This document shows, piece by piece, positions 1-64,000 of a stretch of DNA of 64,000 bases; position 1 is the stretch's first letter, and each line of letters begins with the position of its first letter. The DNA is from Oscillatoriaceae cyanobacterium M7585_C2015_266 (GTDB lineage: Bacteria; Cyanobacteriota; Cyanobacteriia; Cyanobacteriales; Oscillatoriaceae): assembly GCA_015295835.1 (NCBI GenBank), contig DVEG01000015.1, positions 1-64,000 of the forward strand, given 5' to 3'. Position numbers and translations under genes: made by a program. The notes beneath the pieces were generated by a model. The model was given only the letters and a program-made list of their open reading frames with translations, was not told where the DNA came from and ran no database searches.

Positions 1-1
1 A

Positions 2-580
2 ACCGATTCTTCCTACGACAAAGAAAAACTGCAAGAGCGCTTAGCGAAACTAGCGGGAGGCGTTGCCGTGATCAAAGTCGGCGCTGCTACCGAAACCGAA
101 ATGAAGGATCGTAAGCTGCGCCTAGAAGACGCCATCAACGCAACCAAAGCGGCAGTAGAAGAAGGTATTGTTCCCGGTGGCGGTACCACTCTGGCTCACT
201 TGGCTCCTCAACTAGAAGAGTGGGCGCGAGCTAACCTCAAGAATGAAGAACTGACGGGAGCTCTGATTGTCGCCCGTGCTCTCTATGCTCCCCTGAAGCG
301 GATTGTGGACAATGCAGGTCAAAACGGTGCTATTATCGCCGAACGCGTCAAAGAGAAGGAATTTGACGTTGGTTACGATGCAGCCAAGGGCGAATTTGTA
401 AATATGTTTGAAGCTGGTATTGTCGATCCTGCCAAGGTGACTCGTTCGGCTCTTCAAAATGCCGCTTCCATCGCCAGCATGGTGTTGACAACTGAGTGCA
501 TTGTCGTTGATAAGCCCGAACCGAAGGAAAATACTGCTGCTGGCGCAAGCAGTATGGGCGGTGGCGACTTCGACTACTAA
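2..580 (+). CDS. groEL: Chaperonin GroEL, C-terminal part (5' truncated by window edge)
   Basis: The reading frame is open from base 2 and runs without a start codon of its own, so this is the last 192 codons of a 60-kDa chaperonin. The visible part covers the end of the apical domain, the intermediate domain and the C-terminal equatorial domain. Diagnostic stretches are [36 protein letters not shown] and the late segment ending [14 protein letters not shown]. GroEL forms the ATP-driven cytosolic folding chamber with GroES. The tail ends GGGDFDY rather than the GGM repeat of enterobacterial GroEL; as I recall, DFDY-type tails are usual for the cyanobacterial GroEL1 that is co-transcribed with groES. 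The upstream part is outside the window, so an operon with groES cannot be checked. Confidence 0.97.
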
Positions 581-592
581 TTCCTGTATCTT

Positions 593-650
593 CCCCACCT
601 ATCGAGGGTGGGGCTGGAATTCCGAATGTTAGGGTGGGCAATGCCTGCCC
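593..650 (+). terminator. Two hairpins after groEL
   Basis: CCCCACC (593-599) pairs with GGTGGGG (607-613), and GGGCA (636-640) with TGCCC (646-650), the latter followed by TATTTATGCTTTT. The second is the better candidate for groEL termination; neither has a clean run of T. Confidence 0.4.
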
Positions 651-714
651 TATTTATGCTTTTCTCCCAGTCTTACTCCCTAACCTAAATATCTTGTGTA
701 CCTCTTTATCCTGT

Positions 715-1563
715 TTACTTCGCTTTCAAATTCTCCGCTTTTACTAAGACGGCTAATTCTTTTAAAAGTACGTCTTGCTCCTGTTTAATTGCCTCTAGCC
801 TTTTTAAAATATTTACCATCCTATTTAGCCTATCGTTTTTCTTGTTTTTATTTACATTTAAATTTAAAATCAACTTATAACTCCTTTTTTCAAAAATTTG
901 AAAAAACAATTTAACCGGAGCGATTAGTATAGATATCCATGTTTCTACTATCAAAATGCCAAACGCTTTCAGCAACCCTGCTAATAAAACAATCAGCCCG
1001 ATAAAAATCACAATACTTTGGATGGGGTGACTCACTAGCCAGAATATCAACGGATGAGTTTTAATCCATTCATTGATAAGCGAACTAATATAAAATTGAT
1101 TAAATTTTTCAAATGGCTCTAAAAACGAATTTTTTGCTTTTTCTGTAAAAGTAGTGACAGCATGCATGGTTTCAGCTACCGCACTTTTGGATATATCGGT
1201 AATGGCTGAAACTGTCAATAAGGCACCATCAGCAGCGGTAAGAGCAGAATTTGTACTGATAGCGATCGCTTCTTTTGCTTGCTCTACAGTCTGAGAAAGT
1301 ACCGCCAACACTTTTGCAGTCATTTCCGAAACGCTATGCGTCGAGCCTTCAGTAGCTGTCGATATTTCTGCCGCTGGAATGATAGAAGTAACCTCAGAGC
1401 AGGGAGGAGAAGCGAGCGCCTTTTTTCCTGTTACTACAGGCAGATAATTCTTAGCTTTTTCTGCAGCGTCTGTCAAAGATATTACCGCTTTCTGTGCTAT
1501 TTCATGCAAAAAATCTTTTGTCTTCTGAAATTCTTGAGAAACATTCGGAAGTGCAAATTCCAT
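715..1563 (-). CDS. Hypothetical membrane protein, amphipathic helical
   Basis: I do not recognise a named family for this 282-residue protein. Residues 1-150 are rich in Ala, Lys, Glu, Thr and Ser and read as long amphipathic helices (for example LTDAAEKAKNYL and AVLSQTVEQAKEAIA), similar in style to apolipoprotein or LEA-like helices. Around residues 170-225 there is a hydrophobic stretch with at least one, probably two, membrane segments (IFIGLIVLLAGLLKAFGILI and the following ILIAPVKLFF). The last 50 residues are basic and may form a coiled coil (RMVNILKRLEAIKQEQDVLLKELAVL). No signal peptide is visible. A peripheral or integral membrane role is inference. It is transcribed away from groEL and probably alone. 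Confidence 0.75.
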   Translation of the reverse strand: MEFALPNVSQEFQKTKDFLHEIAQKAVISLTDAAEKAKNYLPVVTGKKALASPPCSEVTSIIPAAEISTATEGSTHSVSEMTAKVLAVLSQTVEQAKEAIAISTNSALTAADGALLTVSAITDISKSAVAETMHAVTTFTEKAKNSFLEPFEKFNQFYISSLINEWIKTHPLIFWLVSHPIQSIVIFIGLIVLLAGLLKAFGILIVETWISILIAPVKLFFQIFEKRSYKLILNLNVNKNKKNDRLNRMVNILKRLEAIKQEQDVLLKELAVLVKAENLKAK

Positions 1564-1629
1564 AATTTACTTGCCGCTATCGACTAGAAAATTCTGCATC
1601 AGTTGCGATCTTATCACCTTTTAGCAACA

Positions 1630-1667
1630 GAAAAACCGGATTTCTTCCAAGAGAAACCCGGTTTCTA
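1630..1667. repeat. Imperfect palindrome of the ACCGGGTTTCT family (copy 1)
   Basis: AGAAACCGGGTTTCT (minus strand) faces AGAAATCCGGTTTTTCT across a short loop. It lies directly behind the stop codon of the SH3b gene and probably also acts as its terminator (the minus strand reads GGTTTTTCT at the end). Related palindromes lie near 35378-35437 and 40585-40630. Confidence 0.6.
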
Positions 1668-1670
1668 GCA

Positions 1671-2318
1671 TTAACGACACATAACCAGACTATTTGCCGA
1701 AACGTAGCCAGCAACAGGAGCGGTTATCTCAATCCAGTTGCGCGCCTCTCCGTTTTTATCCGGGATAAGCTTATAGTTGGAAACCAGCGTTACTCGTGCA
1801 TTTGCCGCTATACCCCCCCGAACAGCAGATCTTCTGGAGGCATCAGCACGAATCAACAAACCCTGCGGAGCCTTGCGGGGATCTACTTGGCGGCAAAGGC
1901 TTGCTGTCGAACCCGTTGAAGGGCTAGGGGTAGCTGCACTAGAACACATAATCAGATTAGTTTTGTTGTTGGCAAATCCAGTTGAAACATATCCTCGTAC
2001 GGGAGAAACGATTTCAACCCAGAGACGACCATTTGGTTCGGAGATTTCTTTGTAGCCTTGAACGAGAGTCACCTGAGTGTTGTATCCTACACTACCCCGC
2101 TGACGGGAGGCGGCTCTGGGTTGTTCACGAACGATCAAACCTTCTCTGACATTAACGCGACGGCAGAGATTTGTTGTTGCTTGTGCGACTTGATAAGAAC
2201 TGCTATTCTCAATAAAGGGCGATGCAACGGCGGTTGTAGAATTTGTCAAACTCCCTGCAGTTAACAAGAGTCCACTAATTAATAATGTGGGTTTTTCCCA
2301 CTGAAGAGAAATTTTCAT
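1671..2318 (-). CDS. Secreted protein with two SH3b-type domains
   Basis: The 215-residue product begins with a basic, hydrophobic leader (residues 1 to about 33, ending near TAVAS-PF), so it is likely exported by Sec. Two homologous halves follow, roughly residues 50-122 and 139-214. Each has a pattern of a Cys-Arg start, 'glyc-Leu-ile-val/ile-Arg', 'VTLV..YK.I' and 'W(V/I)EI..PV.GYVS', ending in MC. This is the bacterial SH3 (SH3b/SH3_3) layout used for binding cell-wall peptides or other ligands. Cysteines at the start and end of each half (CRR...MC, CRQ...MC) could form a disulfide within each domain; that is inference. No catalytic domain is attached, so this is probably an accessory binding protein of the periplasm or cell wall. 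Confidence 0.85.
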   Translation of the reverse strand: MKISLQWEKPTLLISGLLLTAGSLTNSTTAVASPFIENSSSYQVAQATTNLCRRVNVREGLIVREQPRAASRQRGSVGYNTQVTLVQGYKEISEPNGRLWVEIVSPVRGYVSTGFANNKTNLIMCSSAATPSPSTGSTASLCRQVDPRKAPQGLLIRADASRRSAVRGGIAANARVTLVSNYKLIPDKNGEARNWIEITAPVAGYVSANSLVMCR

Positions 2319-2945
2319 TTGGTTAACTCCTCATCTAACCACATTGTTTGTGTTAATGTGCTCACTGACGTATTTACTAGCGCTTTAAATCGACAGTTTG
2401 CGCAGCGCTTGTATCCTGACTGTAATGCTGTAGGCGTATGGAAAGCTGCGATCGCAGCCGAGCAGAATCAGCGCTCGCTATGAATTCCTTTCATGCTTAC
2501 AGCTTTTGATACTAGCTGTTTTTTAATTCAACCCTGATGATAAATTTTCCGGCTTGAGTGGCTTGCCTATTTTTTTACTTTTGCTTGCACTTGCCACTTT
2601 TTAGGATTATGTTATATTATAATTAAAAGTTTCTTTGCCAATGTCCGGAGGTTTACAATACAGATACAAGCATAAAACTTTTTTAAATTTCAATAATTCT
2701 CTGTTATTGACAATCTCTGGACAAGCGAGTACCAACAGTCATAGACAGTCAAATAAGCCCATTTTTCATAAGACAAAATAAATGAATACTTATTTTTTAT
2801 AAAAAAGTGGCGAAATGTGCAAAGGGATCATTTTTAAGACTATTAAAATATTTTTAAAAAATTTTGTTTATTTGTTTTTAGTTTTTAAAGTAATTTTTGC
2901 GCGGATAGTTGCGATTATCAGAAGCGACTATCCGTGCATTGCCTG
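2319..2945. other. Gene-free 627-bp interval between ilvD and the SH3b gene
   Basis: It is AT-rich with long T/A runs. It contains the palindrome GCTGCGATCGCAGC (a HIP1 site, near 2447-2460), a GCGCTCGC octamer at 2471, and the hairpin listed separately next to ilvD. I see no coding sequence or recognisable RNA gene. It must hold the promoter for the SH3b gene, but no strong promoter boxes stand out. Confidence 0.5.
2899..2937. terminator. Hairpin just downstream of ilvD
   Basis: GCGCGGATAGT (2899-2909) pairs with ACTATCCGTGC (2927-2937), eleven pairs with one G-T wobble. It begins 8 bp after the ilvD stop. On the minus strand the stem is followed by AAAAATT rather than T, so it may protect the mRNA end instead of being a classical intrinsic terminator. 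Confidence 0.45.
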
Positions 2946-4628
2946 TTATAAATTCAAATCGGTGACAGCACCCAAACTGCTGGAAGAAACCAATTTGGCA
3001 TATTTCGCTAGCACACCTCTTGTATAGCGGGGTTGAGGTGGTTGCCAAGCAGCGCGACGTTGGGCTAATTCCTGATCGGAAACGTGCAGGTGCAAAAGAC
3101 GCTTTGTCGCGTCGATAGTGATAGTATCGCCTTCGCGGACGAGAGCGATCGCTCCGCCGACTGCTGCTTCTGGAGCAACGTGACCTACAACCATGCCATA
3201 AGTCCCGCCGGAGAAGCGCCCATCAGTAATCAAGCCTACTTTATCCCCCAAGCCAGCGCCAATAATTGCCGAGGTAGGTGCGAGCATTTCTCGCATTCCG
3301 GGGCCGCCTTTTGGTCCTTCATAGCGAATTACCACAATATCACCGGCTTGGATTTGCCCTGCTAGAATTGCTGCCAAACAGGCTTCTTCAGATTCAAAAA
3401 CACGAGCGGGACCAGTGATGCTGGGTACTTTCACGCCGGTAATTTTAGCCACTGCTCCTTCGCTGGCTAAATTGCCTTTCAAAATTGCCAAGTGACCTTG
3501 AGGGTAGACAGGATTATCCCAGGGACGGATGACATCTTGGCCTGCTGGCGGTTCGTCTGGGACATCTGCCAAGACTTCGGCAATAGTTTGACCGGTGATG
3601 GTGAGGGCGTCGCCGTGGAGCAAGTCGTGTACCAGCAGCATTTTCATTACTTGGGGAATGCCGCCGACTTTATGCAGATCGATGGTGACATAGCGGCCAC
3701 TGGGTTTGAGGTCACAAAGTACGGGTACACGTTCGCGAATAGTTTCAAAATCGTCAAGGGTTAAGGGAACTTCGCTTGCGTGGGCGATCGCCAACAAATG
3801 TAGCACGGCATTTGTCGAACCCCCCACTGCCATTACCACAGCAATAGCATTTTCAAACGCCTTGCGGGTGAGAATTTGGCGGGGCAAAATCTGCTTGCGA
3901 ATTGCTTCTACCAAGACAACGCCTGATTTTTCGGCACTTTCGGCTTTTTCGGCATCTTCTGCTGCCATTGTCGAGGAATAAGGCAGACTTAATCCCATTG
4001 CCTCAATAACACTGGACATGGTATTTGCCGTATACATGCCGCCGCAGGCACCGGCACCGGGGCAAGCATTTCGTTCCACTGCCATTAGCTCTGTTTCGTC
4101 AATCTTGCCGGCGCTGTATTCTCCGACTGCCTCGAAGGCGCTGACAATAGTGAGCTCGCGCCCTTTGTAGTGTCCTGGTTTGATGGTACCTGCGTAGACG
4201 AAAATAGAGGGGATATTCATGCGGGCGATCGCAATCATTGCTCCCGGCATATTTTTGTCGCAGCCGCCAATAGCCAGCACCCCGTCCATACTCTGGCCAT
4301 TGCACACCGTTTCGAGCGAGTCGGCAATTACTTCTCGTGACACCAGGGAATATTTCATCCCTTCCGTGCCCATAGAGATGCCATCGCTAATTGTAATTGT
4401 GCCAAACATCTGGGGCATTGCGCCGGCGGCACGAACTCCCGCTTCTGCTCTTTGTGCCAGTTGATTAATGCCGATATTGCAGGGAGTAATATTGCTGTAT
4501 CCGTTTGCAATCCCCACAATTGGTTTAGTAAAATCCTCATCTTTAAAACCAACCGCACGCAGCATTGCCCGGTTGGGCGAGCGTTGCACGCCTTGGGTGA
4601 CGACAGAGCTTCTAATATTATCTGGCAT
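2946..4628 (-). CDS. ilvD: Dihydroxy-acid dehydratase
   Basis: This 560-residue protein matches the IlvD/Edd family over its full usual length. It dehydrates 2,3-dihydroxy-isovalerate and 2,3-dihydroxy-3-methylvalerate to the 2-oxo acids in valine and isoleucine synthesis, in the cytosol. Visible signatures are [27 protein letters not shown] (cluster-ligand cysteines) and the C-terminal [20 protein letters not shown]. It probably carries an Fe-S cluster and Mg2+. The start [20 protein letters not shown] is preceded by GGGAAGGA at a suitable distance and matches the usual family N-terminus. It stands alone: the upstream neighbour is divergent and no other ilv or leu gene is nearby. Confidence 0.97.
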
Positions 4629-4947
4629 TGAAGGTTCCTTCCCGTAAAAGCTTTTAAGCTGTCACCTTTCAGTTGTCAGTTGTCAGGTTTCAAGGCTGTT
4701 TGAAACCCTTGCGTCGAAGCACATTTTTTCGCTTACGAGCTGGGTGGCTAGCTATTTTTGATTGTCTGCTTGCTTTTGCAGCTCAGCATCAGCTAGAAAC
4801 AATTTTTAATAAGCGCTCGCCGCGGTTGCTTCCTGCCCATAGTCAAGCTGAAAAATTGACAGCCAAAATTTTTTGCCCGATAAAACGATACATTAAAACC
4901 ACCTCTAAAAAGACATGTTTATCGATAGAGCCCGTGAGGCAGATGTA
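4629..4947. other. Divergent intergenic region, ilvD / pentapeptide gene
   Basis: 319 bp between two divergent genes, so it should hold both promoters. It contains a short direct repeat CAGTTGTCAGTTGTCAG (around 4671-4687) and a GCGCTCGC octamer at 4813. Apart from that nothing specific is seen. Confidence 0.4.
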
Positions 4948-5787
4948 ATGGATGCCAATGAACTTATACAGCGCTATGCCGCAGGTGAAAGAGACTTTCG
5001 CGAATTAACACTAATAGGTGCCAACCTCCAAGGTATCGAGCTCAGCGGAGCTAACCTGCGGCTTGCCAATCTGCGCGGAGCCAACCTGCGTGGAGCGAAA
5101 CTGAGCGGGGTTAACCTGCGGGAAGCCATTCTTGCCGATGCTGACCTCAGTGAGGCCAATCTTAGCCAAGCCAATCTGATCAGTGCTGATCTCAGCGAAG
5201 CAAACCTAGAAAAAACAAACCTACATGAAACCAATTTAAGCAGGGCAAACTTGATTAAAGCAATTTTACGGGAAGCAGATTTAAGTGAAAGTCTTTTAAG
5301 TGAAACAAAACTGAGCCAAGCCAACCTGCAAAAAGCTAACCTCAGTGATACCAATATGAGTCGGGCTTTGCTAATGGAAACCAATATGGAGGGAGCCAAC
5401 CTAGAAGGAGCCAACCTTTCTCTCGCTATTCTCAATGGGGCGAACCTAGAATTAGTCAACCTGACAAACGCCATTCTCAATGGAGCTAATTTGAGTGGTA
5501 GTAATTTGAGCGGCGCGAATCTGAGTAAAGCAAAACTAAGCGGTTCAAATTTGACGGGAGCAAATTTGAGCAAGGCTCAACTGCGTGTGACAAATTTGAG
5601 TTGGTCAACACTGCGAGAGGTAAACCTTAGTGGCGCCACCCTTTATCGCGCCAAGCTGAGCTGGTCCAACTTGACTGGGGCTAACCTCAGTGATGCCATC
5701 CTCATCGATACAAATCTTTATCACGTCAATCTCCGAGATGCTCAATTGCGGGGGGCAATTATGCCGGATGGCAAAACTCACGATTAA
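4948..5787 (+). CDS. Cytosolic pentapeptide-repeat protein
   Basis: Nearly the whole 279-residue protein is built of A(N/D)LXX pentapeptides (GANLRGANLRGAKLSG and so on) from about residue 18 to 270, which predicts a right-handed quadrilateral beta helix. I chose ATG 4948 (MDANELIQRYAAGERDF) over an in-frame ATG at 4915. This N-terminus is a typical family start in cyanobacteria, and GTGAGG lies about 8 bases before it. No signal peptide or membrane segment is present. Known members include DNA mimics that bind gyrase, but most cyanobacterial ones have no known role, and no function is assigned here. Its high repeat content creates a long antisense open frame that is not a gene. Confidence 0.9.
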   Translation: MDANELIQRYAAGERDFRELTLIGANLQGIELSGANLRLANLRGANLRGAKLSGVNLREAILADADLSEANLSQANLISADLSEANLEKTNLHETNLSRANLIKAILREADLSESLLSETKLSQANLQKANLSDTNMSRALLMETNMEGANLEGANLSLAILNGANLELVNLTNAILNGANLSGSNLSGANLSKAKLSGSNLTGANLSKAQLRVTNLSWSTLREVNLSGATLYRAKLSWSNLTGANLSDAILIDTNLYHVNLRDAQLRGAIMPDGKTHD

Positions 5788-5806
5788 AAACTAAACTAAA
5801 ACTATC

Positions 5807-6505
5807 TCAGGAACTAAAATCAGCTGGGAAAGATTGCCAGAATTGATCAACACTTACAAATTCATCCCCCTGCTCCAGCAGCCAGGGGATTACTTCTGCC
5901 GCTGTTGCCGCCACGTCTTCGCCGCCGCAGTAGCCGTCATGCAAAACTATTAGAGAGCCTGGTTGCACTTGCTGCCGCAGCCGCTGCACAACGACGGATA
6001 CTCCCGGACGAACCCAATCTTCTGGCACTACGCTCCACATCACTGTTCGGTAGTTCCATTGCCGCAATCTCTTTAAGGTACGGGCCACAAATAAACCGTT
6101 GGGAGGACGCACGTCTCTGAAGGTTCTGCGTACCTGCTGCAAATCTAGATCGCAGGCGGCTGCGATCGCCTCTTGAGTTTTTTCTAAACTCTGCCGCAGT
6201 TCGGCATCAGATAATAGTGGAAAGCTGCGATGATTCCATCCATGCAGTCCGATCCAATGCCCTCTGCGATATACTTCTTTAGCAACTTCTGGCCACCGCT
6301 CTACGCATATTCCTAACCAAAAGAAACTGGCTTTAATTTTGTAGCGTTCTAATACTTCTAGCAATTGGGGCGTATATTGCGGATGCGGACCATCGTCAAA
6401 GGTGAGAGCTAGCGAGCGCTCACTGCCATCACCCGCCCACAGGCAGTTGGGAAAGGCGGGCTTGAGTATTTTATACAGTAAAGGAATAAGCGGCGCCAAT
6501 TGCAT
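5807..6505 (-). CDS. Polysaccharide deacetylase (NodB homology domain)
   Basis: The NodB fold covers most of the 232 residues. Motif 1 is TFDDGP (residues 35-40) with the two catalytic/metal aspartates. Motif 2 is HGWNH (metal histidines). Further on RRTFRDVRPPNG and the late DW and LHDG motifs complete the family pattern. Enzymes of this family remove N- or O-acetyl groups from cell-wall or exopolysaccharide sugars using Zn2+ or similar. The frame is open to a GTG at 6601, which would add 32 residues, but MQLAPLIPLLYKILKP at 6505 matches how homologs usually begin. No cleavable signal is clear; the N-terminal hydrophobic stretch may anchor it to the membrane. It lies 20 bp from the convergent pentapeptide gene. 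Confidence 0.88.
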   Translation of the reverse strand: MQLAPLIPLLYKILKPAFPNCLWAGDGSERSLALTFDDGPHPQYTPQLLEVLERYKIKASFFWLGICVERWPEVAKEVYRRGHWIGLHGWNHRSFPLLSDAELRQSLEKTQEAIAAACDLDLQQVRRTFRDVRPPNGLFVARTLKRLRQWNYRTVMWSVVPEDWVRPGVSVVVQRLRQQVQPGSLIVLHDGYCGGEDVAATAAEVIPWLLEQGDEFVSVDQFWQSFPADFSS

Positions 6506-6668
6506 GGTCGCTTTCACTTTCACTTCTCTTGTTTTAAATATTTTTCTAGCAATTTGAGACAGGGCTTCCTCACGTCTAGCAACTATTGTTGCTAGCGTCA
6601 CCTGCGAGCAGTCACTTGCGCGGGTTAAATCTTTATCGCCCCTTTATTTACTGACTACGGAAAGCTTT

Positions 6669-6899
6669 TTAGCCAAAAAGCTCTACCATTTGTCTTTCCT
6701 GAGCCAGATCGCGGATTAGCGACAGCTTCGAGCGGATGTAGGCATTGAGAACACTAGCTTCATCGTTGTTTAGTGGGCAATTGCTTTTAACTTGGTTGAG
6801 CAACCATTGCTCTAAGCTAGCATCATCCAAGTTTAACAGAATGTTTACTTGGGTGCTTTCAATCAAAGACCAGAGCTGGCGCAGCATTAAGGGAGTCAT
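6669..6899 (-). CDS. Small conserved cyanobacterial protein of unknown function
   Basis: This 76-residue protein (MTPLMLRQLWSLIEST...) is largely helical and acidic, with no signal or membrane segment. I recognise the beginning (LRQLWSLIE) as typical of small hypothetical proteins found widely in cyanobacteria, but no function is known to me. TATAACCTCCTTCTAG just upstream (plus-strand view) gives an AAGGAGG ribosome site on the minus strand, an unusually strong one, which supports expression. Confidence 0.75.
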   Translation of the reverse strand: MTPLMLRQLWSLIESTQVNILLNLDDASLEQWLLNQVKSNCPLNNDEASVLNAYIRSKLSLIRDLAQERQMVELFG

Positions 6900-7288
6900 A
6901 TAACCTCCTTCTAGTGTGAACCCATCTCCTGTATTCGGGATGGTGTGAAATCGGTCTTTTTTGGCCGTAAGTAGGGAGACCTACAGAACCCTTTTTTAGA
7001 TTTGCTTAATTATTCCAGTCTGCTTTTACCATAGCTGAATATCTCAAAATCGCAAACGAAAACACACAATACGCAACAAGACTTACAAAATGTTTAATAA
7101 TGTTTAATAACTCGCAATCATAGTTTTCCTTGAAGCGCTTAATCCCCCTAAAACCACGTCCCGCTCGCCTCTTAAGGCTGCTGCATGCCCCCTGTCTAGC
7201 TAATTTGCTTGAGTAGAAAAGTAACTTTAAGTGCCAAAAGCTAGCAGTAGAGCTGCTCTTGCCTGCACTCGCATATTTTATTTTTCCA
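6900..7288. other. 389-bp leader/intergenic region between a tRNA and a small gene
   Basis: It holds a perfect Shine-Dalgarno for the small gene and a tandem AATGTTTAATAATGTTTAATAA near 7088-7109. No further gene or structured RNA is evident. Confidence 0.4.
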
Positions 7289-7361
7289 TGGAGAATACCG
7301 GACTCGAACCGGTGACCTCTGCGGTGCGATCGCAGCGCTCTACCAACTGAGCTAATTCCCC
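7289..7361 (-). tRNA. tRNA-Ala, anticodon CGC
   Basis: The 73-nt minus-strand sequence folds as a normal cloverleaf: acceptor GGGGAAT/ATTCTCC, D arm GCTC..GAGC, anticodon arm CTGCG-ATCGCAC-CGCAG with anticodon CGC (reads GCG), and T arm ACCGG-TTCGAGT-CCGGT. The acceptor contains the G3-U70 wobble pair, the alanine identity element, and A73. CCA is not encoded. A HIP1 octamer GCGATCGC spans the 5' anticodon stem and the anticodon loop. Confidence 0.96.
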
Positions 7362-7459
7362 CTGGCGCGACATCACTTCTACCTTAATTGTAGCATTAAC
7401 TCTTCAATATACACCAGAAATTTACCCAAATATTTTTTTCACCCCCTTTTTCCTAGCTT

Positions 7460-8182
7460 CTATTCAGGGTTTGGCTGAGAGACAGCCCGCTGATATACTT
7501 GCTGCACCCGCTCCCATTCTAAATCCAACAAGTAATCCACTACCCAATTAGCATGGCGTTGGAGCATGTGCATAGGATAACTATTGGATACCCCCACAAC
7601 CTGCATACCCGCTTTTTTGGCTGCTTCGATCCCGACAAAAGTGTCTTCAATCGCCAGACACTCTTGCGCCTTTAGCTGGAGCTCCGGATAAACTAGGTTA
7701 AGACGTTCTACCGCCAACAAATAACCGTCGGGTTGAGGCTTGCTATTAGTCAAATCATCCCCGGCGACGATTACAGCAAAGTGTTCGGCAAGGTTGATGC
7801 GATTTAATACAATTTCGATCTCTCGTCGTAGTGCCCCGCTGACTATGCCTAAGACAAGTTGCATGTCTCGCAGTTTAGCAATGAATTCTGCCAATCCCGG
7901 ATAAATCGGCAAAGGCTCAGTAGTTTCTAGGTACTGCTGGTAAGATTTGGCTTTGCGTTCAATCAGTTGCTTTAAGTAGCTTTCGCTTACTACCCTTCCC
8001 CTACTGGTGAGCAAGTCGCGGATGCAAGCGCGATCGCTTCGCCCCAGACACATCTGTCGGAACTCATCTCGTTTGGGTCGCAAGTTTTCCGCAATCAGCA
8101 ATTCTTCTATCAACTTAGCATGAATGCGCTCATCGTTTATTATTACCCCATTGAAATCAAATAAAACAGCTTTTAAACTCAT
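7460..8182 (-). CDS. HAD-superfamily hydrolase (phosphoglucomutase/phosphatase-like)
   Basis: This 240-residue protein has the HAD IA layout: motif I VLFDFNGVI (Asp9 nucleophile), a helical cap (residues 15-95), motif II IVSG, and motif III/IV with Lys in SKPQPDGY and the acidic pair in CLAIEDTFVGIEAAKKAGM. Such enzymes dephosphorylate small sugar phosphates or isomerise them through an aspartyl-phosphate. In motif I the second Asp (general acid/base) is Asn11, DFN instead of DFD. I recall the same FNGVI in homologs from other cyanobacteria, so it is probably not a mutation but a subfamily feature; it would weaken or change catalysis. The substrate cannot be inferred. Confidence 0.85.
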   Translation of the reverse strand: MSLKAVLFDFNGVIINDERIHAKLIEELLIAENLRPKRDEFRQMCLGRSDRACIRDLLTSRGRVVSESYLKQLIERKAKSYQQYLETTEPLPIYPGLAEFIAKLRDMQLVLGIVSGALRREIEIVLNRINLAEHFAVIVAGDDLTNSKPQPDGYLLAVERLNLVYPELQLKAQECLAIEDTFVGIEAAKKAGMQVVGVSNSYPMHMLQRHANWVVDYLLDLEWERVQQVYQRAVSQPNPE

Positions 8183-8717
8183 GGACTCAGCGGAGCTTAG
8201 GTAAAACCAGAGGAGGAATGCCCTTGGGGTGCTGAAAGCGTTTGGACGTTTAATGTCTGAGGCGCTACTTTTAAAGTGCTGCTCTCTTTATTTATGTACC
8301 AACTTTTTTATGTACCAACGTGGTTACTCCAAATCTCGCGGCTCCCCTACAGGCATCTACATAAAGGGTGCAGGCTTTCACCTACTGTTTTTTAAAATAT
8401 CATTTTATCAATCTCTCTGGCACTATTGACTTGCGCGCTCGCCCTTCCTGAAACCCGCTTTGGCCACTTTCAGAAATTTTTCTTACTTTCTTAATTACAT
8501 GTACATATTCTTTGTTTTCCAGCTATCTCTTTTCACATAAGCCAATTTCCCCCTCGACTCAATTGATATAAACTTATAAACTAACACAAATACATAACTT
8601 GATAAAAATTCATTTTTACTTAAATTTTGTCTATATAAAATCTCTTGACATTTCGATAAAAAATTGCTAGTTTCTACCTAGCCATGTGCTGGTTGTAAAA
8701 TTACTGTAGGTAAAAGC
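8183..8717. other. 535-bp divergent intergenic region without a gene
   Basis: AT-rich. TTATGTACCAAC occurs twice within 25 bp (near 8293-8320). A GCGCTCGC octamer is at 8435. No convincing coding potential, tRNA or repeat family is seen. Confidence 0.4.
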
Positions 8718-9086
8718 ATGAAAATAAAAGATTTGTTTTTAGGAGCAGGTATCAGCCTATTATTATCCAGCATAGCGCTTCCTGCTGTTTCTGAAACCAC
8801 TATAACCTCCATCAAAGTAGGCGGCAAAGACGTAAAAGTTCTTAACATGCCCATTTTTATAGTACCCGATCGCTTTGGAACGCCCATAATGAAGCCGACT
8901 AAAGAAAGTTCCGATCGCCGATACAAGTTACTAGAAATTTTGCCGAAGCCGATAACGCAAGAAGTAGTGCAGGAAAAACCGCCAAAACCGAAAAGACTTT
9001 ACAGAATGGTGCGGGTTCGAGATAGAAAAACCAGAAAGTCAATTCAAGTAGCCGTAGAAGTTATCTCTCAAATACCCAAGCGGTAA
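8718..9086 (+). CDS. Hypothetical exported protein
   Basis: A 122-residue product with a clean Sec-type signal peptide: MKIKDLFLGAGISLLLSS then AVS-E at about residue 26. The mature part begins with a short beta-rich segment (TTITSIKVGGKDVKVLNMP), continues as a basic Pro/Lys-rich region (EKPPKPKRLYRMVRVRDRKTRK), and is strongly positively charged at its end. I do not recognise a family. The basic tail suggests binding to nucleic acid, membrane lipid or anionic polymer outside the cytosol, which is only inference. It appears monocistronic, with a hairpin terminator downstream. Confidence 0.7.
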   Translation: MKIKDLFLGAGISLLLSSIALPAVSETTITSIKVGGKDVKVLNMPIFIVPDRFGTPIMKPTKESSDRRYKLLEILPKPITQEVVQEKPPKPKRLYRMVRVRDRKTRKSIQVAVEVISQIPKR

Positions 9087-9102
9087 AGTTAAACCCTAGA
9101 GG

Positions 9103-9135
9103 AGCAAGGAAGGCAATTCATTCAGCCTTCCTGCT
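9103..9135. terminator. Hairpin between convergent genes
   Basis: AGCAAGGAAGGC (9103-9114) pairs with GCCTTCCTGCT (9125-9135) with one bulged base and a 10-nt loop. It is placed to end transcripts from both sides. Confidence 0.5.
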
Positions 9136-9192
9136 TCCAAGAGGAAGAGTAGAATATCTAGGTACTTTTTTTGACACTGGTAAAATTATATT

Positions 9193-9888
9193 CTAAAAAC
9201 TGACTTGATTTTCCAGAGCTTCTTTTGCGAGACGCGTAACAAAAAGTGTCACTAACACTGTGGCAAATAAACCTATGAGGCGCAATATCCACTGCCATGT
9301 ATGGGATTCAACCTGCATGCCTATTGCTGTCACATCCTTGGCAAGAGAACCAATATAAACATACATTAAAGTTCCGGGCATCATGCCAATCCAAGAAGCG
9401 AAAAAATAGTCGCGCAGGGAAACCCGTGTTACGCCAAAAGCATAATTTAAGAAATTGAAAGGAAAAATAGGAGACAATCGAGTTAAGCCGACTATTTTCC
9501 ATCCCTCGCGGGCAACTGCTTCATCAATTGCCTTAAATTTTTGATTCGATTCGAGTTGCTTTTCAACCCAGTTTCTGGTTAAATATCGCCCTATTAAAAA
9601 AGCACAAGTTGCTCCCAAAGTAGAAGCGAAGGAGACAAAGATAAAACCCCATACCACTCCAAATAGAGCTCCGGCACCCAGCGTAAGCACCGAGCCGGGT
9701 AAAAAAAATACTGTAGCCAAGATATATAAAACGATAAAAACTACTACCCCAAAAGCGCCGAGATGCTCAATCCAGCTCAGCCCCTGTTGCAATAGTGCCT
9801 GAATGTTGAAAAAATGGGCAGCAACTAATAAGTCAAAAATAAAAAAAATAGCTGCGCTCGCTTTTACTTGTCTTAAATTATTTTTCAC
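9193..9888 (-). CDS. TVP38/TMEM64 (VTT/DedA-like) membrane protein
   Basis: The protein has about five hydrophobic segments and the VTT-domain features: FLPGSVLTLGAGALFG, followed by GATCAFLIGRYL and, further on, LTRLSPIFPFNFLNYAFGVT. Family members are inner-membrane proteins; related DedA proteins have been linked to lipid scrambling and membrane homeostasis. I place the start at GTG 9888 (231 residues), preceded by GGGAG. A longer frame begins at TTG 9957 and would overlap the stop of arsS by 22 bases. It follows arsS closely on the same strand, so the two are probably co-transcribed, an arrangement I recall from other cyanobacterial arsS loci. Confidence 0.87.
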   Translation of the reverse strand: MKNNLRQVKASAAIFFIFDLLVAAHFFNIQALLQQGLSWIEHLGAFGVVVFIVLYILATVFFLPGSVLTLGAGALFGVVWGFIFVSFASTLGATCAFLIGRYLTRNWVEKQLESNQKFKAIDEAVAREGWKIVGLTRLSPIFPFNFLNYAFGVTRVSLRDYFFASWIGMMPGTLMYVYIGSLAKDVTAIGMQVESHTWQWILRLIGLFATVLVTLFVTRLAKEALENQVSF

Positions 9889-9935
9889 TCTGCTCCCAGT
9901 ATTTACTCTTCTTTTAGTATAATGAATAAATATTT

Positions 9936-10931
9936 TCAAACCAACGCCCCACCACAACTAGAACCTTGCCCAGCCGTACAACCGTAGCAATAGGGTGCAG
10001 TTGCCACTTCCTTAATTAAATCTAGGCTGCCTGCTGCTAGTAATTTCGCCACAGTCAACCTTTCGCCTGTATTAGTTGTAGCAGGCAGATTTTCCATCTG
10101 GTTGAAATCGCAGTCATACACCCAGCCTCGATAGTCAATTGAGAGTTGATGGCGACACATTAATTTTTCTACCGTTTCTGGATTAAAATTTTCTTCTAAA
10201 AAATGCAAGTAAGATTGAGTGAGCTTTTTATGTTCTAATTGTAATTTCGCCCTCCCTATTGGCAAATTTTTGAGAGTAAACAATCGGTTAAATTTAATGT
10301 TAAAATGTTCTTGTAAGAACTTTTTATATTCCTTTTCTAACTTTTGCTGATTGGGAGTCAGGTAAAATTTATCAGTTGTGGGAATTTGGGGATTATAAAC
10401 CAAATCTAAGATTAAATTCGGATTTATACCGTAGCCGAGCTGATTGAGTCGTTGTAACGCCCGTATTGAACTTTCATAAACTCCGCTTCCGCGCATTCTA
10501 TCAACATTATCTGGTAAGTAACAGGGCAGAGAAGCAATAATTCTAACTTGATGGCGGGCACAATATTCTGGGATATCTTCAAAGCCTTGCTCGAAATAAA
10601 TAGTTAAATTAGAACGAACGATAACTTCTTTGCCGCCAGAGCGAGAAGCTTCAACGAGGGGCTTGAATCCGAAGAGCATTTCTGGAGCGCCGCCAGTAAT
10701 ATCAACTGTTTTGATTTGAGGAAACTTTTGAATTAGCTGAATCAGTTGGTTGCAGATTTCGGGAGAAAGTTCTTCGGTTCGTTTTGGGGAAGCTTCGACG
10801 TGACAGTGGTTGCAGGCTAAGTTACAGCGCTTACCTAGATTAATTTGCAAGACGGTAATGGTAGTTTTGGTTAAGGGCGAATTTAACTTTTTTTTGAAGG
10901 GGGTAATTGTTGGTGCTGGGGATTGGGGCAT
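9936..10931 (-). CDS. arsS: Arsenosugar biosynthesis radical SAM protein ArsS
   Basis: A 331-residue radical SAM enzyme. The cluster motif is CNLACNHC (CxxxCxxC, residues 36-43), followed by TGGAPEM, the SAM-binding region. The C-terminal part (residues about 185-331) is the DUF3641-type domain with conserved cysteines: CRHQL, YDCDFNQM and the final CYGCTAGQGSSCGG. ArsS adds the 5'-deoxyadenosyl group to methylated arsenic to start arsenosugar synthesis; this is known from Synechocystis. It lies between the phosphate-uptake operon and a TVP38 gene. Its partner arsM is not in the window. Arsenate enters through phosphate transporters, so the position beside pstSCA fits, but the functional link is inference. 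Confidence 0.9.
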   Translation of the reverse strand: MPQSPAPTITPFKKKLNSPLTKTTITVLQINLGKRCNLACNHCHVEASPKRTEELSPEICNQLIQLIQKFPQIKTVDITGGAPEMLFGFKPLVEASRSGGKEVIVRSNLTIYFEQGFEDIPEYCARHQVRIIASLPCYLPDNVDRMRGSGVYESSIRALQRLNQLGYGINPNLILDLVYNPQIPTTDKFYLTPNQQKLEKEYKKFLQEHFNIKFNRLFTLKNLPIGRAKLQLEHKKLTQSYLHFLEENFNPETVEKLMCRHQLSIDYRGWVYDCDFNQMENLPATTNTGERLTVAKLLAAGSLDLIKEVATAPYCYGCTAGQGSSCGGALV

Positions 10932-11051
10932 GGATTTGGCTTTTTTGGCTAGTGGTAAGAAAAAAGGAGCTTTGATATTACTATAGTTATTTTATTTTAG
11001 CAGGAGATAGTTAATTTGTAATGCCTTGTATTGATAAAGATGATAATGCTC

Positions 11052-11078
11052 CCGATAGGCAAGAGCAGTTTGCCTGTC
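11052..11078 (-). terminator. Hairpin between pstA and arsS
   Basis: CGATAGGCAA (11052-11061) pairs with TTGCCTGTCG (11069-11078), ten pairs with one wobble. No T run follows, so it could be a terminator helper or an mRNA-end stabiliser for the pst transcript. Confidence 0.4.
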
Positions 11079-11115
11079 GAGAGCAGGTTGTTTAAAAAAA
11101 GCGCTGGTATCTAAA

Positions 11116-12033
11116 TCAGTAGATTTTGCGAGCAGTAGCGAGACGAGAGAGAATGCTAGTAATCAAGACGAGCAATACCAGAATCAAAGAAGCCGCCCAA
11201 GCGAGTTCTTTTTGGTTTTCATAGGGGCGAGAGGCGAAATTGTAGACTAAAACTGCGAGGGAAGCGGTAGGCTCAGCCAAAGCAGCCAGCCCTTTTTCGT
11301 TGAAAGGTAGGTAATATTGAAAGAAGCGGGCGGTAAATAATACGGGAGCTGTTTCGCCGGCAGCCCTAGCGATTGCTAAAGTAATGCCAGTAACAATCGC
11401 GGGCATAGCAGCCGGCACAACAACTCGTGCTACAGTTTGAAAATTAGTACCACCCAAACCGAGAGAGGCTTGTCTGATTTCTTGGGGAACTAACTTCAGC
11501 GCTTCTTCTGTAGCGCGCACGATAATCGGCAACATCAAGATAGCGAGAGCAAACCCACCAGCCAGGGCTGAGGGAGTTTTCATATTTAAGACAATTACCC
11601 CATAAGCAAATACGCCGACAATGATTGAAGGAACGCCGCTAAGAACATTTGTGAAAAACCGAATCCATTTTGCTAATTGCGTATCGGCGGCAAATTCTGA
11701 AATATAAATAGCGGCTAAAATCCCGATGGGGATACTTTGCAGCGCTCCCAATCCTACCATAATCAGAGTACCTTGGATAGCATTGCCAAAGCCACCACCT
11801 GGTTGCAAAGCAGCAGGCGGTAGCTCGACAAATACGCTGGGATTGATGCGAGCGGCTCCTTTGACGATTGCATAGTAAAGCACGGCGAGTAGGGGCAAAA
11901 GGGCAATACCGGCACACAAGAAAGTTAAGCCCGTCATTATGATACTGAATAGTGTGCGAGGAGAAGTAGGCGAGCGCTTCAAACTTCTGGCAGGATATCC
12001 CGAAACTTTATAATCTGGGTTTTGTGACATCAT
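11116..12033 (-). CDS. pstA: Phosphate ABC transporter permease PstA
   Basis: This 305-residue inner-membrane permease has six predicted membrane segments and the binding-protein-dependent transport signature EALKLVPQEIRQASLGLGGT (EAA loop that docks on PstB). With PstC it forms the channel that moves phosphate delivered by PstS. The N-terminal 30 residues are cytosolic and polar. It is the last gene of the pst operon, 81 bp after pstC. No pstB or phoU follows; the next gene is arsS. Confidence 0.95.
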   Translation of the reverse strand: MMSQNPDYKVSGYPARSLKRSPTSPRTLFSIIMTGLTFLCAGIALLPLLAVLYYAIVKGAARINPSVFVELPPAALQPGGGFGNAIQGTLIMVGLGALQSIPIGILAAIYISEFAADTQLAKWIRFFTNVLSGVPSIIVGVFAYGVIVLNMKTPSALAGGFALAILMLPIIVRATEEALKLVPQEIRQASLGLGGTNFQTVARVVVPAAMPAIVTGITLAIARAAGETAPVLFTARFFQYYLPFNEKGLAALAEPTASLAVLVYNFASRPYENQKELAWAASLILVLLVLITSILSRLATARKIY

Positions 12034-12114
12034 CTGTATTACTCCTCTCTCTTCTGAGTAATGGGTAATTGGCTAAATTTTGTTAACTCAATTACTTTTT
12101 GCCGAATACCCATT

Positions 12115-13089
12115 TCAAATTCGCTGGACTCGACGCACTAGCAATTCAGCCAATATATTGACTATAAGAGTCATAAGAAATAACATCAGCGAGGCATACA
12201 TCAGCGCCGAGATTTCCAAGCCGCCTGCTTCTGCGAATTTATTTACTAATAGAGAGGCGACGGTGTTGCCCGCTGCCAAAACAGAAATACTAATTTGATT
12301 GACATTACCGATAACCATAGTCACAGCCATAGTTTCGCCCAAAGCGCGACCGAGGGCGAGCATTATAGCGCCGACAATTCCGGAAAAGGCGGCAGGAATT
12401 AAGATCTTAATAATTGTTTCCCAGCGTGTCGCGCCCAAACCGACGGCGGCTTGTCGCAATTCTGGGGGCAGGGTGATGAGGGCATCGCGGGAGATAGCGG
12501 CGATCGTTGGTAATACCATAATTGCTAAAACAATTCCAGCCGGCAACATCCCGAAACCGGTGGCACTAGGGGGCGTGCTAAAAAGGAATAGCCAGCCATA
12601 TTGTTGGTGAAGCCATGTGCCGATGTTTTTAAAAAGGGGCACGACAACAGCAATACCCCACAGCCCATAAACCACACTAGGGATGGCGGCTAGTAATTCT
12701 ACAAGGAAAGCTAAGGCTTGTTGTATTTTGGGGGGCAAAAAATCCTCTGAAAGAAAGATTGCCACGCCTAAGCCGATGGGCACGGCAAACAGTAGGGCAA
12801 GGAATGAACTAAGCAGGGTACCGTAAAGTTGCGGAAAAGCACCGTATTGTTCGCGCACGGGGTCCCAGGTTGTTTCCGTGAGGAATCTCAAACCGAATTT
12901 GCTAATAGCTGGGAGCGCTTCTTTGGCTACTATTAATGCTAGCCAGAGTAAAATTCCGCCAATGGCGAGGGCGCACAGTTTTGTCAGCGGGATGAAAATA
13001 GGGTTCACCGCTTGCTCAAATTTTAAAATTGCTAAATTGAACCACTCCGTGTTTTCGATATTCGCTTGGTTTTGTGTATTATTTGTCAT
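12115..13089 (-). CDS. pstC: Phosphate ABC transporter permease PstC
   Basis: This 324-residue permease carries an N-terminal cytosolic stretch, then six to seven membrane segments and the EAA-type loop DALITLPPELRQAAVGLGAT. Conserved family text includes PVREQYGAFPQLYGTL and LGRALGETMAVTMVIGN. It partners PstA in high-affinity phosphate uptake. It sits 249 bp downstream of pstS, with a strong hairpin in between, and is probably read from the same Pho-controlled promoter at a lower level than pstS. Confidence 0.95.
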   Translation of the reverse strand: MTNNTQNQANIENTEWFNLAILKFEQAVNPIFIPLTKLCALAIGGILLWLALIVAKEALPAISKFGLRFLTETTWDPVREQYGAFPQLYGTLLSSFLALLFAVPIGLGVAIFLSEDFLPPKIQQALAFLVELLAAIPSVVYGLWGIAVVVPLFKNIGTWLHQQYGWLFLFSTPPSATGFGMLPAGIVLAIMVLPTIAAISRDALITLPPELRQAAVGLGATRWETIIKILIPAAFSGIVGAIMLALGRALGETMAVTMVIGNVNQISISVLAAGNTVASLLVNKFAEAGGLEISALMYASLMLFLMTLIVNILAELLVRRVQRI

Positions 13090-13237
13090 AAATTTTATCG
13101 GTTAAAAAATAGAAAAATGGCTACTTACAGTTTTTGGCAGCGAGGGGTTTTTTGCCAGTGCTTGACGCTTGTTAGATTTTTTCAACTGCATAAGCCTTTA
13201 CTATTTTTTCTTGGGGCACCTAGTTCAAAATAATACC

Positions 13238-13268
13238 CCCTTGAGTTGTTTGGAAACAACTACAAGGG
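13238..13268 (-). promoter_or_regulatory. Long hairpin in the pstS-pstC spacer
   Basis: CCCTTG + AGTTGTTT pairs with AAACAACT + CAAGGG across a GG loop, 14 base pairs with a single bulged A. On the transcribed strand no run of T follows it. Such a structure after a binding-protein gene typically stabilises that part of the mRNA and lowers read-through. Confidence 0.55.
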
Positions 13269-13338
13269 AGGGTGATTGTTATTTCACAGGTACCTTTTGA
13301 TTGACATCTGCGAGTAAGGTTTTAACTATTTTATTTTT

Positions 13339-14466
13339 TTAAGGTGCGATCGTCTCTACAACCGGTTGAACTTTAGCGACGACTTCTGGTGGTAAAGGAA
13401 TATAACCCACTTGGGTGCTGTATTTCTGCCCTTCAGTTAAAGCCCACTTGAGCGCGTCTTCAAGGGCCTGTGCTTTCTTTGGATCGTCGTATTTTTTATA
13501 AACTAGCAGCCAAGTGTAGGAAACGATTGGATAGGATTGTTCTCCTTCGGGATCGGCGATGAAGGCGCGGAAATTTTCCGGAAGGGTGACTGCTGCGAGG
13601 GTTTTGGATGCCGATTCAGGTGTGGGTTCGACGTATTTTCCGGCTTTGTTTTCTAGTATTGCCATTGACAGCGCGTTATTTTTGGCGTAACCGTACTCGA
13701 CATAACCGATCGCTCCTTCTGTTTGCTTAATCAGTTCTGTTACGCCTTCGTTACCCTTAGCACCATTGCCCACGGGCCAGTTAACACTTTTTCCTTCCCC
13801 AGGGCCATTTTTCCACTCTTCACTGATAGCGCTGAGGTGTTTTGTCAAAACTCCTGTAGTTCCGGATCCATCTGAACGGTAAATTACTGTAATTGGTTTG
13901 TCAGGCAAGGTAACTCCAGGGTTAATTTCTACTAGCGCCGGATCATTCCATTTGGTTATTTTGCCGAGCAATATATCGACATAGGCTTTGCGCGACAGCT
14001 TCAAATTTTTCACTCCAGGCAAGTTGTACGCAAACACGATGCTGCCTGCAGTCATTGGTAGCATCAGAACGCCTTCTGGAACTTTAGCAATTTCTTCATC
14101 TTTCATCGCCACGTCGCTGGCTCCAAAGTCTACCGTTTTTTTGATAAACTGTTCTACACCAGCGCCGCTTCCTACAGACTGGTAGCTAATTTTGACATTA
14201 GGATTTTGTTTATTGTATTCAGAAAACCACAGCTCGTACAGCGGTGCAGGAAATGTAGCTCCCGCTCCATTTATTGTTACAATCCCACCGCCAGCAGCTG
14301 CAGCAGTTGTTGGCGTTGGGGAACTTGCACTACCCCCAGTTGATGTTTGAGAACCTGATTGATTTGCTTGCTCTATATTTGTGCCGCTACAAGATACTAA
14401 GCTAAGCGATAATACAAGTACGGAGCCTATAAAAAACCTGCGAGTTATCTGTGTTTGATAAAACAT
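13339..14466 (-). CDS. pstS: Phosphate-binding lipoprotein PstS
   Basis: A 375-residue periplasmic phosphate-binding protein. The leader MFYQTQITRRFFIGSVLVLS ends in the lipobox LVSC (Cys26), so it is lipid-anchored. A low-complexity Ser/Gly/Thr/Ala linker (residues 28-60) precedes the binding domain. Phosphate-contact motifs are GAGATFPAPLY, SVGSGAG and YRSDGSGTTGVLTKHL. It binds phosphate and hands it to PstCA. It is the first gene of the operon and has a Pho box upstream, so it should be induced by phosphate limitation. Confidence 0.96.
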   Translation of the reverse strand: MFYQTQITRRFFIGSVLVLSLSLVSCSGTNIEQANQSGSQTSTGGSASSPTPTTAAAAGGGIVTINGAGATFPAPLYELWFSEYNKQNPNVKISYQSVGSGAGVEQFIKKTVDFGASDVAMKDEEIAKVPEGVLMLPMTAGSIVFAYNLPGVKNLKLSRKAYVDILLGKITKWNDPALVEINPGVTLPDKPITVIYRSDGSGTTGVLTKHLSAISEEWKNGPGEGKSVNWPVGNGAKGNEGVTELIKQTEGAIGYVEYGYAKNNALSMAILENKAGKYVEPTPESASKTLAAVTLPENFRAFIADPEGEQSYPIVSYTWLLVYKKYDDPKKAQALEDALKWALTEGQKYSTQVGYIPLPPEVVAKVQPVVETIAP

Positions 14467-14489
14467 AGTATCCCTTTTACACCTGAACG

Positions 14490-14495
14490 ATATTA
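14490..14495 (-). promoter_or_regulatory. Candidate -10 box of pstS
   Basis: TAATAT on the minus strand, 25 bp downstream of the Pho box, a spacing in the range reported for cyanobacterial Pho promoters where the activator box replaces the -35 element. Confidence 0.45.
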
Positions 14496-14520
14496 AAGGT
14501 TACTCCCTACCTGTAAGCAT

Positions 14521-14562
14521 TGGTTAATCATTTAATTAATTTTACATTAACTTTAGGTTAAA
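14521..14562 (-). promoter_or_regulatory. Pho box with four TTAA units upstream of pstS
   Basis: On the minus strand the units are TTTAACCT, GTTAATGT, ATTAATTA and ATTAACCA. Their TTAA cores start 11, 11 and 12 bp apart. The cyanobacterial PhoB (SphR) operator is a set of 8-bp YTTAAYYW repeats separated by 3 bp, that is an 11-bp period; the first unit is a perfect match and the others deviate in one or two positions. Confidence 0.8.
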
Positions 14563-14825
14563 TTACTATGTAAATTTGACAAAAGTAAGCCCTCGATAAA
14601 GACATAATAATTAGAATAATTTTATACTGTTCTTTTTTGTCTTTGTTGCCGTAAATTTCGGTATTTATTGATAATACTACAGATTTTTTTATTTGGCAAT
14701 ACTCATATTACTATCGTTATTTTTTTTCAAAAATTAATTATTTTTTTATTTTTTACGGTGCTCGCTAATGCACTTTCTCAAAGGGGTATTACCCCTCTTA
14801 CCACATAGCTCAAACCTTTTTCTGT
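14563..14825. other. AT-rich spacer upstream of the Pho box
   Basis: With the Pho region it makes a 359-bp gene-free interval. It has long T and A runs and no other recognisable feature; an ORF starting at 14768 here runs antisense into the hydrolase gene and is not credible. Confidence 0.35.
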
Positions 14826-15773
14826 CTAGCGGCAGACTTTTGCCTTCTGATTTAGCCTATTTCTCACCTCATTTTCTATCCAATCTAAAATTTCCTGATT
14901 CACCAGCTGCGGATATTCATCAAATGCACAGTGCCCTGCTCTTTCAATTTCTACTAACTTCAACTTAGGATTTAACTGCAGAAAACGGCGAGCTTCGGTA
15001 AACGGAATTACTCTATCTTCTTGCCCCCAAATTAACAGTGCTGGTAATTGCAGCTCCGGCAGCAAATCTTTCACCTTAGGGCTATAATCGTCATGACTTT
15101 TATATTGAGACAAAAGACAAAATACTTCCAACGCTCCTCTATCTTGCGGCGGAGTTGCAAATAATGCTACTAATTCTTCATCTACTAATTCTGGGCGGAG
15201 GTAAATTTTTTGCAATACTTTACGCAATACCCAGGGCTGGCGTATTATCTTAAATATCGGCAATAATAACAAAGGATTTGCCAAGGCTCTTTCTATTGCT
15301 CTTGCCCAAGCTGGCGGCTGTTTTTCTTGTACATCTGGCAGAGTAAGCATTGCTAAACCACACGCCATTTCTGGATGTTTTGCTACTGCTGTTAGCGCTA
15401 CTAAAGCGCCCAAGGAGTGAGCGACGATGACAGAGCTTTGATTGATAAAATTGCGCCAGAAATCGTATACTAAATCAGCCCACAACCAAACGCTATATCG
15501 AGCGGAAGCTTTTTCAGAAGCGCCAAAGCCAAGGAAATCGAGGGCGTAAATATAATGCTGTTGGCTCAGGGGAATTAAATTTGAGCGCCAATGCCCGATA
15601 GCTGAGCCAAATCCGTGCAAACAAATCACAGGTAAAGCTGGTTTTTCCGGGTTAAAATTTGCAGGGCGAATATAGGTGTAGCGAATTTTCCAGCCGCGCC
15701 AAAACCAATCTCGTTGACAGCCAAGCGGTTGCGGTTGTGATTTTAATAAAAGTTGCGATCGCACCTTATTCAT
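14826..15773 (-). CDS. Alpha/beta-fold hydrolase
   Basis: This 315-residue protein shows the alpha/beta hydrolase pattern: oxyanion region VICLHGFGSAIGHWR, nucleophile elbow VAHSLGALVAL (Ser in GHSxG-like AHSLG), an acid region LLIWGQEDRVIPF and the catalytic His in ERAGHCAFDEYP. No signal peptide is seen, so it is cytosolic or peripherally membrane-bound. Similar proteins in cyanobacteria are annotated only as hydrolases; chlorophyll or lipid ester substrates are possible but cannot be inferred. It is upstream of pstS but read with its own promoter on the same strand, 360 bp away. Confidence 0.88.
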   Translation of the reverse strand: MNKVRSQLLLKSQPQPLGCQRDWFWRGWKIRYTYIRPANFNPEKPALPVICLHGFGSAIGHWRSNLIPLSQQHYIYALDFLGFGASEKASARYSVWLWADLVYDFWRNFINQSSVIVAHSLGALVALTAVAKHPEMACGLAMLTLPDVQEKQPPAWARAIERALANPLLLLPIFKIIRQPWVLRKVLQKIYLRPELVDEELVALFATPPQDRGALEVFCLLSQYKSHDDYSPKVKDLLPELQLPALLIWGQEDRVIPFTEARRFLQLNPKLKLVEIERAGHCAFDEYPQLVNQEILDWIENEVRNRLNQKAKVCR

Positions 15774-15940
15774 TCTCTTTATCTTTTCATTGCCATGCCG
15801 TTTACTCTAGCTCTTATTTTATCAAAATTTCGAACAGCTATAGCGCCAATATTATTCGATTCGATAATAAAAATATTTAAGCAAAACCGAAAAATTATTT
15901 TCAGTGGCTACGCCTAGCTTATCTTGCCCCGTTTTTATGA

Positions 15941-15946
15941 TATAAT
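15941..15946 (+). promoter_or_regulatory. Candidate -10 box (TATAAT) for the ComFB leader
   Basis: TATGATATAATGACT contains a consensus TATAAT about 260 bp before the ComFB start codon. There is no convincing -35 at 17 bp. If used, it gives a leader of about 250 nt. Confidence 0.45.
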
Positions 15947-15949
15947 GAC

Positions 15950-16203
15950 TATGTGTGCCGTACCGTGCCGCCTGTAAGTGCAGGCGTCTGAGCTTTTCCT
16001 TGCTTGATTTAAGAGGAGTGCGCCAGTCTTCTCGAAAGTACCGCTCTCATATGTTACCCGAATTAATATAAAATATAAACATAGTAGCCAGCAGGCAGAC
16101 TATGGGATACTGGCACGTTAGCGCTTTCTTACCCACTTTGCCTAGTCTGTAGAGCGCTGAATTTATTGTAAAAATGACAGTCAGTAAATTATACCAAAGT
16201 TGA
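15950..16203 (+). ncRNA. Possible structured 5' leader of the ComFB-family gene
   Basis: The stretch has higher GC than the surrounding spacer and several helices: GCCTG-taagtg-CAGGC near 15970-15985, and a nested stem CAGACTA/TAGTCTG (16096-16102 with 16143-16149) plus TGGG/CCCA inside it. It matches no riboswitch consensus I can recall. The rest of the 430-bp gap (15774-15949) is AT-rich and empty. Confidence 0.35.
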
Positions 16204-16767
16204 ATGAGTATAGAAAAGATAGTCGAACAGTGTTTGCAAGACGGATATCTAACTCCGGCAATGGAAGCAGAAGTAGGAAGGATTTGTAATATGACTTCTG
16301 AATTGTCAGTTGAAGAGTACATGGCGCTAGATCGCTTGATGGAGGCTTTATTAGTCGGGGAAGTAACCGTATTGCCGCGCAAGCAATTTATCAACGTCAT
16401 GGAAGAGTTAGTAGTTTCGGAAACAATCGCGCGGGTGGCAGAAATAGAGGCGAAGGAGCATAAAGTTTTGGATATCGGAGATATTGCCGCCTATGCTTTG
16501 AATCGCCTTCCGCCTCTATACGCAACTACTTCGGAAGGAGCTGATTTTCAACGCTCGCTGGCGCGGGAAAAACTGCAAGATTTGATTACCCAGAAAGTAA
16601 AAGAAGCGATCGCTCACTATTTAGAGCAACCCGAATTTTTCCCAGAAAGGCAAATTTTAGGAAAGAGTACCGGAGGTGAAATACTAGCTGCCCTCAAACA
16701 TATTCTCAGCGAAGATATACAATCTGATGCTACCACTCTCAAACAATCTTCACAACCCGATTTGTAA
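16204..16767 (+). CDS. ComFB-family protein (late competence/c-di-nucleotide receptor family)
   Basis: Residues 62 to about 150 form the ComFB domain: NVMEELVVSETIARV, then DIGDIAAYALNRLPPLYATTSEGADF, the family hallmark. The 60-residue N-terminal helix-rich part and a short polar tail are extra. ComFB proteins were named in Bacillus; in cyanobacteria the family (CdgR and relatives) has been reported to bind cyclic di-GMP or cyclic di-AMP and to affect cell size and competence or motility. Whether this member binds either ligand cannot be read from the sequence. It has a long, possibly structured leader and no operon partner; the next gene is convergent. Confidence 0.88.
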   Translation: MSIEKIVEQCLQDGYLTPAMEAEVGRICNMTSELSVEEYMALDRLMEALLVGEVTVLPRKQFINVMEELVVSETIARVAEIEAKEHKVLDIGDIAAYALNRLPPLYATTSEGADFQRSLAREKLQDLITQKVKEAIAHYLEQPEFFPERQILGKSTGGEILAALKHILSEDIQSDATTLKQSSQPDL

Positions 16768-16804
16768 AAAATAGGTAGCATGGTTTTAGTGAATTGTGCT
16801 TGTC

Positions 16805-16821
16805 CCCAGATTTAATCTGGG
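16805..16821. terminator. Palindrome between convergent genes
   Basis: CCCAGATT-T-AATCTGGG, perfect, 38 bp after the ComFB gene and 21 bp after the FMN-reductase stop. It probably works on both transcripts. Confidence 0.5.
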
Positions 16822-16842
16822 AACGAAACAAACTACTCAAAA

Positions 16843-17424
16843 TCAAGCCATTAACTTAGCCAGAACAGTAGCTAATTTAGCGCCGATATTTTCAACAGCT
16901 TGCTGTTCTTTAGGATCTTTTAAATTACCATTGCTATCGAAAGCAGCAAAAGCATTGGGAATAGCTTTTTGTTCAGGGAGCACAAGAACATTAATATTAC
17001 TGAGGAGCGAGCGCAAATTTACCAAACCGCGTAACCCGCCGCTTCCTCCAGGGGAAGTACTCATAATCGCCGCCACCTTGCCATTAAAAGCCGCTAACAT
17101 TCCTTCACCCGGATAAGGGCGCGACGCCCAATCAATAGCATTTTTCAACACAGCACTGTAAGAACTATTATATTCAGGAGAAGCAATTAAAAGCCCCTGA
17201 TGTGCCAGCATCAAATCTTTAAATCGGCGAGCATTTTCCGGTATTCCTTCCCGCTCCTCTAAATCTGCATCGTAGAGTGGCATTTGATAATCGCGTAAAT
17301 CAACATAAGTCACCTCTGCTCCTGCAGCGGTAGCTCCGGCTGCAGCAATTTTCACAAGCTGCTTATTCAAAGAGCCAGAGCGAGTGCTGCCGGCAAAAGC
17401 GAGAATTTTTGGTTTATTTGTCAT
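16843..17424 (-). CDS. NADPH-dependent FMN reductase
   Basis: A 193-residue flavodoxin-like protein of the FMN_red family. The FMN phosphate loop is GSTRSGSLN (residues 12-20) and the second flavin motif SPEYNSSYSAVLKNAIDWAS; both are conserved. Members reduce FMN, quinones, azo dyes or chromate with NADPH and are cytosolic. The nearest-known group includes ArsH-type and chromate-reductase enzymes; this one lacks the long N-terminal extension of ArsH. It is transcribed in the same direction as the upstream aldehyde dehydrogenase, with 45 bp between them, so the pair may be an operon. Confidence 0.92.
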   Translation of the reverse strand: MTNKPKILAFAGSTRSGSLNKQLVKIAAAGATAAGAEVTYVDLRDYQMPLYDADLEEREGIPENARRFKDLMLAHQGLLIASPEYNSSYSAVLKNAIDWASRPYPGEGMLAAFNGKVAAIMSTSPGGSGGLRGLVNLRSLLSNINVLVLPEQKAIPNAFAAFDSNGNLKDPKEQQAVENIGAKLATVLAKLMA

Positions 17425-17469
17425 TGCTTACTCCTAGTGTATGGGAAAACGTGTTAAGATTAACGATTA

Positions 17470-18951
17470 TTAATTCGAGCGCGCTATACCGGAATAATCA
17501 ATATAAACCGTCTTCCATTCGGTAAAAACGTCGAGGGCAGCAATTCCAGCTTCGCGGTATCCATTCCCGCTTTGTTTGACGCCGCCAAAAGGCAAGTGGA
17601 CTTCTGCGCCGATGGTGGGGCCATTTATATAGGTGATGCCGGCTTCAATATCGCGGATAGCTTGAAAAGCACGGTTAATATCACGAGTATAGATAGAGGA
17701 AGACAAACCGTAGGGGGTATCGTTAAGAATAGCGATCGCTTCTTCAAACGAACCCACCTCTATCAAACATACCACTGGACCGAAAATTTCCTCCCGCGCC
17801 ACACGCATATCGGGAGTGACATTATCCAGAATAGTTGGTTGAAAAAAATAACCGTTTCTCAACTCCCCATCTGTTATCACCCCGCCGCCGATTAATACTT
17901 TAGCTCCTTCGCGACGTGCTATTTCCACATAATCACTAATCCGCTGCAAATGCGAAGCGTTAACAATTGGCCCTATTTGCGTGCTGGGGTGACTGCCAAT
18001 ACCGACGCGCAAACGATTAACGCGCTCAATTAGTAGCGTCGTGAATTTACTTTTTATATCTCGGTGCAGAATCAGACGCGTCGTAGCATTACACCGCTGT
18101 CCACTGGTACTGAAAGCTCCCCAAATTGCCCCTTCCAAAGCCAATTCCAAATCTGCATCCTCCATAACTATTTGAGCATTTTTGCCGCTCATTTCCAAAC
18201 AGATGCGCTTGTGAGTGCTCGCACAAATCGCTGCCACCTTTGCCCCCGTTTCCGAAGAACCGGTAAATGAGACTAAATCGACACCGGGATGTTCTACCAG
18301 TGCTTGCCCTGCTTCTTCGCCGATACCGTGCAGTAAATTGACGACTCCTTTTGGAAAACCAGCTTGTTGAAAAATTTGAATTAATAAAGTAGCAGTAGCG
18401 GGCGTCTCTTCAGAAGGTTTAAGGATGATGGTATTGCCGCAAACTAGGGCTGGCATTGCCTTCCAGCAGGGAATAGCGACAGGAAAATTCCACGGCGAAA
18501 TCAGGGCGCAGACTCCCACCGGCTGGCGTACTGTCATGGCAAATTTATTGCCCATTTCTGAAGTGGTAGTTTGTCCAAATAGTCGGCGCCCCTCTCCTGC
18601 ATAGTAAAAGGCGCAGTCGATGCCTTCTTGTACATCGCCTCTAGCTTCGGTGAGGGGTTTGCCCATTTCTCTACTAATTAATAGGGCAAGTTCTTCTTTG
18701 CGCTCGCCCAAAAGTTCCCCTACTCGATAGATAAGTTCAGCCCGTGCCGGGGCAGGAACCAATCGCCAGCTCTTATACGCTTTGCGGCATGCTTCCACAG
18801 CCGCATCTGCATCTACTGCTGCCGAACGGGGAAACGTTGCCACCAGTTCCCGCCAGTCAGAAGGATTGCGACTTTTCAGGGTGGCTCCTGAGCGGGCAGG
18901 CACCCATTGGCCATTAATGTAATTCAGGCAGGTAAGTGGTGCATTCCCCAT
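17470..18951 (-). CDS. NAD(P)+-dependent aldehyde dehydrogenase
   Basis: A full-length ALDH-superfamily enzyme (493 residues). Visible are the Rossmann binding region [26 protein letters not shown], the catalytic Glu in EMSGKNA (family usually ELGGKNP), the nucleophile Cys in STSGQRCNA, and EEIFGPVV near the end. I start at ATG 18951 (MGNAPLT) because AGGAAG sits 5 to 6 bases upstream; a TTG at 18966 would add five residues. The closest known types are 2-oxoglutarate semialdehyde and betaine/succinate semialdehyde dehydrogenases, but substrate cannot be fixed. It oxidises an aldehyde to an acid in the cytosol. FMN reductase follows, perhaps in one transcript. Confidence 0.9.
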
Positions 18952-19191
18952 ACAGCTCTTCCTCAATGCAGACTTACAAGCACAGTGTGACTCAAGAATT
19001 CTAGTTGGTCAAGTTATAGTTTTGAGTGAGTTTTTAAGTGATAACTTTTCTTTTTAAAGTAAGGTTTTTATTTTTTTACAATAGCCATTACTGCTAAGCC
19101 GATAAATACGTCGTGTCAGCCTTTTTGCAACAGACAATTTTAAAACTGGTGCGATCGCAATTTTTTTATCCTGATGCCGCCGCCGTTTTTG

Positions 19192-19217
19192 TGAATCACT
19201 GAGCAGTAAGTGATTCA
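19192..19217 (+). promoter_or_regulatory. Perfect 9-bp inverted repeat at the ribosome site of the PatX-like gene
   Basis: TGAATCACT (19192-19200) and AGTGATTCA (19209-19217) flank the 8-bp spacer GAGCAGTA. The right arm abuts the AAAGG ribosome site (19217-19221) and the start codon lies 14 bases beyond. It could be an operator for a dimeric regulator, or a hairpin in the mRNA that limits ribosome access. Confidence 0.6.
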
Positions 19218-19231
19218 AAGGTTAATTTACT

Positions 19232-19618
19232 ATGCGCATCTACAATATTGCTTTATCCGGTTTTTTGCTGGCTGGCAGCACGGTTTATTTTGCGTATTTT
19301 AATACTCCCGCTTATTCTCAATCTTCTACTTCCAATACCAACTCTCATCTATTAATAGCTCAGCCATGCGACAACCATAAAGGCAGCAATGAACGCTGCG
19401 AAAATACTCAGGATATTATACAACAACTTTTAGCAAAAAATCAAACCGAAAATGACGAAGAAACAGCTCACCGTGGCAGTGGGCGCAAAGAAAAACAATC
19501 AGCTTTCAAGCAATTCTTAACTGCTCAAGACACAACTGAACAAAAACAAGCCCATCGCGGGAGCGGACGCAAAGAACAATCGTCTTTACCTGGGAAAAAG
19601 TACAGCGCACAAGCGTAA
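19232..19618 (+). CDS. patX: PatX-like precursor with two RGSGR pentapeptides
   Basis: The 128-residue product has an N-terminal signal peptide (residues 1 to about 29, ending AYS-Q) and a polar mature part. The pentapeptide RGSGR occurs at residues 81-85 and 109-113, both times as AHRGSGRKE. RGSGR is the HetR-binding signal of PatS, HetN and PatX; the family layout of PatX is an export signal followed by C-terminal H-RG(S/T)GR. PatX with HetR is known from filamentous cyanobacteria whether or not they make heterocysts. The two copies differ at several synonymous sites (CGTGGCAGTGGGCGC against CGCGGGAGCGGACGC), so selection seems to act on the peptide. One copy is followed by a linker with Lys that may be a processing site. 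No hetR is in the window. An inverted repeat overlies its ribosome site. The naming is from motif and layout, not from a search. Confidence 0.82.
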   Translation: MRIYNIALSGFLLAGSTVYFAYFNTPAYSQSSTSNTNSHLLIAQPCDNHKGSNERCENTQDIIQQLLAKNQTENDEETAHRGSGRKEKQSAFKQFLTAQDTTEQKQAHRGSGRKEQSSLPGKKYSAQA

Positions 19619-19918
19619 GGAGAGAAGCTTAAAAAATATTCACTTTCTATCTTGTTTATCTACGTATTAACTCGCCATTTCTCGCCCTTCATAAGTTTCC
19701 GGAAAGACTTCAAACAGAAGCAAAGCATTTTTGAGTTTCATATTTCTCTATTTACAAGCGAGCGCGTAATGCCTGCTTACGCAATTGCTGTGGCAGGGGA
19801 ATACTGGTATTAGCAGCTCCCGCCCCAAGCGGGTCAAATTATTGATAGTGTATTTAGCAAGCATTGCGAACATATATAATTCGGGAGGGGCAATTTTCTC
19901 TGGTTGCCCCTAGTTCTG
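19619..19918. other. 300-bp interval between patX-like gene and miaA
   Basis: Contains GGGGCAA...TTGCCCC (near 19889-19912), a hairpin close to the miaA stop that may end both convergent transcripts, and a GCGAGCGC octamer at 19758. No gene is seen. Confidence 0.4.
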
Positions 19919-20863
19919 TTAAATTGTTAAAGATCGCTTTTGTAAAAACTCCTGCACCCGCTGCCAAACAAGCTCTAATAAATCCGGATTATCAGCATCA
20001 AACCACTCGATATTAGAAACAGCGCGAAACCAAGTACGCTGTCGCTTAGCGAATTGGCGAGTGTGCAAGATTGTCAGCTCTTTCGCTTCAGCTAGCGTTA
20101 TTTTGCCAGCCAAATATTGCGCCATCTCTTGATAACCAAGGGTATTCATTAGCGGTAAAGAAGCGCCGTATTTTTCTAGCAAATATTCAACCTCAGCGAG
20201 CCAGCCAGCAGCAAGCATTTGTTCAGTACGCCTCGCAATACGAGCGCGCAACTTATTAGTATCTGAACAATCCAAACCTATTTGTAGAATCGGATAATTG
20301 GGCGGGTTTTCTCCCTGCAACTCAGAAATAGGGCGCCCCGTGATATAATAAACCTCTAAAGCCCGCAAAGTCCTTACTGAATCATGGGGATGAATTTTTT
20401 GGGCAGCGACAGGGTCAACCTGTTGCAACATAGTGTAACATTGAGATTGACCAAGAGAAGAAAGTTGCGAGCGCAACTGCGGCTGTGGTGCAACCTTGGG
20501 AATTTTCAACCCCCGAAGCACCGCCTTCAAATAAAGCCCCGTGCCTCCCACTAACAAAATAGGGGGAGAAAAAAGCGACAGAGAAAAAGAAGTAATCAGG
20601 GTTTGAGCTTGCTGCTGGTAATCAGCAACAGTCAGAGTTTCTGTCGGTTCACAGATATCAATAAGATAATGGGGTACAAGTAGCCGCTCCGTCTGGGAAG
20701 GTTTCGCCGTACCGATATCAAATTCGCGGTAAACCTGACGGGAATCAGCACTGAGAATCACCGAACCCAGGCGCTGAGCAAGAGCGATCGCTAGCCCCGA
20801 CTTGCCAGTAGCTGTAGGGCCACAAATCGCCACAAGAGCCGGTTGAAAATTTGTTGGGTGCAT
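19919..20863 (-). CDS. miaA: tRNA dimethylallyltransferase MiaA
   Basis: A 314-residue member of the IPP transferase family, near the normal length. It carries the P-loop GPTATGKSGLA (residues 15-25), the substrate region SADSRQVYREFDIGTAKPS, and the family block LVGGTGLYLKAVLRGL. MiaA transfers dimethylallyl to A37 of tRNAs that read codons starting with U, improving decoding. It is divergent from gyrB with an 82 to 130-bp gap, so the two share the intergenic promoter zone. Confidence 0.96.
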   Translation of the reverse strand: MHPTNFQPALVAICGPTATGKSGLAIALAQRLGSVILSADSRQVYREFDIGTAKPSQTERLLVPHYLIDICEPTETLTVADYQQQAQTLITSFSLSLFSPPILLVGGTGLYLKAVLRGLKIPKVAPQPQLRSQLSSLGQSQCYTMLQQVDPVAAQKIHPHDSVRTLRALEVYYITGRPISELQGENPPNYPILQIGLDCSDTNKLRARIARRTEQMLAAGWLAEVEYLLEKYGASLPLMNTLGYQEMAQYLAGKITLAEAKELTILHTRQFAKRQRTWFRAVSNIEWFDADNPDLLELVWQRVQEFLQKRSLTI

Positions 20864-20993
20864 CCCCTAGATAAATATGTTCTAAAATAAGTCTCTAGTC
20901 GCCTATAACCCTCTCATGCTATGATTTCTAGGAATTTTCAAGTAAATGAAGTCCGAGGGGCTTCTGACCCATTATAGGAGACAAAAGCTTTTT

Positions 20994-23420
20994 ATGACCA
21001 GCAGTTACGGCGCCGAACAGATTCAAGTTCTGGAAGGTCTTGAGGCTGTCCGAAAAAGACCGGGAATGTACATTGGTTCAACCGGGCCACGAGGACTCCA
21101 CCATCTAGTTTACGAAGTTGTAGATAACTCAATCGATGAGGCGCTAGCTGGCTACTGCACCCACATTGAAGTAGACATCAATGCCGACGGTTCCGTCACA
21201 GTCACCGACAACGGGCGAGGTATTCCTACCGATATTCACCCGAAAACCGGAAAATCAGCACTAGAAACAGTGATGACAGTTCTCCACGCAGGCGGAAAAT
21301 TCGGTGGCGGCGGCTACAAAGTTTCTGGAGGATTACACGGAGTCGGCATATCGGTAGTAAACGCCCTATCGGAATGGGTAGAAGTCACTGTCTGGCGCGA
21401 GCAAAAAGTATATAATCAGCGCTATGAACGTGGTAAACCGGTAAGTGAGCTAAAATCCGAGCCATACAAAGAAAATCGCACCGGCACATCGGTAAGGTTT
21501 ATGCCGGATGCGGAGATATTTACTACTGGCACAGAATTTGATTACAATACTCTAGCAGGTCGTCTGCGAGAACTTGCTTATCTGAATGCAGGGGTTAAAA
21601 TTACTTTTACCGACTACCGCCTGGAATTGCTCAAAAGCAATACGCCAAGGGTAGAAACATATTGCTATCAAGGCGGTATTCGCGAATATGTTGCCTACAT
21701 GAATGCTGATAAGCAACCGCTGCATGAGGAAATTATTTACATACAGGGGGAGCGCAATAATATTCAAATAGAGGTGGCGCTGCAATGGTGCGTTGATGCC
21801 TACACGGATAATTTGCTGGGTTTTGCAAATAATATCCGCACTATTGATGGCGGTACACACTTGGAAGGGTTGAAAACAGTGTTGACGCGGACGATAAACG
21901 CGCTCGCCCGCAAACGTAACAAGCTTAAAGAAAACGATGCTAACCTCGGCGGCGAAAATATCCGCGAAGGCTTAACAGGAGTAATTTCCGTTAAAGTACC
22001 CAATCCGGAATTTGAAGGGCAAACTAAAACTAAATTAGGTAATACTGAAGTAAGGGGAATTGTTGATTCCCTCGTCGGCGAAGTATTGACGGAATATCTA
22101 GAATTTCGCCCTAATGTCGCCGATGCGATCGTGGAAAAAGCTATTCAAGCATTCAAAGCCGCTGAAGCAGCTCGCCACGCTCGTGAATTAGTGCGGCGCA
22201 AATCTGTACTGGAATCTTCGCCGTTGCCAGGAAAATTGGCAGATTGTAGTACGAAAGATCCTTCAGAATCTGAAATTTTTATCGTAGAAGGTGACTCGGC
22301 AGGGGGTTGTTTTGCAGGAAAAACTAAAGTCGCTTTGGTAGATGGGCGCTGCTTGAGTTTTCTGGAACTGATTGCTGAACAAAAACAAGGAAAAGAACAT
22401 TTTGGTTATACTATTCGTCACGACGGCACGATTGGTATCGAGCGGTTACTGAACGTGCGCAAAACCAAAACTAATGCAGAGGTTATTAAGGTTACTTTAG
22501 ATAACGGTGAGGAGATTATTTGTACTCCCGAGCACCGTTTTATGCTACGGAATGGGGATTATAAGCAGGCTAAGGATTTAACTGATAATGATTCTTTAAT
22601 GCCTTTTTACGGTAAAGTTTTTGGTACTCCTGAGCAGAAAATAACAGTCGATGTAAGTCCAGCTTTAGCAACTGTTCAGAATTACAATCATCGAATTGTG
22701 TCTATCGAGGCAGTCAGTGAAAAAATTGATGTTTACGATTTAGAAGTGCCCGCAACCCATAACTTCGCTTTGGCTAGTGGCGTTTTTGTCCACAACAGCG
22801 CTAAACAAGGTCGCGATCGCCGTTTCCAAGCTATCTTACCTCTACGTGGTAAAATACTCAATATCGAAAAAACCGATGACGCTAAAATCTATAAGAATGC
22901 AGAAATCCAGGCTTTAATTACCGCTCTCGGTTTAGGAGTAAAAGGTGAGGAATTCGACCCCTCACAATTGCGCTACCACCGCATCATAATAATGACTGAT
23001 GCTGATGTAGATGGCGCTCATATACGTACTTTACTTCTTACTTTTTTCTATCGCTATCAACGAGCGCTCGTGGATCAGGGGTATGTATATATAGCATGCC
23101 CTCCCCTATACAAAGTAGAGAGGGGACGCAATCACCAATATTTTTACAGCGATCGCGAATTGCAGGAGTATCTGCGGCAACTACCCCCCAATGCCAACTA
23201 TACCATTCAGCGATTTAAAGGGTTGGGCGAAATGATGCCAACACAACTGTGGGAAACAACCATGAATCCAGAAACCCGCATCCTCAAGCAGGTTGAAATT
23301 GAAGACGCTGCAGAAGCCGATCGCATTTTTACAATACTTATGGGCGAGCGCGTTGCTCCCCGACGCGAGTTTATCGAAACTTACGGTCCTAAACTCAACC
23401 TCAAGGATTTAGATATTTAA
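20994..23420 (+). CDS. gyrB: DNA gyrase subunit B, interrupted by an in-frame intein
   Basis: The precursor is 808 residues; removing the intein leaves 645, a normal cyanobacterial GyrB length. It holds the GHKL ATPase domain ([32 protein letters not shown]), the transducer domain and the TOPRIM domain. The intein sits inside the TOPRIM motif [15 protein letters not shown], so the enzyme cannot work until splicing. GyrB with GyrA introduces negative supercoils with ATP. I start at ATG 20994 ([15 protein letters not shown]) since this matches GyrB N-termini; an upstream in-frame ATG at 20946 would add 16 odd residues. TAGGAG lies 14 bases upstream, a long but usable distance. A strong terminator follows. 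Confidence 0.96.
22308..22796 (+). other. GyrB mini-intein (163 residues, no homing endonuclease)
   Basis: It starts with Cys1 ([10 protein letters not shown], block A), has block [11 protein letters not shown] with the TxxH residues, block [17 protein letters not shown] and block G VFVHN with the penultimate His and terminal Asn; the +1 residue is Ser. All splicing residues are present, so it should be active. The site, between GDSAGG and SAKQGRD, is the same as in the known Synechocystis GyrB intein, which carries a homing-endonuclease region between the two splicing halves. Here only about 35 residues separate block B from block F, so no endonuclease fits. The coordinates run from the Cys1 codon to the Asn codon. 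Confidence 0.95.
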
Positions 23421-23448
23421 AATTTAAATATTAGTATTAGAATCTCCC

Positions 23449-23484
23449 TACGGTTAGAAACTGCTAATCTAACCGTATTTTTTT
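23449..23484 (+). terminator. Intrinsic terminator of gyrB
   Basis: TACGGTTAGA (23449-23458) pairs perfectly with TCTAACCGTA (23468-23477) around a 9-nt loop, then TTTTTTT. It is 28 bp after the gyrB stop. Confidence 0.9.
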
Positions 23485-23605
23485 ACCGTTCTCCTTAATA
23501 ATTCTTAACAAAATTTCTCATCAAAGCAATTTAATATATAAGGGGCTGCTTAACCAGTTGCCGTATCAAAACTCCTGCACCGTCAATTAAACTGAGAAAT
23601 TAAGC

Positions 23606-24319
23606 ATGAGCTGCAATCTATCGACCAAATTGCGTGAAGGGACAAAAAAATCCCACACGATGGCAGAAAACGTCGGTTTTGTCAAGTGTTTCTTAAAAGG
23701 CGTTGTCGAGAAAAACTCTTATCGCAAGCTAGTAGGGAACCTCTACTTCGTCTACTCGGCGATGGAAGAGGAAATGGAGCGGCACAAAAATCACCCAATC
23801 GTGTCAAAAATCTACTTTCCCGAACTCAATCGCAAAGCCAGCTTAGAGAAAGACTTGTTTTACTACTACGGTGCCAACTGGCGCGAAGAAGTAGCTCCCT
23901 CAGCGGCGGGTGCTGCTTATGTACAACGGATTCGGGAAGTATCTGAAAAAGAACCCGAACTCTTAATAGCCCACTCATATACCCGCTACCTGGGCGACTT
24001 GTCAGGGGGTCAAATTCTTAAAGGCATTGCCCAACGAGCTATGAATTTAGAAGGAGAAGGCACGGCGTTTTATGAATTCCAAGATATCCCCGATGAAAAA
24101 GCTTTCAAAAATATTTATCGGCGGGCATTAGACGAATTGCCCATCGACGAAAATACTGCTAATCGGATTGTAGATGAAGCAAATGCCGCTTTCCAACTGA
24201 ATATGAACATGTTTAAAGAATTGGAAGGCAATTTGATTAAAGCGATTGGGTTAATGCTGTTTAATACACTAACGCGCCGCCGTACAAAGGGCAGCACTGA
24301 GTTAGCAACCGCTGAGTAA
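23606..24319 (+). CDS. ho1: Heme oxygenase (biliverdin-producing)
   Basis: This 237-residue protein is of the usual length for cyanobacterial HO1. The proximal heme ligand is His17 in GTKKSHTMAEN, and the distal-helix signature LIAHSYTRYLGDLSGGQIL is complete. It opens heme to biliverdin IXalpha, CO and Fe2+, using ferredoxin as electron donor, and feeds phycocyanobilin synthesis for phycobilisomes and phytochromes; cytosolic. It stands alone, 185 bp after gyrB and its terminator, and a 6-bp GC hairpin separates it from the convergent cupin gene. Confidence 0.96.
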   Translation: MSCNLSTKLREGTKKSHTMAENVGFVKCFLKGVVEKNSYRKLVGNLYFVYSAMEEEMERHKNHPIVSKIYFPELNRKASLEKDLFYYYGANWREEVAPSAAGAAYVQRIREVSEKEPELLIAHSYTRYLGDLSGGQILKGIAQRAMNLEGEGTAFYEFQDIPDEKAFKNIYRRALDELPIDENTANRIVDEANAAFQLNMNMFKELEGNLIKAIGLMLFNTLTRRRTKGSTELATAE

Positions 24320-24357
24320 ACTAAACAAATTTTAACCACTTCCCACTTCCAAGATAA

Positions 24358-24373
24358 CCCCCCTAAAGGGGGG
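24358..24373. terminator. CCCCCC-TAAA-GGGGGG hairpin between convergent genes
   Basis: Six G-C pairs with a tetraloop, 39 bp after the heme oxygenase stop and 23 bp from the cupin stop. Flanks are A/T rich (TAA before, ATAATAA after). It likely serves both transcripts. Confidence 0.55.
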
Positions 24374-24395
24374 ATAATAAGTCCAATCTTTTCCT

Positions 24396-24686
24396 TTATT
24401 GAAAACAATAATGCTTTCTGACAGCACTGCGAATCTTCCAAGTGCAAGACATGCCTGCAGGAAATGTCACTAAATCACCTTTTTTAATTTCCACTGGTTC
24501 CCCATTATCAGGGGTGACTATTACATCTCCTTCTAATAAATAGCAGATTTCTGTCGTGTCATAAGTCCAAGGAAATTCCGACTCTTCCTTAGTCCAAATT
24601 GGCCAACTTTTGACCTGCATTTCTTTGAGGCGCTCTTCAGAGGGATTGTGTTCTACTTTTATTTTCATTGTTTGTTCAATTTCCAT
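24396..24686 (-). CDS. Small cupin-domain protein
   Basis: Most of this 96-residue protein is one cupin barrel of the short Cupin_3 type. The core motif runs WTYDTTEICYLLEGDVIVTPDNG and the second motif IKKGDLVTFPAGMSCTW. The metal His pair of classical cupins is mostly absent, as in other short cupins of this group. A GAGG site 7 to 8 bases before ATG 24686 supports this start over the later MKIK. Members of this family include ureidoglycolate hydrolase-like and ethanolamine-utilisation proteins; no specific reaction can be assigned. It lies downstream of mfd on the same strand, 95 bp away. Confidence 0.85.
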   Translation of the reverse strand: MEIEQTMKIKVEHNPSEERLKEMQVKSWPIWTKEESEFPWTYDTTEICYLLEGDVIVTPDNGEPVEIKKGDLVTFPAGMSCTWKIRSAVRKHYCFQ

Positions 24687-24781
24687 AGTTTATTTCCTCT
24701 GTTGTAGTTTCTTGATTAATTGATTATGGAACTGGGAAGATAAAGAAAAATAATCTTACCAATAAGCAATTGTTAATTTTC

Positions 24782-27700
24782 TCAAGCAAGAATCGGTTCA
24801 GGTAGAGCAGCTTGCATCTGGCTCAGCAACTCAATAAGACGCTCAAGCTGTTTACTAGCAGAAAGAACACCCAAACCGCGTATAGTCACTTTACCGGGAG
24901 TATAGACACAAAGCGAACGCTGGTGCTCTGGCAACTTCGCCGCTAGAAGATTCCAGGCTGGTTCCTCCATCGGGGTTTCCAAAACAACATGCTGCTTACC
25001 CTCTGGCTTAATACGGGAAAAACCTAGCTTTTTAGCAATTTGTTTAAGTTTCATAACCCGAAGTAACTCTTGAGCAGGAACAGGAATAGTACCGTAGCGA
25101 TCGCGCCAATCAGCCTCAATTTGCGCCAACTCCTCAGAAGAAGTGGCTTCTGCCACTGCCCGGTAAGCACTCATTTTCTGATCAAGATCTGGAATATAAT
25201 CCGCAGGGATAAACGCTGTCAAGTGCAAATCGATTTGAGTATCATCCACTTGCGGAATTTCCTGCCCGCGAATTTCCCGAATTGCCTCTTGCAGCATTTC
25301 CATATACAAATCAAACCCGATTGCATCCATTTGCCCCGACTGCTCAGTACCCAACAAATTACCGACACCCCGGATTTCCATATCACGCACTGCTAACTGA
25401 TATCCCGAACCCAACTGAGTAAACTCTTGAATAGCCCGCAGCCGTGCCCTAGCTGTTTCTGTAAGTTCAGCTTGTTTGCGATAAAAAATCCAGGCATGGG
25501 CTTGAATCCCTGCTCGCCCCACACGCCCCCGGAGCTGATAAAGTTGCGCTAGCCCAAACTTATGCCCGTCTTCAATTAAAATAGTATTAACGCGGGGAAT
25601 ATCCAGCCCTGATTCAATTATTGTCGTACACACTAAAATATCTGCTTCGCCATTGCTAAAGGCTAGCATCGTAGCTTCCAACTCCGACTCATCCAATTGC
25701 CCGTGAGCGAGCGCAATCCGAGCGCCCGGCACCATTTGCCGCAATTGAGAAGCAACCTCCTCAATCCCCTCAATGCGCGGCACAACATAAAACACCTGCC
25801 CGCCACGAGCCAACTCTTGACGGATAGCGCTGCGTACCGTTTCCGGATCGTATGGCGCTAAATGAGTTTGAATCGGGCGTCGTGATGCTGGCGGTGTTGC
25901 AATCAAACTCATTTCCCGAATCCCAGAAAGAGACATATACAAAGTACGAGGAATTGGCGTCGCACTAAGGGTAAGCACATCAAGTTGAGGTTTCAGAGCT
26001 TTAATTTTTTCTTTCTGCGCTACCCCGAAACGCTGTTCTTCATCCACCACCAGCAGCCCTAAATCACGGAAAGTGACGCCTTTGCTCAAAATCGCGTGCG
26101 TGCCGACGACGACATCTAATTCGCCACTAGCAAGACGGCGCTGAATATTTTTACGTTCTTCTGGGGTGCGGAAGCGGTTGAGTAAGCCAATTTCAATAGG
26201 ATAGGGGGCAAATCGTTCTTTTAGAGTATGATAATGTTGTTGAGCAAGAATAGTAGTAGGCGCGAGCAATGCAACTTGTTTGCCTGCCGTAACAGCTTTA
26301 AAAATAGCGCGGATAGCAACTTCAGTTTTGCCGAAGCCGACATCGCCACAGATTAATCTATCCATAGGGCGAGGGCTTTCCATATCACGCTTCACATCTG
26401 CTGTAGCCTTAAGCTGATCCGGTGTAGCTTGGTAAGGGAAAGAATCTTCTAATTCCTGCTGCCAGGGAGAATCGGGCGGGTAAGCGAATCCTTGTTCCTG
26501 GGCGCGTTTGGCATAAAGTTTTAATAAATCAATTGCTAGTTTTTTAACTGCCTTGCGGACTTTGTTTTTTGTGTTTTCCCAAGCTTTACCGGAGAGATTG
26601 TTGAGTTCTGGAATTTTGTTATCTGCTGTACGATAACGAGATAGCGAGCCCAATTGATCTGCTGGCACTCGCAGTAAACCGTCACCATACTGCACTACAA
26701 GATATTCTCGGTTTTCTAATCGTTCGAGTCTGAGAAATTTTCCGATTCCGTGGTGGCGGTGAACGACGAAATCCCCTGGGCGTAGTTTATTAGGATCGAC
26801 TTGTTTGGAAGCTGCACGACGACGCTTACGAATATAGCTGGGGGTGGCAAGGGAGTGCTGCCCGAAAAATTCGCGATCGCTAATTACCGTAATACGGAAA
26901 GTAGGTAATATAAAGCCCTCAATTTCTGCTATTCCGGAATATTTTAGGGCAATAGGTATTTTTTGAATTTGCAGTTTTTCGATGCTAGAATAGTCGTTAG
27001 GATTGACGACAAATTGGGCTGGGCAATCGTGTTCTTGTAGCAGGGAAACTGTGCGCGATGGTTGGGCAGAGATAATGAAAACGTTAAAGCCGCGCTCGCG
27101 CTCTCCTCTTATTAACTCTGCCAGTTTAGCAAATTGGTGCGGCATAACTGGCAGAGGGCGACTGGCGAGATTTAGAGTATATGGTATATTTAATCCGGTT
27201 TCTAATGTTGTCCGAGTTTCTGCTAATTCTGATAAGTAAATGCGCTCGAAATGTTCAATATCGGCGAGAGATTCATTAAAGGGGCGGTGAATTTTGGGCA
27301 GGTTTGCTTTAGCACTTAGAGTTTGCCAATGTTCTTCTACTTGTTGAAACCAGCGCTCGCCATGCCCTCGGCACTGTTCGATTTCATCTATAGCTATAAG
27401 TGTATCGGGGGGCAAGTAATCTAGCAATGATGCTGGGCGAGTAAATGCCAGCCCTAATAACCGTCGGGCAATTCCTTCTTCTTCTTCTGTTTCTGGGATA
27501 GTATAACCTTTTTCTTTGAGAGCGGCTTTGACTATTGGGGTAAAGTCTGTCGGGGTTAAAATTATTTGTTCAATTTTATCGAGGGAGCGTTGACTGGCGG
27601 GATCAAACTCTCTTATGTCTTCTAATTCTTCTGCAAACCAATCTAAACGTACTGGCAATTCTGCCGAGACGGGAAATATATCTATAATATTCCCGCGACG

Positions 27701-28228
27701 GCTCCACTGCCCTTCTGTTTCTACTTGCGGCACCCTTTCGTAACCCAGAGAAGCTAGTTTTTCACTCAATGTCGCCAAATCCCAGCTCATCCCCCGATTC
27801 AGGGTGAGACAATAGGGTTGAAATGCTTCTTTTGGCGGCAGGTGAGGTTGTAGCGCTCTTTCGGTGGCGACTATGGCAGCATTTTTTGCCCCGCGCACCC
27901 AGTCTGCAAGTACTTGCATTTGCCCCCAAGTCATCTCTGATTCGGGAGCGAATGGCTCATAGGGAGATGCTTCTGATGTAGGGTAAAAGTGTATGCTTTC
28001 CCAGCCCATTGCTTCTAGTTGGGCTGCCCAACGACTTGCTTCTTCTAGGGTGGCTGTCACCACTAATAAATTACGTCTCTGAGCCGTGGCTATTGCTGAA
28101 GCTACCAATCCTTTTGGTAGACGAGGAATGCCATTTAACTGCACACACTTGTGGCGCTGTAGTTTGGCTTGTATCTCTGCTGTTAGCTGCGCTCGCCCCA
28201 GAGCCCGAATAATTGAAGAAAAAGTCAT
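24782..28228 (-). CDS. mfd: Transcription-repair coupling factor Mfd
   Basis: A full-length Mfd (1148 residues). The N-terminal third is UvrB-like and binds UvrA. Near residues 480-560 is the RNA-polymerase interaction domain ([19 protein letters not shown]). The SF2 translocase follows with Walker [35 protein letters not shown], and the second RecA lobe with [10 protein letters not shown]. The C-terminal TRCF domain ends the protein. Mfd pushes RNA polymerase off DNA lesions and recruits UvrABC. The Walker-B box is DEEQ, typical for Mfd/RecG. It has its own promoter, divergent from the CBS gene. Confidence 0.97.
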
Positions 28229-28344
28229 GCTTTTGCGTTTTTCTTAATCGGTTGTTTTGAAAAATTACATAGAGTGTGCCTATGTTGATTATTTTACTGT
28301 TAAGAGTTTTTACTCCTGCTTGCTAGTGGAGCCTCCTGCTGTCT

Positions 28345-29640
28345 GTGGAATTCCTAATTATTTTCTTACTAATCTTAGCCAACGCCCTTTTTGTCCTTTC
28401 AGAAATGGCCATTGTCTCAGCCCGCAAGGTGCGGTTGCAACAGATGGCCAACCAGGGTGATGTCAAAGCGCGTGTAGCTTTAGATTTGGCAAATGCTCCT
28501 AATCAATTTTTGCCCACTGTTCAAATCGGAATCACTTTAATTGTTATTCTCTCCGGTGCTTTCGGTGAATCAACTATTGCTGCTAAATTAGTTCCTATTT
28601 TAATACAGATTCCGGGGTTGAAACCTTATTCGGAAGCGATCGCCTCAACAATTTCTATTTTTACTATCACTTACTTAACCTTAATTATCGGTGAACTGGT
28701 GCCTAAACGGCTAGCCCTCAACAATCCAGAACTTTTGGCTGCTGCTGTGGCAATTCCTATACGGATTTTAGCCAGAATTGCCGCTCCTTTTGTTTATCTG
28801 TTGGGAACTTCTACTGATATGGTAGTGCGTTTGTTGGGTATTCAACCCTCTTCTAAACCAGAAATTACTGAAGAAGAAATTAAAGTTCTGATTGAACAAG
28901 GCACAGAGGCTGGAACTTTTGAACAAGCCGAACAATATATGGTTGAGCGTGTTTTTCGTCTTAGCGATCGCCGTGTCAGTGCTTTAATGACTCCTCGCCC
29001 AGATATTGTCTGGCTTGATATTGATGATACTATGGAAAAAAACCGTCAAAAAATGCTCAACAGCACCCATACTCGTTTCCCAGTTTGTCAGGGCGGGCTT
29101 GATAATGTACTCGGTATTATTCATGTCAGTGATTTATTATCTCGCTCTCTTTCTGGTTTGCCTCTGGATTTAACAGTTTCTTTGCGCCGCTCTATTTATG
29201 TTCCAGAGAGTATGCGCGGTTTAAAAGTTCTGGAATTATTTAAACAATCCGGTACTCACTTAGCACTGGTAGTAGATGAATACGGTGTTATTCAGGGATT
29301 GGTTACCCTAAATGATATTTTATTTGAAATCGTCGGCGACATTCCTTCCACTGAGGAGCAAGATGAACCGAAAGCTGTGCAGCGCGAAGATGGCTCTTGG
29401 CTTTTAGATGGTATGTTGCCGATTGAAAAGTTTTTTGAATTGTTTGATATTGAGGATTCACTCGAAGACTGTAGCTATCACACAATGGGCGGTTTTGTGA
29501 TTGCTCACTTAGGTCGTATTCCTGTTGCAACTGACCATTTTGAATGGCGAAATTTCCGGTTTGAAATTATGGATATGGATGGCCATCGTGTAGATAAAAT
29601 TCTTGTTCTGCGGATTCCTCCTCAGTCTACTGCAAATTAG
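28345..29640 (+). CDS. CNNM/CBS-domain membrane protein (hemolysin C / CorC family)
   Basis: Residues 1 to about 190 form the CNNM (DUF21) membrane domain with four hydrophobic helices (FLIIFLLILANALFVLSEMA; FLPTVQIGITLIVILSGAFGES; IFTITYLTLIIGELVPKR). Residues 200-330 are a pair of CBS domains (RVSALMTPRPDIVWL; YGVIQGLVTLNDILFEIVGD), and the last 90 residues the CorC_HlyC domain. Related proteins export Mg2+ or Co2+ with Na+; the name hemolysin is historical. It begins with GTG (28345). Its end overlaps the convergent downstream gene by 14 bases. Confidence 0.9.
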   Translation: MEFLIIFLLILANALFVLSEMAIVSARKVRLQQMANQGDVKARVALDLANAPNQFLPTVQIGITLIVILSGAFGESTIAAKLVPILIQIPGLKPYSEAIASTISIFTITYLTLIIGELVPKRLALNNPELLAAAVAIPIRILARIAAPFVYLLGTSTDMVVRLLGIQPSSKPEITEEEIKVLIEQGTEAGTFEQAEQYMVERVFRLSDRRVSALMTPRPDIVWLDIDDTMEKNRQKMLNSTHTRFPVCQGGLDNVLGIIHVSDLLSRSLSGLPLDLTVSLRRSIYVPESMRGLKVLELFKQSGTHLALVVDEYGVIQGLVTLNDILFEIVGDIPSTEEQDEPKAVQREDGSWLLDGMLPIEKFFELFDIEDSLEDCSYHTMGGFVIAHLGRIPVATDHFEWRNFRFEIMDMDGHRVDKILVLRIPPQSTAN

Positions 29641-30049
29641 AATTAAATTCTTTATTAAGAAAAGCAACAAAATCTTCTACTGTTGAAAATTGACAAAGCT
29701 GCAAGCGCTCGCTAATATCTATTCCGAAACATTGGAAAAAATCTTCACAAAGATTTAACTGCCAGTCAAACCAGCAAATAAGACTGAAGTGTAAATCTCG
29801 CTCTAAGCGATCGCTTGGTCGAACTCTTGCCATCTGCAAACCGGAATATTTTTCTAAATATATATATACAAAAGCTACTACTGATTTAGCAATACATTTA
29901 TGTTGCCAAAAACACTCAAACCACTCATCCAGCGACAGAGCAGCTCGATGACGCAAGGCTTGATTAACAAGGCGTCTAATTTTAAGATCGGGACAGAGGT
30001 AATTGTAAGTGATAACACTGAAGAAAAAATTTTTAAGTCTACGCCACAT
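29627..30049 (-). CDS. Hypothetical protein, Trp/Phe/Cys-rich
   Basis: A 140-residue protein that I cannot place in a known family. It has a short basic N-terminus (MWRRLKNFFFSVITYNYL), an unusual content of aromatic residues and Cys (WFECFWQHKCIAKSVVAFVYIYLEKY), and a C-terminal helical part (FSTVEDFVAFLNKEF). No clear membrane helix except a possible short one around residues 55-66. It overlaps the end of the CBS gene by 14 bases on the other strand, and the aroA terminator lies upstream, so it needs its own promoter. Confidence 0.6.
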   Translation of the reverse strand: MWRRLKNFFFSVITYNYLCPDLKIRRLVNQALRHRAALSLDEWFECFWQHKCIAKSVVAFVYIYLEKYSGLQMARVRPSDRLERDLHFSLICWFDWQLNLCEDFFQCFGIDISERLQLCQFSTVEDFVAFLNKEFNSNLQ

Positions 30050-30060
30050 TTTTTGTTAAA

Positions 30061-30115
30061 ATAAAAAAGCTAAAGTTGAGCCTTTGTTATAGTATTCCCA
30101 ACTCAACTTTCAGCT
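30061..30115 (-). terminator. Intrinsic terminator of aroA
   Basis: On the minus strand AGCTGAAAGTTGAG pairs with CTCAACTTTAGCT (one bulge), followed by TTTTTTA. It lies 15 bp past the aroA stop. Confidence 0.85.
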
Positions 30116-30130
30116 ATACAGAGATAACAA

Positions 30131-31456
30131 TTAAGTACAAACTTGCTGTAAGGTAGCAATGAAGTCGGGATAGGAGATAGCAGCACACTGGGCGCGGTGG
30201 ATAGTAGTAATGCCTTTAGCATTAAGAGCAGCGATCGCCAGACTCATGGCCACGCGGTGGTCATCGTGACTATCTACATCAGTACCGACAATAGGCGCGC
30301 CACCGACAATTTCAAGCCCATCAGGCAATTCAGTAATACGGGCACCCAGTCGTTGCAATTGCGAAGCCATAACAGCAAGGCGATCGCTTTCCTTAACACG
30401 CAATTCTTGCGCATCCCGGATAACAGTAGTTCCTTTAGCAAACAGCGCCGCCACTGCCAAAATTGGAATTTCATCAATCAGACGCGGGATAATATCGCCA
30501 CTAATCGTACAACCTACTAACTGACTAGAGCGCGCCCGCAAATCCGCCACTGGTTCCCCAGCAACAACACGTTCATTTTGCAATTGAATATCCGCACCCA
30601 TCATTGCCAGGGCATCCAGAATCCCTGTGCGAGTGGGATTAACACCGACATTTTCAATCACCAGCTCCGAATCAGGCACACTTATTGCTGCCACTAGCCA
30701 GAATGCAGCGGAGCTGATATCCCCTGGCACGATAACTTTCTGAGCGTGTAGTTGAGCAGGTCCGGTTATTGTGACACTTTTATTTTCCAAATCAGTAGAA
30801 ACTTCCGCCCCGAAAGCCTTAAGCATTCGCTCACTATGATCTCGCGATAAAGCCGGTTCAGTGACAGTAGTTTTGCCCTCTGCCGTTAAACCAGCTAAGA
30901 GGATACAGGATTTTACCTGAGCAGAAGCAATAGGGGAATTATAGCGAATAGGCTGTAACTTTTGTCCGCGAATTGCCAAAGGTGCTAGAGCTCCGTCTTG
31001 ACGCCCCCAGATTTGAGCTCCCATTTGCCGTAGGGGTTGAACGACGCGAGACATAGGGCGCGAGCGCAGAGAATTATCGCCAGTAACAGAAAAAAACCGT
31101 CCAGATTGACCCGCTAAAAGTCCAAGCATTAGACGTATAGTAGTACCGGAATTGCCGGCATTAAGAACATCAGCAGGTTCTTGCAATTGGTTTACCCCAA
31201 TCCCCCGTACCCGCACCAATTCGGTATTAAGTTCAGAGATTTCTGCTCCCAGTGCCCGAAAGCAATTAGCAGTGCTGCGCGGATCTTCCCCCAGCAGCAA
31301 CCCTTCAATTGTAGTTTCTCCAGAAGCGATCGCCCCCAGCATTAAAGCCCTGTGGGAGATTGACTTATCTCCTGGTACCTTTACCCGCCCAGAAAGAGAA
31401 TAACCGCCACTTAGTGTTTTAATTTGCAATTGCTGCTGTTGTGTAACTGCGATCAT
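30131..31456 (-). CDS. aroA: 3-phosphoshikimate 1-carboxyvinyltransferase (EPSP synthase)
   Basis: A 441-residue EPSP synthase of the usual length. Visible motifs are [18 protein letters not shown] (N-terminal PEP site), [19 protein letters not shown], and [16 protein letters not shown] near the C-terminus. It joins phosphoenolpyruvate and shikimate-3-phosphate in the sixth step of the shikimate path, in the cytosol. At the position of the well-known GNAGTAMR inhibitor motif the sequence is GNSGTTIR, as in class II enzymes, which are described as less sensitive to glyphosate; that assignment is from memory. It is a single gene ending in a strong terminator. Confidence 0.97.
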
Positions 31457-31643
31457 AATAGTTATCAGTTTCCCAGAATCTACGCGATCTGTTATCGTAT
31501 TAGAACTGGTGTCAGCTTGTTATATTTCAGACATTGTGCCCTCCCCTGCCGCTTTAAGCCTGTTTCTGCCCAGCCTTCTCTGCAACAAGCCTTCACCCTC
31601 CACAACCCTTATTTTCTCGACAATATAAAAATCATCTACAGCC

Positions 31644-32135
31644 ATGCTCACCCATCATCGCAAGCCCGTTTCCCTCTCTCTCGTATCCACAGACATGCCC
31701 ATCTGGTCTGTAGTCGAAACAGCAGCTACAATTTATCAAAAAGATCGCGATCGCTATCACCTGCTCCTCAACGAACCCGCCATTTACGAAAAAATCCCCT
31801 CCCCAAACACACCAGAAATCGCCACCTTACCAACAGCAGCAAAAACTCGCCTCCTGTGGCTTGAATTCTCCCCCTACCGAGTAATTCTGACTATGCAAGG
31901 AAACGGTTTTTTTAGTTACCGCCACCTTTGGGAGCGAGGCATGTACGGGCTGAGCCGTTACTGGCTGCTTGGTGATTCTTTCGGCAACAATAACCAAATT
32001 CGTCTCCGAAATTTCACCCGCAATCTCATCCTTGCCGGCAAACCCTTACCCGAACTGTTGCGTTTAGATTACGAACTTTGGGCAGAAAAAATACAATTAG
32101 GACGATATATTTTAAATTTGGAGATTCATTACTGA
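31644..32135 (+). CDS. Hypothetical protein, cyanobacterial
   Basis: This 163-residue protein is soluble and without recognisable domain. It includes a Trp-rich core (MPIWSVVETAATIYQKDRDRY, FLSYR-like GFFSYRHLWERGMYGLSRYWLLGD). In composition and style it resembles hypothetical proteins found only in cyanobacteria, but I cannot name a family. It lies between aroA (divergent) and a lipoprotein gene (convergent, 12 bp away). Upstream frames from 31424 that overlap it are in another phase and have no coding character. Confidence 0.65.
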   Translation: MLTHHRKPVSLSLVSTDMPIWSVVETAATIYQKDRDRYHLLLNEPAIYEKIPSPNTPEIATLPTAAKTRLLWLEFSPYRVILTMQGNGFFSYRHLWERGMYGLSRYWLLGDSFGNNNQIRLRNFTRNLILAGKPLPELLRLDYELWAEKIQLGRYILNLEIHY

Positions 32136-32146
32136 GTCTATCGGTT

Positions 32147-32629
32147 TTAATCTGCTTTTTTGCCGAGACAGTAGTTATTAATTTCCGCTGCTAAAACATC
32201 TGCTTTTTCAGCTGCTTGCTCGGCGATTTTCGCAGATGCTTCTACTTCAGATCTCGCCTTTTTTACTTTTTCTAAACCTGCTTGCGTCTCGTCAGCGCTT
32301 TTGGCAGTGACTAGGGCTTTTGCCGTAGTGCGAAATGCTTTACTCAAATCTCGATAGATTTCAGTGAAACGACTTTTAAATCCTTGCAGTTGCTTGTCTT
32401 TTAACTCGATTTTCTCTAACTGGGCAAGGGTGCTATCAAGCCCATCAGCAAGCTTATTTGCCGCTGCCGCATCATTACCTTGAAAATTAGTAACGATAGC
32501 GTGCCCTTTGTTGATGCCATCAATCAATTGATTGCACTCAGCTACTTTGTTATAGCCACAGGCAGCCACAAGCAGAGTCACGGAGGCGCTGAGTGAAATC
32601 ATAGAATATATTTGAAACAAATGCATCAA
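32147..32629 (-). CDS. Hypothetical lipoprotein, coiled-coil/helical
   Basis: The leader MMHLFQIYSMISLSASVTLL ends in the lipobox LVAAC (Cys24), so this 160-residue product is probably a lipid-anchored envelope protein. The mature part is highly helical and charged (AAAANKLADGLDSTLAQLEK, ARSEVEASAKIAEQAAEKADVLAAEIN) with cysteines at residues 31 and 154 that could link the ends. It is similar in style to cyanobacterial DUF-type coiled lipoproteins; function unknown. Confidence 0.75.
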   Translation of the reverse strand: MMHLFQIYSMISLSASVTLLVAACGYNKVAECNQLIDGINKGHAIVTNFQGNDAAAANKLADGLDSTLAQLEKIELKDKQLQGFKSRFTEIYRDLSKAFRTTAKALVTAKSADETQAGLEKVKKARSEVEASAKIAEQAAEKADVLAAEINNYCLGKKAD

Positions 32630-32729
32630 CGCGCTCCCAGTAAAAGTAAACCACTAACCGAGGCATTATAGCAATGAATGCTATGTTTGTAAAGGGGTGT
32701 TTGGCTGTAGCGCCCTCGTCTTCAGAGAG

Positions 32730-32771
32730 AAAAAAAAGAAAGAGGAATAAGAGAAGTTTAACCTATTCCTC
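32730..32771 (-). terminator. Intrinsic terminator of the iron-uptake porin
   Basis: On the minus strand GAGGAATA pairs with TATTCCTC across a 14-nt loop, followed by TTTCTTTTTTTTC. It begins 28 bp after the porin stop. Confidence 0.85.
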
Positions 32772-32798
32772 ACGAATTTTGAATTTCCAATTCACCAA

Positions 32799-34433
32799 TT
32801 AGAAACTAAAAGTTGTGCGCACAACCCCAATCACAATATCTTCATTATTCTTATTGTGATCAGGAGCAGTCAGCCAAATGATCCCAGGGGTAATGGCAAT
32901 ATTATCCGTCAATTTATACTCATAAAAAGCTTCCACATGCACAGAAGTATTCTTATCGGCGCCGAAGACATCAGGTAGCCCCGGTACAGCAGCAGAAACA
33001 CTGGAATTGCGCACCATAGGTTCTACCCCAACGATAATCGCTGCAACATTGCCTTGTTTACCGAGGTTGGGAAATGTCAGGGTAAGAGCTCCATTCCAAA
33101 TATCCATATCGCCCCTGTCAATTTGCCCGCCGAGGGTAGATAAAACTTGGGTGTTAGTATAACCAACCCATCCGCCGATAATAAACCGCTTACTAACTTG
33201 CCAAGAAGCTTGTAAACCGTAGGAGTTACTGGAAGTTGGCAAATCCAAGTCGGCTTGATTGGCAAGCACTGTGCGCAAATTGGCGCGGTTGCTGCCAGTG
33301 AGCATGTCATTGTTGTAAGAATTTAAGTAAGTAAGCCCAAGGGTAAAGCGCGCGCTTGGCTTAAAAGTAACCTGCGCCAGAGCGCCAAAAGCTCCATTAA
33401 AAAAACCATTACCCGGTTTGGGATCAAAGGCGTTAGTCGCTAAATATCCTAAGCTGACTTCTAGGCGCTCGCTGAATTCGTGCCTCACCCCAATTCCAGC
33501 ATTATTAATAAGATAATAAATCGAATTACGGGTAGCGAAGTTAGAAAGGGCACCGCTTGCTCCGTCGCCGTCGATATAAGGGTTAACAGTATTAGCAAAG
33601 TCATCTACAGCACCAGCATTTGCCTCAATAACAACCCTTGTCTTCTTGCCAATAGGGAAAGAATATAGCAGTGCATCTATAGCAACATCATTACTCCCCG
33701 TACTATAAGCCCCGGCAGCAAAACGCAAATCCCCCTCAGGTGCAGGGTGAGAATTAGCAGAAAAAGCATCCAACCCTACGATTTGCAATCGGGTTCTCAA
33801 GAGATCTTCGCCAGTGAAGCTGGTGTCGAAATTTAAACGAGTCCGCTGCCCTATGATTGTAGCAGTATTGGTATCTTTACCGAAGCTATCTGCCACAGCA
33901 AAGATAATTTCGCCATTTAGTTTGGTGGTGGTGGAAAATTGATTCGCTTCTAGTTCAGCGGTGCGGGCTTCTAGGGAATCCACTCGCCCTCTTAGAGTCG
34001 CCAATTCGCTAGAGAATTCTTCCATTAGCCGCTGGAGCACGGCTAAATCTTCTCGCGTCGCTAATCGGGAGGTATCGGCAGAGCCGATGAGTTGTGTAAT
34101 TGTTTCTAAACAGGCATTTAACCCGGCGGCGAATTCGTAGCGTGTCATAGCGCGATTGCCTCGGAAGGAGCCGTCGGGATACCCGGCGATACAGCCATAG
34201 CGCTCTACTAGGTTTTGCAAAGCTTGAAATGCCCAGTCAGTCGGTTGAACATCTGAGAGTTGAGAAACTGAGGTTATTCGGTTGAGGGCGGTTTTGTCGA
34301 GGAAAGGGATTGTGTTCGTAACTGGTTTATCTACTGCAACTGCTTTGCTTCCGGCTGCTACGACAAGAGCCGCTGCCAGTGCTCCTGGTGTTATTTTTAA
34401 TAATATTTGTAATAATCTTGAGGAGATTTTCAC
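32799..34433 (-). CDS. Iron-uptake outer-membrane porin with SLH domain
   Basis: A 544-residue porin. A signal peptide (residues 1-33, ending AVA-VDK) is followed by one SLH domain (about 55-120: VSQLSDVQPTDWAFQALQNLVERYGCIAGYPDGSFRG...), a coiled segment (130-165: LMEEFSSELATLRGRVDSLEARTAELEANQ), then a long beta barrel to the terminal Phe (TFSF). This is the layout of cyanobacterial SLH-porins (Slr1908-type), which pass inorganic iron through the outer membrane. The SLH domain and coil would tether it to the peptidoglycan-linked polysaccharide. A perfect Fur box lies 82 bp upstream, which independently supports iron control. It ends at a strong terminator. Confidence 0.92.
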   Translation of the reverse strand: MKISSRLLQILLKITPGALAAALVVAAGSKAVAVDKPVTNTIPFLDKTALNRITSVSQLSDVQPTDWAFQALQNLVERYGCIAGYPDGSFRGNRAMTRYEFAAGLNACLETITQLIGSADTSRLATREDLAVLQRLMEEFSSELATLRGRVDSLEARTAELEANQFSTTTKLNGEIIFAVADSFGKDTNTATIIGQRTRLNFDTSFTGEDLLRTRLQIVGLDAFSANSHPAPEGDLRFAAGAYSTGSNDVAIDALLYSFPIGKKTRVVIEANAGAVDDFANTVNPYIDGDGASGALSNFATRNSIYYLINNAGIGVRHEFSERLEVSLGYLATNAFDPKPGNGFFNGAFGALAQVTFKPSARFTLGLTYLNSYNNDMLTGSNRANLRTVLANQADLDLPTSSNSYGLQASWQVSKRFIIGGWVGYTNTQVLSTLGGQIDRGDMDIWNGALTLTFPNLGKQGNVAAIIVGVEPMVRNSSVSAAVPGLPDVFGADKNTSVHVEAFYEYKLTDNIAITPGIIWLTAPDHNKNNEDIVIGVVRTTFSF

Positions 34434-34514
34434 TGTTTTTATCCTTTTGCGCTTTTAAACACGTGCAAAATTTTATAAATTACGATTGCGACTGTATAAG
34501 CCTAGTGACAACAA

Positions 34515-34531
34515 ATGATAATTATTATCAT
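34515..34531. promoter_or_regulatory. Fur box between the porin and the divergent HTH gene
   Basis: ATGATAATTATTATCAT is a perfect palindrome and contains TGATAAT-T-ATTATCA, the 7-1-7 Fur consensus, followed by a further half-site ATAATGATG. It lies 82 bp before the porin start and 150 bp before the start of the opposite gene, so one or both may be iron-repressed. Confidence 0.85.
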
Positions 34532-34680
34532 AATGATGGCGGGTTGGCAATGGGGGATTATAAACGGGCTGGTGTTTTAGAATTAAAAAGCGAAAGTGTC
34601 TGTGCCTTGGGCGGCGAATTCGAGGAGTGGAGGAATTAGCAAAAGTGCAGGCACAAGCACAGGTTAAGGAAAAAAAAGAG

Positions 34681-35304
34681 ATGACTGCAGACAGCAAAGA
34701 CATCAAGAGTGTCGAGAAAAGTTCTGGGGCATACCTGGTTCTATTGATCCTGATCGTCATTGGGTTTGTGGCCCTCGCCGAGGCTGAAAAAATTGTCCTA
34801 CCTTTAGTTGCGCTTGCCGGGATTGGATGGGCGTGGAAGCGCTACCAGAAACAGCAGCAAAAAAAACTGGCTCACCTGAACGCAGTTTTCTACAAGCTGA
34901 TTCAGGAAAATCAGGGGCGAATCACTGCCCTAGACTTAGCTATGAAATCTAACATGCCTGCAGAAGAAGTGCAGAAGTACCTCAACCAGAAAATGAGAGA
35001 ATTTTCTGCACAACTGGAAGTAACCGAGCAAGGTGGTTTATTATATTATTTTGAAACCGCATTAGCGCCAGTTTTTAAGGAATATAATATAGATGACTCC
35101 CTGAAATTGTCGCTGACGCAAATTGAACTGGCGAAACGCTTGAAAGTTCATCCCACTACTGTAAGCAAGTGGAAAAACAAGCCAGAATTTCCCGAATGGA
35201 GCCGCAGCAAAGATCCAGAGGCGCGGGCGTGGAAGTATGACGCTCTCTCGAAGCGGTTTGCTCCGTGGCGGGGAGAAGGGCGTATTTTAAATAAGAGGGA
35301 GTAG
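34681..35304 (+). CDS. Membrane protein with C-terminal helix-turn-helix-like segment
   Basis: I start at ATG 34681 (MTADSKDIKSVEK; AAGAG just upstream), giving 207 residues; the open frame reaches back to 34627. Residues about 17-50 hold one or two membrane helices (LVLLILIVIGFVALAEAEK, IVLPLVALAGIGWAWKRY). A helical middle (KLAHLNAVFYKLIQENQGRITALDLAMKSN-type) follows that resembles a winged-helix fold, and the tail has a clear helix-turn-helix (LSLTQIELAKRLKVHPTTVSKWKNKPEF). A membrane-tethered DNA-binding protein would be unusual; it might instead be a fold used for protein contact. It shares its upstream region, including the Fur box, with the iron porin. Confidence 0.7.
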   Translation: MTADSKDIKSVEKSSGAYLVLLILIVIGFVALAEAEKIVLPLVALAGIGWAWKRYQKQQQKKLAHLNAVFYKLIQENQGRITALDLAMKSNMPAEEVQKYLNQKMREFSAQLEVTEQGGLLYYFETALAPVFKEYNIDDSLKLSLTQIELAKRLKVHPTTVSKWKNKPEFPEWSRSKDPEARAWKYDALSKRFAPWRGEGRILNKRE

Positions 35305-35377
35305 GCATGAGTAGTGATCGCAGTCAGCAGTTGCATATATTAGATTAAAAAAAATTGCCCTGGCAGCAAAAATAAAA

Positions 35378-35437
35378 ACCCGGTTTTTTTCGATAAGTGC
35401 GCTTGCCCCCCAAACTCAATTTTTTAAAAAACCGGGT
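35378..35437. repeat. Palindrome of the ACCGGGTTTCT family (copy 2)
   Basis: ACCCGGTTTTTT (35378-35389) faces AAAAAACCGGGT (35426-35437), twelve perfect pairs around a 36-nt loop. The first arm runs into TTTTTTT, so it may act as a terminator for the preceding gene. It ends 41 bp before the cupin start. Confidence 0.65.
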
Positions 35438-35477
35438 TCTAAAATTAAAACTCACACTATTCAAAGGAAGGCAGACT

Positions 35478-35909
35478 ATGACCGAATCTCACAATAGCGA
35501 AGGAATTGACAGCGCGCCGACATTGCCGGAAAATAAAAATATTCAGGAACGATTCTGGGGAAAAGTCACCGTTTTAGAAGAAGGACCGCGCTATCGAATT
35601 AATCACATCGTCATCAAGCCCAACCATACCATGACGACGCAAATTCACTATCATCGCAGCGAACACTGGGTAGTCGTTTCCGGTACGGCTAGGGTCATTT
35701 GTGGCGAAAAAGAATTACTGCTTACCCCCAACCAATCAACTTATGTGCCGCCTTGCACACCACACCGCGTTGAAAATCCAGGAATGATTCCTCTACAGAT
35801 TATTGAAGTTCAGAATGGCGAATATCTAGGGGAGGATGACACGATCCGGCTGCAAAAGAATCAGACTCGTGCAACTGAAGAGGTTTCTAGCCAGAATGCC
35901 GGTACTTGA
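35478..35909 (+). CDS. Cupin protein, mannose-6-phosphate isomerase type II C-terminal domain
   Basis: From ATG 35478 (AAGGAAGG upstream) the product has 143 residues and is a single cupin barrel: ERFWGKVTVLEEGPRYRINHIVIKPN, then metal ligands in QIHYHRSEHWVVVSGTARV and second motif TYVPPCTPHRVENPG. This is the C-terminal part of type II phosphomannose isomerases, here as a stand-alone protein. Stand-alone versions are common in cyanobacteria and are annotated as mannose-6-phosphate isomerase. Whether it really interconverts fructose-6-P and mannose-6-P without the nucleotidyltransferase half is unproven. It is convergent with the pentapeptide gene. Confidence 0.87.
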   Translation: MTESHNSEGIDSAPTLPENKNIQERFWGKVTVLEEGPRYRINHIVIKPNHTMTTQIHYHRSEHWVVVSGTARVICGEKELLLTPNQSTYVPPCTPHRVENPGMIPLQIIEVQNGEYLGEDDTIRLQKNQTRATEEVSSQNAGT

Positions 35910-35930
35910 TTGGAAACAGATAAAAACGTC

Positions 35931-35953
35931 TTGGGTGGGCAAATCCCACCCAA
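35931..35953. terminator. Bidirectional hairpin terminator
   Basis: TTGGGTGGG-CAAAT-CCCACCCAA, nine perfect pairs, followed by TTTAG on the plus strand. It sits 21 bp after the cupin stop and 5 bp from the stop of the convergent pentapeptide gene. Confidence 0.8.
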
Positions 35954-35958
35954 TTTAG

Positions 35959-36711
35959 TTAGTGACCCTCTATTCGGATTACCGAGTTACCCAACGGTAG
36001 AGTTGCTCCTCCTAGGGAGACATTGCTGAGGTCAACATTTATCAATTTAGCACCGATGAGATTAGCACCTGCGAGATTAGCGTGGGCAAGCTCGGAGCCG
36101 TTGAGAATAGCACCGGCGAGATCAGAACCGCTGAGGTTAGCACCCGCGAGATTAGCTCCGCTCAAATCTGCATCGCGCAGATTGACACCATATATTTCTA
36201 GAGGCATGGGAGTGCCGCTGATGAGAACAACATTTGCCATTTTGGCGATAGACTGCTGAGCTTTATAAAGGTTGGCACCCTTGAGATCGGCACTTTCCAG
36301 ATTGGCTCCAATTAGATTGGCTCTAGTGAGATTGGCATTTTGCAGGTTGGCAATTACCATACCCGCCATGCTGAGATTTGCACCTTTTAAATTTGCTTCT
36401 TTCAACTGGGCTCCGTGCAGTTTGGCTGCTACAAAAGAAGCACCCTCTAATTTAGCCCCAGTCAGATCAGCTTTATTGAGATTGGCTTCATTGAAATTAG
36501 CTCTTCTGAGGTTGGCACCCTGAAGATTAGCTCCCCTGAGGTTGGCACCGCTGAGGTTCACCCCGACTAATTGAGCTCCGCTGAGGTCGCAACCTTGACA
36601 ATCTTTAGTTTCGAGCAACTGTTTCAGGTGTGTGGGATTTTCCGCTACAACTGGAGTTGCTATAGCGATCGCTATCGAAACTGCTGTTGTTATTAAAATT
36701 TTTAGTTTCAT
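35959..36711 (-). CDS. Exported pentapeptide-repeat protein
   Basis: From ATG 36711 (MKLKILITTAVSIAIAIATP; GAGGGGAGTAAC just upstream) the product has 250 residues. A Sec signal peptide ends around VVA-E (residue 23). After a short linker (LKQLLETKDCQGCDLSGAQL, including CxxC) the rest is A(N/D)LXX pentapeptides to the end, so a secreted quadrilateral beta helix. The last strand pairs end in VRIEGH. The longer frame to 36765 would place the signal inside, so I reject it. Periplasmic or thylakoid-lumen location is likely; the function is unknown, as for most exported members. Confidence 0.88.
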   Translation of the reverse strand: MKLKILITTAVSIAIAIATPVVAENPTHLKQLLETKDCQGCDLSGAQLVGVNLSGANLRGANLQGANLRRANFNEANLNKADLTGAKLEGASFVAAKLHGAQLKEANLKGANLSMAGMVIANLQNANLTRANLIGANLESADLKGANLYKAQQSIAKMANVVLISGTPMPLEIYGVNLRDADLSGANLAGANLSGSDLAGAILNGSELAHANLAGANLIGAKLINVDLSNVSLGGATLPLGNSVIRIEGH

Positions 36712-37014
36712 TGTTACTCCCCTCAACAAGCCCATATTTATTATTATGAAATATTTTTTCATCAACTACTGTGACGCGCTCGCTCTTTTGTTTGTGATTC
36801 AAAACACATCCGATGAGCGGCCCACTGATGTTAAAAATAGTTTTTTTGTAGTTGTTTATATCACTTTACATTTTCTGCTAAAAGTTTTTCACATAAGCAA
36901 CCAAATTTTATAAATATAAAGAAAAAATTTGGTATTTACGGCAAGAAGGGGGAGCACAAGAAAGAATTTCGGCTAACAATAACGCTTGAGAAGAGAAAAT
37001 AATTCGTACTATCT
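36712..37014. other. 303-bp divergent intergenic region
   Basis: AT-rich promoter zone between the exported pentapeptide gene and the GUN4 gene. It includes a GCGCTCGC octamer at 36776. No gene or motif is recognised. Confidence 0.35.
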
Positions 37015-37809
37015 ATGTCCAAAAAGTCTAAGTCTAAGTCGGGCGACGAGCCAAAAAAACTCAAAAACAAACAGGAGCGAGCACTCCTGCTATCAACGGT
37101 TTTGCGATTGGAAGCACAGTTAGAAGAAGTGCGATCGCAGTTACAGAAAGCACAAGAAGAGAGAGGGCAATTGCAGCTACAGTTACAGCAGGCGGCGCAG
37201 GAAAGAATTCATCTGCAATCTCAACTCGACTGGGTATTGTATCGCCTGGAGCAGGTAAACCCAGAGCAGGTGCAATCCGTACTTGCTCGACTGGATGACT
37301 GGCTAAACAGCAATCAATCTCAAACGCCTATTTTTTCAGAAGTCGGAATTGACTACACGCCACTAGCCAATCTGTTAGCAGCCGGCAAGTGGCAAAAAGC
37401 TGATGAAATGACTTGGCTGTTGGTGCTGAAAGCAAGCGGGCGAGAAGAAGAAGGCTGGCTCAGGAGTGAAGATATTGCCAATTTTCCCTGCACGGATTTG
37501 CAAACTATTGATTGGTATTGGCAATATTACAGCAATGCTCGCTTTGGTTTGAGTGTGCAGCAAAAAATCTGGCACAATGTCGGCTGCGACTATACCAATT
37601 TCTGCGATCGCGTAGGCTGGCGCGTCAGGCAAAACTGGGCATACTACGACAGCCTCACTTTTTCCCTGGATGCCCCAGAAGGGCATCTCCCCGTTCTCGG
37701 CTGGCGGCGACGAGCGTGTTATGGTGTTGGCAAAAGTACTGCTAGCGAAATTATTTCCTATTTGCTATCACGTTTGACAAGCTGTAGCAATGCTAGTGGG
37801 AATTACTGA
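37015..37809 (+). CDS. Coiled-coil protein with C-terminal GUN4 domain
   Basis: Residues 1-95 are basic at first (MSKKSKSKSGDEPKKLKNKQ) then a long heptad coiled coil rich in Gln (LRLEAQLEEVRSQLQKAQEE, LQLQLQQAAQERIHLQSQLD). Residues about 115-240 form a GUN4 domain: DYTPLANLLAAGKWQKADEMT, WLRSEDIANFPCTDLQTIDWYWQYYSNARFGLSVQQKIW. GUN4 binds porphyrins and stimulates Mg-chelatase; in cyanobacteria the domain is also joined to kinases or coiled coils in proteins of unknown role. This gene is not the canonical GUN4 and probably acts as a sensor or adaptor. It seems monocistronic, with a terminator about 120 bp downstream. Confidence 0.9.
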   Translation: MSKKSKSKSGDEPKKLKNKQERALLLSTVLRLEAQLEEVRSQLQKAQEERGQLQLQLQQAAQERIHLQSQLDWVLYRLEQVNPEQVQSVLARLDDWLNSNQSQTPIFSEVGIDYTPLANLLAAGKWQKADEMTWLLVLKASGREEEGWLRSEDIANFPCTDLQTIDWYWQYYSNARFGLSVQQKIWHNVGCDYTNFCDRVGWRVRQNWAYYDSLTFSLDAPEGHLPVLGWRRRACYGVGKSTASEIISYLLSRLTSCSNASGNY

Positions 37810-37933
37810 GAATAACTGTTGTGGCAGGAAAATGCTGAGGGAGGATTGAATTAAAGGGAGATTGGGAACTCCCTCTAGAAAGATGGTGTCTTGGTGATTA
37901 AGTGAACGGATGTGCGACTCGAGGCTCTAAATG

Positions 37934-37957
37934 CCCGGTATGAGTACCGGGTATTTT
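37934..37957 (+). terminator. Hairpin with T run
   Basis: CCCGGTA-TGAG-TACCGGG, seven pairs, followed by TATTTTG. It ends either the GUN4 transcript or a short RNA starting in the 37810-37930 stretch. Confidence 0.6.
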
Positions 37958-38028
37958 GTTAAGCATGGCTCTCTAGGAAGAAAGCAGGCGATCGCAACTT
38001 TATTTAACAATTTTATAACAGAAAATGG

Positions 38029-38956
38029 CTAAAAAGCTCTCGATGAACTGAGTACTTTCTCGAAAAATTCAAATACTGCCGGCAGTTGCCCGCCCCAAAA
38101 ATTGTAATCGTGTTTCGCCCTTACAACGGTATAATATTCTATTATAATTTTATTGCCGAGACTGCCTATCAGCGCCTCGTAAAATAGGCGACTTTGTTCT
38201 TCGGGAATGATATCATCAGCGGTTCCGTGGGCAAGATAAAGGGGCATCTTCTATTCAGAAACTCGTGCCATTGGATTGTCACGCCCTTTCCAGCGCAAGG
38301 GTTCTTGATAAAAAGAACCGTACACTGCAGTCATTAAGCGCTCATCAGGGGTATTTTCTTGGCTGAAATCCCCGGAAAGACTAGCTCCTGCTACAAATAA
38401 TCCCGGATTCTCTAAAGCAATGAGAGCAACTCCCCTGCCACCAGTAGAAAGACCTAGTAAAGTGTTATTTTGATTGGGTAAAAGTAGGTTATGTCTTTTT
38501 TGAATTTCTGGAATAAAGTGGTTTTTGATGAATTCTCCTCCCGGTATTGGATTCCATTTCATTTGCGTTTCGGGATAATAGGCGCTTTCGTATAGAGTTG
38601 TTAGCATTTCTGGAAGAAGAGCAGATCCGTATTTTTGAGCATATTCTACGAGAGGGAAATTCTCTACCCAACTGCTGCGGGGAAAATTCCAGCCGGGAAG
38701 TACGACAATGACGCGATCGCGATAATTTCGAGGAAGATAAAGATCATATTCAACATCTTCTACCCTCAGATTTTTATTCCAGCCCGGGCGGCTTTGACTT
38801 GCAGCTGTTGTTTAGATTGGAAAGGAGTTTGAGCCGGGGTATGAGGAGAATTCTCAGTCATTGCCTTTGGTGAATTTTCATTTATATACTGTGGCTGTTT
38901 ATAACATGCTGCGATCGCAGCCATAGCAATAATAGCAGTATTTTGTTTTTTAACAT
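38029..38956 (-). pseudogene. Decayed alpha/beta-hydrolase (esterase) gene
   Basis: The 3' two thirds read as one esterase frame, RVEDVEYDLYLPRNY ... LLGLSTGGRGVALIALENP (nucleophile Ser in GLSTGG) ... MPLYLAHGTADDIIP ... KHDYNFWGG (catalytic His), but an in-frame TAG at 38251-38253 divides it (PMARVSE-stop-KMPLYLAHG). Further 5' the frame breaks near 38770: the upstream part (PQYINENSPKAMTENSPHTP...VKAARAG) is in another phase. At the very 5' end a plausible signal peptide MLKNKILLLLLWL starts at 38956 in yet another phase. At least two, perhaps three lesions are present, so a functional product is unlikely. Family: D-(-)-3-hydroxybutyrate oligomer hydrolase/acetyl-esterase type of secreted enzymes, by fold only. 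Confidence 0.8.
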
Positions 38957-39072
38957 GTAAATATGCATGCCAATACCGAGATATAATTTTGTTTTTAAAA
39001 TAAGCGCGCCCACAAAATAAAAAAATAAAGTATACTAGAGAAGTAAACTGTGAAGAAGGTGAGGAATTGATT

Positions 39073-40563
39073 GTGGGAGAAAAAAATACCGCGAAATGGA
39101 ATATAGGGAGATTTGCCAGAACCCTTGCATACTTTGGGGTTATACCCTTTGTCGGAAGTGTCAGTGGGTGGCAGCAAATTTTTAAAAGTAACAGAAAAAA
39201 GGTAAAAGATGAAAAAAACAAAAAACAGGGCACAATCTTAGTTGCCGGTGCGACGGGGGGCGTAGGTAAACGTGTAGTACGCAAATTAATAGAACGCGGA
39301 TACAAAGTGCGATCGCTCGTCAGAGATGCCAAAAGAGCAAGAGAAATCTTAGGGCAAAACGTAGAAATAGTCGAAGCAAATATTGCCATTCCAGAAACTC
39401 TGACTCCTGCCATAACAAACGATGTAACAGCCGTAATTTGCTGCATTGGCACGCGGGTGCAACCGATAGAAGGTGACACGCCCACACGCGAAAAATACTA
39501 TCAGGGTATTAAATTTTACATGCCCGAAGTTGTAGACGTACCCGAAATCGTCGAATACAAAGGAATTCAAAACCTCTTGCAAGTCACTCGCCCTCAATTA
39601 TTGAGCCTCGGCACTCCCGGCGAAAAAATAATCTTTGACTTCACGAAACCATCTCAAGATTTGAAAGAGATTTGGGGGGCTTTGGATGATGTCGTCATGG
39701 GCGGCGTTAGCGAAAGTTCTATCCGATTAATAAACGGTGCAGCATTTTTTTCTGGCAACGTTTCAACCGCCAACTCTGGCGGCTTTGCCTCCATTCGCAC
39801 CCGCAATTTTGATCCTCCGCTAGACTTATCTGATTATAGCGGCATTGACTTGCGGGTAAAAGGAGATGGTAAGCGTTATAAATTTATAGCCCGCAATGAT
39901 GCAAAATGGGATAGTATTGCCTATTGCTATTCATTCGATACAGTATACAATATTTGGGTGAACGTTCGTATCCCTTTTGATGCGTTGATTCCAGTATTTC
40001 GTGCCAAAACCCTAAAAAATCGCGCTCCTTTTGACCCTAGCAACATTTACTCATTCCAGTTAATGCTGAGCAAATTTGAGTACGATGGAGCCTTTAACCC
40101 CAAATTTGAACCTGGTATTTTTCAGCTTCAAATAGAATCTATCAAAGCTTATGGCGGTAAAATTTTACCACAATGGATTCACGTCAGTTCAGCAGGCGTT
40201 ACCCGTGCTGGGCGCCCTGATTTAAACTTAGATGAAGAGCCGCCAGCAGTGCGGTTAAATGATCAACTTGGGGGAATTCTAACGTGGAAATTAAAAGGCG
40301 AAGAAGCAATTCGTGCTAGTGGTATCCCTTATACTATTATTCGCCCTTGCGCTCTGACAGAAGAGGCAGGTGGCAGCGCTTTGCTGTTTGCTCAAGGGGA
40401 TACGATTAAGGGCAAAGTAAGTCGAGAAGACATCGCCGAATTGTGCGTGCAGGCGCTGGAGGAATCAAAAGCGTGCAATGTTACTTTTGAGGTGAAGGAA
40501 AGTGCAACAACTGAGCGCCAGAGTTGGGAAGAATTGTTTTCTAGCTTGAAACCAGATCGTTAA
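39073..40563 (+). CDS. NmrA/SDR-like protein with inserted CIA30 domain
   Basis: I start at GTG 39073; GGTGAGG is 8 bases upstream, whereas a TTG at 39067 is too close to it. The 496-residue product has an N-terminal hydrophobic part (TLAYFGVIPFVGSVSGWQQIF), then an atypical short-chain dehydrogenase half: GTILVAGATGGVGKRVVRKL (NAD(P) loop, residues 53-72) to VICCIGTR. From about residue 186 to 355 lies a CIA30 domain (DDVVMGGVSESSIRL, GGFASIRTRNF..). Then the SDR resumes: WIHVSSAGVTRAGRP, GEEAIRASGIPYTIIRPCALTE. CIA30 in animals is an assembly factor of complex I; in plants and cyanobacteria the fusion is found in chloroplast-type proteins. A role in assembly or stress of photosynthetic or NDH complexes is inference. 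Confidence 0.88.
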   Translation: MGEKNTAKWNIGRFARTLAYFGVIPFVGSVSGWQQIFKSNRKKVKDEKNKKQGTILVAGATGGVGKRVVRKLIERGYKVRSLVRDAKRAREILGQNVEIVEANIAIPETLTPAITNDVTAVICCIGTRVQPIEGDTPTREKYYQGIKFYMPEVVDVPEIVEYKGIQNLLQVTRPQLLSLGTPGEKIIFDFTKPSQDLKEIWGALDDVVMGGVSESSIRLINGAAFFSGNVSTANSGGFASIRTRNFDPPLDLSDYSGIDLRVKGDGKRYKFIARNDAKWDSIAYCYSFDTVYNIWVNVRIPFDALIPVFRAKTLKNRAPFDPSNIYSFQLMLSKFEYDGAFNPKFEPGIFQLQIESIKAYGGKILPQWIHVSSAGVTRAGRPDLNLDEEPPAVRLNDQLGGILTWKLKGEEAIRASGIPYTIIRPCALTEEAGGSALLFAQGDTIKGKVSREDIAELCVQALEESKACNVTFEVKESATTERQSWEELFSSLKPDR

Positions 40564-40851
40564 GGGCATTGCTTTTATTGTAAAAGAAACCGGGTTTCTG
40601 ATATCAGACTATCAAAAAACCCGGGTTTTTCACGGAGTTAAACGTAGATTTTATGGTTGGTTGTATTTACAGGCAGAAAACGAGTTATGGCAAAAATTTG
40701 TGTACTTGATAGTTGAAATTTTAATACACGAAGACAGTGGATTAGCAATTTTAGTTGCGAATTTTAAATTAAAAATTAAAATTTTGGCAGAGAGTGCAAA
40801 AATGTGGTATAGTTAAAAATGTAAAATTCAAAGGAATTAAGTCACGGTGAG
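40564..40851. other. 288-bp spacer with palindromic repeat copy 3
   Basis: After the repeat listed separately, nothing but AT-rich sequence is visible up to the next start. Confidence 0.35.
40585..40630. repeat. Palindrome of the ACCGGGTTTCT family (copy 3)
   Basis: GAAACCGGGTTTCTGAT faces ATCAAAAAACCCGGGTTTTT across a short loop, directly behind the CIA30 gene. It ends in GTTTTTC, so it can serve as its terminator. It shares the AACCGGGTTTCT core with copies 1 and 2. Confidence 0.65.
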
Positions 40852-41688
40852 ATGAAAATTACAGTAACCAATAATAAAGACAGCAAAGAAGATTTGCTGA
40901 GGGTGCTGAAGGTGCTGAGGGAGGCGCTCGCCAAGTCTACTACCAGTTTTGCCAATCAAACTATTACTGTAACAAGCAGTCAGCTAATCCGGCAAGCGAT
41001 CGCCACAATTATCCTTCCCTTGTGGATAGCGGCGCCACTTCCCGCTAGAGCAGAAAAAATCCTCCTTACTCAAGCCCGCCCGACACAAAAACAAATTCTA
41101 CAAGCCTGCGCGAATAACCAAATGCGCTCCCTACCCATGCCTTTTTCTGACGTTCCAGTAGCTCACTGGGCATATGACTCTATAATGAAATTGTACTACT
41201 GCGGAGCCGTTCGCGGGCAAATAGCAGCAGCAAAACTAGAAAGGCTACAGAATCAAAGTTCCCAACCAGGGGAAATAACAGTACTTCCCGAAATGAATAC
41301 ACTCTTATCAGCACCAGAAACTGTAGAAATCAAGGGTCGACAGTATGTTTTAGAAACCTATCTTTGGCGGGATTTTATGCCGATTAGCCCGCCTGGAGGC
41401 AAGCCCCTGATAGCATCCATTCGCGTCATTGCTAAAGACGAGAAAGCATTTCCTACGACACTGAAAGTAGATCACTTGTGGGTAGTAAAAGATACACAAC
41501 AAGTTTGGGAAACTGACTTGAACGGTGAAGCGAAACAGATAACTGCTAATAAATTAGAAACTCTTGCCAGAAATGGCCCTAAATGGATGCCCGGAACTAC
41601 AGTCGATGTCGTTATCAGACTGATTGACGAAGATAATCGTAGCTATTTGCTAAGAGCCTCTCAGCAGCAAATTGTACGTACGGACTAA
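40852..41688 (+). CDS. Exported protein with an SLH-like motif
   Basis: This 278-residue product has a 45-residue polar N-terminus, then a hydrophobic stretch (AIATIILPLWIAAPLPARA-E, residues 50-68) that reads like a signal or anchor. At residues 98-123 lies one SLH-type motif (PFSDVPVAHWAYDSIMKLY..GAVRG), a binding unit for the cell-wall polysaccharide. The remaining 140 residues show no known domain but are beta-rich (VEIKGRQYVLETYLWRDFMP, PGTTVDVVIRLIDEDNRSY). The first codon is uncertain since the leader is unusually far from the N-terminus; a start nearer the hydrophobic stretch lacks a good Met. Probably envelope-associated. Confidence 0.72.
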   Translation: MKITVTNNKDSKEDLLRVLKVLREALAKSTTSFANQTITVTSSQLIRQAIATIILPLWIAAPLPARAEKILLTQARPTQKQILQACANNQMRSLPMPFSDVPVAHWAYDSIMKLYYCGAVRGQIAAAKLERLQNQSSQPGEITVLPEMNTLLSAPETVEIKGRQYVLETYLWRDFMPISPPGGKPLIASIRVIAKDEKAFPTTLKVDHLWVVKDTQQVWETDLNGEAKQITANKLETLARNGPKWMPGTTVDVVIRLIDEDNRSYLLRASQQQIVRTD

Positions 41689-41730
41689 TCATAGTTTGTA
41701 GTCAGAAAAAAAATGAAAAATAGGTAAAAT

Positions 41731-42204
41731 ATGGGAAGAAATGCCAAACTACGCCAACAGCGAAAAGAAGGAAATATATCAAGTGGAATAGCTGCTCAGA
41801 AGTTTAAAGATCAGTTTTTTATTGGAAAAGAGATATCGCTAATAAAGAGAGCGCCATCAGTAAAGCCGAAGGAAGTAGAAATAAAAGCATTAGAATTTGC
41901 TAAAAAAAATAATATAGCAATGGGAGCGATGGCTAGGGAGGGATTTGAGAAATTAGGGAAAGGTTTAATCTTTGTTGAGGAGGGGGAAGTTTCTAAAATG
42001 GAATATGTGGCACAAAAATTAATCAAAAAAAAGCTGAATACAAGAGGATTGCATCCAGAAGACGTAAAAGCGATCGCCAATATGGTTGAAGAGTACAATC
42101 CAGAAAAAAACCTAGTCATGGTGTACATAAGCCCGACTGGAGAAATCACAGCCACCTCAAACCTCAAACTGCAGCCGATTTCCCAATCCGGCTACATTCA
42201 GTAA
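41731..42204 (+). CDS. Hypothetical protein, basic
   Basis: A 157-residue soluble protein of unknown family. The N-terminus is basic (MGRNAKLRQQRKEGN), the middle helical and Lys/Glu-rich (VEIKALEFAKKNNIAMGAMAREGFEKLG), and the C-terminal third beta-like (NLVMVYISPTGEITATSNLKL). It begins 42 bp after the preceding gene and could be co-transcribed with it. Its stop overlaps the end of the convergent cbiO gene by seven bases. I recognise no motif. Confidence 0.65.
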   Translation: MGRNAKLRQQRKEGNISSGIAAQKFKDQFFIGKEISLIKRAPSVKPKEVEIKALEFAKKNNIAMGAMAREGFEKLGKGLIFVEEGEVSKMEYVAQKLIKKKLNTRGLHPEDVKAIANMVEEYNPEKNLVMVYISPTGEITATSNLKLQPISQSGYIQ

Positions 42205-42962
42205 TCTAAGGGCAAATTGTACCGTTCTAATGTAGCAGCATCTTGCAGTAATTCTTGGGTGGGCGCGTCTATTTGAATTCTACCTTCAGCTAAGACTAGC
42301 GCGCGCTGAGTAGTTTTGCCAATCCAGTGCAAATCGTGAGAAGCAATTAGGAGTAATTTTATAGGCAATTTTGATAAGACTAGAGCAATATGACGCCGCC
42401 AGTAGGGATCAAGCCCATTCGTCGGTTCGTCTAGTATTAACACTTCTGGCTCTAAGGCTAAAATAGCAGCAAGAGCTGCTAGCCTTTTTTGCCCACCAGA
42501 GAGTTCGTGCGCTGAACGGTTGGCATAAGTTTCTAAGCCAAATTCTGCCAGCAACTTGCGAGCTTTTGCATCAGCAATGGCAGCAGGAATGCCGTAGTTA
42601 AGAGGACCAAAAGTTATGTCTTCTAGAATAGTGGGCATAAATAGTTGCTCGTCGGCGTTTTGAAAAGAAAAACCGACGATGCGGCGCACTTGTGGCAGAG
42701 TTTTCGGTTTTAAGGGAATACCTTGAATCCAAATCTCGCCGCAGAGGGGTTGTTTTAAACCAATTAGGTTTTCCAGTAAGGTGCTTTTTCCGCAGCCTGT
42801 AGCGCCAAGCAAAGCAACGCGCTCGCCAGGATAAAGAGTCAATGAAATCCCTCGCAAAATCGGTTCGAGATTGGGATAGGCAAAAACTAAATCTCGAACG
42901 ATGACTATGGCGTTAGAGGGAAGGGAGATTGGGGGTTGGGAATTGATGAAATCAAAACTCAA
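42198..42962 (-). CDS. cbiO: Nickel/cobalt ECF transporter ATPase CbiO
   Basis: A 254-residue ABC ATPase. Walker A is LLGATGCGKSTLLENL, the signature LSGGQKRLAALA, Walker B VLILDEPTNGLDPYW, and the switch His is in ASHDLHW. The Q-loop is FSFQNADEQLFMPT, the NADEQ variant usual in ECF-type CbiO/EcfA. It drives uptake of Ni2+ or Co2+ with CbiM and CbiQ. It is the last gene of the cbiM-cbiQ-cbiO operon, 16 bp behind cbiQ. Confidence 0.92.
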   Translation of the reverse strand: MSFDFINSQPPISLPSNAIVIVRDLVFAYPNLEPILRGISLTLYPGERVALLGATGCGKSTLLENLIGLKQPLCGEIWIQGIPLKPKTLPQVRRIVGFSFQNADEQLFMPTILEDITFGPLNYGIPAAIADAKARKLLAEFGLETYANRSAHELSGGQKRLAALAAILALEPEVLILDEPTNGLDPYWRRHIALVLSKLPIKLLLIASHDLHWIGKTTQRALVLAEGRIQIDAPTQELLQDAATLERYNLPLDY

Positions 42963-42978
42963 AATTTATAACTTAGAA

Positions 42979-43626
42979 TCAGTATGAACTTAGGGTAACT
43001 GCTGTAGCAACTAGGGCAGTAGCCGTTAGGGCGATAGTTTCTTTGGGAGTTAATTTAGTGTCTACAGGTAGCTTGCCCTGATAGCCGCGAACTACCATTG
43101 CGCTGTAAACTCTTTCGGCTCTGTGGAGGGTGCGAATATAGAGGGAACCGATGGTGGCAGCTGAAATGTAGCGTAGCCAACCGGCAGAGCCTCCTAAACC
43201 ACGCAGTTTGGCGGCTCGCTGCATCTGGGTAATTTCTGAGAGTAAAATTTCTAGGTATTGGGTGGCAAGAAGGAGGATTTCTTGCAGTGGTGCGGGTAGA
43301 GGTAAGCCTTTGAGGGCGAGCGTTCTACTGTGGGGGGGCAAGCTAAGCAAAAAGCTATTCATCGTTAGCAGACAAACGAGGGAACGCGCTAGTAGAAAAC
43401 TCGCTCGCTCCCATCCTAAGGGCAATGCCATTAAGGTTAGTAATAGTAATTCTGCCCCAAGTAATTGTACTAACGGGCGAAAGCGCACTCGCAGCCACAA
43501 TGCCCATAAGAGAGCGATCGCTCCGTAAACGCTCAAGTTCACCCACGTGCCTACTTTTAATAATGCTGTCCCGATTACTATCACTAAAGATAGGCGCAGC
43601 CGCAAGGTAATTGAAAACTTATGCAT
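42979..43626 (-). CDS. cbiQ: Nickel/cobalt ECF transporter transmembrane protein CbiQ
   Basis: A 215-residue EcfT-type protein with four to five membrane helices and the coupling helices with the Ala-Arg-Gly signatures: RAAKLRGLGG and AMVVRGYQGK. These two segments contact the ATPases. It scaffolds CbiM and CbiO in a group-I ECF transporter. Its start overlaps the 3' end of cbiM by eight bases, so translation is probably coupled. Confidence 0.92.
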   Translation of the reverse strand: MHKFSITLRLRLSLVIVIGTALLKVGTWVNLSVYGAIALLWALWLRVRFRPLVQLLGAELLLLTLMALPLGWERASFLLARSLVCLLTMNSFLLSLPPHSRTLALKGLPLPAPLQEILLLATQYLEILLSEITQMQRAAKLRGLGGSAGWLRYISAATIGSLYIRTLHRAERVYSAMVVRGYQGKLPVDTKLTPKETIALTATALVATAVTLSSY

Positions 43627-44542
43627 TTTTCGGTTTTGCTAATTGCGCAATTCCAAATGCCATTGCAAATGAAAGAGCGCTGCCGACAATACCAGTGATG
43701 CTCGTACCTATTTTTCCCCACCCTTGGAGCTCGTAATCCGCAAATGGTGTGGGTACTGTTATGCGTGCGTTTTCCGCTAGTTGAATAAAGCCTAATTCTT
43801 CGGCCACTTTTTCTAGGCCATCGGGCCATGCAGAAGCTAGCAGCGATAAAACGCCTGCGATTAGGAAAATGCTCGACACTACTATTAACCAGTTTTCTAA
43901 CTGCGGTTGCTCTTTGAGCAATAAGTCTGGTTGGGTTTTCTGTAGGTAAGTTAAAATACCGCCGGTGATCAAACCTTCTCCTATTCCTATTAAAACATGA
44001 ATGCCGCTCATGGCTGGTAAAACTAAATTGGCGGGTGCTGTACCGGAAAGCACCAGTTCTATTGCGCAGGCGATCGCTGCAGCTACTACGCTGATCCCAG
44101 CTGCTATTCCCGCAGCTAATGGCAAGCGCGCTTTCGCTCCCCCCAGTATTCGGTGCAAAACTTGTGTCAATCCCCAGCCTACCCAAACTCCAATTACTGC
44201 CATGTTGAGCGCGTTCGCTCCCAATGCGGTGATGCCGCCATCGGCAAACAAAACTGCTTGAATTATCAGAACGGTGGTAATACAGAGTGTACCTGCCCAG
44301 GGACTCTTTAGCACTACTGCGGCTAGGGTTCCCCCCAACAGGTGACCGCTTGTGCCACCTGCGACTGGAAAATTTACCATCTGGGCTGCAAATACAAATG
44401 CGGTGGTTAAACCTAGCACGGGAGCTTGCCGAATTCCATACGCTTGGCGACAGCGAGTGAGGGATACTGCCACGGCTGCTACACTGGCTAAACCTGTCAC
44501 TACAGCGACTGGCGGTGAAATAAAGCCATCTGGTAAATGCAT
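43619..44542 (-). CDS. cbiM: Nickel/cobalt ECF substrate-binding membrane protein CbiM with fused CbiN/PDGLE part
   Basis: The 307-residue product begins MHLPDGFISPP; the N-terminal Met-His-x-x-x-Gly-type segment is the metal-binding head of CbiM (His2 ligand). Six helices follow, with NFPVAGGTSGHLLGG and SGIHVLIGIGEGLITGG. After residue about 220 comes an extra membrane pair with the motif ASAWPDGLEKVAEELGF, that is a PDGLE/CbiN-like domain that in other species is a separate gene. The fusion replaces the cbiN (nikN) subunit. It takes up Ni2+ or Co2+; the sequence alone does not say which. It is the first gene of the operon. Confidence 0.92.
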   Translation of the reverse strand: MHLPDGFISPPVAVVTGLASVAAVAVSLTRCRQAYGIRQAPVLGLTTAFVFAAQMVNFPVAGGTSGHLLGGTLAAVVLKSPWAGTLCITTVLIIQAVLFADGGITALGANALNMAVIGVWVGWGLTQVLHRILGGAKARLPLAAGIAAGISVVAAAIACAIELVLSGTAPANLVLPAMSGIHVLIGIGEGLITGGILTYLQKTQPDLLLKEQPQLENWLIVVSSIFLIAGVLSLLASAWPDGLEKVAEELGFIQLAENARITVPTPFADYELQGWGKIGTSITGIVGSALSFAMAFGIAQLAKPKNA

Positions 44543-44948
44543 TAATACCTCCTCACTTTGTTGTAATCATTCTTTTTATATACAAGCAGTTTGGCAAGAG
44601 TTTTTTCAATGCCCCTTGCGGGCATTTTTTGTTCTTGCTGCAATGATTTCACTCAGACTGAAGTGTTCTTTTCCCCGCGTCAACAACTCTTCAGCTATTA
44701 ATAAAAATTTTGTTAATAATCTTAAACTGCTGTACTCTTGCTTCCCCAATAAATCTGCTGTAAAATAAAGATAATATGCTACTTATTCACACAACTAAAA
44801 ATGAAAATAAGTATACATCAATAGGTGCTATTTGTCAACTCCAAAGTTCAAAAATTATTGGTAATTGATAATTGACACTGGCTGCAACTAAATATAAGAT
44901 AGTAAGGGCGATCGCAATCTTTGTTAAGATTCATAATGTTAACGAACC
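44543..44948. other. 406-bp divergent intergenic region cbiM / ferritin-like gene
   Basis: Contains one GC hairpin (AATGCCC-CTTGC-GGGCATT, 44608-44626, then TTTTG on the plus strand) inside the cbiM leader or promoter. I see neither a cobalamin riboswitch core nor a NikR box (GTATGA-N16-TCATAC). The part next to the ferritin gene is AT-rich with a HIP1 site. Confidence 0.4.
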
Positions 44949-45383
44949 ATGAAAGAACTCGATCATAAAAAAACTACAGAGCTGCTGAACACGATTATGG
45001 AGTTCGAGCTGGCAGGGGTGGTACGCTACACCCATTATTCCCTGATGGTTACAGGTCCCAACCGTATTCCGATCGTGAATTTTTTTAAGCAGCAGGCAAA
45101 TGAATCTCTTGCTCATGCTCAACAAGTAGGTGAAATTCTCACTGGGTTAGAAGGGCACCCTACCCTGCGGATTGCACCTATTGAGGAAACCAATCAGCAT
45201 ACGGTTCGAGATATTTTAGAGGAAAGTCTTAATCACGAAAAAAAGGCACTGAATCTCTATAAAGATTTATTAGATACCGTAGAAAATGCTAGTATATATT
45301 TGGAAGAATTCGCCCGCACGATGATCGGAACGGAAGAATTGCATATGATAGAACTCAAAAAAATGCTGCGTGATTATAGCTAA
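44949..45383 (+). CDS. Ferritin-like (bacterioferritin-type) four-helix protein
   Basis: The 144 residues form a four-helix bundle of the ferritin-like superfamily. Candidate di-iron ligands are Glu18 (MEFELAGVVRYTHY), Glu51/His54 (ANESLAHAQQ), Glu97-Lys-type in NHEKKALNLY, and the ExxH pair in GTEELHMIELKKML. Bacterioferritins are slightly longer (about 155-160). The product probably oxidises and stores Fe2+ or protects against iron-peroxide chemistry. An FTR1 permease starts 82 bp downstream on the same strand, so the two may work together in iron management. Confidence 0.85.
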   Translation: MKELDHKKTTELLNTIMEFELAGVVRYTHYSLMVTGPNRIPIVNFFKQQANESLAHAQQVGEILTGLEGHPTLRIAPIEETNQHTVRDILEESLNHEKKALNLYKDLLDTVENASIYLEEFARTMIGTEELHMIELKKMLRDYS

Positions 45384-45465
45384 TATGGGAGGGAAAACGT
45401 GAAATAATACATTTTGTTAAAGAGCTCAAGTGCTAATAATTTTTCAATTTATTTAAAATAAAATT

Positions 45466-46407
45466 ATGGATTTTAGCGCAGCAATACCAACTTTTGTAAT
45501 TGCGCTTCGGGAAGGTGTCGAAGCGGCTTTAGTTGTGGGAATAGTATTGGCATGTCTGAAAAAAGCCGAGAAAAGTCAGTTGAATTCCTGGGCGTATAGC
45601 GGAGTTGTTAGTGGAATTCTGGCGAGCGTAATAGTGGGAATAGTATTGAATTCCGCAATTCAAGGAGTAGCAAGGAGCGAGCGCCCTTATGCGCTAGTTT
45701 TAAAACCGCTATTAGAGGCGGGTTTCTGTGTGGTTGCAATTGCAATGCTCAGTTGGATGCTAATTTGGATGACGAGCCAAGCCAAATCCCTTAAATCTGA
45801 AATCGAAGGCTCTCTAAATACGGCTCTAAATCAAGATAGCACTGCTGCCGGTTGGGCGGTTTTCACTTTAATATTTATTGCCGTATTGCGAGAAGGCTTT
45901 GAAACCGTTTTATTCATCGCTGCTAATGCCCAATCTGCCTTTATGTCAGTCATTGGCGCTACAGGCGGTTTGCTTTTAGCAGCAGCTATTGGCGCGGCAA
46001 TCTTTCAGTGGGGCGTCAAAATCAACCTGCGTCTATTCTTTCAAATCATGGGCGTCTTTTTGCTGCTAATTGTTTCTGGTTTGGTAATTTCTGCCTTGAA
46101 AAACTTTGACGCTGCCGCCTACACCCTCGCTCAGCTCAACCCTCAATTTGCTAGTTTGTGTTTTTCCTCTGGCTCTTCTTGCCTATTGGGAGCGAGAGTT
46201 TGGGATGCCACTGCTATCTTACCAGATAATCAATTTCCCGGTATTATACTAAAATCACTTTTTGGCTACCGAGCTAAACTCTATTTTGCTCAAGCAGTAG
46301 CCTACATTCTGTTTTTAGTAACCGTAGGCGGTTTTTATTTCCAAAGTCTTGCCAGTCTCGCCGGCAACGCAGGAAGCCACCAGCCCTCTGCACAGCCTAA
46401 GGGATAG
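45466..46407 (+). CDS. FTR1-family high-affinity iron permease
   Basis: A 313-residue integral membrane protein with seven hydrophobic segments. The two REGxE motifs that define the family are present: ALREGVEAALVVGIVL (residues 14-29) and VLREGFETVLFIAANA (about 140-155). They coordinate iron during transport. In yeast FTR1 works with a multicopper oxidase, in bacteria with EfeO/EfeB; no such partner is in the window. The loop between helix 6 and 7 holds a Cys pair (SLCFSSGSSC). It is probably in one transcript with the ferritin-like gene. Confidence 0.92.
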   Translation: MDFSAAIPTFVIALREGVEAALVVGIVLACLKKAEKSQLNSWAYSGVVSGILASVIVGIVLNSAIQGVARSERPYALVLKPLLEAGFCVVAIAMLSWMLIWMTSQAKSLKSEIEGSLNTALNQDSTAAGWAVFTLIFIAVLREGFETVLFIAANAQSAFMSVIGATGGLLLAAAIGAAIFQWGVKINLRLFFQIMGVFLLLIVSGLVISALKNFDAAAYTLAQLNPQFASLCFSSGSSCLLGARVWDATAILPDNQFPGIILKSLFGYRAKLYFAQAVAYILFLVTVGGFYFQSLASLAGNAGSHQPSAQPKG

Positions 46408-46561
46408 CAAAAGGATAGAGATAAGATTACAAGATATTCAGACTGTTGTAGCGCTGTCTTTTGGGGGGCGTTTTGTTGTATAATTTTTATGATTAAATTT
46501 ATACAGGAAAAAGTTTCAATCCAGCCGTTACGAGCGGCTGCAATGGGAGAAAGCGGGCAAT

Positions 46562-47242
46562 ATGTCAAAATACCCAAGAATTACTCATGTTATTTATGAT
46601 TTAGACGGTTTGCTGCTGGATACAGAAATATTTTATTCAAAAGTCGATTGCGCTCTTGTCAGCCGCTATGGCAAAATATTAGATGAAGTCGTCAAGTCTA
46701 AAATCGCTGGCATGAAGGCGCAAGATGTTGCCAGAATTTTAGTTGAAACTTTAGAATTGCCCGTCACTCCCCAGATATATCTTGAAGAAAGACAGGAATT
46801 GTTACTTGAATTGTTTCCCCAGGCTTTGCCTCTTCCAGGGGCGGTTCGTCTGACGAAACATTTACATGAACACGGTATCCCCCAAGCGATCGCTAGCAGT
46901 TCTGTGCGCCGCTCTTTCGAGCGCAAAATTACTAACCATCGCGATTGGTTTGCTCTATTTGACTGTATTGTACTGGGAGATGATCCTGATGTCAAGCAGG
47001 GTAAACCCGCACCAGATACTTTTGCGCTCGCAGCTGAGCGTCTTAAAGCCAAACCTGAAAATTGTCTTGTCTTTGAAGATGCTCCTGCGGGTGTCGAATC
47101 AGCTCGTGCTGCAGGCATGTCAGTTGTTGCAATTGCTAATCCCAACTTTGACAGACACCTCTACCAAAATGCCAATTATGTACTCAATTCTTTAACTGAA
47201 TTTGAACCACAGCTTTGGCACTTACCTCCGTTCAAGCCCTAA
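46562..47242 (+). CDS. HAD-superfamily phosphatase, GS1/pseudouridine-5'-phosphatase-like
   Basis: A 226-residue HAD enzyme with all motifs intact: VIYDLDGLLLDTE (Asp nucleophile and general acid), IASSS (motif II), KPAPDTF (Lys) and CLVFEDAPAGVESARAAGM. The closeness of DDPDVKQGKPAPDTFALAA and FEDAPAGVE to eukaryotic HDHD1/GS1 proteins suggests pseudouridine-5'-phosphatase or a related sugar phosphatase; substrate is inference. The cap domain comprises residues 20-90. Upstream, TTGTATAATTTTTATG gives a promoter-like TATAAT (near 46479). Confidence 0.88.
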   Translation: MSKYPRITHVIYDLDGLLLDTEIFYSKVDCALVSRYGKILDEVVKSKIAGMKAQDVARILVETLELPVTPQIYLEERQELLLELFPQALPLPGAVRLTKHLHEHGIPQAIASSSVRRSFERKITNHRDWFALFDCIVLGDDPDVKQGKPAPDTFALAAERLKAKPENCLVFEDAPAGVESARAAGMSVVAIANPNFDRHLYQNANYVLNSLTEFEPQLWHLPPFKP

Positions 47243-47268
47243 CATTCTACTATCAAATCAAATTATTA

Positions 47269-48408
47269 TCAAGCGATCGCCATTTGTTCTGCTAATTCAA
47301 TCGCTTCGCTAATTTTTACAGTTGCTCCCAAATTTTGTATATCTTTTAACAGTCGTGAGGGGTCTGCTAAATGTGCTTGTAGCCAAAGCCCATCTTTTCT
47401 TATCGAACTATCTAGGTATTGTAACAGACAAGCAACCGTAGAAATAGCAGTTAATGCGTAGCCGTCTGGGTGCGATACTTCCACTCGCATCGCTTTGTAT
47501 TGTTCATTTTTCCACCCACTCGCCTCCAAAAGCAAAATCGTACGATAGGGCGGGTGGCTAAAAGTTTTTAATCCCCACATCAGCAATTTTTCCACAGGTT
47601 TTAATGCTTTTTGTGGCCATAAATTTAGCGCCGCCAAACCAAGCGGCATGACTAAATAATCCACAAACCAGTTAAATCCTCCTATAAAAAAACCCGTTTC
47701 TTTCAGTGATGGAATTGTCTGCGGTAAAGTTCGGATTTCTTCCAAAAACATTGGCAAAATCGTTTGTTTGCCAAACTCCCATCCAAAGTAAAACTGTTTA
47801 CTTCTGTTTTTACACTGCCAGTGCTGACAATTACAGCTTTTAAATTTTTTCAATTCTTCTATTATTTCCCATACCGTATAGTCTGAAAATGATAGGTTTT
47901 TCCAATTTATTTTAATCATACTCCCTACATATGCTTTTTCTAGAGAGTCAAAGTAGGGAGCAGCATATCGGATTAAAGCCGCTGGTAATCCAGGATGAAA
48001 TCCCGCATCGGTGATAAAACAGCAACCTGCACCCTCGATTTTTTTCTTTAAAGAGTTTAGAATCTGGAGTTTAGCTATGGAATACTGACAGTCTATATAG
48101 TCTATTCCTATTTCGATCGCAGTTTCAGCTATGTTGCGCATGTATTCGGAGCTACTGGAAGCTACTATTACCAAATCTACTCGCTCAAAAGCGTTTTTAA
48201 GAGTAAGCTTTTCAGCCGCATCTACTCTTTGTGCAGAAACGCGATTTCCCGGATATTTTTGATTAAAATTAGCCGCTAGCATTTCTGCTTTTTCTATATT
48301 TCTTCCTGACAATACCAGGTTTGTATCCGTTTGTTTCAGCAGTAATTCTGCAATAAGACGTCCTATATTGCCATAGCCGCCCAAGATAAGAAATGTTTGG
48401 CTAATCAT
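47269..48408 (-). CDS. Saccharopine dehydrogenase-like NAD(P)-binding protein
   Basis: I start at ATG 48408 (MISQTFLILGGYGNIGRLIAE; AGGAAAG at 3 to 9 bases upstream); an open frame continues 243 bases further but is antisense to the MOSC gene and non-coding in character. The 379-residue product has an N-terminal Rossmann fold with the GGYGNIG loop, NLVLSGRNIEKA, and DLVIVASSSSEYMRN, then a catalytic domain with GFHPGLPAALIRY and a long insert. Family members are saccharopine dehydrogenases, carboxynorspermidine synthases and homospermidine-type or enoyl reductases. The substrate is not evident. A GHGPxxx-type membrane helix is not present, so cytosolic. Confidence 0.85.
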   Translation of the reverse strand: MISQTFLILGGYGNIGRLIAELLLKQTDTNLVLSGRNIEKAEMLAANFNQKYPGNRVSAQRVDAAEKLTLKNAFERVDLVIVASSSSEYMRNIAETAIEIGIDYIDCQYSIAKLQILNSLKKKIEGAGCCFITDAGFHPGLPAALIRYAAPYFDSLEKAYVGSMIKINWKNLSFSDYTVWEIIEELKKFKSCNCQHWQCKNRSKQFYFGWEFGKQTILPMFLEEIRTLPQTIPSLKETGFFIGGFNWFVDYLVMPLGLAALNLWPQKALKPVEKLLMWGLKTFSHPPYRTILLLEASGWKNEQYKAMRVEVSHPDGYALTAISTVACLLQYLDSSIRKDGLWLQAHLADPSRLLKDIQNLGATVKISEAIELAEQMAIA

Positions 48409-48561
48409 GGCTTTCCTTGCTGTTAAAATTTTTTGATTATAAGAAAAAGTAGACCCCCGACAACTTAAAACTATAACATAGCTGTTATACAATAGTATTG
48501 AGCATTTTTTATCTGACGTCAAGTTAAAATATGTAAATTTGTTAATAAAATTTTTAAGGCA

Positions 48562-49371
48562 ATGACAGCAAGAGTTAAGCAAATATTCATACACCCAGTT
48601 AAGGGTTTGACACCGCAGGCGAAAGAAAGCGTAGTTCTGACGCCTGGGCATGGAATCAAAGGCGATCGCGCATTTGCTCTAATGTTTGCAGATTGCGCAC
48701 CCGATTATGTGACATCGACGGTTCCTTGGAAGAGCAAAAAAAACTTTGCCGTCCAAAATGACTGGCCATCTTTAGCAGCGCTAACTTGTAATTATAATCC
48801 GGAAAAAGACGAGCTGACGGTGCAGCGCTCTGGAATAACACTACTGGTAGAGAAAACACAAACACCACAAGGGCGCGAGCGCATTGGCGCATTTTTTACG
48901 GAATATCTAGCGACACAGCAACCGACAGAATCGGCGCGGCATCCACAGCGAGCGCGTCTAAACTTAGTAGGTAGTGCCAGTGGCGAGACGCGTTATCCCG
49001 ATCGCGAATCAGTACATATTTCTCTATTAAGCCAAGCCACCCTCGATGCTATCGGGGAAGTGTGCGGCAAGCGCGTAGATGTTCGTCGTTTCCGCCCGAA
49101 CATTTTGCTCGAAGGTGTGGCTGCGTGGGAAGAGTTCACTTGGGTAGGACAAAAATTTCTCTTAGGCAGTGCAAAAATTGCGATCGCGGCTCGTATCAAT
49201 CGCTGTGTCAATATCGAAGTCAATCCCGATACAGGTGATCGCGATTTGCCCCTGTTATCGGTACTCCGCCAGCATTTTGGTCATCTACAAACAGGCATCT
49301 TAGCCACTGTTGAAACAGAAGCAACTGTCACCATTGGCGATACTTTAACCCTCCTCAATCCTAAAGATTAA
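48562..49371 (+). CDS. MOSC-domain protein
   Basis: The first 60 residues match the N-terminal MOSC beta-barrel (VKQIFIHPVKGLTPQAKESVVL, GIKGDRAFALMF), and the rest the MOSC domain proper (about 120-265), with VSLLSQATLDAIGEV, DVRRFRPNILLEG and AARINRCVNIEVNPDTGDRD carrying the conserved Cys that in related proteins binds the molybdenum cofactor or carries sulfur. Members include the mARC amidoxime reductase family and sulfur carriers; the enzyme activity of this one is unknown. It is divergent from the saccharopine-dehydrogenase-like gene. Confidence 0.9.
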   Translation: MTARVKQIFIHPVKGLTPQAKESVVLTPGHGIKGDRAFALMFADCAPDYVTSTVPWKSKKNFAVQNDWPSLAALTCNYNPEKDELTVQRSGITLLVEKTQTPQGRERIGAFFTEYLATQQPTESARHPQRARLNLVGSASGETRYPDRESVHISLLSQATLDAIGEVCGKRVDVRRFRPNILLEGVAAWEEFTWVGQKFLLGSAKIAIAARINRCVNIEVNPDTGDRDLPLLSVLRQHFGHLQTGILATVETEATVTIGDTLTLLNPKD

Positions 49372-49392
49372 ATCTTTACAAAAACATAACAG

Positions 49393-52300
49393 CTAGGCGA
49401 TCGGAATCTCAATAATAAATTCCGTTCCTTCCCCTGGGGCGGAAATACACTTTAGCTTTCCTCCATGCTTTTCTACCACAATCTGATAGCTAATCGACAA
49501 CCCTAATCCCGTTCCCTTTCCTAGAGGTTTCGTAGTAAAAAAAGTGTTAAATAACTGTGATTGCACTTCCGGCGTCATACCTGGACCATTATCTGTAATC
49601 CGTATCACCACAGACGTGCCTTCAATCACTTCAGTACGAATACGAATAGTCGTATTTGCTATAAAATTATTCTTATCGATACCTGCTCCCTCATACTCCT
49701 CTAAAGCATCAATCGCATTTGCTAATATATTCATAAAAACCTGATTTAGCTGCCCTGGGTAGCACCGCACTTCCGGCAAATTGCCATATTCTTTAATTAC
49801 CTTAATTTCCCGTTTTACTCCTTTAGACTTCAGACGATTAGAAAGAATCAGCAGCGTGCTATCTATACCCTGATGTATATTTGCCCATTCTTTAGTAGTA
49901 GTATCCTTGCGAGAAAAGTTTTTCAGCGATTTAACTATCTCGCTAATCCTATCAGTACCCATTTTCATAGAAGAAAGCAATTTTGGCAAGTCTTCCATCA
50001 GATATTCTAAATCGACAGCCTCTACTGCTTTCATAATTTCTGAAACAGGATTAGGATAGTGCTTTTGATATAATCGTAAAATTTCGATCAGCTCGCGGCT
50101 ATATATAGCTGCATAAGAAATATTACCGTGGATAAAACTGACTGGATTATTTATTTCATGGGCAACCCCGGCGATGAGCTGCCCAAGACTAGACATTTTT
50201 TCACTTTGAATCAGTTGTAATTGGGCTTCTTGGAGTGAGTGCAGGGATTGCTCTAGTTGAATAGCCTTTTGCCGCTCCCGCGCTTCTGATTCTTGCAAAC
50301 TTTGATACAAGAGAGCATTTTCTATAGAGACGGCGGCTTGAGCGGAGAGAAGTTTTAAAACTTCCAATCTTTCAGCAGTAAAGACGTCTGTACTTAGGTT
50401 ATTTTCCAAGTAAAGAATTCCGATGCGCTTGCCTTTGTGGAGTATGGGAAAGCAGAGTAGGGATTTTGGTATTGCGGTTATATTTCCAATACAGGTAAAG
50501 AGCGAGTCAGACTCGGTATTATTCAAAAGTACTCTTTCTCCTGTGCGCTCAACATAGTGGATGACGGCAACAGGAATTTCCTGATATTCGTCAACGGGGA
50601 GCGACTGCAACACGGTTACTTCTTCTGTATCGCTCGTAACCGATGCTTCTACAAACAGTTGACCATTTTTTTCTAGAATCAGGCAGCCTTTTTGCGCTCC
50701 TGCATTTTCGAGGATAACTCGCATTAATTTAGAAAGCAGTTTGTCGAGAACAATTTCTTCAGATAGAGCAGTTGATGCTTTCATTATGGTTGCCAAATCC
50801 AGCAATTTTGCATTTGTTTTTGCAGTTGAAGAAATTGTTTGGATGCTGTTGTTAGATGGGGAGTTGAGAAGCGGTAGGTATTCGGTAATTTTTCGGGCAG
50901 AGATGCGGGAGAGTAAGTTGGGATATTTAACTTCTAAATCGCGAACTTTGGCGATTGCTCCCCAGCGAATGAAGCCATAGTAGGCATCGATGAGGTAGGT
51001 TTGAGCGATTTTTTCTTTTCCCCAAGCAAGGTAAAATTTTGCTGCTAGTTCATTGGCTAGGGCTTCTTCCTGAATGTATTCGTATTCTTTGGCTAGGGCA
51101 ATGGCGCGATCGTATGCTTCCATCGCTTCAATATATTTACCGAGAATCCGATATTTTTCCGCTTCCACCAAAACAAATTTATCCAAGTAATTCATCGGGG
51201 CAAAATCTGCCCAACGCTTCATTTTTTCCTGATTTGCTTCTACTTTTTCCCAGAGTATTTTTCTTTCGTTTGCAGGTGCATCTGTTGCCACTGCCAGCCG
51301 CGCCAGAGAATCGTAGAAATAGAAGAGGGGAATTGTGAATGCACCTGATATGCTGTATAAATATGGTTTAGCAAGCTCCGAATATTCGATAGCCTGACGA
51401 GAATTTTCAAAAATATAACAGAGATTTAGTTTATGATAATAATAATTGACGATAGCATGATAATTTTTGGTTTGCCAGTAGAGCGGCAGCATTTTCTCTT
51501 CGTTATAACTTTCGCCGATTAAACGGCAAGGATTTTCGCTCCTGCCTAGTAAGTTTAAAACTGCTTGTCGGAAGATTTTGTGATTGTTGAGGGCTGTTTT
51601 TTGCTCGATTTGCGCGAGCGCAGCCTCGTAATTCTCCATATCTCGTTCTACCTCCGACAATTCCTTGCCGGCGAAATATTGATAGCAGCAGAAAACGTAA
51701 GCATTATAACTGGCAAATTCCAAATCTCCCGTTTCCAGCCCGCAAGCATAACCTTCTTGTAAAAGATTAAAGGTTTCGCGGATATGCTCTTTCCAGTGAA
51801 TGACATTTCCAGAAACTACAAGTAATGTTCGAGCTTTAATTTTTTTAGCATCCAATCGCGACAGCAATTTTAAAGCCAATTTTCCAAATTGATATCCGGA
51901 TTCGATATCTTCAACCATCCCGCATAGAATTAGCCCGTAAACAGCATACACATATATCGACTGCTCGGCATTTCCGTAATCCAGAGACATCGCGATTTGT
52001 TTAAATACTAATAACGGCAACAATGACGGCTGGGCTTGATATACTGCGGCTCCGGCTGCCGACATGATGCGCATGGCGGCTAACTTGTCAGGCTCTTTCA
52101 TTTCTGGTAATTCTATTAAGTCTTCGATGCTCTTTCTGCTTAAAAGAGCTATTGTTTGTTTTAGCCCGTGTTCAATATCTGACTGGCTCGGTTTTTCAGG
52201 AAAATTGATGCCTAACCATTGTAGTGCTTGCAGGGCAGTCTGCACTGCTAAAAGCAGGTTATTCTGAGCTACGCAAGCTTGAATTTTGATTGGTGAGACT

Positions 52301-54843
52301 TTAACTTTGTCTAAAATGGTTTTGGCGTGGTTTTCTATCTGTTGTGCCAGTGCTTCCATTTGTTCAAAGTCGCCATTTAGATAGGCGGCTTCTGTGGCTT
52401 CGAGGTGGAGTGCTAGCGTTAAGTCGTATTCAGAAACCCAGCAATCGGGGGCTAGCAATTCTAAGCCTGTTTTTAAATACCGCAGTGCTGTTTCGGCTGC
52501 TGTTGCTGTTTTGGCTTTTCTGCCTACGGCTAGGTTGAGTTGCGCTAGTTCGTATCGTTCTGTTTGACTGGTGATTAAATCGGCTCCTTTATTTAATTGA
52601 TTAACTATTTCAAAAATTTTTTCTTCTCGATGCGCAGGTTCAAGATTTTTTAAAAGTAGTTTGCCGATTTTTAGGTGTGTGGCTTTTTTGTCGGCGTCTG
52701 GAATGAGAGAGTAGGCGGCTTGTTGCACGCGATCGTGGAGGAATTTGTAAGTCGGGGATTGAATAGGTAGGGAGTTTATTTGTAAAGTGTGATCGCTCTG
52801 AAAAAACTTATAAATTTCGCTCATTGGCAAAACTAATCCCGCCTGTAGTGTTTTCCACAGTTCAGCCGCTGTTTCGGCTTGAGATTTTTCGCATACTGTT
52901 GCCAATGTCTCTAAGTCGAATTTATGTCCAATACAGGCTGCTATTTTTAAAATTTCTTGCACGTTTTTTGGTAAAAATTTTAGTTTGCTTGCTATAAACT
53001 CAACTACATTTTCGGAAACTGCCAAGGCAGTTACTTTAGCAATATCGCACTGCCAATATCCCGGTGTTACTGTAGTCTGTTTCTCATCCAAATTTAGGGG
53101 TTGTGGCTCTGCTTGATAATTTTCTACATATTCTAACAATCCTTGCTCATAAATAGATTGCAAAAACTGTGTAGCAAAGAAAGGATTGCCTTGAGTTTTC
53201 CGATACACCAGTTCTGAAAGGGGTTTAGCCCGATTTTCGGAACAATTAAGAGCCTCAGCTACTAACTGATTCAGGTGATTTTCGTCAATTGGCTGTAAAA
53301 TAATTTTATTTACTGTAGTGCCTGAATGGGCGATCGCTTCTGCTGTTTGCATCCAGGGATGAACGGGGCTGACTTCGTTATCTCGATAGGCGGCAATTAA
53401 TAAGAAATATTTGATTTCAAAAGCGGTGGTTAAAACCTGAATTAATTTTAAGGAGGCTGTATCTGCCCACTGTAAGTCATCTAAGAATAATACTAAGGGA
53501 TGCTCGGCAGTAGCTAACACTCGAATAAATTGTTTAAAAATTAGATTAAATCGATTTTGTGCTTCTTCCGGTGGCAGTTCGATAACGGGTGGCTGTTGCC
53601 CGATTATTTTTTCTATTTCTGGGATGACGTCAATAATGACTTGCCCATTGTTTCCCAAAGCGGTGCTGAGTTGTTGTTTCCAAATGGCGATCGCTTCTTG
53701 GCTTTCGGTGAGCAATTGTTTTGCTAAACTGCGGAATGCTTCAATCAAAGGTGCAAAGGGAATATCCCGCTTGAACTGATCGAATTTTCCAGAAATAAAA
53801 TAACCCCGTTGCTGCAATATTGGTTTGTGAATTTCGCGCACGAGGGAAGATTTGCCGATACCGGAATACCCTGCCACTAACATGAGTTCTTTTGCACCGT
53901 TGGCGATACGAGCGAATGCTGCCATTAAGGTGGCAATTTCTTTTTCTCGCCCGTAGAGTTTATCGGGAATGAGAAATCTGTCTGCAATATCTCGCTGCCC
54001 CAGTACGAAGGGTGCGCTCGCACCTTTGGTTTCTAGTTGATATAGGCAGGTTTCTAAATCTGCTTTCAGCCCTTTGGCGCTTTGATATCGCTGTTCGGGG
54101 GTTTTTGCCATTAACTTGATAATGATATCGGAAATCGCTTTTGGGCAGTGATTTTCAGGCGGTACTGGCTGCTTTGCAATGTGACAGTGGAGCAATTCTA
54201 TTGGCTCGGTAGATTGAAAGGGTAATCTTCCTGTCAGCATTTCATAGAAGGTTACCCCTAGAGAATAGAAATCAGTACGGTAATCGATCCCCCGGTTCAT
54301 CCGCCCTGTTTGTTCTGGTGAGATGTAGGCAAGGGTACCTTCGATCACGTTTGGGTTTATTAGGGAAGTTTCTTCTCTGGGCAATAGAGAAGAGATGCTA
54401 AAATCTGTTATTTTAACTTCTTGTGTTTTTGGATTTATTAAAATATTGTAAGGATTAATATCTTTGTGAATGATTTTATTTTTATGAATTAATCCCAAAA
54501 TTTCTGCTATTTTAATTGCTATTTTTAAAAAATCTTCAATTTTTGCCAGGGGTTTATCTATGTAGTTTTTTAAAGAGATGCCCTCGAAGTCTTCGAGGAT
54601 GAGGGCTAAGCTGTTTTTATAGGGTTCTAGACTTAAGGGTTTAATGATGCCTGGTATGTTGAGATTTTTTGCGATCGCGTATTGATTTTTCAGCCGGATT
54701 ATTTCTTCCATTGTGGGATATTCCGTGTTGGGAATTTTCACTATTACTGATTTGCTTTTCCCAATTTTTCGCCCGCGATAAATAACCGTTTTAACACTTT
54801 CATGAATTTTTTCAGTGATAATGTATCCGGCTATTTCTTCCAT
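49393..54843 (-). CDS. Giant signalling fusion: Ser/Thr kinase, AAA ATPase, GAF and histidine kinase
   Basis: From ATG 54843 (AGGAG upstream; an extra start at 54888 is rejected) the product has 1816 residues. Domains in order: Ser/Thr kinase (about 6-270; catalytic loop HKDINPYN, metal motif DFS where DFG is usual, no glycine-rich loop), AAA/ORC-like ATPase (about 297-560; Walker A GYSGIGKSS at 325-333, Walker B LFLDDLQWAD), a long helical TPR-like middle (about 700-1370), GAF (about 1370-1510), a coiled coil, the HisKA phospho-acceptor (His near 1562 in AHEINNPVSF) and HATPase_c (N box LANAIDALEE, ITDNGPGM, GKGTGLGLS). This is the layout of cyanobacterial HstK-type dual kinases. It is soluble and probably senses a small ligand through GAF; no response regulator is near. 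Confidence 0.93.
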   Translation of the reverse strand: MEEIAGYIITEKIHESVKTVIYRGRKIGKSKSVIVKIPNTEYPTMEEIIRLKNQYAIAKNLNIPGIIKPLSLEPYKNSLALILEDFEGISLKNYIDKPLAKIEDFLKIAIKIAEILGLIHKNKIIHKDINPYNILINPKTQEVKITDFSISSLLPREETSLINPNVIEGTLAYISPEQTGRMNRGIDYRTDFYSLGVTFYEMLTGRLPFQSTEPIELLHCHIAKQPVPPENHCPKAISDIIIKLMAKTPEQRYQSAKGLKADLETCLYQLETKGASAPFVLGQRDIADRFLIPDKLYGREKEIATLMAAFARIANGAKELMLVAGYSGIGKSSLVREIHKPILQQRGYFISGKFDQFKRDIPFAPLIEAFRSLAKQLLTESQEAIAIWKQQLSTALGNNGQVIIDVIPEIEKIIGQQPPVIELPPEEAQNRFNLIFKQFIRVLATAEHPLVLFLDDLQWADTASLKLIQVLTTAFEIKYFLLIAAYRDNEVSPVHPWMQTAEAIAHSGTTVNKIILQPIDENHLNQLVAEALNCSENRAKPLSELVYRKTQGNPFFATQFLQSIYEQGLLEYVENYQAEPQPLNLDEKQTTVTPGYWQCDIAKVTALAVSENVVEFIASKLKFLPKNVQEILKIAACIGHKFDLETLATVCEKSQAETAAELWKTLQAGLVLPMSEIYKFFQSDHTLQINSLPIQSPTYKFLHDRVQQAAYSLIPDADKKATHLKIGKLLLKNLEPAHREEKIFEIVNQLNKGADLITSQTERYELAQLNLAVGRKAKTATAAETALRYLKTGLELLAPDCWVSEYDLTLALHLEATEAAYLNGDFEQMEALAQQIENHAKTILDKVKVSPIKIQACVAQNNLLLAVQTALQALQWLGINFPEKPSQSDIEHGLKQTIALLSRKSIEDLIELPEMKEPDKLAAMRIMSAAGAAVYQAQPSLLPLLVFKQIAMSLDYGNAEQSIYVYAVYGLILCGMVEDIESGYQFGKLALKLLSRLDAKKIKARTLLVVSGNVIHWKEHIRETFNLLQEGYACGLETGDLEFASYNAYVFCCYQYFAGKELSEVERDMENYEAALAQIEQKTALNNHKIFRQAVLNLLGRSENPCRLIGESYNEEKMLPLYWQTKNYHAIVNYYYHKLNLCYIFENSRQAIEYSELAKPYLYSISGAFTIPLFYFYDSLARLAVATDAPANERKILWEKVEANQEKMKRWADFAPMNYLDKFVLVEAEKYRILGKYIEAMEAYDRAIALAKEYEYIQEEALANELAAKFYLAWGKEKIAQTYLIDAYYGFIRWGAIAKVRDLEVKYPNLLSRISARKITEYLPLLNSPSNNSIQTISSTAKTNAKLLDLATIMKASTALSEEIVLDKLLSKLMRVILENAGAQKGCLILEKNGQLFVEASVTSDTEEVTVLQSLPVDEYQEIPVAVIHYVERTGERVLLNNTESDSLFTCIGNITAIPKSLLCFPILHKGKRIGILYLENNLSTDVFTAERLEVLKLLSAQAAVSIENALLYQSLQESEARERQKAIQLEQSLHSLQEAQLQLIQSEKMSSLGQLIAGVAHEINNPVSFIHGNISYAAIYSRELIEILRLYQKHYPNPVSEIMKAVEAVDLEYLMEDLPKLLSSMKMGTDRISEIVKSLKNFSRKDTTTKEWANIHQGIDSTLLILSNRLKSKGVKREIKVIKEYGNLPEVRCYPGQLNQVFMNILANAIDALEEYEGAGIDKNNFIANTTIRIRTEVIEGTSVVIRITDNGPGMTPEVQSQLFNTFFTTKPLGKGTGLGLSISYQIVVEKHGGKLKCISAPGEGTEFIIEIPIA

Positions 54844-55319
54844 CTTATATCTCCTTTTAGCAGTTACAGTTTCTGATCCGACGGGCAATCAAGATCAATT
54901 TTGCTCGTTGCTCTTATGTATTTTTACTTACTTTTTATTATCCGGTACCTCTGAATAAAGTTTTTTACATAGTTTTTGGCATATTTTTAATTATATAGAC
55001 TATTTTATAATTTTTTAATGCCTTCATGTTAAATTTTATAAAACTTAAAGATACAAGTTTGAGTTTTGGCTGCCGAGGGAGAGTACAAAACAGGTTTCAA
55101 TACTGGGCTAAATAATGCTGACCTTGTCTGCTCTATGTTAAATCTTTTAAATTATATAATATTAAATAACGGCAATTTTGTAAAAAATATAGTTATAAAA
55201 ATGATTAGCAGAAATATTTCTTTTACATTTTTTGTTGTATTTTAAAATTAAAAGCTAACAAAAAATGATAAAAATAAAATAGTAATTATGAAAATTAGAT
55301 GTTTGAGTGTGAGGCAGAG
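54844..55319. other. 476-bp AT-rich gap before the giant kinase gene
   Basis: It separates the first TPR gene from the kinase. Long A/T tracts and no palindrome, repeat or ORF of note. It must contain the kinase promoter. Confidence 0.4.
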
Positions 55320-56150
55320 CTAGAAATCGGAAAGGGTATCGGTGACGTTGGGGTTAAGGGCAAGCACTTGTTGCCATGCACTAACAGCCTGAGCGTGTTG
55401 TCCCGAAAGCTGATATAATTGTGCCAAAGCAATCCAGGCTTCTTCGCGCTTAGGATTAATATTTACGGCGTGCTGACAAGAATCGATTGCAGTATGATAG
55501 CGAGCTAGTGCTTTAAGGGCTAAGCCGCGTCGATACCAAGCCCAATAATCGTTTGGTTTAATTTCTAAGGCTTTGTCAAAAGTAGCGAGCGCCTGTTCAT
55601 AGCGCCCAAGCTGGTTGAGTGCGAAGCCGAGACGATAGTGTGCCCAGAAATCGTTGGGGCGAAGCTTGAGGGCGGTTTCGTAACAGGCGATCGCGTTTTC
55701 GCAGTGGTTGAGGTTGTAGAGCCAAACGCCACCGAGACGATACCATGCCCAGTAGTCATCTGGGCGGGCTGCGAGAGCCTGCTCGAAGCTAGTGATCGCT
55801 TCTGTATAGCGAGAGGATTCGCACAGAGTCATTGCTCGCTGATACCAGCTCCAGTAGTCATTAGGTTTTAACTGTAGAGCTTTATCGTAACAAGCGAGCG
55901 CTTCAGAAAAATTGCCGATTTCGCTGAGTACGCATCCAAGCTGATACCATGCTCGATAGTCATCCCTGCGACATTCCAAGGCTTTTTCATAGCTAGCGAT
56001 CGCTTCATAATAGCGGTGCACAGCTTTGAGGGCATTTCCGCGCTGATACCAAGCCCAGTAGCCGTCGGGTCTGCACTCTAGGGCCCTCATATTCAACAAG
56101 ATCATTTCCTCATAGCCACTAGAAATGCGCATGGCATGAAAAGCTTGCAT
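55320..56150 (-). CDS. TPR protein with DYWAWY-type repeats
   Basis: The 276 residues are almost wholly tetratricopeptide repeats: about seven complete units of 34 from residue 29, plus a degenerate first one. The inner helix is unusually rich in aromatics, NDYWAWYxxG, where a plain TPR has A-W-x-x-L-G. No signal, membrane or catalytic part is present, so it is a scaffold. Four genes in a row on this strand contain the same repeat style, suggesting duplication, and they follow the large kinase gene's promoter region in reverse order. Partners are unknown. Confidence 0.88.
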   Translation of the reverse strand: MQAFHAMRISSGYEEMILLNMRALECRPDGYWAWYQRGNALKAVHRYYEAIASYEKALECRRDDYRAWYQLGCVLSEIGNFSEALACYDKALQLKPNDYWSWYQRAMTLCESSRYTEAITSFEQALAARPDDYWAWYRLGGVWLYNLNHCENAIACYETALKLRPNDFWAHYRLGFALNQLGRYEQALATFDKALEIKPNDYWAWYRRGLALKALARYHTAIDSCQHAVNINPKREEAWIALAQLYQLSGQHAQAVSAWQQVLALNPNVTDTLSDF

Positions 56151-56231
56151 GGTCGTTAGCTAGGCGCTCGCTGGAGAGGTTTTTCCGTTCTTTTTAATAA
56201 AAGTATACAGAACTGAATCTCTCTATCGTGC

Positions 56232-57458
56232 TTAATAGCTTCCCAAGTTTTGCAAGGCTAAAGCCCGATGAGTAAGGGTCCAATCGGCAGGATAATCAGG
56301 AGTGCATTGCAGGGCTTGTTCGTAGCTGGAGAGAGCCGCCTCATAACGACCTAGCTTGTGGAGGGCAATGCCACGATTATTCCAGGCTCTAGAATAGTTA
56401 GAACAAAGGGCCAGGGCTTGGTCGTAGCTGACGACGGCCTCTTCATAGCAGCCCAGGGTATCGAGTAAAATGCCCTTATTGTTCCAAGCTTCTGGATAGT
56501 TTGGCTGCAATTTTAAGGCTTGGTCGTAGCTAGCGAGGGCCTGTTCGTAACGTTCCAAGTGTCCTAGAGTAATGCCGCGATTGTACCAAGCTTCTGCAAA
56601 GTCGGGTTTAATCGCCAGAAGTTGCTCGTAGGTGGCTTCGGCTTCGGAGTAACGCTGGAGCTCGTCGAGGGCGATCGCCTTTTCCAGAAGCGCTTCGGGG
56701 TTATCCGGTTGTAATTCTAATACTTTTTCAAAGCTGGCGAGGGCTTCAGAGTAGCGAGCCATATCTCCCAGTAGCAAGCCGCGCTGATTCCAGATGTCGG
56801 CGCGCTCAGGGCGGAGTTCCAAGGCTCGCTCATAACTGATGAGTGCCTCTTCGTAGCGACCAAGTTTTTCGAGAACTTGCCCACGTTCGTACCAGATTGC
56901 TTCACCTCTGCGCCAGCTTTCCAAGGCTTTATCGAAGCTTGCCAGTGCTTCTTCGTTGCGTTCTAATTCGTGCAAGGCTTGCCCACGCCTGTACCAAGCC
57001 CAGTAGTCCCACTTTCTTACTTGAGTTGCTTTGTCAAAGCTATCCAAGGCTGCTTCGGGTTGCTTTAAGTCGTATAGCTCCACGCATCCCCGTTGATAAT
57101 AAGCCCAGTAGTCGTTGGCTCTAATTTCTAGGGCTTTGTTGTAGCTGGAGATAGCTTCTGCGTAGCGAGCTGCGTGTTGCAGTGCGCCTGCCCGTTGGTA
57201 ATAAGCCCAGTAATCGTTAGGTCGAATTTCTAGGGCTTTGTCGAAGCTTGCGACGGCTTCAGAGTGTCTGCCTATTTCATCGAGAACGATCCCCCGCTGA
57301 TACCAACTCCAGTAATCTTCTGGGTTTTGCTCTATGGCTTTGTCAAAGCAGGCGAGCGCCTCAGAGTAAAGACCTTTATCTCGCAATATATTCCCCTCGC
57401 GATACCAATCTCTGTAGTTTTCTGGCGTATTCTCTAGTTTCTTCTCAGTTGCGTTCAC
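56232..57458 (-). CDS. TPR protein, about eleven repeats
   Basis: 408 residues of TPR from about residue 16 to the end (ENYRDWYREGNILRDKGLYS is the first unit). The first five repeats are the DYWAWY/DYWAYY type, the later ones (from about residue 195) become more usual: AEAWYNRGITLGHLERYEQAL, PEAWNNKGILLDTLG. Soluble, scaffold-like, no other domain. It ends 82 bp before the next TPR gene on the same strand, so both may share a transcript. Confidence 0.88.
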   Translation of the reverse strand: MNATEKKLENTPENYRDWYREGNILRDKGLYSEALACFDKAIEQNPEDYWSWYQRGIVLDEIGRHSEAVASFDKALEIRPNDYWAYYQRAGALQHAARYAEAISSYNKALEIRANDYWAYYQRGCVELYDLKQPEAALDSFDKATQVRKWDYWAWYRRGQALHELERNEEALASFDKALESWRRGEAIWYERGQVLEKLGRYEEALISYERALELRPERADIWNQRGLLLGDMARYSEALASFEKVLELQPDNPEALLEKAIALDELQRYSEAEATYEQLLAIKPDFAEAWYNRGITLGHLERYEQALASYDQALKLQPNYPEAWNNKGILLDTLGCYEEAVVSYDQALALCSNYSRAWNNRGIALHKLGRYEAALSSYEQALQCTPDYPADWTLTHRALALQNLGSY

Positions 57459-57907
57459 TTTACCTATACCTCCTCAACTCTCTCCCACAATTTATCATCT
57501 CTCTCTTTGTCGTCAGAGACTTACTATTTCTTTTTTAATCTTTATAAGAATTTTATTTTTCCCCTGCTAATCTAAAACCATTTTAATCAAATTTTACTTT
57601 CAAATTTCTTATTCCTGCCTTGCTGGTTTCTATGGCGATTTTAGCATATTCGTTGACAATTAACTGGCTGGTCTGATTGAGTGCTCGCTTCTGTTTATAA
57701 AATTAATTAAAATAATAATATAAGCCCTCCGATGAAAATTACGTAATAGCAATGAAAAGCGACTTAATGATTGGAGCGATTAATTCTGATATTAAATAAT
57801 TATTGTAGTATGTAGATTTGTTATTGACGCGCGCTCGCCTACATTAACCAGTGTTTCTGCAATCAGAATTAAAGTTACTGTATTAGGCGCTTGCCACAGT
57901 AAAAAAC
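57459..57907. other. 449-bp spacer between the WD40 gene and the TPR gene
   Basis: AT-rich, with a GCGCTCGC octamer at 57831. No coding sequence or clear regulatory motif. Confidence 0.35.
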
Positions 57908-60457
57908 TCAAAAAGCCCGCCAAATTTTTACCGTATTATCACTACCGCCGCTAGCGAGAAAACGCCCGTCATAGCTAAAGGCCACACACTTTACATCCCC
58001 CCCGTGTCCCGTCAGAGTTCGTAACATAGAACCATTTGCCACTGCCCAAATTTTAACCGTGTTGTCGCCACTGCCTGTAGCAATAAACTGTCCATCAGGA
58101 CTAAAAACTACAGCATTCACCCAGCCGAAATGCCCTGTCAGGGCGCGCAACTCTGCTCCAGTCGCCACCGACCAAATTTTCACGGTTTGATCATCGCTGG
58201 CGCTGGCCACTAACTGGCCGTCGGGACTATAGGCGACGCCGCCAACCCAGCCTCCGTGCCCTTCTAGAGTTCGCTGTAATAATCCCGTAGCCACCGACCA
58301 AATCTTGACAGTGTTATCCCAACTACCAGAAACGAGAAACCGCCCGTCGGGGCTAAATGCTAGAGATTTTACATCGCCTGCGTGCCCTTTGAGAGTGCGC
58401 TGAGCTGCGCCGGTGGCCACCGACCAGATAATTATAGTTTGATCGCTACTGCCAGAGGCTAGTAAAGTACCGTCGGGGCTGAAGGCTACAGACTTGACGG
58501 CTTCGGAATGCCCCACGAGGGTGCGCAGGGGCATACCCGCCGCCACTGACCAAATTTTGACGGTATTGTCCCAACTGGCGCTGGCTAAAAACTGGCCGTT
58601 GGGACTAAAAGCGAGGGCTGTTACTGAGTTGTCGTGTTCTGTAAGGTGGCGTAGTTCTATCCCTCGCAGCACTGACCAAATTTTAATGGCGTTTTCGTCG
58701 CAGTTGGTGGCAAGCAATTGAGAATCGGGGCTGAAGGCAAGCGCGCAGATGGGGAAGGAATAGCCGCTGAGGGTGTAGGCAAGTGTCCATTCAGGCGCAT
58801 ATTTTTCGATGCCGCTATTGGCGGCTTTTACCCAGATGAGTGGGGAACTGTCAGCAGCGGCTCCTATTTTTTCCTTTAACACTTCTGCCTGCTGACGAAT
58901 CTTAGCAGCTTCCTCTTCACGCCCGATTGCCTCAAGCGCTGCTGCTAATTGCACCCAGGTATCGAGGTGATTCGGATTTAAGCTACTTGCTTCCTCGAAA
59001 CAGGTGATAGCCAGTTCGTACTCTCCCAGACTCGCCAGTGCTCGCCCCCTCCAATACCACGCCTCATCTAATTCTGGGTGATTTTCTATGACTTTTTCTA
59101 AAGCTGCCGCCGCTTCAGAGCTATGCCCTAATTCGTGTAGGGTTGCCCCCCGTTTGATTTCGGCATCTGGAAAATCTGGCTGCCACGAGAGTGCTTTTTC
59201 AAAGGCTGCGATCGCCTGTTCTCTATAGCCCAACTCAGCAAGCATTAAGCCGCGATCGTAACATAACCCCGCTTGATTTACCCGATAAATTTTTTGGAAC
59301 ATTTCCACATAGGGAGCAACCCATTCCGAAGGAAACTCTGACTCTAAGTTAAACAGTTGTGGTTGGTAATTGCGATCTAAATTAATATAGTACCAATCTG
59401 CAAAAAATGCGGCAAATAGTTTGTACATTTTAACTATTTCCTGCCGCACTAGATACTCGCATTCGTCTTCCTCCTCTCCCAAAGCCATCAAGCGCTTTTT
59501 TTCCTCACGCCAGTTCCATGGTGGAGATGGAATTTGGAAAAAGTTATTATCTTGCCATCCCCAAACTCCTATATTAAAATATACTTCCCTATCTGTAATA
59601 TCGCAGTACAATACTGCTGTCGGAATTGGAGATAGAATCGTCCGCAATTGTTTGACATCTATATCGAAAATATCTCGGTTGAAATAATCGCCGTAAAATT
59701 CTACGGGAAATAGGGTATTTTCTGGATAATATCTATGTAAGAAAGCTTTTAGACGGTTGCGGAGTTCTTGCGGTAAGTTGTAGTGAAATGAATCGGGGCA
59801 ACTTTTACTAATATTGGGAGGAGCAACGAATAGCAACAGGGGGTATTGTTCCCGCCCTTTGACTAAAATCTCTTCTGTGTCGCGACGACTGAGGCGAGAG
59901 GGCCAGTTTTTTTCGATGGTATCCCAATTGGTTTGAATTTCGGCGAGTTTGAAATCTATTTCTCGCGCTTTAAAGTCGCGCAGCACTTTTCTATAGAGGG
60001 CGCTTTCTTCTATGCTAAATTGCTGTTCTAGGCGAGCTAGTTCTTCTTGTTTTTTCTGCCAACGTGATGTCAGTTTGAGCTGTTCCTGCTTGAGGTGAAT
60101 TAGTTGAGATTGAAGTTCTAAAGCTTTTTGGCGATCTTCTGCTTCTGCGAGCGCTCTTTCCATTTTCAGACGAGTCTCCTCTATATTATTGCGCTCTTGA
60201 ATTAGTTTTAGAGCTTCTGATTGAACTGTCGCTAGCTGTTTTTGATGTTCTAGTTGCACGTGCACTAATCGGTAATCAGTCTTTGCCCTGTCAGCGGTAA
60301 TGGGTGGCTGTTGTTCTGAGGGCGCAATCAGAAGTGAGGAGGGTGTAGGCTTGGGGGCAATCGACTCTAAGGATTCGCCAGCGAGCGCTGCGATCGCTTT
60401 GCTGGCTGTCTTTGCAACAAAGCCACTGATAGCGGTTAGTACGGCAGGTATTGACAT
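57908..60457 (-). CDS. Coiled coil / unknown domain / TPR / seven-bladed WD40 protein
   Basis: An 849-residue protein. Residues 1-30 are Ala-rich and hydrophobic (IPAVLTAISGFVAKTASKAI, perhaps membrane-binding). Residues 66-175 are a long coiled coil. Residues about 195-385 make a globular region that I do not recognise (REQYPLLLFVAPPNISK, PVEFYGDYFNRDIFDIDV, AVLYCDITDREVYFNIGVWGW). Residues 396-525 hold three to four TPRs, and 561-849 seven WD40 repeats (RTLxGHxxxVxxVAFSPDG...WSVATG), enough for one closed propeller. It should be a large docking platform. It is read together in direction with the neighbouring TPR genes. Confidence 0.9.
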   Translation of the reverse strand: MSIPAVLTAISGFVAKTASKAIAALAGESLESIAPKPTPSSLLIAPSEQQPPITADRAKTDYRLVHVQLEHQKQLATVQSEALKLIQERNNIEETRLKMERALAEAEDRQKALELQSQLIHLKQEQLKLTSRWQKKQEELARLEQQFSIEESALYRKVLRDFKAREIDFKLAEIQTNWDTIEKNWPSRLSRRDTEEILVKGREQYPLLLFVAPPNISKSCPDSFHYNLPQELRNRLKAFLHRYYPENTLFPVEFYGDYFNRDIFDIDVKQLRTILSPIPTAVLYCDITDREVYFNIGVWGWQDNNFFQIPSPPWNWREEKKRLMALGEEEDECEYLVRQEIVKMYKLFAAFFADWYYINLDRNYQPQLFNLESEFPSEWVAPYVEMFQKIYRVNQAGLCYDRGLMLAELGYREQAIAAFEKALSWQPDFPDAEIKRGATLHELGHSSEAAAALEKVIENHPELDEAWYWRGRALASLGEYELAITCFEEASSLNPNHLDTWVQLAAALEAIGREEEAAKIRQQAEVLKEKIGAAADSSPLIWVKAANSGIEKYAPEWTLAYTLSGYSFPICALAFSPDSQLLATNCDENAIKIWSVLRGIELRHLTEHDNSVTALAFSPNGQFLASASWDNTVKIWSVAAGMPLRTLVGHSEAVKSVAFSPDGTLLASGSSDQTIIIWSVATGAAQRTLKGHAGDVKSLAFSPDGRFLVSGSWDNTVKIWSVATGLLQRTLEGHGGWVGGVAYSPDGQLVASASDDQTVKIWSVATGAELRALTGHFGWVNAVVFSPDGQFIATGSGDNTVKIWAVANGSMLRTLTGHGGDVKCVAFSYDGRFLASGGSDNTVKIWRAF

Positions 60458-60622
60458 AAACTGTATTTATGCTAGCATTTGACCAAACATTGCACAGGGG
60501 CGAGCGCCTCCCCCCTCTGTTTGATTCTAGCTTGATCTTTTTGCTTGCGGAAATAAGCTACTTTGCCCCATACCTATGGGGTAATTCACTATCTTCTTTT
60601 GAGTCGCCTGCTCAGAAAGAAG

Positions 60623-61669
60623 TTATTCTCCTTCAGTTATTTTTTGTTGAATAAAAGCCTGAAATCGGGCATCTTCCCGTATGGTGTCGAATTCAGGGCT
60701 GATTTTTACTATTTTTTGGTATTGGTTGGGATTAAGTTCGAGCGCTTTTTGCAAGTTTTCTATCGCCATATCGACGTTTCCTGTGTCGGCATAACAGCAC
60801 GCCTTGTTATACCAGGCTTTGTGCTTATCGGGTTGCAATTCTAGGGCTTTGTCGTAGCATGCGATCGCACTGTGATGACAGCCCAATTTCTCTAATCCCA
60901 CTCCTCTAAAGTACCAAGCATCTGGATTTTTCGGTTGCAGTTCTAGGGCTTTTTTCAAGCTGACAATTCCTTTCCCGTATTGCCCTGCATTAATCAGCGC
61001 TATTCCCCGATTGTACCACGCCCAGTAGTAATCTGGTTTCCATTGTATTGCTTTCTCGTAGCTAATTACTGCATCTTCATAGAATCCTAAGTTATATAAT
61101 ATATTTCCTCGGTTATTCCAAACTTCGTAAAAGTCCGGTTTTATTTCTAGTGCTTTATCATAGCAGACAAGTGTTTTTTCCAGGCGACCTAAGTTTTTGT
61201 ATGCTAATCCTTTATTATACCAAGCCCAATAGTAATCTGGTTTGAATTCAATAGCACGATCATAAGACGCGATCGCTTCCTCAAAGTGGCCCAAGTTTTT
61301 CAGGGCAACGCCGCGATTATTCCATGCCCAATGGTAATCGGGCTTGAAAAATATCGCCTTATCATAGCTAGCGAGCGCCTCAGAGTAGCGACCGAGGTCA
61401 TCTAAGGCATTACCGCGATTATTCCATGCTTCATGAAACCCTGGATTTAACTCTAGAGCACGCTCATAACTTGCGAGCGCTTGTTCATAGCGCCCCAAGT
61501 GGTAAAGAGCATTACCGTGACTGTACCAAATTTCTGCATAGTCTGGGCTGAGTTCCAAAGCTTTTTCGTAGCTAGCAACTGCCGCTGCATATTGTTCAGT
61601 TCGGTTTAGATGCAATCCTTTTTGGAAGAAGTATTCAACTTCTAGGTTCGTCATCTCCTGGTTCATCAT
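60623..61669 (-). CDS. TPR protein, about nine repeats
   Basis: Residues 9 to about 320 are consecutive TPRs, the first YFFQKGLHLNRTEQYAAAVAS. Repeats alternate between AWNNRGVALKNLG and PDYYWAWYNKGLAYKNLG types, the aromatic variety shared with the two other TPR proteins here. The last 25 residues form an acidic non-repeat tail (SPEFDTIREDARFQAFIQQK) as in other cyanobacterial TPR proteins. Function unknown, scaffold by fold. It is the most upstream gene of this cluster on the minus strand, 165 bp before the WD40 gene. Confidence 0.88.
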   Translation of the reverse strand: MMNQEMTNLEVEYFFQKGLHLNRTEQYAAAVASYEKALELSPDYAEIWYSHGNALYHLGRYEQALASYERALELNPGFHEAWNNRGNALDDLGRYSEALASYDKAIFFKPDYHWAWNNRGVALKNLGHFEEAIASYDRAIEFKPDYYWAWYNKGLAYKNLGRLEKTLVCYDKALEIKPDFYEVWNNRGNILYNLGFYEDAVISYEKAIQWKPDYYWAWYNRGIALINAGQYGKGIVSLKKALELQPKNPDAWYFRGVGLEKLGCHHSAIACYDKALELQPDKHKAWYNKACCYADTGNVDMAIENLQKALELNPNQYQKIVKISPEFDTIREDARFQAFIQQKITEGE

Positions 61670-61909
61670 CTAGCATCTAACTTTAGGAGGATTTTCATTA
61701 AAATACCTAAAAACTGCACCGAATTCAATAGGTTCTAACCACAAGGTGGAAAAGCCGCATCTTTCTTAAGAAAGATTTCCAGCCAAAATCTGCGCAGGGG
61801 GAAAATGATAGAATAGCCTGTTGATTCTCTGCCCAAGAGAAAAATTGGCCAAAAGCTGAAAAACTATTCCTATTAATACTTTTACCGTGAGCGGAAATAT
61901 TAAAATAAC

Positions 61910-63334
61910 ATGAATCAAGAGCCTATTGCCAAATATCGCACAGAAAGAGACTCGATGGGCGAGCGCCTCCTGCCGGCAAATGTTTATTATGGAATCCAAA
62001 CTTTGCGGGCAGTAGAAAACTTTCCCATTAGCGGGCTAAAGCCGTTGTCAACTTATATAGATGCCTGCATACTGATTAAAAAAGCTACGGCAATAGCAAA
62101 TGGAGAACTAGGATGCATACCAGATGAAATTTGTCAAGCGATCGTGAAAGCGGCTGATGAAATTCTGGCGGGCAAATTTCGCGATCAGTTTGTTGTAGAT
62201 ATATACCAAGCAGGTGCAGGCACTTCTCACCACATGAATGTGAACGAAGTGCTGGCAAATAGAGCACTGGAAATACTCGGAGATGAAAAAGGGAATTACA
62301 AACGCGTCAGTCCTAATGATCACGTAAACTATGGTCAGTCTACCAATGACGTAATACCAACGGCAATTCGTATAGGCGGGCTATTAGCTTTAGAAAGAAC
62401 GCTTTTGCCAGCTTTGGAGGAAGCGATCGCAGCACTAGAAAAAAAAGCTTTTGAATTTAAACATATCGTCAAATCCGGTAGAACCCATCTGCAAGACGCA
62501 GTGCCAGTACGTTTGGGAGATACCTTCGGCGCATGGGCACAAATTCTCAAAGAACATCGCGCTCGCATCCAAACCGCCTCTATAGACTTAACCAAATTGG
62601 GATTAGGCGGTTCGGCAGCTGGCACCGGCTTGAATACCCACCCCCAATACCGACAACGCACCGCTGAAATCCTTTCGCAACTGATTGGGCGTCGCGTCGA
62701 ACCCGCAGCCAACCTGATGGCAGCTATGCAGAGTATGGCACCCTTTGTCAATGTCTCAGGAGCTCTGCGCAACTTAGCCCAAGATTGCGTTAAAATTTCC
62801 CACGACTTACGACTTATGGATTCTGGGCCAAAAACTGGCCTGAAAGAAATTCAGTTACCGCCAGTACAACCAGGATCATCGATTATGCCAGGAAAGTACA
62901 ACCCAGTGATGGCGGAAATGACGACAATGGTGTGCTTTCAAGTAATGGGTTATGATAGTGCGATCGCCCTTGCCGCCCAAGCTGGACAGTTAGAACTGAA
63001 TGTAATGATGCCACTGATTGCCTACAACCTCATTCACAGCATCGAAATTCTGGGAAATACCCTCTCGGCACTTACACGCTTTTGTCTGGTGGGAATTACT
63101 GCTAACCAAGAACGCTGTAGGGCTTACGCCGAAGGCAGTCTCGCCCTCGTCACCGCTCTCAATCCCCATATCGGCTATCTCAACGCCGCCGCCGTTGCTA
63201 AAGAATCTCTGGAAACCGGCAAATCCCTGCGGCAAATCGTACTTGAAAAAGGGCTGATGAGTGAATCTGAGCTGGCAAAAGTCTTAGACTTGGAAAAAAT
63301 GAGTACCAGGATCGATTCCCTCCCAACTGAGTGA
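61910..63334 (+). CDS. aspA: Aspartate ammonia-lyase (aspartase/fumarase family)
   Basis: A full-length 474-residue lyase. The superfamily signature GSSIMPGKYNPV (about residues 323-334) and the active-site regions QAGAGTSHHMNVNEV and SPNDHVNYGQSTNDVIPT are present, as is the HLQDAVP stretch. The family uses a Ser in the SS loop to remove a proton from aspartate or hydrate fumarate. E. coli AspA and cyanobacterial homologs have the T-S-x-x-M-N form seen here, whereas fumarase C has TQSNMN, which points to aspartase. Distinguishing it from fumarase by sequence alone is not certain. It releases ammonium from aspartate, giving fumarate. Confidence 0.88.
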   Translation: MNQEPIAKYRTERDSMGERLLPANVYYGIQTLRAVENFPISGLKPLSTYIDACILIKKATAIANGELGCIPDEICQAIVKAADEILAGKFRDQFVVDIYQAGAGTSHHMNVNEVLANRALEILGDEKGNYKRVSPNDHVNYGQSTNDVIPTAIRIGGLLALERTLLPALEEAIAALEKKAFEFKHIVKSGRTHLQDAVPVRLGDTFGAWAQILKEHRARIQTASIDLTKLGLGGSAAGTGLNTHPQYRQRTAEILSQLIGRRVEPAANLMAAMQSMAPFVNVSGALRNLAQDCVKISHDLRLMDSGPKTGLKEIQLPPVQPGSSIMPGKYNPVMAEMTTMVCFQVMGYDSAIALAAQAGQLELNVMMPLIAYNLIHSIEILGNTLSALTRFCLVGITANQERCRAYAEGSLALVTALNPHIGYLNAAAVAKESLETGKSLRQIVLEKGLMSESELAKVLDLEKMSTRIDSLPTE

Positions 63335-63373
63335 AAAACACTGTATCTATTCCTACCAATTGGAGCGATATTT

Positions 63374-63676
63374 ATGAGAGGTTCTTTTGCAACAATGCAG
63401 ACACAACTTAATGTAACCGAGCTGACCTTTTATTATGATAACGGTCAGGCAGAAACTTTTAAAGTGCCTGTCTCTCCCCAAACTATACAGTCGCAGTTGA
63501 AGAATATCTTTACACAGCCGCTGCTGACTTTTCACCTCATTGATCAAACCGTAATTATCTACACGGGGAAGATTATGAAAGTAGAAATTAAGCCCGTTCT
63601 GTCGGAACTAACTGGAGAAGGTGTTTTTACTAATTCTGAAAGAATTATGGCTCTCCAGCGGGGAGCGGCACGGTAG
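63374..63676 (+). CDS. Hypothetical protein, 100 residues
   Basis: The start MRGSFATMQTQ has TGGAG 8 to 9 bases upstream. The rest is a beta-rich small protein (LNVTELTFYYDNGQAETFKV, LLTFHLIDQTVIIYTGKIMKVEIKP) with no signal or membrane part. I do not recognise it, but similar proteins seem to be widespread in cyanobacteria. It lies between aspA (39 bp upstream) and a DUF362 gene (119 bp downstream), all on the plus strand, so an operon is possible. Confidence 0.7.
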   Translation: MRGSFATMQTQLNVTELTFYYDNGQAETFKVPVSPQTIQSQLKNIFTQPLLTFHLIDQTVIIYTGKIMKVEIKPVLSELTGEGVFTNSERIMALQRGAAR

Positions 63677-63795
63677 CGTTAGAGAGGGGAAAATTTTGGC
63701 TTTTTTATAAAAATATAAAAAATCAAAAAAAAGATGTGTTAAAATAGACAGAATTTTCCCCGTTTATTTATTTTATATAAAAAAAAGGTAAGAGC

Positions 63796-64000
63796 ATGAC
63801 AAAAGTCAGTTTAATAAGGGCGGATGGCTACGAAGTGCGAGCGCTGCGTAAATCTCTAGAAACCCTGTTGCAACCCTTAGGCGGCATAGGAGGAATAGTC
63901 AAAAAAGGCGATCGCGTCTTACTCAAACCCAACCTGCTAACAGGTTCCCGCCCCACCAAAGAATGCGTCACCCGACGAGAAATAGTTTACTGCGTCGCCA
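63796..64000 (+). CDS. DUF362-domain protein, 5' part (cut by window edge)
   Basis: 68 codons are visible from ATG 63796 (AAGGTAAGAGC upstream). The motif KKGDRVLLKPNLLTGSRPTKECVT is the start of a DUF362 domain, usually an about 300-residue protein that ends in 4Fe-4S ferredoxin repeats. Function of the family is unclear. The rest lies outside the window. Confidence 0.85.
   Translation, partial: MTKVSLIRADGYEVRALRKSLETLLQPLGGIGGIVKKGDRVLLKPNLLTGSRPTKECVTRREIVYCVA

Follow-up and report, generated by a model that had tools for sequence, protein, structure and literature searches.

In the window, the whole 64,000-nucleotide stretch analysed here (positions 1 to 64,000 of contig DVEG01000015.1 from Oscillatoriaceae cyanobacterium M7585_C2015_266), we find a gene that most likely encodes a PatX-type precursor carrying several predicted inhibitory peptides per molecule, and that appears, on sequence grounds, to be its family's long patX paralogue, unlinked to hetR. 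The gene and its upstream region comprise the following features:

19169–19174, + strand: DIF1-like −35 box TCCTGA (published DIF1 is TCCGGA), recognised by position and by recurrence in patX loci
19192–19217, no strand assigned: dyad TGAATCACT-8-AGTGATTCA, a possible operator, centred on the predicted transcription start
19217–19221, + strand: AAAGG, possible ribosome-binding site, read from the sequence
19232–19618, + strand: patX-type gene, 128 aa, from the ORF translation and the NCBIfam PatX match
19232–19318, + strand: signal-peptide-like N-terminus, residues 1–29 (...TPAYS), from sequence and relatives, with the cleavage point judged by eye
19376–19396, + strand: HKGSNER, a probable decayed third motif copy, from alignment with relatives and spacing
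19466–19492, + strand: copy 1, AHRGSGRKE (RGSGR at 19472–19486)
19550–19576, + strand: copy 2, AHRGSGRKE (RGSGR at 19556–19570)

The first-pass annotation described a 128-residue protein with AHRGSGRKE twice, 28 residues apart, and both the coordinates and the translation agree with this: the copies lie 84 nt (28 codons) apart and are the only occurrences of RG[ST]GR in the six frames of the window. Its further suggestion that the peptide rather than the DNA is constrained also stands, as the two copies differ at 6 of 27 nucleotides, every one of them a synonymous third-position difference, an outcome seen at a frequency of 6.5e-5 when six differences were placed at random (200,000 trials). 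The predicted signal-like hydrophobic start (MRIYNIALSGFLLAGSTVYFAYF...) aligns with the N-termini of the relatives, as judged by sequence. PatX-like identity holds by a narrow margin: the whole protein scores 31.5 bits against the NCBIfam PatX model (cut-off 30), summed over two stretches, and in a six-frame genome search with the same model the gene appears as a single stretch of 21.1 bits, below the cut-off. A Pfam search of the 128-residue protein returned no convincing family (best E 0.035, below cut-off). Because the PatX score is marginal, membership rests equally on the motif, the promoter and the relatives. Upstream of the two intact copies, HKGSNER aligns with the relatives' first HRGSGR and lies 31 residues ahead of copy 1, from which we infer that a third motif copy has probably decayed; together with L017, a PatX-like and motif-free paralogue in the same genome, this indicates that the copies are not all essential.

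With PatX (NCBIfam NF047413; Anabaena/Nostoc PCC 7120) the window gene shares a small product, a signal-like N-terminus, the RG(S/T)GR motif, a putative DIF1-type promoter near the start codon and the presence of hetR in the genome. It departs from PatX in its TCCTGA box, its lack of hetR linkage, the dyad over its predicted start and a host genome without nifH over the cut-off, and it has two motifs, probably three at one time, whereas PCC 7120 PatX is reported to have one RGTGR. HetN likewise contains an internal RGSGR and is a larger, enzyme-like protein. The arrangement recalls yeast alpha-factor and animal neuropeptide precursors, in which a signal peptide is followed by tandem short peptides with variable spacers; this analogy is one of architecture and implies no homology, and HetR, the presumed target, is intracellular. 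PatS has RGSGR and the role of HetR inhibitor in common with the predicted peptides, but its product is 17 residues long, is probably both synthesised and cleaved in the cytoplasm (PMC12756182) and bears a single motif, at the C-terminus (PMC7761841), in contrast to a 128-residue precursor with a signal-like start. As a separate observation, PatX proteins at the f2 loci L066–L068, L070–L077 and similar ones terminate exactly at RGSGR, like PatS.

Within the taxonomic family, PatX-like matches occur in all eight genomes, two to four in each, and the six-frame search yielded a match above the PatX cut-off in seven, the host genome being the exception. Each of the eight also has one long tandem-motif paralogue, with two motif copies in the host, three in G001–G004, five in Oscillatoria princeps RMCB-10 (G005) and six in Oscillatoria sp. 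PCC 10802 (G006) and Oscillatoria sp. Prado101 (G007), and these paralogues combine variable linkers with a constant motif. The earlier question of whether two motifs are usual is thereby answered for the family, whose long members all carry tandem copies (two to six). The first-pass annotation had counted homologs that keep the rest of the protein and lose RGSGR against its reading; we found this pattern in L017 of the host genome and in L025 and L026 of relatives, which are PatX-like, have a signal-like start and a patX-type promoter and lack the motif, but not in the seven long relatives. Synteny backs the orthology of the long paralogues only in part, since, among five long loci compared by eye, the divergent aldehyde dehydrogenase found near the window gene recurs at L019, is present as a piece further off at L087 and is missing from the neighbourhoods of L016, L088 and L089. 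The window also contains gyrB (20946–23420, + strand), with an in-frame intein splicing domain at protein residues 476–617.

The 3.98-Mb host assembly (35 contigs, 98.5% complete) contains the hetR gene that the first-pass annotation had proposed to look for: a single match, G000:C27:2746-3642, of 299 aa and 599.1 bits (cut-off 489), which can be aligned from end to end with HetR proteins of known structure. Its residues 250–256, which we take to be the stretch contacting the PatS peptide, read RVLEELD; of two HetR sequences of known structure compared with it, one has the same seven residues and the other departs at residue 251 only. The best match to the nifH profile in the host genome reached 219.9 bits, below the cut-off of 394.35 that was exceeded in 3 of 14 control genomes; no nitrogenase reductase was thus found, the genome seems unable to fix nitrogen, and heterocysts are unlikely in this organism. 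All seven relatives have a hetR-adjacent, single-motif patX (L007, L008, L010–L013 and L021). The hetR-linked patX of the host is a wreck, at about 125–260 of L001 (G000:C27), that keeps its promoter and has lost start codon and frame: ATA stands at the start-codon position, a stop follows at codon 18, the N-terminal remnant resembles L008, and the 3.2-kb wreck locus contains no RG[ST]GR in any of the six frames. The RGSGR sources found in the host genome are the window gene and the single-motif L009 on contig 8 (27.8 bits, below the PatX cut-off).

A DIF1 box no more than 69 nt from the start is reportedly part of how the 2018 PatX study defined the gene. The TCCTGA of the window has one mismatch to TCCGGA and lies at −63 from the start codon. 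In 66 of 94 patX loci (19 of 25 own-family loci and 47 of 69 others), a TCCNGA precedes the assigned ATG by 58 to 69 nt; these counts are approximate because the wrong start codon was assigned at several loci (e.g. L032, L073, L085, L086 and L095). TCCGGA makes up 37 of the 66 boxes, with TCCTGA as the main variant among the others, and the loci without TCCNGA in this interval have a one-base variant in many cases and a misassigned start in some. A purine-rich core, for example TAGAA, lies about 35 nt after the DIF1-like box, and in a previous study DIF1 precedes the patS start point by 35 bp (PMC7377430). Applied to TCCTGA at 19169–19174, this spacing puts the predicted transcription start of the window gene near 19204–19206, which coincides with the centre of the dyad at 19204.5. 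The inverted repeat recognised by the first-pass annotation is thus present, but its placement at the ribosome site does not hold, as it overlaps AAAGG by its last base only; centred as it is on the predicted start 35 nt after the DIF1-like box, it would belong to the promoter instead.

The window dyad is a possible operator. Shuffling the mononucleotides of the 45-nt region 100 times never gave a dyad as good, and part of the own-family promoters have dyads with different arm sequences. Perfect dyads comprise nine pairs at the window gene, L007, L012 and L021, eight at L019, L020 and L022, seven at L008 and six at L003, L006 and L014; imperfect ones are found at L010, L011 and L013, of which L011 and L013 beat shuffles weakly (12 and 11 of 100 equal). 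At 11 of 25 family promoters (L002, L004, L005, L009, L015–L018, L023, L025 and L026) the ungapped dyad score does not exceed chance, with 24 to 100 of 100 shuffles equally good, and for this reason we dropped a family-wide conserved operator. An RNA hairpin was likewise rejected: RNAalifold found no consensus pair in 18 family promoters, and the left arm, given the near-constant 35 nt between DIF1-like box and purine-rich core, falls upstream of the predicted start and would hence be untranscribed. The z-scores from folding single RNA sequences were mixed, and at f33 loci most were close to zero. A promoter model built from 18 family sequences had four matches with E <0.01 among the 150 of 1252 host-genome candidates scored, namely the window gene, two other patX-like genes and the patX wreck, all four of which are in the model; the wreck promoter scored best (42.3 bits), and the next match among the same 150 candidates had E 0.078. 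The f45 loci L092, L096, L100 and L104 have longer promoter inverted repeats with GGGG-type arms, which presumably resemble half of the HetR site.

Tandem genes are not confined to this family. Among 388 genomes surveyed in the order, the NCBI PatX model has matches in at least 194 and a long-gene profile in at least 43 of the same number, many of the latter single-motif; by locus reading, four further families of the order contain tandem genes with three to four copies (f32), four (f12, L118), two (f2, L137) and eleven (f9), the last being L069 of G015, a 206-codon frame with 11 RGSGR copies. A second profile has matches in at least 25 of 388 genomes of the class and led, besides the window, to 16 tandem loci among L092–L111 (14 in f45 and two in f48) with two to nine copies, 14 of which have hetR downstream on the same strand. 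These genome scans scored a capped number of candidates per genome, for example 7 or 8 with the two long-gene profiles, so some genes may have been missed. As both long-gene profiles favour tandem genes, we also surveyed, with less bias, the DNA ahead of hetR, up to 2.5 kb of it, in 80 of 195 hetR-matching genomes. This sample was hand-picked from the hetR matches listed, largely on the basis of genus and outside f33, a large family, rather than drawn at random. A motif-bearing ORF was present in 61 of these 80 regions (60 by a hydrophobic-start filter, plus L206 with three motif copies), and in four of the 19 misses the upstream DNA was shorter than 1.2 kb. Tandem genes were found in 11 of 11 f45 genomes, 1 of 24 f48 genomes and 0 of the remaining 45, so that in f45, which belongs to another order, every one of the hetR-linked patX genes examined is tandem.

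Altogether, 43 distinct tandem genes carry 2–11 copies: two copies in five genes, three in 14, four in 11, five in six, six in three, eight in one, nine in two and eleven in one. The two-motif precursor that the first-pass annotation singled out does have its two motifs, yet it is no oddity but one case within this range. Repeats are spaced 28–54 residues apart in f1, 26–32 in f32, mostly 11–12 in the f9 gene, 10–24 in the f45 genes measured and 10–12 in f48, and this difference between families would fit separate expansions. Thirteen tandem genes were scanned from f45 and f48, and every one scores below the NCBI threshold for PatX; among other tandem genes, the f9 gene scores 23.3 bits, below the cut-off, and L006 (69.1) and L065 (98.4) pass.

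We propose that the DIF1-type promoter, with the dyad over its start site, would drive transcription of the window gene, that the precursor would be exported by a Sec-dependent route, and that proteolysis outside the cytosol, carried out by PatP in Nostoc, would release one (H)RGSGR peptide per copy, hence two HRGSGR-type peptides here. Uptake by the same or neighbouring cells may then block HetR and so damp the processes under HetR control in a filament that lacks heterocysts, and copy number would set the peptide yield. For Nostoc PatX, one study reports that export is required, that PatP cleaves the protein and that HRGTGR binds and inhibits HetR, the cleavage sites having been mapped in an E. 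coli reporter (PMC12756182). We consider it probable that the window precursor carries the HetR-inhibiting peptide in tandem and acts on HetR. The PatX score, the synonymous-only divergence, the long paralogues in eight of eight family genomes, the hetR linkage of the f45 and f48 tandem genes (14 of 16), the promoter-model matches and a full-length host HetR with RVLEELD at 250–256 all support this, whereas the marginal two-stretch nature of that score, TCCTGA in place of TCCGGA, the decayed HKGSNER copy and the motif-free L017 speak against it.

We also considered whether, in filaments that form no heterocysts, the peptides of a PatX-type precursor have a target different from HetR. In a study on Leptolyngbya BL0902, the effects of PatX on transcription of gene groups 2 and 3 are described as basically HetR-independent, a patX-hetR double mutant resembling the patX mutant for these groups (PMC11298460). 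On account of this work we rate HetR-directed action as probable and no higher, and regard a different target as unlikely though worth keeping in mind; the hetR linkage of the tandem genes and the agreement of host HetR residues 250–256 with the solved sequences argue against it.

It is much less plausible that the repeats are not released singly, and that we see either an exported protein that stays unprocessed and may be multivalent or a repeat that drifts. Tandem repeats readily expand and contract, and decayed copies exist both here and in L081–L083 (GNGR, GNGQ), but RGSGR stays constant while linkers vary between families, and of the 179 copies in the 43 tandem genes, 162 are followed by I, V, L, F or K, residues that make up 425 of 2257 linker positions. 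Of the 49 single-motif hetR-linked survey genes, 21 have R after the motif, 10 end there with a stop and 15 continue with I, V, L, F or K. Because the copies within a gene are not independent, we treat this contrast as a lead only, which may hint at cleavage specificity. That the gene is an ordinary leftover, a paralogue heading for loss, is hardly credible. In its favour, the hetR-linked patX is wrecked, the genome is 4.0 Mb compared with 6.4–8.6 Mb in the six relatives at least 95% complete, and one motif copy has decayed; against it, the frame is intact, the promoter matches and the motif copies have diverged only synonymously.

PatX itself, and its presence in filaments without heterocysts, were already known. 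We found no description of PatX with multiple RGSGR copies in the literature searched; the main 2018 PatX study may contain one. The present work adds, on solid ground, a survey of copy numbers, the finding that the PatX model misses all 13 tandem genes scanned from f45 and f48, the wreck of the hetR-linked patX and a revised placement of the inverted repeat. Surveys of patX that rely on a profile cut-off may accordingly undercount, given that none of those 13 genes passes; in this context, a survey of 474 genomes reports patP and hetR with neither patX nor all2656 in 12.0% (PMC12756182). Beyond the HetR-directed action of the window precursor, we tentatively suggest, as a possibility that we hold with less than even confidence, that exported poly-peptide precursors with 2–11 copies of the HetR inhibitor evolved repeatedly and set inhibitor dose in the absence of heterocysts, in several families and in every sampled f45 member, where the PatX model is mostly blind. 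The role of hetR and patX in species without heterocysts has been called a mystery (PMC11298460), and the naturally occurring precursors, which range from 1 to 11 copies, offer a ready test of dose. If the suggestion is true, changes in copy number would let evolution adjust the gain of an ancient activator-inhibitor pair.
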